This document shows, in pieces, positions 1 through 48,036 of a DNA stretch of 48,036 bases. The translations under genes were made by a program, and so were the position numbers. The stretch spans positions 1 to 48,036 of the IMG/VR virus record IMGVR_UViG_3300035698_021224; one strand, 5' to 3'. Under the pieces are notes generated by a model. The model was given only the letters and a program-made list of their open reading frames with translations, ran no database searches and had not been told where the DNA came from. Position 1 is the first letter of the stretch; each line of letters begins with the position of its first letter. The DNA comes from a virus.

Positions 1-823
1 CTAATGATAAAGTACCTACACTAGGTGGACCATCATCTACCCCAGTCTCAGAATCCATTAAAAATCCTACTTGAACAGTAAATTCTTTAATTAAAGTCCC
101 AGTACTTAAATCTACTTCCTCATCATTTTCATTCAAGACTGGTTCTACAGAATCATCATCTAAAATAACAAGTGGATTTTCAGGATATAAATTATCTGAT
201 AAAACTCCATCATTTACAGATAAAACAAAAACATCCTCTTTTAATACCTCACCAGTAGTATTCTTCCCAACGGGACGAATAACATTACCCGATCTAATTC
301 TAACTTCATCCATCTCAAATTTTAAATTAGCGAATAATCCTTCTAAACGACTCATTGTGTTTTCTAATTTAATAAAAGATCCGTATTGATTTTTAATTAA
401 AACACTCCCATCATTAGACAATAAAATTTCAGAAGCAGAAAATGCCGTAATCTGAACTTCTCCTTCTTCTAAATGTCTTTGAAGTAAAGCCACGGTAGAT
501 GTTTCTTTATCACCAGTACGATCAGAAATGTATTTCCCAATATCTTTAGAATAATAACCTATGTGAACCCAATCATCTCCACTTATTCGATACAATATAG
601 CAATCGTAACCCCTACTTTAGGAACTACTTTAATTCCTACACCATTAGTAGTCATTAAATGATTTATAGAGACATTCTCAACTGTTATAGGATTTCCTTC
701 CAAAATAACATCCATGACATTATTTTCATAATCGACTCTACTTATAGAACCATAACGAACATTATTTTCTTTCGAAGATTTCCCGTATTGAATTACCTCA
801 TTATTTTTATTAAACACATTCAT
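1..823 (-). CDS. Baseplate spike-like protein, 5' part only
   Basis: The start is ATG at 823, preceded by a GTAGGTG ribosome site, and the frame is open to the window edge, so about 274 N-terminal residues are visible. Residues ~20-95 read RYGSISRVDYENN, then VPKVGVTIAILYRI and DDWVHIGYY. This is the pattern of the small OB-fold in gpV/gp5-type spike proteins, which join the hub to the needle. After it come a helical stretch (~residues 145-175) and an acidic region. It lies 15 bp downstream of the hub-like gene, as spike genes often do. The family assignment rests on the OB-fold-like pattern and position only. The C-terminal half, which would show a needle or lysozyme domain, lies outside the window. 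Confidence 0.5.
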   Translation of the reverse strand, partial: MNVFNKNNEVIQYGKSSKENNVRYGSISRVDYENNVMDVILEGNPITVENVSINHLMTTNGVGIKVVPKVGVTIAILYRISGDDWVHIGYYSKDIGKYISDRTGDKETSTVALLQRHLEEGEVQITAFSASEILLSNDGSVLIKNQYGSFIKLENTMSRLEGLFANLKFEMDEVRIRSGNVIRPVGKNTTGEVLKEDVFVLSVNDGVLSDNLYPENPLVILDDDSVEPVLNENDEEVDLSTGTLIKEFTVQVGFLMDSETGVDDGPPSVGTLSL

Positions 824-838
824 TATTAAACACCTACT

Positions 839-3800
839 TTAAATATGACTGATATAATACTTGACATTACTTTGCCCCTCAAGAGTGTACGCATCATCAT
901 CTGGTGTGGGAGTAATATACCACTCTTCTATAGCACCACCAGGATTGTATTTCATATGATCAAGAAACAAAGATAAAAATGCTCCTTTTGTGTAACCTTT
1001 AGGTAATTTTGGCGGATTTTTATCCGTAGGATAAAAATATTTTTTGTAAGCACTTTTTATAGAGGCATCTAAACCTCTAGATTCTATTTTTAAATGTTTC
1101 CCATATAGTTTATAATAATCTGATTTAGTAGACTGTTTATGTTTTTTGAGTGCTCTTTTTGCAGAGTCATAATCATCTTTTGATGTTTGCTTCTCTTTTA
1201 ATGCAAATATATACTTATTTCTGTAAATTGCTTTTTGTTTTTTACCTATCTGATCTAATTCTTTTTTAGCTTTTTCAGCATTTTTTTTATCACCATCATA
1301 AATTAATTTAGCAAAAGCTACATCTGCTAAATAGTTGTTCCCTAATTCCTCTGATTTTTCTTGTTTTTCTAATAATTCATCTATTCTTAATACTTGAGAT
1401 CTAATATTACTAATTTGGCTTAATGGAAATAAAATATCGGTATTATTTTTTGATGAATTAAATAATACAGTATATGATCGTTCCATACCTCTTTCATCAA
1501 ATTCTAAATGCCCTATTTCATTATGAGCAGAAAATAACCCACCAGTCATCATATCACCAACATCTTGAAAAGTACCTACCACAGCCTCACTAGTTAAACT
1601 TGTATCATTAAGACCTATAGCTTTAGATGCTGCACCACCAGCTAGTGTAGTTGATTGTGATACTAGTTTATTGAATTCTAAATAATTTTGACCTTGGTTA
1701 GCAAAAAACGCATTATCATTTTTACCTAATAAAATATCTAAATCCTCTCCATAACTATATGAGTAAGTTAATGAATTTTTACGTATATAAGTTAAAGTAG
1801 CATTCGTTGAAAATTCACCATTAAAAACATATTTAATTGAATTACCTTCCATCAATCCTATAGCATCCTTTCTTTCACAATAATAGGGTCTATTTAGCAT
1901 CATCTCAGGTCTACCTATAAAGTCAATTGAAATTTTATATGCCTGCCCTAATAATCTATTAAATACTGATTTAGCGTACCTATCCGCTTCATAACCACCT
2001 TTCACATAAGGATTTACTATAGGTTCTATTCGTTTATAACCATATAATCTAACTAAATCAGTTCTAGGATTATAAAAACCTTTTTTAGCTAAAATTCTTA
2101 ATGAAGCTAATGATGTTGCTTTTACTTCTGCAGGAATTCCGAAAGCATCTTGAGTTTTAAGATATTGTTCATATATTTTTAATATTTCAGGATTTCCTAC
2201 ATCACATAAAGCTATTGGCTCATATAATAGTAACAAACTATTAATTGCTGCTTTATTAACTCCTAGAATACCACCTTTCCCTTTATCATCAACAACATTA
2301 AAAACTCCTAATTTTTCCCATTTTTGTAAAAATTGAATACTTTCTACGGAAATATTACCTCCAGAATCTTCCACAGCTTTACCAGCTTTTTTCTTCATTT
2401 GAGTAAGTTCTTTAAACCCACTAAAGTTAAGATTTTTATTTGAATTAGCATTAGGTCGTTTTTTAGATGATTTAAAATAATCCTCAACTTTTGTTGTTTT
2501 ATAATTCAAACCACCTAAATTTAAGGAACTAAACATTTGTTTAACTATAAAATCATGAATAGCTACACTATTAGCATTATTCTTATAATCATCACCTAAC
2601 TCTCTTTTTAAAAGATCATGAAATAGTCGAACAGTCTTTTCTCTCCAAAGAAGTTTTGTTTTCGTTAACTCATCAATAGCTTCTATAAAATCAGGAAAAA
2701 GAGCAGCAGGGGTTTTTTTAGAAGCATTAACAATTAAAGATAAAAAAACCATCTGTCTAAATTGTTTAAATAAAGTATCTCGTTCTTTTACCCTTTTAGC
2801 CATATCTTCTTCATTTTTCACACCAAATCTAATATAATCTTCAAAACCATCTGCTACATACTGACCATGACTCAAACGACTTCGTTTCCTACTCCCTGAT
2901 CCTCTAGAAGTAGATGATATCACAGCACCTAATCCTGACACAGCTTTCTCTGCCGGACCACCAATATCAGTAGAACTACCATGGACAACAACAGCACTAG
3001 TTATAGAATTTGGATTAAACGTCTGAGTAGTTCTAATTCTATCTTTTTCCATAATAAAAAAAGGATGATTAGCTTTTTTATTATACACATAAGCCCAATC
3101 TTTTACTTTAACATTTTTAGGACTTTTACTTTGAGAATCTTGAAATATCCTATTCCTCATAAAAATCACTTCTCGTTTTTGAACGATATCTCTAGGTTCT
3201 ATCTTATCAGAAAATTCTAATGGGTGCATGTCATACATTTCTGGTTCAAGAAATATATCACCCATAGGTGAACAATACATACTATATTCCAAAGGTTTTA
3301 ATTTATCTTTAAGATAATCATATACAGTAGTACTTTCTTCTTCAAATAATTTACCTAAACTACCAAAACCACCTGTACCTTTCTTTATACTATTATCAAA
3401 CTTTTGAGGAAGTACTAAAAATAATCTTGGTCTAAATAAATTTAAACTAGATCCAGCCGATTGTTCACCTACACCATCTTCCGCTGATCTGATCTCTGTA
3501 GGTGATCCTGCTAAAGAGGCCCTGACTTTATCATATGGACTCATATTTAAAAAATCTACATTCACAGGAGGATTATCACCAAATAATGTTAATTTAGATC
3601 CTTTATTGTAACACTCTATAAAAATATTTTCTAATATATTAAAGTTATCTATAAAAGAATGATTTAGTGCTGGATGTACACCACAAACACCAAATGCTTT
3701 ATTATCTTCCCACCCTGTTTGGTCACCTGTGTCTGGATATGATGAATCTCTAAAGGAGGGGAAAGCTAAAGATTCACTTATTCTATGGTTAGATTCCCAA

Positions 3801-5071
3801 TATCTTACTGATAAATTAAGAAATCTATTTAATCTTTTACCTGTAAATCTAGAAAGTGCTAACTCATTCCATTGTAAATATAATGACACGGAAGGACCTA
3901 ATGAATATTGGTTAGGTCCTCCAGAAAAACCAGCATAGTCAATATTACTTGTCGAAACTTGTCCTGATGATTGACTACTACCTAAAGCTCTATTTATACT
4001 ACTATTAATAACACTATGATCTCCTGTCATCATATAACTATGATCAATTCTAGCACCTTCATGCATGGTTCGTTTTGTTTTCTCATAAATCTTAGGATCT
4101 GACACATCAATTAATTCAGAACTTCCTGTTCTACCTGGTTTTGATATATGACAATTATAAGTATTAAGACCAAAATCATATGAAAATCCTATAATTTTCA
4201 TTAAATTAGAAAATGTAAACTTAGAAGACATATCACCATAAGGTAGGGTACTTGTTTTTTTATTAGTCCCATAAATTCTATTTTCTAAATTTGACATCGA
4301 ATAAAATGCAGATTTAGTAGATATTTTAGCTCTTTTCCAAATTGATGAAGTATCTTGACAATTTAGTGTAATATTATTTGAATCTCCGTATGCATCAGAA
4401 TCTGTATAATCATTTACTATTCCTGAAAATCCAAAATACCATAAAGAAGAAAACCTTCCTTTCAAAAATACATATACTGGATCTCTATAATCAAAAACTA
4501 AATCTCCTACTTTTTTAGTTATACCACTAAAATGTTTGGCTTCAAAAATCATTCGAGTTGCACCACGAACTGAAGGTGCAGCCGATACAAAATCAGCAAT
4601 AGCATCACCCGCATTTTTAGCTACATCTATAATTTCTCCTGTAGTTTTCCCTACTTCATCACCACCTATTTCAGTAGCAACTTTTTCTGCCATCGCATCC
4701 CAATCAACTTTCATAGGATCTTGTCTGTTAAAATCAGGATATGTATAAGTAGAAAGAATATCTTTATCTTCTCTCCATTTTTTCATTAAATCCATTTTAG
4801 AAAGCTCATACTTCCCTCTTGGGTTTGTTAAAGAAATTGAACAGCTATTACCTCCGAGAGAGTTTTTTATTTGAACTGATGTTACATCTTTTGTTAATTC
4901 AGTTCCAAAAATAAAAACCCTACAATCTGGATTTAATCCTATAAGAGTTGTACCGTCTTCCCTTTCTCGTTCAAAATCTGCAGGATCTAACATAACATCG
5001 AACGTGCCAAAAGCCGCATAATTCCCAAACGTACTAGATATAAACTTTCCTGTATCTTTTAATAAACCCAT
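839..5071 (-). CDS. Large baseplate hub-like protein (1410 aa)
   Basis: Residues ~50-90 (DVTSVQIKNSLGGNS, SLTNPRGKYELSK) and ~195-245 (VFLKGRFSSLWYFGFSGIVND, then NITLNCQDTSS) follow the layout of late-control-D/gp27-type hub proteins. Those describe a plane angle, a path or force term and an FTG-like strand, then a Cys-Asp turn. The rest is long and mostly of unknown fold; residues ~1260-1350 are Lys/Glu-rich and probably helical. Hub proteins are usually 350-450 aa, so this one carries roughly 1000 extra residues. The stop of the upstream gene and this ATG overlap as TAATG, which implies translational coupling. The order tape measure, 240-aa protein, hub, spike fits a baseplate cassette. 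It could instead be a hub fused to a wedge component. Confidence 0.55.
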   Translation of the reverse strand: MGLLKDTGKFISSTFGNYAAFGTFDVMLDPADFEREREDGTTLIGLNPDCRVFIFGTELTKDVTSVQIKNSLGGNSCSISLTNPRGKYELSKMDLMKKWREDKDILSTYTYPDFNRQDPMKVDWDAMAEKVATEIGGDEVGKTTGEIIDVAKNAGDAIADFVSAAPSVRGATRMIFEAKHFSGITKKVGDLVFDYRDPVYVFLKGRFSSLWYFGFSGIVNDYTDSDAYGDSNNITLNCQDTSSIWKRAKISTKSAFYSMSNLENRIYGTNKKTSTLPYGDMSSKFTFSNLMKIIGFSYDFGLNTYNCHISKPGRTGSSELIDVSDPKIYEKTKRTMHEGARIDHSYMMTGDHSVINSSINRALGSSQSSGQVSTSNIDYAGFSGGPNQYSLGPSVSLYLQWNELALSRFTGKRLNRFLNLSVRYWESNHRISESLAFPSFRDSSYPDTGDQTGWEDNKAFGVCGVHPALNHSFIDNFNILENIFIECYNKGSKLTLFGDNPPVNVDFLNMSPYDKVRASLAGSPTEIRSAEDGVGEQSAGSSLNLFRPRLFLVLPQKFDNSIKKGTGGFGSLGKLFEEESTTVYDYLKDKLKPLEYSMYCSPMGDIFLEPEMYDMHPLEFSDKIEPRDIVQKREVIFMRNRIFQDSQSKSPKNVKVKDWAYVYNKKANHPFFIMEKDRIRTTQTFNPNSITSAVVVHGSSTDIGGPAEKAVSGLGAVISSTSRGSGSRKRSRLSHGQYVADGFEDYIRFGVKNEEDMAKRVKERDTLFKQFRQMVFLSLIVNASKKTPAALFPDFIEAIDELTKTKLLWREKTVRLFHDLLKRELGDDYKNNANSVAIHDFIVKQMFSSLNLGGLNYKTTKVEDYFKSSKKRPNANSNKNLNFSGFKELTQMKKKAGKAVEDSGGNISVESIQFLQKWEKLGVFNVVDDKGKGGILGVNKAAINSLLLLYEPIALCDVGNPEILKIYEQYLKTQDAFGIPAEVKATSLASLRILAKKGFYNPRTDLVRLYGYKRIEPIVNPYVKGGYEADRYAKSVFNRLLGQAYKISIDFIGRPEMMLNRPYYCERKDAIGLMEGNSIKYVFNGEFSTNATLTYIRKNSLTYSYSYGEDLDILLGKNDNAFFANQGQNYLEFNKLVSQSTTLAGGAASKAIGLNDTSLTSEAVVGTFQDVGDMMTGGLFSAHNEIGHLEFDERGMERSYTVLFNSSKNNTDILFPLSQISNIRSQVLRIDELLEKQEKSEELGNNYLADVAFAKLIYDGDKKNAEKAKKELDQIGKKQKAIYRNKYIFALKEKQTSKDDYDSAKRALKKHKQSTKSDYYKLYGKHLKIESRGLDASIKSAYKKYFYPTDKNPPKLPKGYTKGAFLSLFLDHMKYNPGGAIEEWYITPTPDDDAYTLEGQSNVKYYISHI

Positions 5072-5793
5072 TAGGCACCAAATCCTGATGACAAGCTAGG
5101 TGCTCCTAAAGTGCCAAACATTCCTTGCATTTTTTTATAATATGATATTGGTTTTAAAGATTCTACAATAAAAGAAAAACTATATTCAATAGTTTGTGCA
5201 TCTGTCCCTGATTCTGGAACTTGAAAATCTTTATAATAACCTTCGCAAATTACTCCCGCTGGGTATTGTTTCGTATATATTTTAACAAATTTAGTATTAT
5301 AATGATCAATACCATCATATCCTAAAAAGTACATGGGATCATCTGCAATTTCACGTAATCTAGTAAGAAACACTCTTGGTGAGTTATCTTGTATTTGATT
5401 TCCATATTGATCTTTATTATTAGATCCTCCGCTTGCCCCTGTAATTGAAGTAGCGGAATTAACTGTTTCTTGAGGACCCATCATAATCCAACCAACTTTA
5501 CCACTAACAGCCATTGTTATAGTGTCTGGTCTATAATGATAAGTTACTATTGATCCAGCTGTGTGAGTTTTTTTATTCTGATAAGGTCTAGATAATTTTA
5601 TCTTTTCCGGATTGACCCACATCTCATACCATGCTTTAGCTTCATTAACAAAATCAACATAAGGATTATCTGGTAGTAAACCACCAAATTGAGAAGTATT
5701 CATTTGAATTCTTCTCGAAGTAAATTGAAAGGGAGTAAACCCTCGTTTATTAAACTCTACATTAGTTTGACGATTTGTTGTATATTCACCCAT
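5071..5793 (-). CDS. Baseplate/tail-end protein next to the tape measure
   Basis: This 240-aa protein has an N-terminal segment with WYEMWVNPEKIKLSRPYQ, followed by THTAGSIVTYHYRPDTITM and SGKVGWIMMGP. That is a beta-rich pattern seen in proteins that cap the tube at the baseplate, with a strand carrying the NPEKI motif then T-x-G-x-x-x-x-Y. A Gly/Ser linker lies near residues 122-128. The C-terminus (SFSFIVESLKPI) looks like the last strands of a tube-like fold. It sits between tape measure and hub and is coupled to the hub by a TAATG overlap. The tube-initiator or adaptor role is inferred from position and general pattern. No catalytic motif is seen. Confidence 0.4.
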   Translation of the reverse strand: MGEYTTNRQTNVEFNKRGFTPFQFTSRRIQMNTSQFGGLLPDNPYVDFVNEAKAWYEMWVNPEKIKLSRPYQNKKTHTAGSIVTYHYRPDTITMAVSGKVGWIMMGPQETVNSATSITGASGGSNNKDQYGNQIQDNSPRVFLTRLREIADDPMYFLGYDGIDHYNTKFVKIYTKQYPAGVICEGYYKDFQVPESGTDAQTIEYSFSFIVESLKPISYYKKMQGMFGTLGAPSLSSGFGA

Positions 5794-5804
5794 TAGGATA
5801 ACCC

Positions 5805-7880
5805 TTAACTATAATGCTCTTCTATTTTTTTCTCTATCTCTTTCATTATCGTATCTTTATCTGCACCACTTGCAAATATATTAACAGAAGTGCCTGCACC
5901 TTTATCTTTTCCCATAGCCCCAGCCATATCATCATGAGTAAATACTTCACCACTTGTATTATTAGAGAAAAATACTGCCTCACCACCCTGTTCATTTACT
6001 TTAAATGATTCTCCCGGACTGAATGATCCACCAGCAGCTTTACCTTTATCTACAACTTTACCACCTTTATCTACAACTTTACCTATTAATGAATTCAAAA
6101 CCTCCTCTGCCATACCTTTTTCTTTTTTATTAAAAGATCCTTTTACAGTACCAAATACATTTTTTATTTGATTATAAGCAGAACTCCCTACTGCTTTATT
6201 TATTGTATTGTATTCTGCCATTATAGGTTTTAGTGCTTCTGCTATCTCCTTCTCACTTTTCCCTTCTGCTTTCATTCGTGTTGCTACCGCAGTAGCTTCT
6301 AATAACTTTGTTTGACCTACTCCTAAAACTAACTGATCAAATGCTAATTTAGCTAAAGATCGTTGAATAGCTTCAGTTCTTGATGCTGTAGATCGTAAAC
6401 TACCTAACAATTGATTTGTAGATTTAAATTTATCTGCTAATTTAGGATTATCTGCTATTTTTTTCAAACCCTCTTTGTCTTTCATAGCTAGTGTTCTTGC
6501 AGTAGCTTCACTCATCCCAAACAAATCTTTAGCAGTTTTAATTTGTAAAAATAATTTCTCATCTGCATTCTTTCCAGTTGCTGCTGCATCTAGCATGGTT
6601 TCTTTCATCATCATAACTCTATTAGCCATCATCTCTCCATCTGAGACACCTTTCTTAGATCCAGCTATATCAAAACCACCTCCTGCATTTGCTGATAACC
6701 CTGCAGCTGCTTTACTACCTAATGCTGATTTAGTCCATGCTTTCATTCCTATATCTTTAGTACCTCGATCTGATCCAAAATACATATGCATGGCATCATC
6801 CATTTGACCTTTTCCAGTACCGGATGCTAATTCTTTTGTAATTTTCCCTGCATCTGCACGAGCACTTACACCAAATTTACTTAATTTGTCAGAACTTTTT
6901 GCTACCATTGCCATTGTATTACCAACGGTACCTACATCTACATTTAAAAATCTTGCTTGAACAGTAGCGTCTTGCACACCTTTAGCCATTTCTTTTACTG
7001 GTAAATTAGTACCTTTTGCGGCATGTTGCATTTTTCTAAATGTCATTTCCATCTGTTTACCAGCATTTTTCGCACCGCTAGTTATTTTCAAATATTCATT
7101 TAACATAGATGTTGTGGCAGAATTATCCATTCCCATGGTCTTACCGACTTTAAGAGCTTGACCTAATGCTCCTTTGTCTTGAGTAACACCCGCTCCTGCC
7201 ATAGATGATCCCCATGCTTTAGAACCATCTCTTCCTAATGCCCATCTATAATTTAATGCTTCTTTATCTACAACACTACGTTGACCTTCCCCAGTTTGAG
7301 CTCTTGCGGCTTGAGTTGTTTCCCTAGCAGCGAGAGTATCTTTATATCTAAATTCAGCAGCTTGTATTAAATTAGCCATAAAACCTTTGATAGCTTGCCC
7401 AACTAAAGTTTTACCTACACCTGATGCTTCTAATGCTGCTGAAGTCATTGTATTAAAAGATGCCTCCACACCCCCCCAGGAATTTTTCCACATGTTATTT
7501 GTTTTAATAACAACCATAGAAGCTGTTTGAGCAAATGTTTTTAAAATACCACCAACAGTTAATCCAGTTACTTTAGCGATTTCACCTAAATTTTTAGATA
7601 TTACTAAACCTAAGTTTCCTATAGATTTACCCATTTTTTTAAAATCACCACTAGCTATAGCTTTCTGAGCATCAGAAAAAACAGCTGTAAATTTCTTTCC
7701 TAATCCTGCAATATCCTTTTTAGGATCAACAGCTTTTGCAAAAAGAACAGACCAACCAGAAATCTGACCAGCAATATTTTGACCCAAACCAGTCATAACA
7801 TTATGTATATTAACATCCTGACCAGATTGTCCCTTTTGTACTTCCTGTTCCCAGGCAGATAATTTACGTTTTTCAGCCAT
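5805..7880 (-). CDS. Tail tape-measure protein (691 aa)
   Basis: The protein is long, Ala/Gly/Lys-rich and mainly helical, with a hydrophobic stretch at ~residues 95-130, and sits right after the tail-assembly chaperone pair. Near the C-terminus the segment GGSFSPGESFKVNEQGGEAVF resembles the short GEsF..ne.GgE..f motif at the end of many tape-measure proteins. Family members act as the ruler for tail length and are ejected with the DNA. At about 1.5 angstrom per residue, 691 residues would give a tail of roughly 100 nm. A ribosome site (AAAGGGA) precedes ATG 7880. A 7-residue tandem duplication (KVVDKGG/KVVDKGK) lies near residues 600-613. Confidence 0.8.
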   Translation of the reverse strand: MAEKRKLSAWEQEVQKGQSGQDVNIHNVMTGLGQNIAGQISGWSVLFAKAVDPKKDIAGLGKKFTAVFSDAQKAIASGDFKKMGKSIGNLGLVISKNLGEIAKVTGLTVGGILKTFAQTASMVVIKTNNMWKNSWGGVEASFNTMTSAALEASGVGKTLVGQAIKGFMANLIQAAEFRYKDTLAARETTQAARAQTGEGQRSVVDKEALNYRWALGRDGSKAWGSSMAGAGVTQDKGALGQALKVGKTMGMDNSATTSMLNEYLKITSGAKNAGKQMEMTFRKMQHAAKGTNLPVKEMAKGVQDATVQARFLNVDVGTVGNTMAMVAKSSDKLSKFGVSARADAGKITKELASGTGKGQMDDAMHMYFGSDRGTKDIGMKAWTKSALGSKAAAGLSANAGGGFDIAGSKKGVSDGEMMANRVMMMKETMLDAAATGKNADEKLFLQIKTAKDLFGMSEATARTLAMKDKEGLKKIADNPKLADKFKSTNQLLGSLRSTASRTEAIQRSLAKLAFDQLVLGVGQTKLLEATAVATRMKAEGKSEKEIAEALKPIMAEYNTINKAVGSSAYNQIKNVFGTVKGSFNKKEKGMAEEVLNSLIGKVVDKGGKVVDKGKAAGGSFSPGESFKVNEQGGEAVFFSNNTSGEVFTHDDMAGAMGKDKGAGTSVNIFASGADKDTIMKEIEKKIEEHYS
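6046..6088 (-). repeat. 21-bp in-frame tandem repeat in the tape measure
   Basis: The sequence TTTATCTACAACTTTACC occurs twice with a 21-bp period, giving two copies of K-V-V-D-K-G in the C-terminal part of the tape-measure protein. It is a local duplication that keeps the frame. No wider array is present. Confidence 0.7.
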
Positions 7881-7900
7881 AATAATTCCCTTTTACTAAA

Positions 7901-8356
7901 TTAATAAGATATAGCAACACCATCTATACCTATCATTTTTTCATATCGTTCTTTAGAGATAATAATATTTCCATCACCATCAACTAATCCTACTACTGGA
8001 TCATAATGTGAGTTAGCAACTGCTGATACACTTTTTCCACCATCACCGGAAGAAGTAGATACCTCATAACCACCTTTTACTTTAGCTTTTTCCATATGTT
8101 CTCTATATACTTTATAGACATCTGGATTAGCAATTTGACCAATAATATTAGCGTGAGGTTCCCATAGATCGGACCATTCACTTTTTGTTTTCATCTGTAA
8201 AAATTTAAAAGCAATAGTCCAATAAAAAGATGGTATATGTTTGACATCCTCGGAGTAAGGATTCCATTGATTATAAGTACAAACATACAGTTTTACAAAG
8301 CTGTCACCCACCAAATCAATTAAAGTCTCCCAGGACTCCGGTGGGTGACTTATTAG
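7901..8356 (-). CDS. Tail-assembly chaperone T part, made by -1 frameshift
   Basis: This frame encodes 151 residues that continue the upstream chaperone after a -1 shift at AAAAAAC (8356-8362). The fused product would be join(9096..8356, 8356..7901), 398 aa. No credible independent start is seen: the first initiation-type codon inside the frame is TTG at 8314, with no ribosome site, while coding-like sequence (LISHPPESWETLID) extends upstream to the slip site. In tailed phages the G and GT products bind the tape measure during tail assembly. The position directly between tube and tape measure is the classical one. The end of the frame, DGNIIISKERYEKMIG, has no family motif I recognise. Confidence 0.8.
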   Translation of the reverse strand, partial: LISHPPESWETLIDLVGDSFVKLYVCTYNQWNPYSEDVKHIPSFYWTIAFKFLQMKTKSEWSDLWEPHANIIGQIANPDVYKVYREHMEKAKVKGGYEVSTSSGDGGKSVSAVANSHYDPVVGLVDGDGNIIISKERYEKMIGIDGVAISY

Positions 8357-8362
8357 TTTTTT
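8303..8362 (-). promoter_or_regulatory. -1 ribosomal frameshift signal (slippery site and stem)
   Basis: On the minus strand the zero frame reads CTA AAA AAC TAA, giving the A_AAA_AAC heptamer right before the stop codon. Six bases later begins GTCACCCACC, whose exact reverse complement GGTGGGTGAC ends at 8303. This is a perfect 10-bp stem closing a 27-base loop. An inner AGTC/GACT pair could extend the structure or form a pseudoknot. Heptamer, 6-nt spacer and strong stem are all textbook features of tail-chaperone frameshifting. Confidence 0.9.
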
Positions 8363-9096
8363 AGTTTTTCTAAAGCGACATCCCGTTTTTCTTCAATCTC
8401 TTTATACTTAGTATAAAAATCATCAATAACTTTATTAGGCATATGCTCTAAATATCTTCGAATAGCATGTCTAATTGCTAAACTATATTCTTCTCTGGTA
8501 CTATAATCAATAGGTTTTATTTCAGGATACCATTCGGTAATATGAGATCCATTCACTGCTTCTAAAGAATAAACTACTTGAGCTGACATGATAGCTGAAA
8601 ATCTACTTGCTTGTGTTTCTAAATCATCTGTGACTTCTTCAAAAGATAACAAAATATCTCTATGATCAAGAGCTCTCATGGTCCATTTATTACCATACAA
8701 CTCAAAAGTTTCACTATAATCACCTTTAGCAATAATAGATTTTAAAATATCTTTTGGAGTATCTTTTCCAGAAAAATTATTTGCTTTAGCTTCTTTAATA
8801 TCTTGTTGAATGTGTTCATCTAAAATTTCATGTTTAAAATTTCCAAACATAGCATTATTTACATTATCTTTTATAACAGCTCGATCTGTTGGTTGAGTTG
8901 TAGGCTCACCAGTATTATGTAAATCTGGAATAGATGTATTAGACTTTAAAGGTGGAATTGGTTGTCCTAGTACTGGTCCCGTACCTGCAGGAATATTGTT
9001 TTTGTTGTAGAAGTTGTCTTTCCCCCTGTTTAAGAACTGGTCAGTCCCGATATTAACATTATCAGGATTTACAGATTGATTCTGTCTTTTTTCCAT
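8353..9096 (-). CDS. Tail-assembly chaperone G part
   Basis: This 247-aa protein is the zero-frame product of the chaperone pair and ends one codon after the slip site. Its first ~95 residues are Pro/Asn-rich and probably disordered. A folded part follows: GNKWTMRALDHRDILL, then a helical region with AIRRYLEHMPNKVIDDFY. The layout resembles chaperone proteins of myoviruses in which a short beta-strand segment is followed by helices. A strong AAAAGGAGA ribosome site precedes ATG 9096. A terminator separates it from the tube gene, so it is probably expressed at a lower level than the tube. Its role is to hold the tape measure during tail assembly. Confidence 0.75.
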   Translation of the reverse strand: MEKRQNQSVNPDNVNIGTDQFLNRGKDNFYNKNNIPAGTGPVLGQPIPPLKSNTSIPDLHNTGEPTTQPTDRAVIKDNVNNAMFGNFKHEILDEHIQQDIKEAKANNFSGKDTPKDILKSIIAKGDYSETFELYGNKWTMRALDHRDILLSFEEVTDDLETQASRFSAIMSAQVVYSLEAVNGSHITEWYPEIKPIDYSTREEYSLAIRHAIRRYLEHMPNKVIDDFYTKYKEIEEKRDVALEKLKN

Positions 9097-9142
9097 AAAA
9101 ATCTCCTTTTCATATTACTTCATATTATTTAATATTATTTTT

Positions 9143-9174
9143 AAAAACCCTCTAAACAAATAGAGGGTTTTTTT
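9143..9174 (-). terminator. Rho-independent terminator after the tube gene
   Basis: An 8-bp stem, ACCCTCTA (9147-9154) with TAGAGGGT (9161-9168), encloses the loop AACAAA. T runs lie on both sides, so it could work in both directions. It follows the tail-tube stop at 9176 directly. The terminator after the capsid gene has the same loop sequence. Confidence 0.9.
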
Positions 9175-9175
9175 A

Positions 9176-9862
9176 TTAAGCACCTAGTGATGATGATAAT
9201 GGTCGGATATAAGTAGCGTCTACTTTACCCTCTTCTAAAATAGGTTCGTTTTTATCACTTTCAGGAATAGTTTCCCCGATAGATTTAAACCAACATCCAC
9301 CAAATTTTCTTCCCCAAAGAGCTCCTCCAGAAAGAGGAGAAACATAAACTTGATAAATATCAAAGGGTCTAACTTGTTGAAGTATATTCACATACTTAAT
9401 CAAAGCAGTTGAATCTTCAGTTAAATTTGGAGCTGTTGCAGTTGAATCATAAACCCCACTACCAGTAGCTCTAGCAACGGCAGCCATTAAGTTTCCTGTA
9501 TATAATGCATATCTACTAAGAGTTAATTCTACCGGAGCCATCTTACCAGGGATAACTTCAATTGCTTCTCCTGGCCAGTATGAGGTATCTTCATCAAAAG
9601 TTGTAGCTGTAAAAGATCCTGAAATTCCTGCGGCTGCAGCATCATCACCTCTAATATCTGGGTAAGGCTCTATTTGCCAAATAGTTTTATTTTCTCTAGA
9701 CATAGTAAAATCAAATTTATGAATATACCCTATAGCATATTGAGTATCTCCTATACGGATACCCATTGTTATTGACTGAATAGATGCATGAGGTAATGTA
9801 GCACTTTCATTCATGTTATGTAGAGGTAGTAATCTGTTTCCTTGTACTGTATAATCACCCAT
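9176..9862 (-). CDS. Tail tube protein
   Basis: This 228-aa protein follows the sheath gene directly and has a strong AAGGAGC ribosome site. It is beta-rich, with features usual in myovirus tubes: YAIGYIHKFDFTMSREN early on, AAAAGISGSFTATTF in the middle, and a C-terminal GGCWFKSIGETIP-ILEEGKVDATYIRPL stretch. Family members polymerise as hexameric rings inside the sheath. Its size is normal for tubes, if slightly long. Its own TATAAATTT-containing leader upstream and a strong terminator downstream fit high-level late expression. Confidence 0.85.
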   Translation of the reverse strand: MGDYTVQGNRLLPLHNMNESATLPHASIQSITMGIRIGDTQYAIGYIHKFDFTMSRENKTIWQIEPYPDIRGDDAAAAGISGSFTATTFDEDTSYWPGEAIEVIPGKMAPVELTLSRYALYTGNLMAAVARATGSGVYDSTATAPNLTEDSTALIKYVNILQQVRPFDIYQVYVSPLSGGALWGRKFGGCWFKSIGETIPESDKNEPILEEGKVDATYIRPLSSSLGA

Positions 9863-9890
9863 GATATTTTTTGCTCCTTAAAATATAATC

Positions 9891-9899
9891 AAATTTATA
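9891..9899 (-). promoter_or_regulatory. TATAAATTT motif before the tube gene (candidate late promoter)
   Basis: On the minus strand the gap before the tube gene contains AATATAAATTTGATT, with its end 28 bp from the start codon. It resembles the -10-only late promoters of T4-type phages (TATAAATA) and the motif in the capsid and sheath leaders. The gap is AT-rich, so chance occurrence is possible. Confidence 0.4.
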
Positions 9900-9919
9900 T
9901 TTTTAATCTTTTTAAACCA

Positions 9920-9939
9920 CTCTTAATTAAAACTAAGAG
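9920..9939 (-). terminator. Weak hairpin between sheath and tube
   Basis: CTCTTA (9920-9925) pairs with TAAGAG (9934-9939) around an 8-base loop. The T run is better on the plus-strand side (7 T) than on the minus side. It may therefore be a leaky attenuator, an mRNA end stabiliser or a block to antisense transcripts. Confidence 0.4.
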
Positions 9940-9951
9940 ATTTTTTTAAAA

Positions 9952-11337
9952 TTAAACTGATAATGCATATGTTCCTGACGTATATTTATGTGTATACACA
10001 GAATAATAGGAATAATACACATTAACAGTGTCACGTCTGTTTGTTGGTAATGAAACCGTAATTGTATCTACTTTTTCTATAATACCAGCTTGTTTGTATA
10101 TTGCAAATAAAGATGCCATATACCTATGAACATTATTTTGATAAGAACCCCTATCAAGAATTAATTTACCTTTATAGGTATTATCTAATTGAGTGGCAAC
10201 ATCAGTAGCTATGTAATCCTTCGCTATTACAATATTAATATTATTATTTTCAACCGTACTATTATCAGTAGTTAAATCATCCATAACTTTAATAACACCA
10301 GCAACTGATTTAACAATAAATACACTACTACCACCACATAATTTCAATTGATATTTTGAATAATAATCATCAAAATCCTCATCATACAATTCAAGACCAG
10401 GAATCTGTCTATTCAATAATGTTGTAGGTGGGTAACTAAATGAATCTCTATATGCCCCAATAGTAGCTGCAATGAAAGCTCCATCAACAATTGTTGTTAA
10501 CTCTTCTCGAGTAGTTGGATCATTATAATAATATTTAGCTCGGGTAGCATTAACAACCATAACACGTTCTTGAGAAATATTTTTTGCTATACCTCTAATA
10601 GAAGTAGCATCAGATTCATCCCCAACTGATGTCCCACTAGCCACACCTGTCCAAAACATTCTATACATTCCGTGATCCGGAAGACTTCTTTCAACAACAT
10701 GTGAATAATATGCTGCTCTAACTAATGCATTTGTAGTTAAAGGTAATACTGTTTGAACTTCTCGTTCTTCTATTAAATCTAATGCATCAATATAATCAGA
10801 TGAACTATCTGATCTAATTTGAACTACAGCTATCTTAGGAATATTAAATACCTTAAGAGCTAACCTAGATATCATAACTAATGGGTTAGCGGGAATGTTG
10901 TCTCCTAAATCTGCAATAACATCTTCAAATCTAGTAAATTCTTTATACCTATAATCATTTAATTCAGTGTCAGTAACATTAATAGCATCGTAAGGTCTGT
11001 TATATTTATAAGTTACAAAATAAGTTGCACCTATTGTAACTACTCCAGAAGAGGTCCAAACAATCTGGTCGTTAGTTAAATCAAAATGAGTACCTTCTGT
11101 ATAATCAGCTAATCCTTTTTGTGATCCTATTTCTATAATAGAATAAATACCTGCACTTGTATATGCTAAATCATCAGCTAAACCTACTGCAGCTCTTATT
11201 ACTTCTTCATATTCTACTTTAATATAATCACTCGCCAGACCTATAAAACAGGGTAATCTCTGAGAAGATGATGTGGTAACTGAAGATGGTGTGGTAACTT
11301 CTCGTAATTTTACACCAGGTAATTCGTATCCAGCCAT
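9952..11337 (-). CDS. Tail sheath protein
   Basis: This 461-aa protein starts MAGYELPGVKLREV, the usual Y-x-x-P-G-V-x-x-x-E/R-V opening of contractile tail sheaths. The middle has beta-rich variable segments and an ALDLIEEREVQTVLPLT Rossmann-like portion. The C-terminal third has HRYMASLFAIYKQAGIIEKVDTITV, which ends in the strand that interlocks sheath subunits. It is of standard length and followed by the tube gene, as in almost all myoviruses. ATG 11337 has a GAGGT ribosome site. In the virion it surrounds the tube and contracts to drive it into the host envelope. Confidence 0.9.
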   Translation of the reverse strand: MAGYELPGVKLREVTTPSSVTTSSSQRLPCFIGLASDYIKVEYEEVIRAAVGLADDLAYTSAGIYSIIEIGSQKGLADYTEGTHFDLTNDQIVWTSSGVVTIGATYFVTYKYNRPYDAINVTDTELNDYRYKEFTRFEDVIADLGDNIPANPLVMISRLALKVFNIPKIAVVQIRSDSSSDYIDALDLIEEREVQTVLPLTTNALVRAAYYSHVVERSLPDHGMYRMFWTGVASGTSVGDESDATSIRGIAKNISQERVMVVNATRAKYYYNDPTTREELTTIVDGAFIAATIGAYRDSFSYPPTTLLNRQIPGLELYDEDFDDYYSKYQLKLCGGSSVFIVKSVAGVIKVMDDLTTDNSTVENNNINIVIAKDYIATDVATQLDNTYKGKLILDRGSYQNNVHRYMASLFAIYKQAGIIEKVDTITVSLPTNRRDTVNVYYSYYSVYTHKYTSGTYALSV

Positions 11338-11350
11338 TATATAACCTCAC

Positions 11351-11360
11351 TAAATTTATA
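11351..11360 (-). promoter_or_regulatory. TATAAATTTA motif before the sheath gene (candidate late promoter)
   Basis: On the minus strand GCATATAAATTTAG ends 13 bp before the sheath ATG, inside a 107-bp gene-free gap. It matches the core of the motif before tube, decoration/capsid and the 293-aa gene. No -35 partner stands out. Confidence 0.4.
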
Positions 11361-11444
11361 TGCAAATATACTATTAAAATCTAATCGTTCTTATTAATAA
11401 TAATGACCAAATTGTAATATTATTTAAGTTTTCTATCATTTTTT

Positions 11445-12179
11445 TTAGAATGTATAAGGACCTGAAGATTGTTCAACATGAACAGTTCCAGAGTCATCAT
11501 CTAACACAACATTTTTTAATTCCAATTTAACATCTAATCCAGTGAAAGTATATTCTATAAAAGAAGTCATACTTACATTTGTAATATATATAAAAGATGT
11601 TTTAGATTCTTCATCTGCGACTTCAGACTCTGTACCGAAAGTTAATGTATCTTTATTAGGAAGAATTGAGAAAGTATTTCCATCTTGAGTTGAATAATGA
11701 TATTGCCACCTATAATAGTGTGTAAAACACATATTTAATATTTCAGATAATCTAGATCTATCATCTCCAGATAACGCAGCAATAACAAATTTTGTTTTAA
11801 TGATCGAAGATCCAGCATAAACAGTTACAGCCGATCTTCCTGTTGAAGTAGTAACATCCCTATAACCAACAATATTGTCAGCACCCATATACATTTTATT
11901 TTCAGAAGCATCTTCCGTCTGCACAATAATAATAGGGAATTTTCTCTCTCCATATGGAAAATCTCTTACAATATGAAGTTTTTTTTCATATAATGAATTT
12001 TGATTCTGAATAATTTCTGGAATTTGTAATTTATAATACTTTACTTGTTCATTGAAAACATTTTCAATCATATTGATCAAAATAGATTTAGTTTGTCTTT
12101 GTATCTTAGAAAAGTTAAAATTATATAAAGGTCCAGCCCCATATGAATTTTCTAAATCAAAAGGAGTTTCTAAAGACAT
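11445..12179 (-). CDS. Tail terminator / sheath-adjacent neck protein candidate
   Basis: This 244-aa protein lies immediately upstream of the sheath, where many myoviruses encode the tail terminator or completion protein. An N-terminal helix (QRQTKSILINMIENVFN) is followed by beta strands such as ERKFPIIIVQTEDASENK, a GRSAVTVYAGSSIIKTKFVI strand pair, and a C-terminal beta-rich acidic end. A helix plus four-stranded sheet fits gp15/gpU-like terminators, but I see no specific motif. Its start overlaps the preceding stop by one base (TAATG), so the pair is coupled. A role in capping the tail or joining it to the head is inferred from position. Confidence 0.45.
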   Translation of the reverse strand: MSLETPFDLENSYGAGPLYNFNFSKIQRQTKSILINMIENVFNEQVKYYKLQIPEIIQNQNSLYEKKLHIVRDFPYGERKFPIIIVQTEDASENKMYMGADNIVGYRDVTTSTGRSAVTVYAGSSIIKTKFVIAALSGDDRSRLSEILNMCFTHYYRWQYHYSTQDGNTFSILPNKDTLTFGTESEVADEESKTSFIYITNVSMTSFIEYTFTGLDVKLELKNVVLDDDSGTVHVEQSSGPYTF

Positions 12180-12445
12180 TAAAGCACCTTACAAATTATT
12201 TTTTTCGTATAATCTTCAAATATAAATGCAGCTTGATCAAAATAAGGACACACATTACTACCTTGCATACATACAGGATTATTATCAGCATCTTTACTAA
12301 AATCATTCACACGTCCTATACCAGGACATTTAACAGGTTTTATTATCGTACCTTCAGGAGACACCTCTATAGAAGATAGCAGTAATTCTACTGTTCTCGC
12401 ACTTTTTAAAAATCCATCTAATGATTTATAATTAAAATTACTCAT
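12179..12445 (-). CDS. Small cysteine-containing protein, unknown (88 aa)
   Basis: I do not recognise this protein. Residues ~40-70 hold three cysteines in CPGIGRVND, PVCMQGSNVCPYFDQ, with a fourth (IICKVL) at the C-terminus, an arrangement that could bind a metal or form disulphides. The N-terminus has a helix (LDGFLKSARTVELLLSSI). It is preceded by AGGTAATGG and is coupled by TAATG to the tail-terminator candidate. It may therefore be a small connector or tail component. Confidence 0.55.
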   Translation of the reverse strand: MSNFNYKSLDGFLKSARTVELLLSSIEVSPEGTIIKPVKCPGIGRVNDFSKDADNNPVCMQGSNVCPYFDQAAFIFEDYTKKIICKVL

Positions 12446-12453
12446 ACCATTAC

Positions 12454-13572
12454 CTATATATTTTGACTTTTACTCTTATTAAGAGCATCAATAACTGATT
12501 GAGGATTAGAAGCATCTACTTTACTAATTTCAGGGTTTTGGTTAGCAGTAATAACTTCTTGAACCTGTTCCGGAGTTAAGCTAAGAAGACCATTTACTTG
12601 TTCCGTAGTCAAATTACTTTTAGCTATAACTTCTTCTAAAATTTCCGGAGAAAGACCTTGTAGATAACTAACAAAACCATTAAAATCCTGAACTCCATCT
12701 AATTCAGATGTTTGTTCAGAGGAAACTTCTTCAGAAATGTTTGTTTGTTCTGAAGGAACATCATTCTGTTGATTTGTAGTATCTTGATCAGAAGTTTGAT
12801 TAACATCTGGTTGATCTTTTATAGCATCATCAACTTCATCTACAGAAACTTCATTTTTAGCAACTTCTGGAGTAATTATAGGATCAGTTGAATTAATATT
12901 CTGTTGATTGATTCCTTCAGAATTAGGATTTTCTAAAACATTTTCATTTAACTTTTTTTTTTCAATATCTTCTATATTTTCAGAATCAACCACTGCAGCT
13001 GTTTTGACATTTATTTTATCCAAATCATCTTCTACTTCTACAGCAACTAAATATATTGCTTTATTACCATCTTCTCCAACTTTTTCTTTCAAAGTCCAAT
13101 ATTTAGAAGAAGCTGTTTTACTTCTATATAAATTATCACCAACTTTCTGAACAGACATTCTAACTGTTGGAGTAAATTTCATTTTATCTCTATTTTTAAT
13201 ATTTTCTGGAATTAATTCCTCTCTCCCAGGACTTACATCATAATCTTTAGCAACAACTTTCATACCCATCCAATTTTTTTTCTTTGGAGAAAACTTTGAA
13301 GATAGGGTTCCCTTTGGTACTAATCCAGAAGTTCCTGCATCTGAAATACCAAAATCTTCTAATTTAAAACCATGGTTATTTAATTTACTTCCGGCTAAAT
13401 GTAATTCCCTGGCTTGGACTGTTGATAATTTATACCTAACATCAAAGCCAACTTGTTCTCTAATCATCTCAGGACTTAAATTAGATTTTTTCCAAACTCG
13501 CAAAGCTTCGATCAAATTCAATCCCACTTTAGTATATTTTCTTGACAATTTATCTAAAAGTTCTCTATTCAT
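12454..13572 (-). CDS. Virion-region protein with disordered acidic C-half (372 aa)
   Basis: The function is not recognised. Residues 1-160 are basic and look folded, with helices (VGLNLIEALRVWKKSNLSPEM) and segments such as KKKNWMGMKVVAKDYDVSPG. Residues ~200-300 are Asn/Gln/Glu/Ser-rich and likely disordered. Residues ~310-350 contain repeated helical turns of the type GLSPEILEEVIAKSNLTTEQV / LLSLTPEQVQEVI. It starts one base after the preceding stop, with ribosome site AGAGGTAGG. A basic head with an acidic tail may suit a nucleic-acid or scaffold contact, but that is a guess. Confidence 0.6.
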   Translation of the reverse strand: MNRELLDKLSRKYTKVGLNLIEALRVWKKSNLSPEMIREQVGFDVRYKLSTVQARELHLAGSKLNNHGFKLEDFGISDAGTSGLVPKGTLSSKFSPKKKNWMGMKVVAKDYDVSPGREELIPENIKNRDKMKFTPTVRMSVQKVGDNLYRSKTASSKYWTLKEKVGEDGNKAIYLVAVEVEDDLDKINVKTAAVVDSENIEDIEKKKLNENVLENPNSEGINQQNINSTDPIITPEVAKNEVSVDEVDDAIKDQPDVNQTSDQDTTNQQNDVPSEQTNISEEVSSEQTSELDGVQDFNGFVSYLQGLSPEILEEVIAKSNLTTEQVNGLLSLTPEQVQEVITANQNPEISKVDASNPQSVIDALNKSKSQNI

Positions 13573-13573
13573 C

Positions 13574-13762
13574 TTAACCTACCTCTTCCGAAACATCTTC
13601 TAATTTTGATAATTCTATATTTAACTCTTTAACTCGCCTATTCCAATATTTTTGTTTTTTACGCGCTGTTTTTATTTCTCGTCTCAAAATATGAATAGTT
13701 AGAGATTGTTTTGCATTTGCATTTTTTAACAATTCAGTAGTATTTTTATATATAAAAGCCAT
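13574..13762 (-). CDS. Small basic helical protein, unknown (62 aa)
   Basis: The short protein is Lys/Arg-rich in the middle (LRREIKTARKKQKYWNRRVKE) and acidic at the end, and probably forms a single long helix or coiled coil. It sits 10 bp after the stop of the 362-aa gene and ends one base before the 372-aa gene, fully inside the late operon. A ribosome site (AGGAGA) is present. No family is recognised. Confidence 0.6.
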   Translation of the reverse strand: MAFIYKNTTELLKNANAKQSLTIHILRREIKTARKKQKYWNRRVKELNIELSKLEDVSEEVG

Positions 13763-13772
13763 CTTTCTTCTC

Positions 13773-14861
13773 CTATAATAAGGAATGAATTATTCCTAAA
13801 ATTTCATTTTCATCTCGAACTAATTTCGCTTCAAATGATCTATGTAAAATTTGTTGTTGTTCACCATATGTAAATTTTGTAACATTATTAGTTTCATACA
13901 TTTCATCTTCAAAAGTTCCGGTTAAAAATTTTATAACATCTGCATTTTCTATAACTGCATCCGGTAATACCCAAAAAGATAAAGGATATCTAGTAACCCA
14001 CCCTGTTCCATCAGTAGATTGTTCTACAATCTGTTTTTGTTGTTCTTTTGCAGCTAAAAATGCTGGTATATCTATATCAAAATTAGGATCAATATTACTA
14101 AATTTCATATGTTTTCTATACCTAAATCTAATTGAATTCCATTTAGGTGATGGAGATGTTGTATATCTTTTTTGCAAATTAATTTTAAATCTAATGAATT
14201 GAGTTCCTTCCGGTAAATCTAGTGTTGCTTGTCCATTTGCAATTTTAGATGAAGTCCAATCTGATACAGTTATATCTACCCAGGTAATATCATTAGTTGA
14301 ATACTGATACTCAATTCTATTTGTTTCTAAATCAACTGCATCATTAAAAAGTAAATGATCTACTTCATAGAAATTACTTAAAGCATATCTTTTAGTTGTT
14401 ATTGTCTCTACGGTAGCACTTCCAGAGATAACATAAACACCACTTCTACGACCTGATATAACTAAATTATCTGACGATAAAGTTAAATCACTTGGGGTAC
14501 CAATAACATGTTCTCTGTAACCATATTTTTGATAACCTCCACCAGCTAATTGACCTATACTACCATCAGTGTCTGAATCTAAAATACCTGTACCAAAGCA
14601 CAAAAAGTGCTTTCTATCTGGTTGAGCTTGTTGTGTTTGATCTTGTTCACTTCCCCCCTCAACAGGATTAGACCAACAATAACATTTAGTGACATCTTCG
14701 GGGAAAACACCACTTGGTGTTATTGACATATTTCTCCAAAACGTACAAGGTGTTCCTGCAGCTCTCATCTTCTGAAGATTTCTATTAACTGTTCGATCAT
14801 ATAAATGAAATCGATCAACAATTGTTTTTACATTAGGTAGGCGTTCTGCTATCCATCTCAT
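13773..14861 (-). CDS. Virion structural protein with beta-sandwich centre (362 aa)
   Basis: The centre (~residues 120-250) reads like a discoidin/jelly-roll type sandwich: SGSATVETITTKRYALSNFYEVDHLLF, WVDITVSDWTSSKIANGQATL, QFIRFKINLQKRY. The N-terminus is rich in aromatic residues and cysteine (CTFWRNM, TKCYCWSNPV) and the C-terminus is helical. The gene lies between a small Ig-like protein and small unknowns in the neck/connector stretch. Such folds in phages decorate necks, collars or baseplates and may bind sugar. The exact role is unknown and no enzymatic motif is seen. Confidence 0.5.
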   Translation of the reverse strand: MRWIAERLPNVKTIVDRFHLYDRTVNRNLQKMRAAGTPCTFWRNMSITPSGVFPEDVTKCYCWSNPVEGGSEQDQTQQAQPDRKHFLCFGTGILDSDTDGSIGQLAGGGYQKYGYREHVIGTPSDLTLSSDNLVISGRRSGVYVISGSATVETITTKRYALSNFYEVDHLLFNDAVDLETNRIEYQYSTNDITWVDITVSDWTSSKIANGQATLDLPEGTQFIRFKINLQKRYTTSPSPKWNSIRFRYRKHMKFSNIDPNFDIDIPAFLAAKEQQKQIVEQSTDGTGWVTRYPLSFWVLPDAVIENADVIKFLTGTFEDEMYETNNVTKFTYGEQQQILHRSFEAKLVRDENEILGIIHSLL

Positions 14862-14864
14862 GAT

Positions 14865-15203
14865 TTACCAGTTAACCTCTTCAGCCCCAGTATCATCAGG
14901 AGTAGCATCCGGAGCAATAGGAACACTTGTTATACTAAATAAACTATATGTAGCTGCATCAGGAGTTCTTATTTTTTCCCTAAATCCTAACGCATTGATT
15001 GTAACTATAAAATCCATATTTCTAGATAAATCTAATTCAAAATATCCTGTTGAACTAGTTATTGCCTGAACAGGATTTGGATCATAAGCTATACCCGTAG
15101 CTGTTATAGATGGAGACATTGCAGGAACTGCAAAAATTAAAACACCTACTGAAGGTGTTTCATCACTTAATTGAATAGTTCCTGTTACTGTACAAATACT
15201 CAC
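14865..15203 (-). CDS. Small Ig-like / carboxypeptidase-regulatory-like virion protein
   Basis: This 112-aa protein has the strand pattern of a transthyretin-like/CarboxypepD_reg module: TVTGTIQLSDETPSVGVLIFA, SSTGYFELDLSRNMDFIVTI, ALGFREKIRTPD. The G-Y-F-E-L-x-L turn is typical. It starts with GTG at 15203 in a GTGA overlap with the small gene before it, with ribosome site AGAGAGG. Such modules often occur on neck, tail or capsid surfaces. The fold call is moderately secure; the role is inferred from its place in the late operon. Confidence 0.55.
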   Translation of the reverse strand: MSICTVTGTIQLSDETPSVGVLIFAVPAMSPSITATGIAYDPNPVQAITSSTGYFELDLSRNMDFIVTINALGFREKIRTPDAATYSLFSITSVPIAPDATPDDTGAEEVNW

Positions 15204-15370
15204 TCGTTCCTCTCTAAATCAAAATCACCATTTATATATTTTTCAGCTAATAAACGAGAAGCTGCGTACAAAGAAAAACCCTCACTCATAGCTTTTTCTT
15301 GAAATTTTTTATGTAAATCATTGGGTAAATTATATTTAATCCATTTAATTTTTATATAGTTTCGATCCAT
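15200..15370 (-). CDS. Small ribbon-helix-helix-like protein (56 aa)
   Basis: A complete 56-codon gene from ATG 15370 to TGA 15200, overlapping its neighbour at each end (19 bp and 4 bp). The sequence IKWIKYNLPNDLHKKFQEKA followed by GFSLYAASRLLAEKYI has the layout of a ribbon-helix-helix domain: one strand, then two helices separated by a GFS turn. Such proteins are usually DNA-binding repressors working as dimers. Finding one inside a structural operon suggests a regulator, or a small virion part that reuses the fold. Assignment rests on pattern only. Confidence 0.6.
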   Translation of the reverse strand: MDRNYIKIKWIKYNLPNDLHKKFQEKAMSEGFSLYAASRLLAEKYINGDFDLERNE

Positions 15371-15534
15371 TTTGATACTTTCTCATCTTTTGTGCCTGGA
15401 ATCTTATTAAGTACTTTTAATAATAATTCTTCTATAAGAAGAAATTTATTTTTAATTAGTGCAAATTCATCTCTAATTAAATCGAACTCATCTTCCAAAA
15501 TTTCTATGAGTTCTAAATTATCTAGTTCGTCCAT
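15352..15534 (-). CDS. Small acidic coiled-coil protein (60 aa)
   Basis: The protein is dominated by heptad-like Leu/Ile/Phe spacing (LELIEILEDEFDLIRDEF, ALIKNKFLLIEELLLK) with an internal near-repeat of the form D/N-x-F-x-L-I. A parallel coiled coil is likely. It overlaps the upstream gene by 17 bp and the downstream one by 19 bp. Together with the 79-aa and 56-aa genes it forms a compact three-gene module. Function unknown. Confidence 0.6.
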   Translation of the reverse strand: MDELDNLELIEILEDEFDLIRDEFALIKNKFLLIEELLLKVLNKIPGTKDEKVSKWIETI

Positions 15535-15757
15535 TTGGAATCATACCTAATAAAGTTCTTCGAACACTTTCATATTTATTTATCTCAACTATAGACTCAC
15601 CATTTCGTAAAGAAAAATCTAAATCTTCACATTGTTCTGGATCTTGAAAAACCCAAGACTTTGTTGATTTATCATAACCTGCTGCAAATTTAACACCCTG
15701 ATATGAAATATACGTTGCTGATACTAAATCCTTAGTTGAATAATACTCTTCATTCAT
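15518..15757 (-). CDS. Small protein resembling DUF5659-type modules (79 aa)
   Basis: The order 'T-x-D-L-V-x-A-x-Y-I-x-x-x-G' then 'K-S-W-V-F-Q-D' and a C-terminal 'EINKYESVRRTLLGMI' resembles small phage/bacterial proteins of the DUF5659 kind, a short beta hairpin plus helix. This is a remembered pattern, not a search result. It opens a small overlapping module with the coiled-coil and ribbon-helix-helix-like genes. Function unknown. Confidence 0.5.
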   Translation of the reverse strand: MNEEYYSTKDLVSATYISYQGVKFAAGYDKSTKSWVFQDPEQCEDLDFSLRNGESIVEINKYESVRRTLLGMIPNGRTR

Positions 15758-15776
15758 TTTTTTTCCTCATCTCTAT

Positions 15777-16868
15777 CTATTGGGTAGGATCCCATTTATT
15801 CTTTGGGGGTAACCCTACAGGTAAAACTTTATTCCCTGATACATTATAAACTTTTTGATTATCTAACTTACGATGCATATTATCACCTATATTACTATAT
15901 AACTGAGCTTTGTCGTAAGGTGTTTCATACTCTATATTATTTTTCCTATATGTCATCGAATTTAATTCAGTTTGAATTTCTCTTTTAGTTAATGGAATAA
16001 TCCTAAGACCCCTTTCAATATATAGAGGTTGTTGTACTAATCCATTCAAAATCGGTACAGACATTTTAAAATCATATCTATCTCGTTCTATAGGAACGGT
16101 GACACTCAATGATATGAGAGCATCCGCAACAGTCCCATCTCTAAAAGTCCTACTAACTTGAGTAGCTAAATAAGAGTATTCTGGTATTTCTTCAAATAAT
16201 TCAGGTAATGTATCATCTAACATCTGAGTAACCATACCAAACAATTGCTCAGTATAAGCACCCTCTGTATCAAATGTCTCCCTACTTGGGATCTTTTTCT
16301 CTTTTAAATCATTTAATTCGTTAACTAGAGATTCATATTTATCTGTTACATTATCTTTAAAATGTAATAATTTTTGTTCTGTTTTATCGTCCTTAATACC
16401 CTTTAACTCTTTTTTTAACTTGCTTATTTGTTTGAGAACATCTTCATACTTCGCTTCAAAATCAACAGACTGATCATCCATTTTATCCATACCCATAGGT
16501 ACATCAACAGCTTCATCTAAAGGATCATCTGTATCAGATAATCCAAGATCACCTGGTGGTCCTGGTGGTGGTGTTATTGGCGTAGGTACAGTAGCAGCAG
16601 GAGCAGGAGGTACTGGATTTGGATTTGGTGGAGGACCTGGAGGTGTTCCTACCCCACCACCTATAGGAGGTTTCCCTATAGTTGGTGCATTAATAGGTAC
16701 ATTTTTATTACCAGGCATAGATATTTTAGGCAAATTTAAATTAGGAGCAGCTTGTCGAGTTCGTTTATCGCCTATACCTATGAACTCTTTAATCTTCCAC
16801 TCTTTAAATAAATTAGAATAATAATCTACTTGCTTTATCTTATCAATAGTATCACTCTTATCAGACAT
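15777..16868 (-). CDS. Proline-rich virion protein with coiled coil (363 aa)
   Basis: The N-terminus (~residues 1-55) contains basic patches. Residues ~60-110 are an extended Pro/Gly tract (PPIGGGVGTPPGPPPNPNP), residues ~135-190 are a charged coiled coil, and the C-terminal ~160 residues look folded (TFRDGTVADALISLSVTVPIE). The Pro-Gly tract closely resembles the N-terminal tract of the scaffold protein at 25.9-28.0 kb. The protein may be a long flexible connector of the neck or tail. No enzymatic motif is seen. Regular ribosome sites and tight spacing place it in the late operon. Confidence 0.5.
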   Translation of the reverse strand: MSDKSDTIDKIKQVDYYSNLFKEWKIKEFIGIGDKRTRQAAPNLNLPKISMPGNKNVPINAPTIGKPPIGGGVGTPPGPPPNPNPVPPAPAATVPTPITPPPGPPGDLGLSDTDDPLDEAVDVPMGMDKMDDQSVDFEAKYEDVLKQISKLKKELKGIKDDKTEQKLLHFKDNVTDKYESLVNELNDLKEKKIPSRETFDTEGAYTEQLFGMVTQMLDDTLPELFEEIPEYSYLATQVSRTFRDGTVADALISLSVTVPIERDRYDFKMSVPILNGLVQQPLYIERGLRIIPLTKREIQTELNSMTYRKNNIEYETPYDKAQLYSNIGDNMHRKLDNQKVYNVSGNKVLPVGLPPKNKWDPTQ

Positions 16869-16879
16869 TAGTAAACCTA

Positions 16880-17086
16880 TTAAACAATTGTAATTTGTTT
16901 ATCATCCACTGAAGGATCTGTTGAATAATTATAATCGATAGCATCATCTCTTTCTAAAGATCCTATCGTAGCTGCTTTAACTACTCTATAACCATCTTCA
17001 TAATCACTACCATCAGCAGTCTGTGTTACAATCGCTGCATTATCATTACTTGATACAAACTTTACTACTCCGCTAAAATCAGCCAT
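16880..17086 (-). CDS. Small beta-rich protein, unknown (68 aa)
   Basis: The sequence alternates short strands (FSGVVKFVSSND, AAIVTQTAD, YRVVKAATIG) and is acidic, with TDPSVDDKQITIV at the end. A small SH3- or OB-like barrel is possible. A strong ribosome site (TAGGAGTAAATT) precedes ATG 17086. I do not recognise the family. Its place among neck-region genes suggests a minor virion protein. Confidence 0.55.
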   Translation of the reverse strand: MADFSGVVKFVSSNDNAAIVTQTADGSDYEDGYRVVKAATIGSLERDDAIDYNYSTDPSVDDKQITIV

Positions 17087-17125
17087 AATTTACTCCTATA
17101 CTCTATTTAAAATCCTTTATTATTT

Positions 17126-17566
17126 TTAGCTTATATTCAACATTTCTTTCATCTTTACATATGTTTCAGGACTATTTTCACCAAAGTCAAGTATAGTGGA
17201 TGCTAAACCATTTGGTCCAGATTTATCACGAATTTTTTTTATAATAAGTTCTTTCTCAGAAAGTCCTTCATTAGAAGGTTCTGTCTTAAAATTATCATTA
17301 GACTGAGAAAACTCATCAACATTATTTTCAGGTAATCCATCATATTCTGTATCTAATACATCAGTCTCTTTATCAGTATAATCCTCACTCATTTCACCCA
17401 TACTTTCAAAAGTTGCTATTTTAAATTTAACTAGCCCCGTATCTTTAGATAAATGAATATTAATTTCATCAACTTGAGTAATACCACTCTCTTTAGCTAC
17501 CTTTGTTAAAACATTTTCCAATGCTTCAAAAGCTTCTTTTTCTAGTTTAACAACATTTTTCACCAT
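17126..17566 (-). CDS. KINSNT-family paralogue with acidic tail (146 aa)
   Basis: The first ~52 residues (VVKLEKEAFEALENVLTKVA, then a V-D-E-I-N-I-H-L strand and G-L-V-K-F) are clearly homologous to the start of the next gene upstream, including the identical LEKEAFEALENVL. The rest diverges into an acidic, probably disordered middle and a helical C-terminus. The two genes are a tandem duplication. The same helix-strand-strand module occurs inside the 531-aa protein at 34-36 kb. Function unknown; presence in the virion is likely from context. Confidence 0.65.
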   Translation of the reverse strand: MVKNVVKLEKEAFEALENVLTKVAKESGITQVDEINIHLSKDTGLVKFKIATFESMGEMSEDYTDKETDVLDTEYDGLPENNVDEFSQSNDNFKTEPSNEGLSEKELIIKKIRDKSGPNGLASTILDFGENSPETYVKMKEMLNIS

Positions 17567-17577
17567 TACATATATCC

Positions 17578-17973
17578 TTAATCTTTACTTTGATAATTTA
17601 TTATTTTATCAGCATCTTCAGCTGTAATATCTTCATTATTTTCATTACCTATGCTATCAGTTTCTTTGTCCCGATCTTCTACTAATTTTTTTGCTTCTTC
17701 ATCTGTAATTGATTTACCATTATCTGAAGCATCTTCTTTTTCATGTTTTATAGCTGTTGCTAAAGATTCTGGAGATCTTCCCTTTATAGTTTGATCATCT
17801 AAATTAAACTCACCTGCATTTTTAAATGTAATAAGACCTTCATTTTGAGACAACTTAATTTGAATGCTACCAACATCTAAAATTTCATTTTCAATTGCTA
17901 TTTTTTTCAAAACATTTTCCAATGCTTCGAAAGCTTCTTTTTCTAATTTAACTGTATTACTATTAATTTTCAC
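17578..17973 (-). CDS. KINSNT-family paralogue (131 aa)
   Basis: It begins MKINSNTVKLEKEAFEALEN. A predicted helix is followed by two strands (SIQIKLS, GLITFKNA), then a highly acidic tail with DEEAKKLVEDRDKETDS. It pairs with the downstream neighbour as a tandem duplicate, separated by 11 bp. The K-I-N-S-N-T opening recurs in the 60-aa protein at 18.7 kb and internally in the 531-aa protein at 34-36 kb, and in part (K-I-N-S-K) at the start of the 253-aa protein at 43 kb. It may be a docking or packaging module. This is inference. Confidence 0.65.
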   Translation of the reverse strand: MKINSNTVKLEKEAFEALENVLKKIAIENEILDVGSIQIKLSQNEGLITFKNAGEFNLDDQTIKGRSPESLATAIKHEKEDASDNGKSITDEEAKKLVEDRDKETDSIGNENNEDITAEDADKIINYQSKD

Positions 17974-17983
17974 ACTAATACTC

Positions 17984-18178
17984 CTATGTATTTAAATATT
18001 TATCTGAAACAAATTCTAACGCATAATCTAATATAGTACTAACCTTTGTCAGTGCATCTAACTTATCTGATTTAGGTATTTCTTTATTATCAATAATCCC
18101 AGATATACTAGTAATTAACTCTGATGTTCTGTTAAAAACAACCTGTTCTATATTATCATTAATATCTGTATAATCCAT
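17984..18178 (-). CDS. Small helical protein, unknown (64 aa)
   Basis: An all-helical acidic protein, with segments NIEQVVFNRTSELITSISGI and KLDALTKVSTILDYALEFVS. ATG 18178 has a good GAGGG ribosome site. No family is recognised. It lies between the KINSNT paralogues and a 154-aa unknown. Confidence 0.55.
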   Translation of the reverse strand: MDYTDINDNIEQVVFNRTSELITSISGIIDNKEIPKSDKLDALTKVSTILDYALEFVSDKYLNT

Positions 18179-18256
18179 TCAAATATACCCTCTATAATAA
18201 TATTGCTTTAAATTCTTAAAATTTTAACCTTACTGGAACAAGAAATTCAATTAGAT

Positions 18257-18721
18257 CTACTTTGATAACAATTCAACTATATCTCTGATTCCTTTAAAAG
18301 AATGAATTTTTTCCTTATTTTCAAATACATCTTCCGGATAAGGAATTTCCTCAAACCCTATTGATTCAGTTACTCGAGATTCAGTCGGATCAATTGAATT
18401 AGAATTTAATACCTTAGAATACCAATTATTAAAAAAATTAAATCTTTTTAAAAAGATATCAAAATTTTTAAACAACTCTTCCGAAATACTATAAGATTTC
18501 CCTAACTCCTTTATATAATTTAATACCATTAAAAAATCTTTATTAGAATTATCATTCTCTTTAGACTCTTGTGCTAACACATGCAGTAAATCCGAGGTAA
18601 TACCCTCTTCCTCTAACAACAATTTATAAAAAGAAAATTCTTCCTGGATTTTTGGGTCATCTGTAAAATCCTGAATAGCTTCATCTAAATTATAATATTT
18701 AGATCCTGATTCTTTTTTCAT
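18257..18721 (-). CDS. Unknown helical late-operon protein (154 aa)
   Basis: I chose ATG 18721 because TAGGAAG lies 7 bp upstream and the longer open frame to 18775 would add 18 hydrophobic residues overlapping the preceding gene. The protein starts MKKESGSKYYNLDEAIQDF and is Glu/Phe/Leu-rich with several helices (FKNFDIFLKRFNFFNNWYSK). There are no recognisable motifs. It starts 7 bp after the 60-aa KINSNT gene. A 78-bp gap follows it, in which I see no clear signal beyond AT-rich sequence. Confidence 0.55.
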   Translation of the reverse strand: MKKESGSKYYNLDEAIQDFTDDPKIQEEFSFYKLLLEEEGITSDLLHVLAQESKENDNSNKDFLMVLNYIKELGKSYSISEELFKNFDIFLKRFNFFNNWYSKVLNSNSIDPTESRVTESIGFEEIPYPEDVFENKEKIHSFKGIRDIVELLSK

Positions 18722-18728
18722 AGTCTTC

Positions 18729-18911
18729 CTACACCGTTTTAAAAAATATATTAAGCATATTATTATCTTCAACAATCTTATAACTACTTACTTTACCATA
18801 AATATCAAGTTCTTCAGCTATTTTTTCAACCTCAACTAATTCATGACTAAACCCATACTTAGGAATTGTAGCTAAAAATGTATTTGAATTTATTTTAATT
18901 CTATTTTTCAT
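18729..18911 (-). CDS. Small KINSNT-domain protein (60 aa)
   Basis: It starts MKNRIKINSNTFLATIPKYG, followed by a helix (LVEVEKIAEELDIYG) and two strands (SSYKIVED, LNIFFKTV). The whole protein is one copy of the helix/strand module seen in the 131/146-aa paralogues and the 531-aa protein. A 28-bp stretch of its coding DNA (18877-18904) is identical to 34843-34870 in the 531-aa gene. Function unknown. Confidence 0.65.
   Translation of the reverse strand: MKNRIKINSNTFLATIPKYGFSHELVEVEKIAEELDIYGKVSSYKIVEDNNMLNIFFKTV
18877..18904 (-). repeat. 28-bp exact repeat, copy 2
   Basis: Identical to 34843-34870 and in the same reading frame (RIKINSNT) in the small 60-aa gene. Confidence 0.85.
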
Positions 18912-18928
18912 ATTTTTTCTCCTATTTT

Positions 18929-19864
18929 TTATAGAGGACTGTTTCCCCTATGTGCAAAACCAAGAAGACTCGAATGTGCTAATTGCCCACCATGAGTTAC
19001 ATTGTTCATTAGTGTACCCCAAATTCCATATGCACTCCAAGGGACGGTTCCCACTCCTACACCGCTATGATTGGCGTGATTCCACTTAAAAAGAGTTTTT
19101 GATTCTTTATATTCACTTAACAAGGTATCATACCAACCTTTGATTTGACTTACTCTATCAAAGGTTAAGCTCAATCCAGAATCAGAAGTAGAAAAGCTTA
19201 TATCTACTTCTAGAATACCTAGAGCCATTAAACAACGGATCATAGTACCTAAAGTAATAAGATCTATCATATCATAGGGGATACCTGAAGAGTATTGATA
19301 AGGATTAATTCCTAAGTTTTTATCATTAGCTTCATTTAAATACAAGGGCCAGAAATTTGTTTGAGGAGAGGTATAATTTAATTCAATAATAGTAGATTCT
19401 ACCATTCTCATAATTTCACTAACTGCCATTTTCTTTTCAAACCCACCTACGTATGATACATTACCATCAAGTCCTATACCATCTGTAGAAGATATCCCCG
19501 TACCAGGATTAGGCATTCTTCTTCTTACCAAATCCAATCTAACTAAAACATTTTGTAATATCTGATGTTCTGTATAGCTCATGACTCTAAATAGGGATGG
19601 TCTTAACACACTATAATCTGGAGGTGCGTTTTCAAATGCTGGATAAATAGTTGAATCCTCCACAGTAAAGAACACATCTGCTGATCCTGTAGAAGTTTCT
19701 GTTGTAGTTACTCTCCAACTATAATAATCTTCCATAACATTAATATCATTTCCTGTACTGGTATCATAGACTACATAGGAGACTATATCAGATCTATCGA
19801 TTTCAGCAGTATAGAATTTAACACTTGTTGAATCTCTGTCTACAACATTAACTAATCTTAGCAT
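18929..19864 (-). CDS. Neck/connector-type virion protein candidate (311 aa)
   Basis: The middle and C-terminal parts (YDMIDLITLGTMIRCLMALG, then ISFSTSDSGLSLTFDRVSQI, YDTLLSEYKESKTLFKWN) look like a protein found next to head-tail connectors in other large myoviruses: a long helical hairpin with S-D-S-G-L-S-L then K-x-x-x-x. The N-terminal ~90 residues are beta-rich. It directly follows the 293-aa gene (stop and start adjacent). The neck/adaptor label is memory of a sequence pattern plus position between capsid and sheath, so treat it as tentative. Confidence 0.45.
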   Translation of the reverse strand: MLRLVNVVDRDSTSVKFYTAEIDRSDIVSYVVYDTSTGNDINVMEDYYSWRVTTTETSTGSADVFFTVEDSTIYPAFENAPPDYSVLRPSLFRVMSYTEHQILQNVLVRLDLVRRRMPNPGTGISSTDGIGLDGNVSYVGGFEKKMAVSEIMRMVESTIIELNYTSPQTNFWPLYLNEANDKNLGINPYQYSSGIPYDMIDLITLGTMIRCLMALGILEVDISFSTSDSGLSLTFDRVSQIKGWYDTLLSEYKESKTLFKWNHANHSGVGVGTVPWSAYGIWGTLMNNVTHGGQLAHSSLLGFAHRGNSPL

Positions 19865-20746
19865 TTACATATCCGATTTTTTTTGAATTAAAGCAGCTTT
19901 GATATCATGTTTTCCCATGACAGCAGTATGACTTAGCATGTGATCTATTTCCTCATTTGATACATGTTCCCTAGAAAGCCATTCAATAAATTCGATAGAA
20001 CTTATACCTACTTTAGCTATGTCTGGATCTACACTACTAGCTAATCGTAATTTTTCAAGTTTTCCATCTACAACAGGTCTTATCATTATTGGTTGACTCG
20101 CAACAGTTCTATTTTCATGAGGTAATTGTGTTTGAGGAGTTGGCATATTACTAATTCTCACTGCTTCTTGAGTTTTAATAATTTCTATTTTATCTCTTAA
20201 ATCTCGAATACGAGACATTTCGTCAAGATATTCAAGTTCTGTTAATCTTCGTAATAAAGGATTTTTTGGATCATTGAAAGCTCTTCTTATATCTCTTGAT
20301 TTTTTAATATCCTCAAGATCAGCAAAAGACAATAAATCAACAACATCACCTTTTTCTATTTTACTCATTTCTAAATCAGAAATTACTAAATGACCATTGG
20401 AAATGTTTTTCACATAATAAGTGTCATCACCATATTCATCTTTGTAACTACGAGCTAAAGTATTGGAAACATTAATACCAGATCCTCTTCCCAAATCTTT
20501 TTCAAGTTCTTTAATTTTAGCTTTAATACTTATATCATTACCACCAGCATCAATTATTCTCTCTTCTCCATGCTCAATAACATTATTTTGTCTGATGAGA
20601 GGATCTTGTGCTGCTATAATGTTAGTATTAAGGGTGCCTCCTGGAACGGAAGCCGGAATATTTGATGGTATTTGCTCTTCTGCAGCAGCCAGATGATTAG
20701 TTAATTTGTTGGTTTGATCAGGAGTTAAATCATTCATATTATTCAT
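19865..20746 (-). CDS. Late virion protein with repeated late leader (293 aa)
   Basis: The centre has DTYYVKNISNGHLVISDLEM followed by DVVDLLSFADLEDIKKSRD and a helical DPKNPLLRRLTELEYLDEM, a compact domain that recurs in large-phage virion proteins of unknown role. The N-terminus is Pro/Asn-rich and the C-terminus helical. It is the first structural gene after the endonuclease island and has its own copy of the conserved leader element (20758-20805). No Shine-Dalgarno sequence is visible before either possible ATG (20746 or 20737), unlike its neighbours. The start is uncertain by a few codons. Confidence 0.55.
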   Translation of the reverse strand: MNNMNDLTPDQTNKLTNHLAAAEEQIPSNIPASVPGGTLNTNIIAAQDPLIRQNNVIEHGEERIIDAGGNDISIKAKIKELEKDLGRGSGINVSNTLARSYKDEYGDDTYYVKNISNGHLVISDLEMSKIEKGDVVDLLSFADLEDIKKSRDIRRAFNDPKNPLLRRLTELEYLDEMSRIRDLRDKIEIIKTQEAVRISNMPTPQTQLPHENRTVASQPIMIRPVVDGKLEKLRLASSVDPDIAKVGISSIEFIEWLSREHVSNEEIDHMLSHTAVMGKHDIKAALIQKKSDM

Positions 20747-20935
20747 ATCATATTTTATTTTCTAAAAGGTTAAATTTTATATCTTTCAATACAAGACTTT
20801 TAGAATTTGAACTAGTTTTACTAAAAATAAAAATTAGTTCACTCATTATAAATATGGTATAAATTTTTGAAATTTTAAGTATTTTTTCTACAAAAAACCA
20901 CAGGAAGACATATAACTAAATCATTATATTTGAAG
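20747..20935. other. 189-bp gene-free gap with copy B and an inverted repeat
   Basis: Besides leader copy B it holds, on the minus strand, GAACTA and TAGTTC arms about 20 bases apart (around 20809-20840), which could form a weak hairpin just upstream of copy B. No open frame with a ribosome site is seen. Confidence 0.4.
20758..20805 (-). promoter_or_regulatory. Conserved late leader element, copy B
   Basis: On the minus strand this 48-bp block runs TTCTAAAAGTCTT...TATAAAATTTAACCTTTTAG. It aligns with copy A before the decoration gene at about 43 positions. CTAAAAG and CTTTTAG are inverted copies flanking a TATAAAATTT core, and the core lies 24 bp from the start codon. It may be a phage-specific promoter for the small sigma factor, or an operator or mRNA leader. 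Confidence 0.65.
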
Positions 20936-21184
20936 TTATAACAGGTATTCTATTAAATCATTAATATGTTTGTGATATTTAAAAAAACCACCTCTTATAT
21001 CTTTATACACTTTTACATCACCTAATTTATTTATTAATAGTATTAATCCAGCTTCATGTGTAAGTTTTGTAGAGATTTTATATTCGGATAAAAATCCAAG
21101 TGGAATTACCATCTTTTTTGGTATTTTATCTGATTTAAATAAAAGGACTATTTTATTATAAACACTATCTTCTATTACTCTCAT
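20936..21184 (-). CDS. Unknown 82-aa early-type protein
   Basis: The protein is basic with a hydrophobic centre (KKMVIPLGFLSEYK, AGLILLINKLGDVKVYK) and is not recognised. It has its own promoter, TTGACG-N17-TATATT. The -10 box ends only 7 bp before the ATG, so transcripts should begin at or next to the start codon and no ribosome site is possible. The -35 box overlaps the methyltransferase stop codon. Its expression signals mark it as early rather than virion. Roles such as host takeover or island maintenance are guesses. Confidence 0.6.
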   Translation of the reverse strand: MRVIEDSVYNKIVLLFKSDKIPKKMVIPLGFLSEYKISTKLTHEAGLILLINKLGDVKVYKDIRGGFFKYHKHINDLIEYLL

Positions 21185-21191
21185 AATGTAT

Positions 21192-21220
21192 AATATACAT
21201 CATTATAATAATAACGTCAA
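21192..21220 (-). promoter_or_regulatory. Early-type promoter for the 82-aa gene
   Basis: On the minus strand TTGACG (21220-21215) and TATATT (21197-21192) are separated by exactly 17 bp. The expected transcript start falls at the ATG at 21184, giving a leaderless message. Confidence 0.8.
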
Positions 21221-22311
21221 GTCTTTTTTCTCCAAATCCAAATAGGTTCGACAAAAATACAATTTTTATTAATAGTGTTCCCAGGACGTTTAGATAACTG
21301 CATGCCCAAACATTTTACAAACTCAGAATCATCTAAAGTATTAATAAAAGCATTCATCGGATCAACTATATTATTCACAGTATGATTCGAGTATACATCA
21401 GAAATGTTTATTATTAAATAACCACCAGGCTTTAAGGATTTCCATGATTTTTCTAAAGTTGTAAATAAAAACTGTTCTAACCAATCATTAATTTTCTTAT
21501 ATCTAACCCAAGACTGATTGTTTTGTTGTGTATACCGTTCAATATTAAAATATGGAGGAGATGTAAATATTGTATCAAATTCATTCTCAGGGTATATCAT
21601 TTCTTCTGCGGGTGAATTAACAAACTCTGCGATCTTTCCCGTATTATATAATTCATTTTGTTGATAATATGAATTATATAAATTAAAATTAGGATCAATC
21701 CCTATGTACAATTCAGTATTATTACAGGCGTGAAAACCTACTAATCTATCCCCCCATCCTGATGAAAAATCTAAAATGCGTCTTGACTCAAATATAGTAT
21801 AAAGTGTTTTAGCTACAGAAGGTTTAAATTGAGAAGCAATGTATTTACCACCAGATAAACAATTTCGTAATACCGTGGAATTAACTTCTTTAACTTTTAA
21901 AGACCATAATGATTTTAAATAAGATCTGTGGAATTTCTTAGTATTCCAAATCCTAAAAGGACTGGGGCTATTAATAGAATCACATAAAAACCTATTCTCT
22001 TGATGAAAATAATTAGACGATTTATTACCTATAAAAGATTGTTTTATATATTTATTTGATAAAGACTTATCATATTCATAGCGTGTAAATATCTTTCCAT
22101 TTTGTATTAATTTAGTCGTATCTAAATCCTGTAATGCTTTAAAAGATTTAAAAGCTTCTTCTTTATTAATTTGAAGGTAAGGTAACTCTAAAGAAGATAA
22201 TATATTTGAAAATGCATCTACTATTTCTTCTTTAGAATACTTTTTAGTTAAATTTTGCCATTCTTCTACAGGTACATTTATTTGATTATTGTTAATATAT
22301 TTAGACAGCAT
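21217..22311 (-). CDS. DNA methyltransferase (N4/N6 type)
   Basis: This 364-aa protein has the AdoMet-binding motif I at residues 179-187 (ILDFSSGWG) with the acidic GIDP of motif II at ~204-207. Catalytic motif IV is TSPPYF at 250-255. The order I-then-IV and the TSPPY form point to an amino-methyltransferase acting on DNA, with N4-cytosine or N6-adenine both possible. The N-terminal ~140 residues may select the target. Its ATG lies 11 bp inside the end of the endonuclease gene, so the two are coupled and probably share the promoter at 23789-23817. It could protect phage DNA from host restriction, or mask the site of its partner endonuclease. Confidence 0.8.
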   Translation of the reverse strand: MLSKYINNNQINVPVEEWQNLTKKYSKEEIVDAFSNILSSLELPYLQINKEEAFKSFKALQDLDTTKLIQNGKIFTRYEYDKSLSNKYIKQSFIGNKSSNYFHQENRFLCDSINSPSPFRIWNTKKFHRSYLKSLWSLKVKEVNSTVLRNCLSGGKYIASQFKPSVAKTLYTIFESRRILDFSSGWGDRLVGFHACNNTELYIGIDPNFNLYNSYYQQNELYNTGKIAEFVNSPAEEMIYPENEFDTIFTSPPYFNIERYTQQNNQSWVRYKKINDWLEQFLFTTLEKSWKSLKPGGYLIINISDVYSNHTVNNIVDPMNAFINTLDDSEFVKCLGMQLSKRPGNTINKNCIFVEPIWIWRKKT

Positions 22312-23782
22312 TGATGAATTTTACCATGGTGGGTTTAGAAACATTATATTTATCAGCTATCTCAGGTATTGAAACACCATCCCTATACAAATCAAATATT
22401 TTATCAGGATCTAATAATTTATGTAATTCCTCTACTTTATCAAATTTAATCTTCTTGCGTTCTAAATAAATAGTTGCATTTTTATACAGAAATTCACTAA
22501 TCCTGGTTAATTGATGACTACCTCCATAACTTAATATATAAATATTTTTAACAGGAGATATTTTTGTTTTTTCTAAATTACAATTCTCCATTAAAATTTC
22601 TTGCACACGAGTCAGAAATTCTAGTGTTCCCGCTAATGAAAATGAATGACTTATGCTACCATCTCCATCAAAATAACCAAGAATGAAGGAAGATTGTAAG
22701 TCTTCGTTTAACCATGTAGGAAATGTTAATATTTTTGTTTTATTAGGAACTAACCCTAATGAAACTAATTGTGTATGCATATACTTACTATAACATGCAA
22801 GAGTAATCATTACTGTTTTAACACCTTGTCTTTTATCTGCATATCTCGATAAAGGAATATTTGTACCTAACAAAATAGCAAATTTTTCTAAAATAGATTG
22901 ATCTCGTTCATGTAAAGATAACCGAATTGCATTAGATCGACTTGATAAATTTCCATCTGCGTAAAGAAATCCTAAAAAATAAGCTTTTTCTTGTGTATCG
23001 ATATTATCAAAATAATTCTCATTTAATGAATATTTCCTTCTAGATTGAGAAGAATCTCTTCGAGAGATTTTATGCTTTTCTAAAATATCAATAATAGACC
23101 CGACCGAACAATTATAATCTTTAGCTATTTTTGGAGAGCTTTTACCTGCAACATATATATCTACTATAATTTTTTCTTCTACTTCTTCTGGTACATTAAG
23201 ATATTTTTTAATCTTAATATTATGTTTGTGTAACAAATAAGAAATAGCTTGATTAGATACATTATATTGTTTGGCTAAAGCATAAGTAGATAATCCTTTA
23301 TCGTATTTATCAATAATTTCTTGAGCTTGATCTTGTATTTTGGATGTTCTCATTTTTACATTTTTCTTAACTAAAAATCGTCTAATGGTATCAGGGCTTG
23401 CTTTGAATTGTTTAGATATTGCTACTGAACTTAATCCGGAATTATATAATGCTATAATTCTATCACTATGATCTTCTAATGAAGCAGAAACATTTTTTTT
23501 AATAATAATATTATTTTTTTTAAGAATTCTAAAAATAGATGTTTTAGAAAAGGGTAATATATTAACTATCTGATCTGATGTTTTTCCTGATTGATAAAGG
23601 TTAATAATTTCATTTTCATCTTGTCTTGTTATTGTCATTGGAATAGAATCAACTTGGGATTTAATTTTGATGTTATTAGTTTTTAATATATGAGTGATTT
23701 TTTCCCGACTCATATCAAACTCATTACTTAATGAGCGAATTGATTGACCTTCTTCATATTGTTTTATTATTTTTATATCCAT
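22301..23782 (-). CDS. LAGLIDADG homing endonuclease with six HTH repeats
   Basis: This 493-aa protein carries five tandem ~40-aa helix-turn-helix units at residues ~3-41, 56-95, 106-145, 154-192 and 203-242, then a two-motif LAGLIDADG nuclease (YFLGFLYADG 268-277; FILGYFDGDG 366-375). A sixth HTH unit lies at ~458-493. Each HTH follows I-x-x-x-Y-x-x-G-x-S-x-x-x-I-A, then a second helix and K-x-x-x-I-K. Both catalytic Asp residues are present. It is free-standing, with no sign of an intron or intein in the capsid gene next door. The promoter TTGACA-N17-TATATT ends 6 bp from ATG 23782, so the message is probably leaderless. The start is supported because the first HTH begins at residue 3. Confidence 0.85.
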   Translation of the reverse strand: MDIKIIKQYEEGQSIRSLSNEFDMSREKITHILKTNNIKIKSQVDSIPMTITRQDENEIINLYQSGKTSDQIVNILPFSKTSIFRILKKNNIIIKKNVSASLEDHSDRIIALYNSGLSSVAISKQFKASPDTIRRFLVKKNVKMRTSKIQDQAQEIIDKYDKGLSTYALAKQYNVSNQAISYLLHKHNIKIKKYLNVPEEVEEKIIVDIYVAGKSSPKIAKDYNCSVGSIIDILEKHKISRRDSSQSRRKYSLNENYFDNIDTQEKAYFLGFLYADGNLSSRSNAIRLSLHERDQSILEKFAILLGTNIPLSRYADKRQGVKTVMITLACYSKYMHTQLVSLGLVPNKTKILTFPTWLNEDLQSSFILGYFDGDGSISHSFSLAGTLEFLTRVQEILMENCNLEKTKISPVKNIYILSYGGSHQLTRISEFLYKNATIYLERKKIKFDKVEELHKLLDPDKIFDLYRDGVSIPEIADKYNVSKPTMVKFINAV

Positions 23783-23788
23783 AGTGAC

Positions 23789-23817
23789 AATATATTAAGT
23801 ATCATTTATCATGTCAA
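23789..23817 (-). promoter_or_regulatory. Early-type promoter for endonuclease-methyltransferase
   Basis: On the minus strand TTGACA (23817-23812) and TATATT (23794-23789) are 17 bp apart. The transcript should start at about the ATG at 23782. It lies just downstream of the capsid terminator, which uncouples the island from the capsid transcript. Confidence 0.85.
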
Positions 23818-23837
23818 GAATAAATTAAAAAAGTATA

Positions 23838-23870
23838 AAAAAAAACCCCTCAACAAAGAGGGGTTTTTTA
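23838..23870 (-). terminator. Rho-independent terminator after the capsid gene
   Basis: ACCCCTC (23845-23851) pairs with GAGGGGT (23858-23864) around the loop AACAAA, with A/T runs on both sides, so it is probably bidirectional. It follows the capsid stop by ~27 bp. Confidence 0.92.
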
Positions 23871-23890
23871 TATAGTATAATTACTATCTG

Positions 23891-25063
23891 TTAACTTGAC
23901 AACCACGAAGGTACTGTAGCAGTACTTTTAATACCTACTGAAACCGACCTGGGATTGAGAATGGCTTGCCCTATCATTTCTCCGAAGAGATAACCATACT
24001 GAAACTTTCCGAACATAAACTGATCAGCAGGAAGCATTGTAAGAGGAATCCTTATTGGCATTGCTCCTAAATATCTACCTTCTGTCACACAGAATATCAT
24101 CCCTTCAGGTACAGATACATTCTGCAGACCTGTTTCATCAACACCAGCACTAACAAATATATTAACGCCCCAAATAGTTGCGAAAATACCTGTAAGTAAA
24201 ATGTCTCTTGAAGTAATAGGATCATAATCTAGTGAGTTGATGTTCTTTTTAAAGTCACCAAGCTCAGTTCTATTCATAATAAACTTATCAGCAACTAGTC
24301 TGTGTCTTTCAACTTCAAGTTGAAGTGTTTCAAGAACAGTTTTATTAACTGAAGATGTAATATTAAGTTGACTGTTTTCTATAGTAGAAGCTTGGTACAT
24401 TTCCCTCAAACCCTGCCTGTCTTCTTGCAGCATGATTTGAAAGGTTGCTTTGTCATGTGTTCTATCTACGATGTCATACTGTCGTTTTGCAATTTCAGCC
24501 ATATTAATCTTTGGAAATGCTGTTACCCAGAATTCCGGAGGAATAACACGATTACCTTTAACTTGCGTTTCGATAGTTTGACCATCTTCTTGAATTATAA
24601 GTGCAGCAACATTAATATCTTTTTCGTAAGATATGATTTGTCCTTGTGCTACTTCATGAGTTCTAAAAACCTGACGAATAAATCCCTCATAATCCAATCT
24701 ATCCAGAATAAGCGGAATCATTTCTGCTCCGAATCTCATTCTTTCTGCTTCATCACCTGAAAAAGCTGCTTCAACGATCTGTTGTTTTTGTTCATTTGTA
24801 TAAAAAGATTCAGCACTTTTGCCTGGTCTTTTATATTGGTCCATACGTTCAGCGAATTTCATTTGTTGATTTATAGCATCTTCTTTACCATAAGCATTCA
24901 TTTCGCCACTGGCGTTAAACATGTCGTTACTAGATTCTACATGACGACCATTCGATTTCACACCACCAAATCCTTTCGGATTCATTAATCTCTCATCATA
25001 CTTCTCAGGAGTAATAGAGGCGATTTTTTTAACTTCTTTTTTCTTCATTCCTTCTGCCCACAT
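23891..25063 (-). CDS. Major capsid protein (HK97-fold candidate)
   Basis: This 390-aa protein lies after scaffold and decoration genes and before a strong terminator. Its pattern fits an HK97-type capsid: an N-terminal helical, Lys-rich region that may be removed on maturation, a spine-helix region (VLETLQLEVERHRLVADKFIMN), and a C-terminal A-domain (GVNIFVSAGVDETG, SVPEGMIFCVTEGRYLGAMPI, YGYLFGEMIGQAILNPRSV). A strong AAGGAGG ribosome site precedes ATG 25063, as expected for the most abundant protein. The 60-residue N-terminal stretch rich in Lys, Met and Asn is where the prohead protease might cut, but no cleavage site can be proven by eye. Confidence 0.85.
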   Translation of the reverse strand: MWAEGMKKKEVKKIASITPEKYDERLMNPKGFGGVKSNGRHVESSNDMFNASGEMNAYGKEDAINQQMKFAERMDQYKRPGKSAESFYTNEQKQQIVEAAFSGDEAERMRFGAEMIPLILDRLDYEGFIRQVFRTHEVAQGQIISYEKDINVAALIIQEDGQTIETQVKGNRVIPPEFWVTAFPKINMAEIAKRQYDIVDRTHDKATFQIMLQEDRQGLREMYQASTIENSQLNITSSVNKTVLETLQLEVERHRLVADKFIMNRTELGDFKKNINSLDYDPITSRDILLTGIFATIWGVNIFVSAGVDETGLQNVSVPEGMIFCVTEGRYLGAMPIRIPLTMLPADQFMFGKFQYGYLFGEMIGQAILNPRSVSVGIKSTATVPSWLSS

Positions 25064-25082
25064 AATAAATTACCTCCTTAGA

Positions 25083-25799
25083 TTATGATAATTGTAGTTT
25101 AAAATACAGTTCTGGATCTTCTGCATTTGGAACTTTGGTTACTACACCGATTACTTTTGCACCTGCTGTAGATGTTACGTATCCATCTGCATTAACATAC
25201 AGTGAACCCATAAGAGTATAAGCTACAGAGGTATCATAAATAATGGTTGCTACTTCACCAGCATCTTCAAGAGTTGCTGCTTTACCTGATCCCATAGTTT
25301 GGTCAATTCCAACTAGGTTTGCATCTTGATACAAATAAGTAATAAGAATAGTATCTGCTGCTCCTATAACACCACCACCATCTCTAGTAATAGTACCATT
25401 AGTTGTGTTAACTGTCCAGTTACCAGTAGAAGTAATTTCTACTTCTGCATCAGTTGTAATAAAAACTGATCCGGTTTTGAGATAAGCATTGTTTAAATAC
25501 GCCACTAAAGCCGTATTCGGTAAAGTCCCGAAAGTTTGTTCTTCTGCTTGAATTGGTCTATAAAAACTTAGAGTCTTGTGACAATAAAATAGACCTAACA
25601 CATTAGCATCTGTATTATCTGCTACTTGAAGAACAGGGTTACCTGAACTATCAGCAGCCAGAACACAAACCATACCTGCTATAAATTCTGAAGACGAGTC
25701 TACAGCTCTATAACCAGGATTTGTTAGCCCTGAAATTCTTCGAACACTGTTAACTATACCATTAAGTCCAATGTCCGGAAGTCTTGCAGCTGTTGCCAT
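25083..25799 (-). CDS. Capsid decoration/stabilisation protein candidate (238 aa)
   Basis: The protein is beta-rich with small residues and has the order typical of lambda gpD-like or similar decoration proteins: FIAGMVCVLAADSSGNPVLQ, NVLGLFYCHKTLSF, LKTGSVFITTDAEVEIT, and a final GYVTSTAGAKVIGVVTKVP. It is 19 bp upstream of the capsid gene on the same transcript and shares its conserved leader. Its position next to the capsid gene and its fold-like pattern support an outer-capsid role. A minor head protein is the alternative. Ribosome site: CAGGAAG. Confidence 0.6.
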   Translation of the reverse strand: MATAARLPDIGLNGIVNSVRRISGLTNPGYRAVDSSSEFIAGMVCVLAADSSGNPVLQVADNTDANVLGLFYCHKTLSFYRPIQAEEQTFGTLPNTALVAYLNNAYLKTGSVFITTDAEVEITSTGNWTVNTTNGTITRDGGGVIGAADTILITYLYQDANLVGIDQTMGSGKAATLEDAGEVATIIYDTSVAYTLMGSLYVNADGYVTSTAGAKVIGVVTKVPNAEDPELYFKLQLS

Positions 25800-25811
25800 A
25801 ATTGCTTCCTG

Positions 25812-25860
25812 TTTCCTAAAAGCTTAAATTTTATACATCTTTAGTATAAGACTTTTAGAA
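25812..25860 (-). promoter_or_regulatory. Conserved late leader element, copy A
   Basis: On the minus strand it runs TTCTAAAAGTCTT...TATAAAATTTAAGCTTTTAG, almost the same as copy B at 20758-20805. The core lies 25 bp from the decoration ATG. Just upstream (25861-25868) the exact T4-type late motif TATAAATA also occurs. The element therefore sits where a capsid promoter would be needed. Confidence 0.7.
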
Positions 25861-25871
25861 TATTTATAAGT

Positions 25872-25885
25872 GTCTGTTACCAGAC
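25872..25885 (-). other. GTAA-tetraloop hairpin between scaffold and decoration genes
   Basis: On the minus strand GTCTG-GTAA-CAGAC forms a perfect 5-bp stem with a GNRA-type loop. No T run follows, so it is more likely an RNA processing or stability element, or a weak attenuator, than a terminator. Confidence 0.45.
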
Positions 25886-25918
25886 GGAAATTATCATAAT
25901 TACTATGATTAATATTTG

Positions 25919-27994
25919 TTAGTATCCTCTACGCTCTCGTTCAACTGTTTGCCAATAGGATTTATATTCTTCTTTTCTAGAACCACTGACTTTAGAACCT
26001 CTAAGAGAAACGGATTCGCTTGCAGTCTTTCCCCTGGCATCTTCATTGTTCTCTACAGAATCAATATTAGTTGCTTCTTTAACTTTAAATTCTTTCACAA
26101 AAGTTGCTATTTTTACAAATTCATCTTTATTTTTAGTCATAAAAGTACCGAAAGCTTCTTTCATAATAGCTTGTTGGGATTTTTCATAACCATCAATATA
26201 AGAGTTATGTACTATTGTACCAGCTGTTTCTTGATCAATACCTGCTTCCACCATATTAGCTACTAGAGCATTTTTTAGTGGGTCAGCGATTAGTCCTTTC
26301 AACTGTTGTTGTGAGGCTAGTTCTACAGAAAGTTTAGCTTTAGCGGAAGTATCCTCTATACTATACTTTCTTAGTTTTTCAGCTACTTCTACAGAAACTT
26401 TATCTTTGCCTTTAGTACCAGTACCATTAGTATAAGAGAGATCTTTCTGACCGATATCACCATGATTCAGATTTTCATTATCTTTATCAGTTACAGGTTG
26501 ACCTTTTATTTCTGAGTTTGCGGTAGCTGCTTGATCTTTAGCTGTCTGTGCATTGATATTATCAACACCAGGAATAGGCTTAATTTGTTCTTTAAAAGGA
26601 TAAAGATTAGCTTCTTTCCCATCTCTGTCTTCAGCTGCTTTAAGTTTTGCAATACGATCTTTAACACGATCAATCAATTCTTTAGCAGATATATTATTAA
26701 GATCAACAGATGCATCTTTATCTTTTTTATCTTCTTTTTTATCTTTTTTGTCGTCTTTGTCTTTCTTATCTTTTTTGTCATCTTTATCTTCTTTTTTCTC
26801 GTCTTTATCATCATCGTCTTTCTTATCTTTTTTCTTAAAGAAAGGAAATTCTCCGGCAATAATTTTACGTCCTTCAACTAGAGAAGCTTTAAGATCACCA
26901 ATCATTGAAGTACCAGAATCCATTTTATCTTCTAGCATATCAGCATCACCAACATCTATATCAGTATCTTCCAATGCGTCTGAACCTGAGCCTACTTCGT
27001 CTTTAATCTCTTTGACATCATTTTTAATATCATCAAGAATATCTTTAACTTCTTCTAATGTAGTTTCTTCCAAACCTTCATCTAGATCATCACCAAGATC
27101 ATCAAGATCATTGCCCATATCAGAACCCATATCAGCATCTATACCAGCATCAGCATCACCAATATCATCTCCAAAAGCTGCTTGTTTCAAAGAAACTACT
27201 CCTGCATATTTAAGAACTGCATTATTGTATTTCTTAACATCAGTTTTAGATTTTCTAATTAGTACGGACAATTTAGAAATAATTGCTTTTACGTCATTTG
27301 ACTCTTCTACTAGAGTCCCATCTTTTATAATTATCTTATTAGACATTATACTACCTCTTGTTAATTTATTATTATACAGATATACATCTGATTTTGTCTT
27401 AGATATTTTAGGAGGTGGTCCTCCCGTAGGTGGTAAAGGAATGTCCCCACCCATTTCTTCTTCAGTTATTTCTATAGGATATTTCTTCTTTCTAGCTACA
27501 TCTTTTTTAGAATCTTCTGAATCTTCTTTAGCCTTTAAAGTATCTATATTATCATGTACTTTTAAAATAGTTTTTTCTAGTCCATTATCTTTAATCATGC
27601 TAATTAATTTTGTTAAAAATTCTTTAACAGGTAATTTTACTAAATGAGCTAAAAGCCTTAATCTATCTTCAGGCCAGTCTTTAGATAATAAAGCATCTAT
27701 TATATCAAGATCAGTTTCAGTTTTTTCATCAGTTTCACAAATTTGAGTTATATCTTTAATTAAAGTATCTATGCTATCTAAATCTAATTGAGTTTTAGGA
27801 TCTATAACACCCTCTTCAGCTCCAGGAGGTCCTAGGGGTTTTCCTGGCATACCTGGGGGTGGTGGCGGAGATCCCCCTCCCCCTATAGGTGGAGGAACTC
27901 CTTTTCCTGGGTTAGGAGGAGTTTTGCTCCCTGGTCCTGAATCAGGGACACTCATATCAGGAGGATTTAAACTATCTGGTGTAGGTCCTGCCAA
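25919..27994 (-). CDS. Scaffold / prohead core protein (691 aa)
   Basis: It is located directly upstream of decoration and capsid genes. Residues ~1-65 form a Pro/Gly tract and ~70-160 are helical and acidic. Residues ~285-370 are extremely Asp/Glu-rich, and ~385-425 a Lys/Asp block (KKDDDDKDEKKEDKDDKK). The C-terminus is helical, ending EEYKSYWQTVERERRGY. Charged, low-complexity, helical proteins before the capsid gene are typical scaffolds, which are removed by the protease on maturation. A ribosome site (AAGAGGT) precedes an in-frame ATG at 27346 (residue 217), so a 475-aa internal product is plausible. A fusion of two formerly separate genes would look the same. Confidence 0.65.
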   Translation of the reverse strand: MAGPTPDSLNPPDMSVPDSGPGSKTPPNPGKGVPPPIGGGGSPPPPPGMPGKPLGPPGAEEGVIDPKTQLDLDSIDTLIKDITQICETDEKTETDLDIIDALLSKDWPEDRLRLLAHLVKLPVKEFLTKLISMIKDNGLEKTILKVHDNIDTLKAKEDSEDSKKDVARKKKYPIEITEEEMGGDIPLPPTGGPPPKISKTKSDVYLYNNKLTRGSIMSNKIIIKDGTLVEESNDVKAIISKLSVLIRKSKTDVKKYNNAVLKYAGVVSLKQAAFGDDIGDADAGIDADMGSDMGNDLDDLGDDLDEGLEETTLEEVKDILDDIKNDVKEIKDEVGSGSDALEDTDIDVGDADMLEDKMDSGTSMIGDLKASLVEGRKIIAGEFPFFKKKDKKDDDDKDEKKEDKDDKKDKKDKDDKKDKKEDKKDKDASVDLNNISAKELIDRVKDRIAKLKAAEDRDGKEANLYPFKEQIKPIPGVDNINAQTAKDQAATANSEIKGQPVTDKDNENLNHGDIGQKDLSYTNGTGTKGKDKVSVEVAEKLRKYSIEDTSAKAKLSVELASQQQLKGLIADPLKNALVANMVEAGIDQETAGTIVHNSYIDGYEKSQQAIMKEAFGTFMTKNKDEFVKIATFVKEFKVKEATNIDSVENNEDARGKTASESVSLRGSKVSGSRKEEYKSYWQTVERERRGY
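27346..27361 (-). promoter_or_regulatory. Internal ribosome site and start in the scaffold gene
   Basis: On the minus strand AAGAGGTAGTATA precedes the in-frame ATG at 27346, followed by MSNKIIIKDGTLVEES. The sequence changes here from a Pro-rich and helical part to the acidic core. Nested scaffold products from internal starts are known in other phages (lambda C/Nu3). Confidence 0.5.
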
Positions 27995-28010
27995 TTAATA
28001 ACCTTCTTTA

Positions 28011-28439
28011 TTAGTCATCGTTAAGAAAATCACTTAGTATAGTGTCTTCCTCGAAATTATTTTCTTCTGAATTATCTTTATTATCTGTTGGAGTTTTATC
28101 TAAAATATCATTGGATCTAATAGCTTCGGTAGCCATTGGTATATTATTTTTTGGAATACCTGTTGATTCAGATACCTGTTGATTACCTACAGCTTGAGGT
28201 CCTTGAGTAGTCATATTTCCTGGAGTAGAATTACTTATAGGAGGACCTGATGGAGTTGTTGGAGTAACGGTATTAGTAAATGCTTCACGGACATCAAATT
28301 TAACTCTTTCCCAAACTGGTTTTGCATCGGATAATTTTACATTATATTTAGTTACCCAACTAACGAAAACATCTTCTATTGAAGCTACTTTCATATTATT
28401 CTTAGTAAATTCCCAAAAATGAGTTGATAAAGTTGACAT
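28011..28439 (-). CDS. Small virion-region protein with VFxxWV domain (142 aa)
   Basis: I place the start at ATG 28439, because AAAGGAG lies upstream and the 59 residues before it are a hydrophobic run reading through the promoter of the opposite gene. Residues ~5-52 (HFWEFTKNNMKVASIEDVF, VSWVTKYNV) match a domain in the 576-aa protein that precedes it. The remainder is Pro/Thr/Asn-rich and acidic, with NFEEDTILSDFLNDD at the end. It sits directly before the scaffold gene. It may be a prohead core or internal protein. Function unknown. Confidence 0.6.
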   Translation of the reverse strand: MSTLSTHFWEFTKNNMKVASIEDVFVSWVTKYNVKLSDAKPVWERVKFDVREAFTNTVTPTTPSGPPISNSTPGNMTTQGPQAVGNQQVSESTGIPKNNIPMATEAIRSNDILDKTPTDNKDNSEENNFEEDTILSDFLNDD

Positions 28440-28521
28440 TTTATACGGCACTCCTTTATAGTCCTTAAAAATAAACATGCGAAAAAAAATCAAAAATTTA
28501 AGTAAAACTACTAAAAATTTG

Positions 28522-28550
28522 TTGACGATGGTGTATAAAAGATGTATATT
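28522..28550 (+). promoter_or_regulatory. Early-type promoter for the plus-strand gene
   Basis: TTGACG (28522-28527) and TATATT (28545-28550) are separated by 17 bp. GATG immediately precedes TATATT here and at the 82-aa gene promoter. Unlike the other two, this one has a 22-bp space to the ATG, including AAAGGAGAT. Confidence 0.85.
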
Positions 28551-28572
28551 GTAATCAAAGAAAGGAGATAAT

Positions 28573-29325
28573 ATGAAACCTAAAAATGTATATAACATAA
28601 CAACTAAATATAACAAAGCTCATACATATGATATTTACAAGTATATTAATGACACCGATTATAATTGTGATATTTTTGAATTCTTCTATCCTTTAATAAA
28701 AGAATATTTAAAATATAAAAAACTAAGTACTGAACCTTTTGAATGTTTATTATATCAAGCATATGAATTTACTTATTACCCAAACACACTTAATCAACTA
28801 TCCCAATATGTTTTTAATAAATATAAAAAAGATAAAAATCATTACCCAGTAACTGAAAAATGGTATACAGAAGAAAATTTAGAGGAACAATTACACAGTA
28901 CTTCAGTAGTAATTAATGGTATTTTAGATGATATTGAAAAATTATCAGAATTCCCTATAACTATGACACAAGAATTAGCAAAAGAAAAGCCAGATCTTGT
29001 TCAACAATATATTAATATTTTAAAATATAATTTTATTTCTTCATTAGAAGAAATAGATGATGAAAATAAAGTATTAGTAAGTGTTTATAACTTAGATGAA
29101 CAAAGAACAAAAAGATATACTATTAATTTAACTAAGTTTAAAAAAGTGTTTAATTCTAAAAGATTTCCATCTAAATTTGTAAAAGAAGAAAATATTAAAT
29201 TAAAACAAGGAGATGACTCTTATATTAAAGAAACATACGAATACAAACCCAAAAACCCAAATACATTATTATTTGAAGAAAAATTAATATCTAATAAAGA
29301 AACAAAAATATTTAAATTAAATTAA
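28573..29325 (+). CDS. Lone plus-strand gene in the late block, unknown (250 aa)
   Basis: The function is not recognised. The protein is Lys/Glu/Tyr-rich and helical in its first 160 residues (FYPLIKEYLKYKKLS, FECLLYQAYEFTYYP). A beta-like C-terminal part follows (KVLVSVYNLDEQRTKRYTINL, then YEYKPKNPNTLLFEEKLI). It has a consensus promoter and strong ribosome site of its own and runs against the surrounding genes. Its TAA overlaps the opposing stop codon of the 576-aa gene within TTAA. These signs suggest a later-acquired, early-expressed gene (a 'moron') or a host-takeover gene. Confidence 0.75.
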   Translation: MKPKNVYNITTKYNKAHTYDIYKYINDTDYNCDIFEFFYPLIKEYLKYKKLSTEPFECLLYQAYEFTYYPNTLNQLSQYVFNKYKKDKNHYPVTEKWYTEENLEEQLHSTSVVINGILDDIEKLSEFPITMTQELAKEKPDLVQQYINILKYNFISSLEEIDDENKVLVSVYNLDEQRTKRYTINLTKFKKVFNSKRFPSKFVKEENIKLKQGDDSYIKETYEYKPKNPNTLLFEEKLISNKETKIFKLN

Positions 29326-31052
29326 ATAGCTACCTGCTCTGGAATAACTTCCGGGATAGAACCAGCTTCCTGGACCACACCTGTTTCATCTTTAACTAAA
29401 GTGGCAATTCTAGATGTTTCTGCTCCTGTCAAAAATGCCATTGTTACAGTAATTTTCCCAGGTAAAATTGACTCTGGATAGCTAAGTTCTTTAAACAAAC
29501 TTTCATTTACAAACATAGCCATTAAACTTTCTAAAACTTCTGATTTCTGTCTCTCATCAGTAATATCTTTTAGCTGCATTAATGGTTTTATTTGATTATA
29601 AACAGACTGCAGATTAGCTTTAACACTATGATCAATTACATTTTCAATATTTAAAGGTGATTTCCCTTGTAACTTTAAAGTTCCGTAACCTCCTGCATCT
29701 AATTCAGAAATATTTCCTTCATAGACAATACCATTTTCAGTTCTTACAAAAATTTCAATTAAAATTGGTTCAGCAAATGTTCCTGCATTATGGTCAAAAA
29801 ATGTATTTAAATCCTCAAGCACATCACTCCAAATAACCTCTGCAGTTTTTAAATCCATTTTAGAGGTGCTAACCCAATCTTCAAACACTTCCTCTACATT
29901 AGCAACTTTATTTATAGTTTTAATATGATCCCAAAATAGATAAGAAAAAGTAGATGCTGAATGTTTATTACTTACCATACTAGGAATTTTATTTAAATCC
30001 CCTGGAGTTACTCTAGTTTCTTCAGTAACTATAGTCTTATCTTTTTCTAACGCATCATTTAAAATTTTTACACCATTATTAGAAAATTTACCTCCAGTAG
30101 GAGTAACTTTAGATCCTCTGGCAACAATTTCCTCTACTTGTTTTTTCACATTTTCATCTTGTAAAGGTATTTCATTAATAGCAGAGCTTTCATCTAACCG
30201 ACTTACTTGTTCTATTAAATTATTATTAACAACTTCATCAACAGCTTCTTTAATAATATCAATAGTAGTAGCAGCATTTACCTCTGTATTAGAATTATTA
30301 GGTTTACCTGATTTTAACAAACAAACTTCTTTTACTTTAGCTGCAACATCCGGAGTTACTTCTATATTTGTAGCTGCTCGAATAGTATCAGGATCTGCTG
30401 AAAATAATATTTTCTCTGCTTCTTTCAGTATTAATTTCATATTTAAAGGTGCATCTGAAACTCTTTCATAACCTTTAAATTCTTTTTTAGCAGCAGCTAT
30501 CCATTTTTTAATAGGATTATATAATTCATCTAACTTAACCCATTCTTGTGTTTGTTCTTGTGGGGCCATTTCAGATACGAACTCTATAATAGCTGTAGCT
30601 ATTTGAGCTCCTAATTTATCAGGTCCCATTAAATCTGAATCTACAGGGCCTGGTGTTTGAGGAACAATACCAATCATCCCATCATTTATACCACCCTCTC
30701 TAAGTTTTACAGGCATAGTTGGGTCTAATAATCTAGTAATTAAAGATTGAACAACATTTGATTTTTTTAAAATACTATTTTCTAAAGTCATGGCTGTACT
30801 ATCCCCTCGTTCCTCTTTAGTTTTATAAGTAACATGTACTTGCAATTCGTTTTGAAACGCTTTATTAGTATTGTACTTATCTTTATATTCTTTTATTAAA
30901 TTTAATACATCTTTTTTAGTTTTGACTTTTAAAGTATCGGTTTTCATCCCATTATCAAAAACATCTACATAATAACCAAAGCCTATCTCAGCACCTGGTC
31001 GGACTTTTCTGACAAAAATATCTGTACCTACACCTGTATTATTAATAGCCAT
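29322..31052 (-). CDS. Large head-region protein, unknown (576 aa)
   Basis: The N-terminal ~75 residues are a beta-alpha module (GAEIGFGYYVDVFDNGMKTD, then KTKKDVLNLIKEYK). The middle is helical. At ~360-420 lies LFWDHIKTINKVANVEEVF-EDWVSTSKMDL, homologous to the N-terminus of the 142-aa protein. The C-terminal part carries beta strands and a helical hairpin. No enzyme motif is seen. It lies between protease and scaffold, coupled to the upstream gene by a one-base overlap. A prohead core or internal head protein is possible. Confidence 0.55.
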   Translation of the reverse strand: MAINNTGVGTDIFVRKVRPGAEIGFGYYVDVFDNGMKTDTLKVKTKKDVLNLIKEYKDKYNTNKAFQNELQVHVTYKTKEERGDSTAMTLENSILKKSNVVQSLITRLLDPTMPVKLREGGINDGMIGIVPQTPGPVDSDLMGPDKLGAQIATAIIEFVSEMAPQEQTQEWVKLDELYNPIKKWIAAAKKEFKGYERVSDAPLNMKLILKEAEKILFSADPDTIRAATNIEVTPDVAAKVKEVCLLKSGKPNNSNTEVNAATTIDIIKEAVDEVVNNNLIEQVSRLDESSAINEIPLQDENVKKQVEEIVARGSKVTPTGGKFSNNGVKILNDALEKDKTIVTEETRVTPGDLNKIPSMVSNKHSASTFSYLFWDHIKTINKVANVEEVFEDWVSTSKMDLKTAEVIWSDVLEDLNTFFDHNAGTFAEPILIEIFVRTENGIVYEGNISELDAGGYGTLKLQGKSPLNIENVIDHSVKANLQSVYNQIKPLMQLKDITDERQKSEVLESLMAMFVNESLFKELSYPESILPGKITVTMAFLTGAETSRIATLVKDETGVVQEAGSIPEVIPEQVAI

Positions 31053-32647
31053 TATTCATTATCTTCCGAAGAAACAGATTTATTCATAAATTTATGAATA
31101 AATTCTATTTCTAATAATTTATCATTATCATTAATAAAATTAACCACACCTTGTAATTCTTGATCTGTAGCTTGATTAATCTCAACCATTAATTTTTTTT
31201 CTAAAAATTCAGTAGTTACTGGTTCATAATATAAAAATCTACTTTGAGCCACAATACTTTTGTTACTACTTGCTGCCACCATAAATCCTGAAGTAGGGAT
31301 TTTAATTTGACTTAAAGGATGATTTGAAGTCAAAACACTCACAACATCATTAGTACGACTTTTTTCTACTAAACTGTCAGCAATCTCTTCAATAAAAGCA
31401 TCTGTGTCCATGGTCCATAATTCATTAATATTAAAATTTTGTTCAGTTACAGAATTAATTTCTGCGTGTTGAAATTGACCATCGTTTAAAGGTTTGAAAG
31501 TAATTCCCCCTATAAAATTACCTCTATTATCACATGTAAAACCATAACTATAACTTATTTCCTCATCAATATTATCTTGAGAAACATTCTCAGGTTCTGA
31601 AACATTGCTACTTTCTTCTATAATATCATCTTCTAAAATTATAGGAGACTCTTCAGTTATTTCAGAATTATCTGGTAAATTTTGATGTAAATCAGTAGCA
31701 TCAACCTCTGTTGTATCACCTACCATTTCTTCTAAATCACCATAACTATTGTACTGATCATTTTGCATATTTTGAATAATAGGTGTTATTGCATTTTCTA
31801 ATAATTTTACCTGTTCTTTAAAAACACTTAAACTAAAAATATCAAAAAAATCATTATTACTTAAAAATATATCAGGTTCTTGTGTAGCCTTAACAGGTAA
31901 TAATATAGAATTTAAATTAATTTTATTAGATATACCGGATACATTAAAATTATTTGAATCAATCAAAGACAATGGTAATATATCTGTACGAGTTTCAAAT
32001 GCAAATGTAACATTAATATTTGATTCAGTAAATAAATTTGAAGGTTCTAATGGTATAAAAATTAATACCGCTTCTTTTGTTCTATCCAATTGTTTAGCTT
32101 TTTTAGCAAATTGATTAAAATCTAATTTATGTGTAGCATTAAAAGATAAAACATCCTGGGGAAATTGTAATTCACATACCACGGTATGAGCCAATACTAC
32201 TTCAGATTCAAGAATATACTTTAAATATCTTAAAGTATCTCTTATATCTGATTTACCTAAAAGAACATCAAATTGTTGTTGAACTCTCTTTGGATCTAAA
32301 CTTTGAAAAGCTGTACTTAGATTTAAGTAGTAATCATCATAATTATTATTTTTTGTATCTGCAGAATACCCTGTAGGTATATGATCTGGTTTAATACCTA
32401 CAATCTCATAAATACCTCTATAAGTTTTTGTTTTAAGATATTTTTCGAATTTCGTGATTTCATCCTTTCTTTGAACAATGTCTTCATCTAAATAAACATG
32501 TGTCTGGATATAATTACTTGATCCCTCAACTCCATTAACACTCTCAATAACATCAGTTTCTTTTTGAATATCATTCAATTGCTTTAAGATATCATCATAT
32601 TTTTTATAATTAACATTCCATGTTAATATGTAAGGTTTTTTAGCCAT
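31052..32647 (-). CDS. Large head-region protein, unknown (531 aa)
   Basis: I chose ATG 32647 because AAAAGGA lies just upstream. An ATG six codons earlier has no ribosome site and overlaps the protease end. The first ~250 residues look folded (YILTWNVNYKKYDDILKQL, YRGIYEIVGIKPDHIPTGY), with repeated alpha-beta units. Residues ~310-365 are acidic and disordered. A beta-rich part (YSYGFTCDNRGNFIGGITF) and a C-terminal helix pair follow. I do not recognise the family. It is placed between protease and scaffold genes. Confidence 0.55.
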   Translation of the reverse strand: MAKKPYILTWNVNYKKYDDILKQLNDIQKETDVIESVNGVEGSSNYIQTHVYLDEDIVQRKDEITKFEKYLKTKTYRGIYEIVGIKPDHIPTGYSADTKNNNYDDYYLNLSTAFQSLDPKRVQQQFDVLLGKSDIRDTLRYLKYILESEVVLAHTVVCELQFPQDVLSFNATHKLDFNQFAKKAKQLDRTKEAVLIFIPLEPSNLFTESNINVTFAFETRTDILPLSLIDSNNFNVSGISNKINLNSILLPVKATQEPDIFLSNNDFFDIFSLSVFKEQVKLLENAITPIIQNMQNDQYNSYGDLEEMVGDTTEVDATDLHQNLPDNSEITEESPIILEDDIIEESSNVSEPENVSQDNIDEEISYSYGFTCDNRGNFIGGITFKPLNDGQFQHAEINSVTEQNFNINELWTMDTDAFIEEIADSLVEKSRTNDVVSVLTSNHPLSQIKIPTSGFMVAASSNKSIVAQSRFLYYEPVTTEFLEKKLMVEINQATDQELQGVVNFINDNDKLLEIEFIHKFMNKSVSSEDNE

Positions 32648-32657
32648 AAGAATCCTT

Positions 32658-33545
32658 TTATTCAAACATATTTTCTAATTTAAAAATTAAAAAATCTAAT
32701 TGATTATTTAATCTTTTTTTATCATGAAGAGTCCTTGCTTCTTTAATAGCATTATTAATACTACTCATAATTTGAAGAGTACCATATGCTTCAGGATCTT
32801 CCGAAGCTACTTTTAATAAACGTCCTGGTAATATTTCAGAAACAGCATCAATAACCCAAGCATTTGAACAAGCAGGTTGTGTTACAATAGATTGTTCATA
32901 AAATTCAACCCCTTGTAAAAGTTCTGCAACTCTTTTACCTTTAAGTCTACCACCTCTATGATGTTTTAAACAATCACAAAAATCTACATCTTTTATAATT
33001 TCCTTACCACAAGCAGTACACACACTACTTTTAATAGAACAACCCATACTTGTACCTACCCGAGTTGGGTAAGTTTGTAAAGTTCTAGCAACCGTAGGAC
33101 TTTTTATTTTATCAATTCCGAAAAGTAATACAACATGCATATCTTCATAGGCTTCTTTAATAATAATTGAATCAAATGCTAAACCAATTGCTGATTCTGG
33201 ATCACTACTATTATGATTTAAAAATATTCCTGCAGTTCTAAATGTTAGGTATCTAGCTATTTTTCTATCTGGGTGTTCTTCCATTAACTCATCATAATTA
33301 AACAAATCAGCATTCTTATTAACAGCATGTTCCCACAAAGCAGTCTTATTTAATGATCCATGAAAATCTCCAAAGTCAAGAGCACGAGTAGTTGCATACA
33401 CATAATCTTCTACAGTAGGAGCTAAATAATGTTCATGCTGTTTCTTCTCCACTACTTCAGCAATCCTATCTTTATTTTTTTTATCAAACTCAGCAAATTT
33501 CTTATAAGTTTTGGTAGAATTTAATACATATTTATCATTCATCAT
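32658..33545 (-). CDS. Prohead (capsid maturation) protease candidate
   Basis: This 295-aa protein has the layout of HK97-type (U35/S78) proteases. H111 occurs in FLNHNSSDPESAIG, then a helix and strand VVLLFGIDKI, helix PTVARTLQTYP, and S166 in VGTSMGCSI, the usual second catalytic position. Inserted after the Ser motif is a Cys cluster, C176-x2-C179-x10-C190-x-C192, that could bind zinc, which simpler members lack. It lies between portal and scaffold, the expected place. It would cut scaffold and capsid proteins during maturation. The fold call is by pattern; the catalytic Asp/Glu or His third residue is not certain. Confidence 0.65.
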   Translation of the reverse strand: MMNDKYVLNSTKTYKKFAEFDKKNKDRIAEVVEKKQHEHYLAPTVEDYVYATTRALDFGDFHGSLNKTALWEHAVNKNADLFNYDELMEEHPDRKIARYLTFRTAGIFLNHNSSDPESAIGLAFDSIIIKEAYEDMHVVLLFGIDKIKSPTVARTLQTYPTRVGTSMGCSIKSSVCTACGKEIIKDVDFCDCLKHHRGGRLKGKRVAELLQGVEFYEQSIVTQPACSNAWVIDAVSEILPGRLLKVASEDPEAYGTLQIMSSINNAIKEARTLHDKKRLNNQLDFLIFKLENMFE

Positions 33546-33553
33546 AAAAATCC

Positions 33554-34128
33554 TTATTTTATTAATTTTCGTTGTTTTAACAAAGATGCTATTAAAACTC
33601 TTGTTATATTATAATGGTTTTTACTATATACTATACGTTTATCCGTTAATAGTTCTTTAAATATTCTTTCAATTAATTTATTAAATGCATCTCTATCGGG
33701 TAAACTAATCACTAAATCCCCTAAAGAATCTTCTTCAAACTTATCTAAACCATCTGGATATGCTTCATAGAATAATCTCTCTGCATCTTGATCAATTAAA
33801 TTAAATTTATTTTTAGAATAATCCATCAATTGTTGCTTATCTAAATCTTTTTGTAATCTTAGATGAACAATAATTTCTTTTCCTTTAGTATCTCCTACCC
33901 CTCCTACTTCATAAGAAGAGTATCGTTTCATATCTTTTAAATGTTTTCTAGCACTACTTTCAGTTTTATGACTTGATAAAATTTTATTTGTTTTATGTGA
34001 TTTAACAACATAAGGAGCATTCTCTCCTTCTGAATTAATATGATTGTTTAAATACTGAATATAAGAAACTCGATAGATCGAGTAACCATATAATACCCTA
34101 ATTTCTTTTTTACTAAATCTACATACAT
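33554..34128 (-). CDS. Protein probably made by -1 frameshift (about 191 aa), unknown
   Basis: The only ATG in the main frame is at 33931, giving 125 aa, but it has no ribosome site, and protein-like coding extends 66 codons upstream (RVLYGYSIYRVSYIQYLNNH, then TESSARKHLKD) to a stop at 34130-34132. The upstream sequence has no ATG in that frame. A start at ATG 34128 in the other frame reads MYVDLVKK into an A_AAA_AAG heptamer; a -1 slip then enters the main frame exactly. The product would be join(34128..34105, 34105..33554). Alternatives are a one-base error or mutation in the A-run, or a non-ATG start. Role unknown, next to the protease. Confidence 0.5.
34068..34111 (-). promoter_or_regulatory. 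Candidate -1 frameshift site A_AAA_AAG with downstream stem
   Basis: On the minus strand the zero frame reads GTA AAA AAG (slip site 34111-34105). A perfect hairpin ACTCGA-TCTA-TCGAGT follows at 34083-34068, 21 bases after the heptamer. That is farther than the usual 5-9 bases, so the stem may only assist through a larger fold. Confidence 0.45.
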
Positions 34129-34136
34129 ATTAATTA

Positions 34137-35732
34137 TTAATCATTTAAAACGAAAGCTAGTTGCCCTTTTAAATCTCTAGCATCTCTAGAATTTCCTATT
34201 TTATTTTTAGCTATCTGTTCCCAAACAATTTTAAAATTTTGCTCAGGATTATCTTTACTTGTAATAAGCTCTGTCTTAATTCCATAACCCAAAACCTTTT
34301 CTCGAGCTACTTCATCTTCATAGGCAGCTTTAGCAGTTATATCTTCTATATTTTGATATTGTCTTTGCTTTTCTTTTTGTTTAACTTCTTTTGTCTCTTC
34401 ATCATCATTAACATCTTCTATTTCTGGTTCTAAAAAATTATCAAAAAACCCTTGTGCTAGTAAGCCTATCATTGCTCCGAGATACTCGTGACCTAATTTA
34501 CCACCTATTATATAACCCGCTAAAACGAAAGGTCCCGCAGATCCTGCAACAGCTCCCTCAAAAGCCCCCATTATTGATCCATGTTGGGCATATCCTAAAC
34601 CTATTCCTATAGGAGCACCTAAAGCTTTAGCAAACCCATTTATTTTTCCAAGATCAAGGTTTGTGAGAAAATCAAGATCAACCGCTGATTTATCTAACCT
34701 TTTTTTTTTAAATTGAACTACCCCACCTGTTTTTGTTACTACAATATCTATATCCTCAATTCCATCTATATCATTTTTTTCAGCTAAATATGTTAGTACA
34801 TCCTCAAGATCATTATAAATACTTGATCCTTTCTTAACTAACAATGTATTTGAATTTATTTTAATTCTATCATTATTAACAGTACTTGCTGCTGTTTCAT
34901 GACCTTGAGAATCATATTTAGTACCATCAGGCATAGTATAAGTACCATCAGAATTTTGTACAGCTTTAGCTATGTCAAATTCAATATCAGGTCCCTGTTT
35001 AGCATTTAATATATCAGAACCACCACCTGACTCATTACCATATTGATTAGCATATGTATCCTCAAATTCTTTATCAGAAAAACCACCTTGTTCTTTTTGT
35101 GCTAAATAACCATCAGCTGCTGTTACTGCTTGTTGTAAATTCCACTGTTTACCACCATTTTCATATTGCCAATCTTGACCATTCCAAGTAGCTTGAACTT
35201 GTTGTCCTGACATAGGATCTTGAAATTTAGCTGATTGTCCTTGTTGATATTGTCCAGCAGGAGGAAATTCTCGCCAACCATTACTCTCAAAAACTGGAGG
35301 CATTCCTTTCCAAACATCACCTTCCCAATTAGCCTTATCAGCTTCATCAGTGCTTTGTAGATTTGAATCAGTTAAAGTAGGTTTAGTATTAGCTAAACCT
35401 CTCCAGGTAGCTTCATCAACAACTTTCCTGCCTTGAGGAGGGGTGTTTGCTGACCATGTCATAGATGCAAAATCTTTAGGATCATCCTGAGAATAAACCG
35501 TCCCAGCACCAGTATTTAATGAATAAAATGTTGTGTTCGGAGAAGCTAACCAATCTCCTACCCCCTCCGCATTTTTAATAATATTTGATGATTCGATATC
35601 AGTTTTAACAAGTGCTGATTCTTTACTCATATCTATGTTAACACTACCTTCTTTAAAGTCAACATCACCCAATTCAGCTGTTAAAATATTTTGAATTTCT
35701 TTTTTCCTGTCTTCTGACATCACAATATTCAT
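34137..35732 (-). CDS. KINSNT-domain protein with glycine-zipper membrane-like segment (531 aa)
   Basis: ATG 35732 has GGAG 6 bases upstream; GTG 35744 and ATG 35735 are less likely starts. Residues ~1-280 are Asn/Gln/Gly/Trp-rich and look repetitive (AKFQDPMSGQQVQATWNGQ). Residues ~290-345 are a KINSNT module (RIKINSNTLLVKKGS, then IVVTKTGGVVQF). Residues ~365-435 are a Gly/Ala-rich apolar stretch (GAPIGIGLGYAQHGSIMGAF, GPFVLAGYIIGGKLG), typical of glycine zippers that pack in membranes. The C-terminus is charged. It could be an ejected pilot or pore-like virion protein. Located right after the portal gene. Tandem TAA TAA stops end it. Confidence 0.55.
   Translation of the reverse strand: MNIVMSEDRKKEIQNILTAELGDVDFKEGSVNIDMSKESALVKTDIESSNIIKNAEGVGDWLASPNTTFYSLNTGAGTVYSQDDPKDFASMTWSANTPPQGRKVVDEATWRGLANTKPTLTDSNLQSTDEADKANWEGDVWKGMPPVFESNGWREFPPAGQYQQGQSAKFQDPMSGQQVQATWNGQDWQYENGGKQWNLQQAVTAADGYLAQKEQGGFSDKEFEDTYANQYGNESGGGSDILNAKQGPDIEFDIAKAVQNSDGTYTMPDGTKYDSQGHETAASTVNNDRIKINSNTLLVKKGSSIYNDLEDVLTYLAEKNDIDGIEDIDIVVTKTGGVVQFKKKRLDKSAVDLDFLTNLDLGKINGFAKALGAPIGIGLGYAQHGSIMGAFEGAVAGSAGPFVLAGYIIGGKLGHEYLGAMIGLLAQGFFDNFLEPEIEDVNDDEETKEVKQKEKQRQYQNIEDITAKAAYEDEVAREKVLGYGIKTELITSKDNPEQNFKIVWEQIAKNKIGNSRDARDLKGQLAFVLND
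34843..34870 (-). repeat. 28-bp exact repeat, copy 1
   Basis: This stretch encoding RIKINSNT in the 531-aa gene is identical, base for base, to 18877-18904 in the 60-aa gene. The flanking sequences diverge. Confidence 0.85.
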
Positions 35733-35745
35733 CATATACTCCACA

Positions 35746-38700
35746 CTATAATTTTATAAAGAAACTTTTAAGACTATCATCTAATTTATGCGAAAAATCC
35801 ACCCACATTCCTACATGATTAGTAAATACTCGATAGGGATCTTTATCGATAATATTTAAGCAATTACCGGATAAATCCCATACTTTTCCATGAATTAATT
35901 TTCCATCCACTGATCCTGTTTTTATATTTTCAGAATTAAACTCCCAACCAATAATGTTAGATTTCTCATCTTTTACTGATTGAATTACTTTTAATACTTT
36001 ATATGTATCTATTTCTGTTTCAGTTAAGTTATAGGAGTTATTTGAAAATACTTTAATAACTGCTTTTTTTAAGACATCATCATCAAATAAATTTATATAA
36101 GTTATAAGTCTATCTGTCAATGATCCGTCTTCAACACCTACCCAATTTGATACATATAAACTCTTCTTACTTATAAATATAGGGATTTTTCCTCTTTTTT
36201 TAAGTTTTTCTTGTTCTACAAATAAATAAACATCTGCAATCCCAGCATTTTTTACTTTGTAATCTTCTTCCCACTCAGGTAAATTAACTACATCATCTAC
36301 AAAAATAATATTATTATATTTACGAGATATGTATTTTCCTAATTTATTTACAATTCTATCTAAATTTCCAGAATACTCTATAGGACATCCTTTAACATTC
36401 ATATCTTTATAATACAAATCAACATACTTTACAAAACCAGATTCTATATTATTGACTTCATCAAATCCTTCTATACAAGCAGTGAATAATACAATATCAC
36501 CATCTGGAGATAAGATTGAACTTAAATTACGTCCTTTTTTAATTAGATCTCCCACATCATATGAGAAACCTTCTTTATTAGTTACATTTCCAATTTTAAC
36601 TTTAAAAATACCTTGTTCTTGAAATCCTTTTAATTGACCGTAACTATAACATGTATTTCCTAAATCTCTTAAAAATCTAGCTATAATTTCTCTATCAATA
36701 GATAAACTAGCAAAAGAAGTTACCCAACTTTCAAATTCATTTTGTAGTAATAAATCAGAATAATCTCGTAAATTTTTATCTTCGTTATAATATTGAGTAT
36801 AAACAGGAACTGTTTTTGTATTAGTATAAGATGAAAATTTTCCTTGCATATACAAATCAGATAAACTATTTACTAAATCTTTTTTATTTAAAATAACAGC
36901 TTCCTTAAAACTTCCATTATTTTTTTCTAGCATAACCGATAATTTGTTTTGTAATGATTGTAATGAAAAAACAACATCTGTATCAATTCGATTAGATTTT
37001 ACATTTTCAAACCATTTATCATTATTAACAGGTAACCCGTTACTGGTTATTTCTAATGCTTCTTTAGTCTCATCTTCCTCTGTTACTTTAGTATAAACTA
37101 TATTATTATCAGAATTTTTTATAAAAAATTTATCAACTTTCTTAAGATCTATAGAAGTTCCTGGATCTACTGCTTCTTTTACATCACTATTTTTTTCTAT
37201 AGTTTCTTCTTTTTTACCTTTTTTAAATCTATCAAAAAATCTATTCTTTGAAGCCATAGGTCCTGGTAGTACTCCCGAAGAACTTGCAGGTGCTGGTGTG
37301 AGGGGAATTCCGAATTTTTGTTCTAACTCATCTTGTTTTTGCTTCCTTCTATACTCATCTTCTAAACTTAAACCCATATGCAATAACAATGTAAATGCAG
37401 ATAGAGGTCCTTTTCCTTGAGCATAAACAGTATTTAAAAAAGTTAGATAAGCTTGATCATCTCTCATCATTAATTTTTTATCCCAAATTAATTCTGGGAT
37501 AATTAATCGTTCTCTTTTTTCTTGCTCATTTCTACTTACACGATACTGTCCAACTATCTCTTTAGCATCTCTTTTATACCAACCATTCCGTTCAGCCATT
37601 ATTTTAAATATTTTATCTCGAATTAGTTGTTGGCTAAACAAATCTCTTTTAGCCCTGTATCTTGATAATTGGGTTTGAAGTCCTACATTAGCACTTGCAT
37701 AACTAGTGTCATTATTCATAAAAGCTTTATTAACACCAAGAGCTACCATCTTTTTTTCATTAATCTCATTCCATTCTTTTTCTAAATTCATTACTTTATC
37801 TGCTACAGTAATATATTCTACATCTAAACCGTAATGATATATTAATGAAAAATTAGGATCAAAATTTGCTTGTTGTAACATTTGTGCTAAAGCTTTTTGG
37901 TGTGATTCTGAAGGAATCCATCCCTTATTCTTATCCCCTAATTTAAATAATTTCAAAGGATAGATAAAATTATCAGCTATAGTTATTTGTGCTTCCCTTA
38001 ACTTATCTTCATACATTAATAATCTAAATAATCTATCTATAATTGAAGTTCCTCTAATATCATACGGGTTAGATCTTCTAGCAATGTGAGTAACTTCACT
38101 CGGGTCCAACACAACATTTTTTCCCGTCAAGACCCTCCTAACTATATCTTTAGGTAATTTACGTTTTAATCTCTGTTCCTCTGGTTTAGTTGAATGAATA
38201 ATAGATTTTAATTCATCATCAGGTATTAATTCTATTACAGCTTCTTGATCAGCAAAAGGACTATATTTAACTTCCATGTAATCTGGATTGTGTATTACTA
38301 AATTATCCCACATACCATCTTTTTCAGACCAATTAGTATGAACAAAAACTTCACCTATTTTCAAAAATTCTAAATCAATTGCAGGTAAGGTAGAAAAAAA
38401 GTTTATCCGTTCCAAACAATCTTCTACATGTTTTTTAATCGAAGGATCATCTACTAAAACTTCTGCAGGTGAGTAAGGTAATTCTGCATGAAGTTCTAAA
38501 ACAGAACCTACTGTTTCATCATGATTACTAAACCATCTTCTCCATCTATTCTTTTGTCTTAATTGTTTCGGTAGGTAAATTGCAGTAGTAGTTAATTCAG
38601 GATCATAAAATCTTCGAGCAGGATTTCTCATAATACTACTCGAACTACCTAATCCTGAAACAGATCCCACAGTACTATAAATATCTGCTAATGCTCCTGT

Positions 38701-38808
38701 AGAACCTTTCTTACCTTCTCGTTCTAAATTAGCAGAAGCCATAATATTCCTAGGGAGAATATTGTTAAAACTTTCTGGCATTATCCCATCTTTCATATCA
38801 TCTTTCAT
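35746..38808 (-). CDS. Portal protein with long C-terminal extension (1020 aa)
   Basis: Residues ~60-520 match the general portal layout: the basic start KQLRQKNRWRRWFSNHDETV, FLKIGEVFVHTNW, and a wing strand and SEVTHIARRSNPYDIRGTSI, the usual 'H-x-R-x-N-P-Y-x-x-x-G-x-S' of large-phage portals. A helical LFRLLMYEDKLREAQ and clip/stem region follow. The dodecamer forms the DNA gate at one capsid vertex. Residues ~560-1020 are an extra unknown part with a possible nuclease-like stretch (AGIADVYLF, then IPIFISKKS at ~860-890). A normal portal is 450-600 aa, so the length is unusual. Confidence 0.8.
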   Translation of the reverse strand: MKDDMKDGIMPESFNNILPRNIMASANLEREGKKGSTGALADIYSTVGSVSGLGSSSSIMRNPARRFYDPELTTTAIYLPKQLRQKNRWRRWFSNHDETVGSVLELHAELPYSPAEVLVDDPSIKKHVEDCLERINFFSTLPAIDLEFLKIGEVFVHTNWSEKDGMWDNLVIHNPDYMEVKYSPFADQEAVIELIPDDELKSIIHSTKPEEQRLKRKLPKDIVRRVLTGKNVVLDPSEVTHIARRSNPYDIRGTSIIDRLFRLLMYEDKLREAQITIADNFIYPLKLFKLGDKNKGWIPSESHQKALAQMLQQANFDPNFSLIYHYGLDVEYITVADKVMNLEKEWNEINEKKMVALGVNKAFMNNDTSYASANVGLQTQLSRYRAKRDLFSQQLIRDKIFKIMAERNGWYKRDAKEIVGQYRVSRNEQEKRERLIIPELIWDKKLMMRDDQAYLTFLNTVYAQGKGPLSAFTLLLHMGLSLEDEYRRKQKQDELEQKFGIPLTPAPASSSGVLPGPMASKNRFFDRFKKGKKEETIEKNSDVKEAVDPGTSIDLKKVDKFFIKNSDNNIVYTKVTEEDETKEALEITSNGLPVNNDKWFENVKSNRIDTDVVFSLQSLQNKLSVMLEKNNGSFKEAVILNKKDLVNSLSDLYMQGKFSSYTNTKTVPVYTQYYNEDKNLRDYSDLLLQNEFESWVTSFASLSIDREIIARFLRDLGNTCYSYGQLKGFQEQGIFKVKIGNVTNKEGFSYDVGDLIKKGRNLSSILSPDGDIVLFTACIEGFDEVNNIESGFVKYVDLYYKDMNVKGCPIEYSGNLDRIVNKLGKYISRKYNNIIFVDDVVNLPEWEEDYKVKNAGIADVYLFVEQEKLKKRGKIPIFISKKSLYVSNWVGVEDGSLTDRLITYINLFDDDVLKKAVIKVFSNNSYNLTETEIDTYKVLKVIQSVKDEKSNIIGWEFNSENIKTGSVDGKLIHGKVWDLSGNCLNIIDKDPYRVFTNHVGMWVDFSHKLDDSLKSFFIKL

Positions 38809-38826
38809 ATTGTATCATCTGTCCTT

Positions 38827-41800
38827 TTATTGAGTTTTCTTGTAAATCATCATGTCTCTATAAGTAGAAAAAGCCTCCGGAGATTTATATCCAGTACCAT
38901 ACATAGCATTTTGCATTTGTTGTGAAGTATTTATAGAATCTTTCACAAGACCAGCATACTCTTTTAACTCCCCTTCTGTCAATAAATGTCCTAAATCTTC
39001 TGGTACATATTTAGTAACAAACCAAAGAGTTTTTGAAGCTTCCGTAGCTTGTTTATATTCTTGTTCTTGCGAAACAAAACTATTATAACCATCTATTAAT
39101 TCCATTAAATTAACAAATTTAGGAACTAGGTGTTGTTCTAAAAGAGGGTGAATACTTTCATTATCTTTACCCTCAAAACCATTATCAGAATTTTGATAGT
39201 ATGAAGGAATTTCTGCAATCTCAGTAACTTCTTGAAAATAATTTATAAAAACATTTCTATCTATTGAAGAGTAAGGTAAATCAAAAGACAAATCACTGGC
39301 ATCAACTTTATTTGTTAGATGACTTTGAATCCAATCAATTACTTCGTTTAACTTCTCTTGAAAATCACTGGTCAATGATTCTAAATCATCCCCACCATTA
39401 TTAAATATACTTTGAATTTGTTTAAATCCGGATAATAAATTACTATTATCCTGATTATCATTAGGATTAGTAGTAATTCCTGTAATAGCAGCAACACCAC
39501 CATTATCATCTTTCCATATAGGAACACCACTTAATGTTGATTTTTTTGGTTTATAAGAACCTTTTGAATGAGACACTACTAAACTTCGTTTACATTCATT
39601 TATTGATCGTCTTAAAGATTCTAGAACACTGTAAAAATTCTTACGACTATCTTGAATGCTATTAGGTGGTACTTTTCTATACTCAGACTCAGATCTTCTA
39701 AGATCTGTTTGTTGCTCATCAGTTCTATTATCTTCTGCCTGATTATGACTAAAATCATGAACATTCCCTATTGTTTTTGTAATTAATTCATTTTGAGGTT
39801 TAAATACTTTTTCTAACAGAAGTAAAACTTCTTTAGAAACAGACAACATCTCATCAGGTTTTTCTAATTGACTTAACATATCATCTATACCTACCACATC
39901 TCCTGCATTTTTTGCCATATGTTCGAGAGTTGTTCCCGTTGCTGATGAGGTACTATTCACAATAGTTAATAAATTATCAATAGGTTTTTTTAATTTATCA
40001 AAAACTGCATCATTAACAGAATCTATGGTATTATGCCTATCTGTTATTATTTGATTTAATTTTATAAATTCTTCATTAGTTGATATAAAACGTGACCCAG
40101 GAATTCCAGGATTAAGCATAATAGGTTGTAAAGAATCTTTTGGTTTTTCTTCATTCCAACTTTCAATTATTTTTTTAATTGTCATAAAATCATTACTATC
40201 AACACCCTCTATAGCTTTAATTAATAAATCTAATGCTAGCATACCTTGATTAGTACTTCTATTTTCAGTTTTTTTCAGTTGTAAAATAAATTCTTTAAAA
40301 AAACTCTTTACGGTTTTTATATAACCTAAACTTTTAACCTCTACTCCCAACTCTTGAGCCTTAGCAGCATCATTTAATATAGGTGCGAATTCATTTTTAA
40401 AAATTTCATAAGAATTATTTAATTCAGATATATCAGTTAAAATATCATTAATATTCTGTCTGTTCACTATAGTTTGAACATTTTTAAATACATCAGTTAT
40501 AGTTTGTTTCTCATCTTCTTGTTTATCAGAAAAAGTATATAAATTATTTAACAAAGATAATAAAAAACCTAACTTTTCCTCACTAAAGTACACTTTCATC
40601 AAATCCCATGGTTTATTTAATTTAGGATTATCAACTGCTTGATTCTCTAAATCTAACCTTAATTTTTTCAAACCTTCTAGATTTACAGGTTTATTTACTA
40701 AACTTAAATCATTTTGATAATTTTGTTTTATAGCATCAATATCTTGAAAAACATCATTAAATTTATTATCAAATTTATTATAGATAGCAGAAATATATTT
40801 CAGCAACATTTTTCTAACTGCGTGAGTTGCTTTTTTCTTTTCTGCAAATTCTGTTAACTTATTAGCGAAAACTTCTTTTACATGGGCTAAATTCATTCCT
40901 CCCATAGTTTTCATAATATCAGAATCATTCACAGGACGTTGTAAATCCTCTTGATCTAGTTCTATTAAAGATTGTACTGGTTCCGGTATATCTGTTCGAT
41001 CTAAAAAGAACTTTACATCATTAATTATTTTTAAATTATTTTTTATAGATAATAACTTTTCTTCAATATTATCAAGAGTAGTAGGAGATTGTAATAACAT
41101 TAATAATTCTTTTAATTTTTTTGTTTTTTTACCGACATTATCAATAGATTTATCTACTCTCCTTAATTCTATATCAAAAGGATCTAATTTTGTCATTTCA
41201 AATGCTATGTAATTATTAATCTCTGATAAACTATTATTATAAATCCCAATCTGTTCTTGTAAAGTCTCGTACTGTTCTTGTAAATCAACATAATTAGAAT
41301 CACCTTCTACTAAGGTATTCAATAATTTAGAAACTTCTCGTGTATCTGAATGTAATTTTAATAAAGTATTTTCAGTTTCAGATTTTTGATCATCATATCC
41401 TAGTAATTCTTTTGATTGAAGTCCTTGTTCCCATTGTAACCATTTTTTACGATCTTTTAAACAATAAGATCCCCAAGTTCCTTGTGTCTTCTCCTGTTTT
41501 CGATTTCCCGTACCTTTCTGTATTTTTGAAACATTTATACTATTTGTATAGTTTTCAAATTGAGCTTCAGGTATATAATCTGATTTTTCAAGATTTTGAT
41601 TAGGATCTACTAATAAATTATTTTCAGCTTCAGGTACCTTACCCATTAATTTTTGAAATTCAATAGTTTCTGGTGGTGTCTCAGTAAAATTAACATCTTC
41701 TGGATTAACAATATCTTCTTCTTGAAGTATTAATCCACCTTGTTCATCAATTGTTGATTGATTTAAAACAACATCATAATACTTAAGTCTATCATTAATT

Positions 41801-42462
41801 AAAGTTATAGCTTCATCTATAATATATTCTTGTTTATGAACAGCATCTAACTTTTTAAAATCATCTAATATATCTTTATCTTTATTTAAATAAATACCTT
41901 TAACACCATATCTATCCCAATCAGCTTTTATGGTAGGACCTCCATCTTCATCCGCACCGATGGTATAACCAGGACTATATTTTTCTAGAAAAAATTGAAT
42001 CTCTTCCCTATTTTGAGTACTTACAAATGTCTGAACATCTTCTTCTACTTGTTGAATTTCTGAATCTAAATTAATTACATCTGGACTTTGCATCACAACA
42101 TTTCTTTTTTCATAAATATTGTTCAATAAATTAACATATTTATTTAAATTGCTTTCTAGATTATCTGAAGATAGTAGTGCTCCTGAAACTGAAGTATTCC
42201 CAAACCAAAAACTCATCCATGTATTAAATGTATGTGGTTGATCTTTATCTTGATCAACAGCAAACTTTGTTCTACTGTTTTTAATATAAAGATCATAAAA
42301 AGCATTGTGTAATAAATTTTCTACACTGTCTATAGACAATCCTTGTTTATTACAATAATTTAATAAATAATCAGTGGTTAATTCTATTTTAGAATATTTT
42401 AAAAAATTAGTTAATTCATTATGATCTAATTCTAGCAATGCTGCAATTATAGATTTATTCAT
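38827..42462 (-). CDS. Very large coiled-coil protein before portal, unknown (1211 aa)
   Basis: I use ATG 42462, with AAGGG upstream; the codon before it is TTG. The protein is almost entirely helical, Leu/Lys/Glu/Asn-rich, with long heptad stretches (VDKSIDNVGKKTKKLKELLM, LKKTENRSTNQGMLALDLLI), and has no recognisable enzyme motif. It has no terminase Walker motifs. It sits directly upstream of portal in the late transcript. It may be an inner-head or ejection protein, or a large core component. Its Asn and Lys content follows the AT-rich bias. Confidence 0.6.
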   Translation of the reverse strand: MNKSIIAALLELDHNELTNFLKYSKIELTTDYLLNYCNKQGLSIDSVENLLHNAFYDLYIKNSRTKFAVDQDKDQPHTFNTWMSFWFGNTSVSGALLSSDNLESNLNKYVNLLNNIYEKRNVVMQSPDVINLDSEIQQVEEDVQTFVSTQNREEIQFFLEKYSPGYTIGADEDGGPTIKADWDRYGVKGIYLNKDKDILDDFKKLDAVHKQEYIIDEAITLINDRLKYYDVVLNQSTIDEQGGLILQEEDIVNPEDVNFTETPPETIEFQKLMGKVPEAENNLLVDPNQNLEKSDYIPEAQFENYTNSINVSKIQKGTGNRKQEKTQGTWGSYCLKDRKKWLQWEQGLQSKELLGYDDQKSETENTLLKLHSDTREVSKLLNTLVEGDSNYVDLQEQYETLQEQIGIYNNSLSEINNYIAFEMTKLDPFDIELRRVDKSIDNVGKKTKKLKELLMLLQSPTTLDNIEEKLLSIKNNLKIINDVKFFLDRTDIPEPVQSLIELDQEDLQRPVNDSDIMKTMGGMNLAHVKEVFANKLTEFAEKKKATHAVRKMLLKYISAIYNKFDNKFNDVFQDIDAIKQNYQNDLSLVNKPVNLEGLKKLRLDLENQAVDNPKLNKPWDLMKVYFSEEKLGFLLSLLNNLYTFSDKQEDEKQTITDVFKNVQTIVNRQNINDILTDISELNNSYEIFKNEFAPILNDAAKAQELGVEVKSLGYIKTVKSFFKEFILQLKKTENRSTNQGMLALDLLIKAIEGVDSNDFMTIKKIIESWNEEKPKDSLQPIMLNPGIPGSRFISTNEEFIKLNQIITDRHNTIDSVNDAVFDKLKKPIDNLLTIVNSTSSATGTTLEHMAKNAGDVVGIDDMLSQLEKPDEMLSVSKEVLLLLEKVFKPQNELITKTIGNVHDFSHNQAEDNRTDEQQTDLRRSESEYRKVPPNSIQDSRKNFYSVLESLRRSINECKRSLVVSHSKGSYKPKKSTLSGVPIWKDDNGGVAAITGITTNPNDNQDNSNLLSGFKQIQSIFNNGGDDLESLTSDFQEKLNEVIDWIQSHLTNKVDASDLSFDLPYSSIDRNVFINYFQEVTEIAEIPSYYQNSDNGFEGKDNESIHPLLEQHLVPKFVNLMELIDGYNSFVSQEQEYKQATEASKTLWFVTKYVPEDLGHLLTEGELKEYAGLVKDSINTSQQMQNAMYGTGYKSPEAFSTYRDMMIYKKTQ

Positions 42463-42473
42463 CAAAAATACCC

Positions 42474-42746
42474 TTACTCAACTATTTCGTAATTCTCTAA
42501 CTCTAAATTATCATTTTTTAAAGCTTTATCTTCTTTCGTGAGATCAGTTGATTTCAAAGAAACTACCTCACCCTCTGTATCCATAGATTTAGTAGCATCA
42601 AACAAATCTCCTGTCTCAGTATCTGAAACAGTCACAGAATCTTCACCTACAGATAACTCATTTAAACCAGTAGAATATTTAAACACTAGAGAATTATTAG
42701 AAAGATGAGCTTCTACAAATTTAGTATAAACACTATCAAGATTCAT
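42474..42746 (-). CDS. Small acidic protein, unknown (90 aa)
   Basis: A mostly beta N-terminal half (NNSLVFKYSTGLNELSV, DSVTVSDTETG) is followed by an acidic, probably disordered end with DLTKEDKALKNDN. Ribosome site AAGGGT precedes ATG 42746. Second gene of the leftward late block. No family is recognised. Confidence 0.55.
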   Translation of the reverse strand: MNLDSVYTKFVEAHLSNNSLVFKYSTGLNELSVGEDSVTVSDTETGDLFDATKSMDTEGEVVSLKSTDLTKEDKALKNDNLELENYEIVE

Positions 42747-42757
42747 TTAAATTACCC

Positions 42758-43519
42758 TTATACCTTAGATTCTAATAAATCTATAAGATCTTCTAACTCA
42801 ATTAATTCATGACGAGCTTCAGATATAATATCACTAACAGTTGATAAATCATCCCCATCATCATCATCCATGTCTTCGTCTATATCTTCTATGTCTTCGT
42901 CAATATCATCATCAGTATCTTCTAAATTATCTAAATCAATTACTTCTATACCTTCATTACAAGGACTATCTAAAACATCTTCGTCATCTGGTTCCATAGA
43001 AATCTCTGCACTAGGTTCTGAAGGATCTATCATATCTCCTCCAATTTCCGGTAAAATTTCTTCAATTAATTTTTTAAATTCTTTCAAAGGAATTTCTTGT
43101 ACAGACATAAAATCCGCTGTTTTAGTAATATCTTGATTAGTAGATAATTTATATTTATCAGAATAATCTTCAACATCATCATACAAAGCCACTTCTTTTG
43201 GTTTGTTTGTAAATGTTAGTTTATCGGGATGACTATTATAGTAACCTTTAGAAAAATTATCAGCTATTCGAAGAAATACATCAACTTTCCCATCAGAGGT
43301 CACTGCTATTTTATCAGCTATTTTAACCGAAGTAGAAGGATATTTCTCATGAAAGATTCTAGCAGCTACTTTTTCAAATGGTTGTTGATCTATAAAATCT
43401 CTGTTAAAAATACCTTTAGAATCGGTACGTAACCACTTGTATAAACCTAAATCAGCTATATCTTCCTTTGTAAAAGAAACCATACCCATCTTTGAATTAA
43501 TTTTTATTATATTTGGCAT
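42758..43519 (-). CDS. Acidic protein opening the late block (253 aa)
   Basis: It begins MPNIIKINSKMGMVSFTKED, partly like the KINSNT start of other proteins here. The middle (VAARIFHEKYPSTSVKIADK, VDVFLRIADNFSKGYYNS) looks folded. Residues ~165-230 are a very acidic run (DDDIDEDIEDIDEDMDDDDG), and the end is helical. It is the first gene of the leftward block and is preceded by CGAGGT. A role in the prohead core or in regulation is possible but unknown. Confidence 0.55.
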   Translation of the reverse strand: MPNIIKINSKMGMVSFTKEDIADLGLYKWLRTDSKGIFNRDFIDQQPFEKVAARIFHEKYPSTSVKIADKIAVTSDGKVDVFLRIADNFSKGYYNSHPDKLTFTNKPKEVALYDDVEDYSDKYKLSTNQDITKTADFMSVQEIPLKEFKKLIEEILPEIGGDMIDPSEPSAEISMEPDDEDVLDSPCNEGIEVIDLDNLEDTDDDIDEDIEDIDEDMDDDDGDDLSTVSDIISEARHELIELEDLIDLLESKV

Positions 43520-43697
43520 AAGAAACCTCGTTAGTATAATTGCGAAAGTAATTAAAAACTTACAATTATAATATTGCCTAATATTTAACTTTTTTTAACC
43601 TAAAATAATAAAAAATCCTGTAACTAAAAAATAACAATTGACAGAAGATCCTACATTATATAAATAAAATAACATAAATTAAAATAAGGATTACTAT
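43520..43697. promoter_or_regulatory. Divergent control region between late and early blocks
   Basis: The 178-bp AT-rich gap holds the rightward early promoter TTGACA (43638-43643), best paired with TATAAA at 43659-43664 (15-bp spacer), or TAAATA at 17 bp. It lacks the TATATT -10 seen in the three insertion promoters. For the leftward block, TATAAT on the minus strand lies in ATATTATAATTG, with no good -35 box. No late leader of the 25.8/20.8 kb kind is present. Confidence 0.55.
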
Positions 43698-44675
43698 ATG
43701 TCAATAATAAGAGTAACAAAGAATGCTAATTACACTACTATCAGTAACACCCATTTAAATGACAAAACACTAAGTTGGAAAGATAAAGGATTACTAACAT
43801 ATATGTTAAGTCTTCCTAATGATTGGGAATTTTATGCTAAAGATTTAAATTATAGATCAAAAGATGGTAAAGATTCTACAAACAATGCTTTAAAAGAGCT
43901 AATCAAAACAGGTTATGTTTCCCGGAAATTTAAAACTAAAACAAATAACTCTAATGTAGGAATGTATAAAGGTTATGATTACACAGTTTTTGAGGTTCCT
44001 CAAAGGCACATTGCCGTTGCGGAAAACCCGCATCGGGAAAACCGCATCGGAAAACCCGCTTCGGAAAACCCGCAACTACTAAATACTAATATACTAAGAC
44101 CTGATTCTCTATATACTGAAAAACTAAAAGAAAAAAAAGGATATAAAAAAAAGGATATGAAATTCCCTTTAGAAAGTCTTAAGATCTTAAAAAATTTAAA
44201 AAATGAAAAATTACAAGATTTTTTGAATTTGCACTTTAAAAGAATACATACACCTGTTATACAGTTAATCATCGATTCAAGTACTTCAGAAGAGCAAGCT
44301 CTTAAATTTTTTAGCTATATCGTAAATACTTACTCATTAGACACAATACAACAAAGTTTATTAGAAATAAAAGAAAAGTTAGATCAAGGAATCATGACAT
44401 CCGTTAACCTATCATATATCAAAACATCCCTTAAAACTATAAATAATAAAAATAAACAAAAAATTAAAAAACAAACTAATAATCTAATTATACCTAATAA
44501 ATTAAGAGAAATACCTAATCTAACACTCGAACAAAAAAAATATTTCAATACGGATGAGAAAAAATATTTAATATATGAGTATGAATGTGATTGTGGTCAT
44601 ATAACAGATGGTTTTTCTTCTAGCTGTAGTCAATGTGGTTGCATCTTTGATTGGAGGAGTTTAAATAATGCCTAG
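43698..44675 (+). CDS. Replication-initiator-like winged-helix protein with zinc ribbon (325 aa)
   Basis: The N-terminal ~100 residues (ISNTHLNDKTLSWKDKGLLT, YMLSLPNDWEFYAKDL, NNALKELIKTGYVSRKFK) are the winged-helix (HTH_36-like) domain used by phage and plasmid initiators. A linker at ~105-150 contains the iteron-coded segment ENPHRENRIGKPASENPQ. A helical middle follows. The C-terminus is a zinc ribbon, C297-x-C299-x10-C310-x2-C313 with F-x-W after it. The organisation resembles lambda O: DNA-binding head, origin inside the gene, partner-binding tail. ATG 43698 has an AAGGA ribosome site. It opens the rightward operon. Confidence 0.65.
   Translation: MSIIRVTKNANYTTISNTHLNDKTLSWKDKGLLTYMLSLPNDWEFYAKDLNYRSKDGKDSTNNALKELIKTGYVSRKFKTKTNNSNVGMYKGYDYTVFEVPQRHIAVAENPHRENRIGKPASENPQLLNTNILRPDSLYTEKLKEKKGYKKKDMKFPLESLKILKNLKNEKLQDFLNLHFKRIHTPVIQLIIDSSTSEEQALKFFSYIVNTYSLDTIQQSLLEIKEKLDQGIMTSVNLSYIKTSLKTINNKNKQKIKKQTNNLIIPNKLREIPNLTLEQKKYFNTDEKKYLIYEYECDCGHITDGFSSSCSQCGCIFDWRSLNNA
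44019..44074 (+). repeat. Four tandem 14-bp iterons (candidate origin)
   Basis: The units are GCGGAAAACCCGCA, TCGGGAAAACCGCA, TCGGAAAACCCGCT and TCGGAAAACCCGCA, head to tail without gaps. They form a GC-rich island inside an otherwise AT-rich gene, and each carries a CGG/CCG dyad. AT-rich sequence with long A runs follows (44075-44160), as expected for a DNA-unwinding element. The period is not a multiple of three, so the repeat is conserved as DNA and not as protein. Confidence 0.75.
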
Positions 44676-45168
44676 AATTCATTCAAAATTTAAAAATTAT
44701 TGTTATGAAGTATTTGGTAATGAAGGTGATATTTTATATGATTTTTATTATAATTTTTTTAATCCAGGGAAATATTATGAATGTAAACATTTAAAAACAA
44801 AAAGAGTTGATCAGTACATTAAAAACATAAACTTCCTTATAAGTTTACAAGGTAAACAAGCTATTATAGATACATCAATATTATTCACAGAAAAAGATAA
44901 TGAAGGAACACTAAAATCACATAGTTTAGCTTATTTCACTGGAGCAGTTAAAAACTATAAAAAGACAAAAAAAGACTATGAAAAAGAAAATTCCTTTACA
45001 ATTAAAAGCAGATCTAAGATAATAGAACCAATTAGGTATAAAAAGATCAGAACAAAATACTCGAAAGAATTTTTAAATTGGGATTATAAATGTGTTTGTG
45101 ATGAAATTATTGATCCATGGCAAGTAACATGTCCCAAATGTTTGTCTGTTTTCAAATGGAATGTTTAA
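44668..45168 (+). CDS. Zinc-ribbon partner protein in replication operon (166 aa)
   Basis: Unknown N-terminal domain (HSKFKNYCYEVFGNEGDI, a helical AIIDTSILFTEKDNEG) and a basic linker. A C-terminal zinc ribbon, C142-x-C144-x10-C155-x2-C158 with F-K-W, shows the same spacing as the end of the initiator-like protein. The start overlaps the initiator stop by 8 bp (ATGCCTAG). The two may use the shared ribbon to bind the same partner, for example a helicase or polymerase. The function is inferred only. Confidence 0.6.
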   Translation: MPRIHSKFKNYCYEVFGNEGDILYDFYYNFFNPGKYYECKHLKTKRVDQYIKNINFLISLQGKQAIIDTSILFTEKDNEGTLKSHSLAYFTGAVKNYKKTKKDYEKENSFTIKSRSKIIEPIRYKKIRTKYSKEFLNWDYKCVCDEIIDPWQVTCPKCLSVFKWNV

Positions 45169-45615
45169 ATGTGTTTATGGGAAGATTATAATTTAACTAA
45201 TAGTATTAATGTACGAAATACTATAGTAATGAACAATTACTCTTTAGTTCTTCATGTCAGTAAAAATTATAAAAAAGTTATTAATTCTATTATAGATTTT
45301 GGTGATATCATTTCTTACGGGGTGTTTGGTTTGATTGATGCAGTCGAAAGTTATGATTTAAATTATAATACTAAATTCTCGACATATGCAGTCCCTAAAA
45401 TTAAAGGAAACATTTTAGACGAAATTAGGAAATTAAATTGGGTTCCTAATGACTTACAAACTAAAATAAATCAAATTAAACATGATATTGATTCTAGCCC
45501 ATCATTAAATAATCAATATAGTATTTTACTAAAATACGGTATTTCAGTATTAGATTATAATACTATTATCGGGAATAATTTAGTATCATTAGATAGTATG
45601 GAAGGTAGTGTATGA
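45169..45615 (+). CDS. Sigma factor with regions 2-3 but no region 4 (148 aa)
   Basis: Residues ~25-95 carry sigma region 2 of the FliA/SigD kind: FGDIISYGVFGLIDAVESYD, then TKFSTYAVPKIKGNILDEIR and KLNWVP. These bind core RNA polymerase and the -10 element. Residues ~95-145 resemble region 3 and end with NLVSLDSMEGSV. The gene stops there; the region 4 that normally reads the -35 element is absent. T4 gp55 is a known late sigma that also lacks region 4. ATG 45169 follows the upstream TAA directly, and the end overlaps the nuclease ATG. It is a candidate for switching on the late block. Confidence 0.75.
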   Translation: MCLWEDYNLTNSINVRNTIVMNNYSLVLHVSKNYKKVINSIIDFGDIISYGVFGLIDAVESYDLNYNTKFSTYAVPKIKGNILDEIRKLNWVPNDLQTKINQIKHDIDSSPSLNNQYSILLKYGISVLDYNTIIGNNLVSLDSMEGSV

Positions 45616-46724
45616 AGAAAATTTTAGCATTCTCAGATGTTCATTTAGGAATTAAATTATATTCAAATTATGATGAAAACGGAATTACTTCGGCTGAAGA
45701 AGATTGTAGGATAGCTTTAAATTGTATTTATGAAAGAGCAATTCAATCTGATATTGAATTAATAATATTTGCTGGTGACTTCTTTCATACCAATCATCCT
45801 ACTTCAACTAATGTTGAATGGGTAATAGAATGGATTTATAAAATTGATAAATTAAATAAACCTTTTTACCTGATCCCAGGTAATCATGATACATCTATGT
45901 ATTCTAATAGCTTGGCTTTTATTAATGAATTAAAAGTTAATAATGTTAAACTCATTGATAAATACTCAACTACAAATAATATTAAATGGAATGATTGGGA
46001 AATTGTTTTTGTACCTTATAAACAAAGTTTATCTTTAAAAAATAAAGATGAATTGACTTATTCAAATATTAAGACTGTATTAAATAATATTACTACTAAA
46101 ACAATATTAGTCACTCATGTTCATGAAAAAGAATCTTTAATAGGTAGTGAAGGTAATATGATTTCTAAGGGAGTTGATGTAATATCTTCTAATAATTATA
46201 ATACTAAACATGAAGTAATATTGTTAACGGGGCATATTCATCGTCATCAGATATATAAGAAAAATAAAGCTATAACTGTTGTGTATCCTGGGTCCACTAC
46301 TTACATGGACACAGGTGATTTAGGAATGCTTAAAGGGTTTGTTACTATAAATGATAATATAAATTTTGAACCTATTATAGGAATTAGGGGATTTGTGTGT
46401 TATGATGTCCCTGAAGATGTGGCACCTATAGATTTTTTACAAACAAAACGAATGCCTATGAATCAAGTTGTTTTTATAAAACATTATTGTGATGGAATAA
46501 GTGTAGATGAAATTAGAGATTATTTAAAACAAAAAAATAATTTATTAGGATGGATTAAAAAAATAAGTAAACCTAATATAAAAAATGCTATAGATTTATC
46601 ACAAATTAATCAAACAACCCCTCAAGAAATTTTCACAGAAGCTATTAATTCTATTTCAGATATAAAACCAGATTTATTAACTAAACTTATGAAAATAGGT
46701 CAGGAGATGATTAATGACCGATAA
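45612..46724 (+). CDS. SbcD/Mre11-like nuclease (370 aa)
   Basis: Calcineurin-type metallophosphoesterase motifs are intact: SDVHLG (D9, H11), GDFFH (55-59), GNHD (90-93), then THVHE and GHIHRHQ. T4 gp47 is the known phage version; with an SbcC/gp46 partner it resects DNA ends in recombination-dependent replication. The partner gene lies two genes downstream, after RNase HI. ATG 45612 overlaps the sigma stop (ATGA). The length fits the family. Two manganese ions are expected in the active site. Confidence 0.9.
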   Translation: MKKILAFSDVHLGIKLYSNYDENGITSAEEDCRIALNCIYERAIQSDIELIIFAGDFFHTNHPTSTNVEWVIEWIYKIDKLNKPFYLIPGNHDTSMYSNSLAFINELKVNNVKLIDKYSTTNNIKWNDWEIVFVPYKQSLSLKNKDELTYSNIKTVLNNITTKTILVTHVHEKESLIGSEGNMISKGVDVISSNNYNTKHEVILLTGHIHRHQIYKKNKAITVVYPGSTTYMDTGDLGMLKGFVTINDNINFEPIIGIRGFVCYDVPEDVAPIDFLQTKRMPMNQVVFIKHYCDGISVDEIRDYLKQKNNLLGWIKKISKPNIKNAIDLSQINQTTPQEIFTEAINSISDIKPDLLTKLMKIGQEMINDR

Positions 46725-47133
46725 TCATTTTGAAGTTTACACTGATGGTAGTAATAAGAAAGATCAATTAGTTGGTTGGAGCTTTGTTGTTTTAAAAAAT
46801 GATGAATTGTATTATCAAAAATATGGTACAGCTAATCCTATATATAATCATTCTCGAAATATTAATGGAGAAACTCAAGCAGTTTTAGAAGCTTTAAAGT
46901 GGTGTGATGATAATAATATAACTAATGTGTTTCTATTCAGTGATTATATTGGTTGTCAACAATGGGCTATGGGTGTCTGGGGTGCTAATACTCCTGTTGC
47001 CATTAATTATATAAATAAGATTAAAACATTTAATGTTAAAGTTCAATGGTTTCATGTTAAAGGTCATAGTGGTAATAAATGGAATGAGGAAGCAGATAAA
47101 CTAGCTAAAAAATCAATAGGTATTGCTAAATGA
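46714..47133 (+). CDS. rnhA: Ribonuclease HI
   Basis: The 139-aa protein shows the full RNase HI active site: D11 (YTDGS), E53 (NGETQA), D77 (FSDYIG), the HVKGHSG loop (H118), and D128 (EADKLA). It removes RNA primers from RNA-DNA hybrids during phage replication. It is nested between the SbcD- and SbcC-like genes with an 11-bp overlap upstream and an ATGA overlap downstream, so it should be made with the pair. The length is slightly short for bacterial RNase HI but typical of phage copies. Confidence 0.93.
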   Translation: MTDNHFEVYTDGSNKKDQLVGWSFVVLKNDELYYQKYGTANPIYNHSRNINGETQAVLEALKWCDDNNITNVFLFSDYIGCQQWAMGVWGANTPVAINYINKIKTFNVKVQWFHVKGHSGNKWNEEADKLAKKSIGIAK

Positions 47134-48036
47134 AAATAAAAACTATCGAACTTCAAGGATTTAGTTCTTATAAAGATCATACTGTGGTAAAAGTACCGGA
47201 AGGTATTACAGGTATATTAGGAATTTTTGATGACAACATTAACAAAAGTAATGGAAGTGGAAAATCCTCTATTATAATGTCAGTTATCTATGCTCATTAT
47301 GGTAAAGGGGAGTTTAATAAATTATCAGATTTAATAAATGATAATACTGATTCAATGTTTGTAAAAATAACTGAAGAGATTAATGGAAAAGAATATATTA
47401 TAGAACGAGGTATTAAAAAAGGATCTTCTTATTTAGATTTATTTGAAAATGGTACTCGTTTAGGAGAAACTATAGGTAGTACACAACAACATATTATTAA
47501 TGTAGTAGGTATGGATTATGATATGTTTACAGCATCAATATTTTTTGAACAATCTAAAATGGATAAATTTATTGATGTAGAAGATGATAAAAGACGTGGT
47601 TATATAGATAAAATATTTGGATTAGATTTATGGAGAACATTACAAAAAACCGCAACATCTAATTCTAAAAATAATAAAAAAGAATTAAATAATCAAAATA
47701 GTAAATTAACTTCATTGTCTGAAGAAATTAAAACATTACAGGTATCAGTGAATAAAATACCAGAAACAGAAAAACAACTCTTAGAATTAACAACACATAG
47801 AGAAAATTTACAAAATGATATAAAAAAATATACTGAGTTACAAAAAGATATAGTCATTTTACAGTTAAAAGAAAAAAGTAAATTAGATCTGTCTGAGGAA
47901 TTAGATAATCTCACAGTTATCTCAGAAACAGAAAATTTAATTCAAGAACAACAAAAAATATTAGAAACAATTGATAAAAGTATTAAAGATTTTAATGAAA
48001 AATTGAAAAAAGATAAAGTAAAAATATTAGAATTAA
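47130..48036 (+). CDS. SbcC/Rad50-like ATPase, 5' part only
   Basis: ATG 47130 overlaps the RNase HI stop (ATGA), and the frame runs off the window after 302 codons. The N-terminus has LQGFSSYKDHTVV and Walker A NGSGKSS, followed by the Q-loop-like FFEQSKMDKFI and the start of a long coiled coil (from ~residue 185). This is the SbcC/Rad50/T4 gp46 layout. It would pair with the SbcD-like nuclease in DNA end processing. The Walker B and second ATPase half lie beyond the window. Confidence 0.9.
   Translation, partial: MKIKTIELQGFSSYKDHTVVKVPEGITGILGIFDDNINKSNGSGKSSIIMSVIYAHYGKGEFNKLSDLINDNTDSMFVKITEEINGKEYIIERGIKKGSSYLDLFENGTRLGETIGSTQQHIINVVGMDYDMFTASIFFEQSKMDKFIDVEDDKRRGYIDKIFGLDLWRTLQKTATSNSKNNKKELNNQNSKLTSLSEEIKTLQVSVNKIPETEKQLLELTTHRENLQNDIKKYTELQKDIVILQLKEKSKLDLSEELDNLTVISETENLIQEQQKILETIDKSIKDFNEKLKKDKVKILEL

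Follow-up and report, generated by a model that had tools for sequence, protein, structure and literature searches.

A candidate iteron origin inside the initiator gene of a large uncultured myovirus

Introduction

The replisome organizers of the Lactococcus phages TP901-1 (ORF13 Rep) and Tuc2009 (ORF16 Rep2009) bind direct repeats that lie in their own genes and constitute the ori (PMC8965321). SPP1 gp38 also binds direct repeats in its own gene, beside an A/T-rich unwinding element, at oriL (PMC6316719). In plasmid pSK41, four Rep boxes lie centrally in rep, the ori-encoded linker can be dispensed with in trans, and the C-terminal domain of Rep binds DnaG; pPR9 joins a PF13730 HTH head, and the ori belonging to it, to the pSK41 C-terminal domain, a segment of about 500 bp comprising head and ori having been exchanged (PMC5703833). 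At the chromosomal oriC of B. subtilis, the element 5'-CTACTATTACTTCTACTA-3' has DnaA-trios on one strand, and its opposite strand has TnnT motifs bound by DnaD (PMC10201434). Here we describe a locus of related design in a viral metagenome, where an iteron array and an adjoining A/T element are embedded in the gene of a predicted initiator.

Results

Genomic context of the locus

The window (the whole stretch of DNA that was analysed) is the 48,036-bp viral metagenome record IMGVR_UViG_3300035698_021224, a single metagenomic contig that represents a genome fragment. The larger genes left of about 43.6 kb point leftward and include tail sheath, major head protein and portal. Profile matches to phrog_279 (tail sheath) and phrog_2522 (major head protein) indicate that contractile-tail genes are present, and the best match of the portal is Bacillus phage G gp14 (35%). 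The rightward arm carries, in order, the initiator (43698-44675), a small zinc-ribbon gene (gene B), a sigma-70 region-2 protein, SbcD, RNase H and SbcC.

43520..43697, no strand: divergent intergenic region, with structural genes leftward and replication genes rightward
43698..44675, + strand: initiator gene, 325 aa; winged-helix head at residues 1-100, disordered linker at 107-159, helical domain at 160-262, zinc ribbon at about 297-313

Relatives of the major head protein (68-80% identity) are found on contigs of up to 121.5 kb, so that "large myovirus" is a fair label for the fragmentary window. This designation, given in the initial annotation, is also upheld by the tail sheath, head protein and portal genes and by the 77- and 121-kb contigs of two relatives. 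Searches of the window for tRNAs and Rfam RNAs found none, and promoter and terminator scans performed no better than chance.

Several other features of the window were recorded. A 493-aa protein encoded at 22301-23782, next to the major head protein gene, contains numerous small HTH-like repeats, matches an endonuclease profile (phrog_4645) and looks like a homing endonuclease. Low-complexity repeats lie within structural-arm genes at 26713-26837 (lysine/aspartate-rich) and 42848-42910 (acidic). The short sigma-70 region-2 protein (45169-45615), beside SbcD/SbcC, suggests a phage-encoded sigma factor.

The initiator protein

Replication initiation profiles of PHROG match the initiator (phrog_4707, E 1.6e-18; phrog_428, E 6e-17; also phrog_186), with no lambda-O-type profile among its profile matches. 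Since PF13730 HTH_36 scores under its curated cut-off (E 0.008; 16.3 bits, cut-off 25), the family relation rests on the PHROG profiles and on tblastn. The latter aligns residues 1-132 with TP901-1 rep (E 9e-11), the similarity stopping at about residue 132, and relatives of the head occur in 265 GenBank phage records, TP901-1 Rep included. In the AF2 model, pLDDT exceeds 90 across much of residues 20-80 and falls below 50 for residues 113-159; on this model, residues 1-100 are confidently predicted to form a DnaD/MarR-type winged helix. The best Foldseek matches of the model are weak, to Gram-positive primosomal DnaB (E 0.017), and a search of solved structures with the sequence returned weak matches alone, mainly MarR-like.

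The C-terminal end has a zinc ribbon pattern (C-x-C ... C-x-x-C, residues ~297-313). Residues 140-325 have no match at E<=1 in 50,697 phage records. Among viral contigs, no close relative was found with the initiator protein itself, and no close relative with an identical array was found.

An iteron array and an A/T element in the linker region

The repeats lie about 320 bp from the start of the initiator gene, not at a promoter. Profile searches and the AF2 model place them between the DNA-binding head and the zinc-ribbon tail, as initially described, and the array together with the A/T element encodes the predicted-disordered linker.

44020..44074, + strand: iteron array of four 14-bp units, with dyads at 44020-44030, 44034-44044, 44048-44058 and 44062-44072
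44076..44099, + strand: A/T element CTACTAAATACTAATATACTAAGA, 3 nt past the last dyad; its first 19 nt are identical to TP901-1 rep
44131..44162, + strand: second A-rich direct repeat (AAAAAAAAGGATAT x2.3), from repeat finding; part of the A/T-rich flank, with a putative role there
44432..44491, no strand: least stable 60-bp stretch of the window, from a stability scan; adjoins the cumulative GC-skew minimum at 44550

TRF finds 3.9 copies of the 14-bp unit at 44020-44074, and the four dyads follow each other at a 14-bp step, which bears out the four head-to-tail repeats reported initially. The GC-rich island described in an AT-rich gene is equally evident, GC being 58% in the array vs 26% in the remainder of the gene. 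Three of the four copies share the exact core CGGAAAACCCGC, and the second copy (44034) reads CGGGAAAACCGC. Because this second copy, CGGGAAAACCG, differs yet keeps both arms, the invariant feature is the dyad and not the 12-mer. Indeed, CGG-N5-CCG is kept in all four units at the strict 14-bp step and occurs nowhere else on either strand of the 48,036 bp (4 seen vs 0.12 expected), the divergent region 43520-43697 containing zero copies.

The four copies lie in codon frames 1, 0, 2 and 1, that is, in three reading frames, and encode different peptides (AENPH, RENRI, IGKPA and SENPQ). The codons of the array are very rare (CGC 0.46 and CGG 0.77 per 1000). The array has the top repeat score among the short-period repeats of the window, and none of 1000 synonymous-codon permutations of the initiator gene reached its score. 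The use of three frames, the rare codons and the lack of a matching permutation are direct evidence that constraint acts on the DNA of the array rather than on the peptide. The initial argument, that a period not divisible by three betrays selection on DNA, is valid for the array of the window; it fails as a general argument, most relatives having a 15-bp period.

The A/T element pattern has a single match within the window. The A/T-rich DNA that had been noted behind the repeats is present at 44081-44200, but it is only moderately unstable (duplex stability at the 6-11th percentile), and the weakest duplex lies about 360 bp further on, at 44432-44491, a stretch that may serve as an unwinding region. 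In each of the three contigs compared, the cumulative GC-skew minimum lies within the initiator gene (44550 in the window, 50250 and 29050 in the relatives G003 and G005, see below). These minima are consistent with bidirectional replication, but divergent gene orientation confounds them, and the window shows only a shallow local dip (-121 to -150).

A common DNA grammar in the initiator family

Relatives of the initiator were gathered from viral contigs and bacterial genomes by conserved HTH peptides alone, so that the linker had no influence on which loci were taken. An alignment of 15 sequences proved too diverse for scanning, and a tighter one was used. The collection comprised 105 non-redundant loci, 98 of which had a usable gene. 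In this set, which is only roughly dereplicated and whose members are related to each other, the 200 nt past the HTH contain 179 xGG-N5-CCx' dyads vs 54.6 after codon permutation. The roughly 55 dyads that remain after permutation reflect a bias of the encoded peptides (ENP, EKP) towards such sites. Dyad density past the HTH is 9.1/kb vs 0.58/kb elsewhere in the same genes; the strict dyad is absent from 32 of the 98.

The arm bases of the dyads pair (C..G 108 and T..A 63, vs C..A 38 and T..G 18), and successive dyads stand at a 15-bp step in 79 of about 113 pairs. More than one reading frame is used in 14 of 60 multi-dyad genes, and one gene (L205) rotates through all three. The A/T element of the CTACTAAnTACTAA type is found 213 times vs 42.3 expected from codon permutation, and the gap from the last dyad to this element (CTAnTA) is 3 nt in 46 of about 68 loci. 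Moreover, when viral contigs were scanned with the iteron DNA pattern of the window, HTH initiators were found at 55 of 107 loci, with the site directly behind the HTH. HTH residues were associated with half-site type; the association was not concentrated in the recognition helix and was confounded by phylogeny, and it was left unused.

One array built on the same 14-mer was set aside from the analysis. On a GC-rich 78.6-kb contig (L004:2001-2126, IMGVR_UViG_3300032038_000051), 8-9 near-perfect tandem 14-mers (CGGAAAACCCGCTG) were found with no HTH gene on the array, an HTH_36-like match lying about 12 kb off. A stand-alone origin and a decayed initiator are candidate readings.

Initiator and array differ in close relatives

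A search based on SbcD retrieved only two contigs of the window's lineage, G003 and G005 (77 and 121 kb). In four more distant SbcD contigs and in the contig of locus L121, phrog_428 was not found. At the syntenic place, beside gene B and with SbcD nearby, G003 and G005 carry a gene matching other initiator profiles (phrog_270; phrog_6493), and O-like profiles match the initiators of the relatives. These genes have arrays of their own: that of G003 consists of 3.4 units of 23 bp with 12-bp TACAGAGATTAC repeats behind them, and that of G005 of five units of the ACTTCACCAAACGGTGAAGTC type. At all lags, no codon permutation out of 1000 matched either array; with non-triplet lags only, the G005 array is a near tie (14.0 vs a permutation maximum of 13.5). 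In both relatives (L122 and L123), TACAGAGATTAC-like 12-mers encoding the peptide TEIT lie downstream of the arrays and are possibly a second type of unwinding element.

Gene B is the conserved neighbour.

44668..45168, + strand: gene B, partner protein with a helical and zinc-ribbon region, paralogous to the C-terminal half of the initiator (44115-44672)

The window's protein B matches that of G003 with a blastp E of 1e-33 and that of G005 with 4e-13, and the C-terminal half of the window's initiator matches the gene B family with E values of 1e-8 to 1e-9; the window's initiator and its own B match with E 2e-8. Gene B is separate in G003 and fused to the initiator in G005, where the fusion protein is 591 aa long and has a second zinc ribbon (L123:187-1962). 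Among 50,697 phage records, gene B has no match outside the window's lineage, and a fold search with it gave no match.

The zinc-ribbon end is common to all the initiators; outside it, similarity between the window's initiator and those of the relatives is marginal by blastp. A scheme in which the C-terminal domain was kept and the head swapped was considered and rejected, the C-terminal half of the window's protein being closest to the gene B family. Because blastp places it there, we claim replacement at a conserved position and not a clean domain swap. Thus, across the window, G003 and G005, the place and the partner stay constant, and the initiator varies jointly with its array. The initial annotation had suggested comparing the island in related phages and had counted loss of the repeats in close relatives against an origin; in the comparison, that place was found to be taken by another initiator gene containing an array of another kind. 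Since the relatives carry another initiator with its own array, repeat loss does not apply simply as a refutation.

Discussion

Positions 44020-44099 very probably form the core of an in-gene iteron origin of the TP901-1/Tuc2009 type, judged from sequence, in a lineage of large myoviruses. The original reading of an origin inside the initiator gene is now supported by homology, by DNA-level conservation across frames and by the comparison of relatives. The array, its constraint at the DNA level, the position and grammar across the family and the differing initiator and array at the syntenic place are directly established.

Among other explanations, the one that survives best, though we judge it improbable, regards initiator plus array as a module of temperate-phage or plasmid type, secondary or acquired, that has ceased to be the main origin, or serves as such only at times, in a phage replicating mainly by recombination. 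It would fit with the otherwise usual occurrence of the HTH family in 30-70 kb phages and plasmids, with the other initiators of the relatives and with the SbcC/SbcD and RNase H genes downstream. However, all three contigs have their initiator gene first in the replication arm and at the skew minimum, although the initiators differ, and the array is intact and scores above any codon null.

That the repeats are an operator, through which the initiator controls its own or downstream transcription while replication starts elsewhere, seems to us very unlikely. MarR-type winged helices are common as repressors and sites within an operon could serve both jobs, but the sites are well inside the gene with none in the divergent region, repeats of this kind serve as ori in the TP901-1/Tuc2009 homologues, and the conserved A/T element at a fixed distance fits strand opening better. 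A mere protein feature, a low-complexity linker with no DNA role, might be suspected from the predicted disorder and from the 15-bp in-frame period of many relatives; against the three frames with their different peptides, the synonymous shuffles and the frame changes in other genes too, it is hardly credible. An assembly or repeat-expansion artefact, conceivable for a single metagenomic contig, is just as implausible, since many independent records, including isolates, show related arrays at this domain boundary.

We favour a theta-type origin core (44020-44099) that lies within the gene for the initiator acting on it, and propose the following model for binding, melting, recruitment and fork direction. 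The winged-helix head would bind the four CGG-N5-CCG dyads, whose spacing slightly exceeds one turn of the helix. Once bound, the array would strain or open the adjoining A/T element, and perhaps also the less stable duplex at 44432. A helicase loader, helicase or primase might then be recruited by the helical/zinc-ribbon part together with protein B, and forks would leave the origin in both directions. Because the encoded linker needs only flexibility, its DNA is free for a second job, and because the sites sit on the same stretch of DNA as the DNA-binding domain, the initiator could be exchanged together with its origin as one cassette. The differing initiator and array at the syntenic place in the relatives suggest that in-gene binding sites would let phages change origin specificity in one step.

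The locus thus offers a sequence-defined, testable candidate origin for a lineage of large uncultured myoviruses. The dyad array, 3-nt gap and CTACTAA element make a simple grammar that could serve for automatic origin calling in phages, prophages and plasmids with such initiators. Phage and plasmid initiators of the DnaD-like winged-helix family might even share a portable origin code, in which a covarying xGG-N5-CCx' dyad array is separated by 3 nt from a CTACTAAnTACTAA element that would correspond to the DnaA-trio/DnaD-recognition element (DRE) of bacterial chromosome origins, the whole being placed in the linker and exchanged as a unit even between close large-phage relatives; we advance this generalization tentatively, and on balance rather doubt it.

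Comparison with known systems

The A/T element of the window, CTACTAAATACTAATATACTAA, resembles CTACTATTACTTCTACTA of B. subtilis oriC, a low-complexity resemblance. Polarity relative to the initiator sites is the same, and TACT fits 5'-TnnT-3'. DnaA-trios of B. subtilis are repeated 3'-GAT-5'; loci of the window type have CTA and TACT repeats, of low complexity, at a fixed distance. The window's initiator is not an AAA+ protein, and its family is DnaD-like. We treat the resemblance to the DnaA-trio/DRE as a lead; if the A/T element works like its chromosomal counterpart, the bacterial rule for origin opening would extend to non-AAA+ phage initiators.

In lambda O, the iterons lie mid-gene and are followed by A/T-rich DNA. 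The initial annotation had likened the arrangement to the lambda O gene and to some other phage and plasmid origins; the in-gene layout is indeed shared, but the window's initiator lacks a match to the O-type N-terminal profile, and the TP901-1/Tuc2009 replisome organizers and pSK41/pPR9 Rep are the better match. Ori-lambda has four iterons (PMC10797057). The likeness to SPP1 is one of layout, SPP1 differing by a second origin, oriR, elsewhere. pPR9 is a precedent for the exchange of head and ori; pSK41 and pPR9 are, however, staphylococcal plasmids, and the pSK41 head is RepA_N, not the HTH of the window type.

The closest likeness is to TP901-1, with a homologous winged-helix head (homology was tested for TP901-1) and repeats directly behind it in the coding sequence. 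TP901-1 rep has a TGG-N5-CCA dyad (TGGCTTTTCCA) and the 19-nt A/T element identical to that of the window, in the same layout. TP901-1 and Tuc2009 differ in being small temperate phages, and they do not share the window's C-terminal domain. All together, the arrangement is already known in kind from TP901-1, Tuc2009, SPP1 and pSK41/pPR9; what sets the present case apart is its large-myovirus setting, a C-terminal domain and partner unmatched across 50,697 phage records, and the fact that relatives have another initiator and array in their place.
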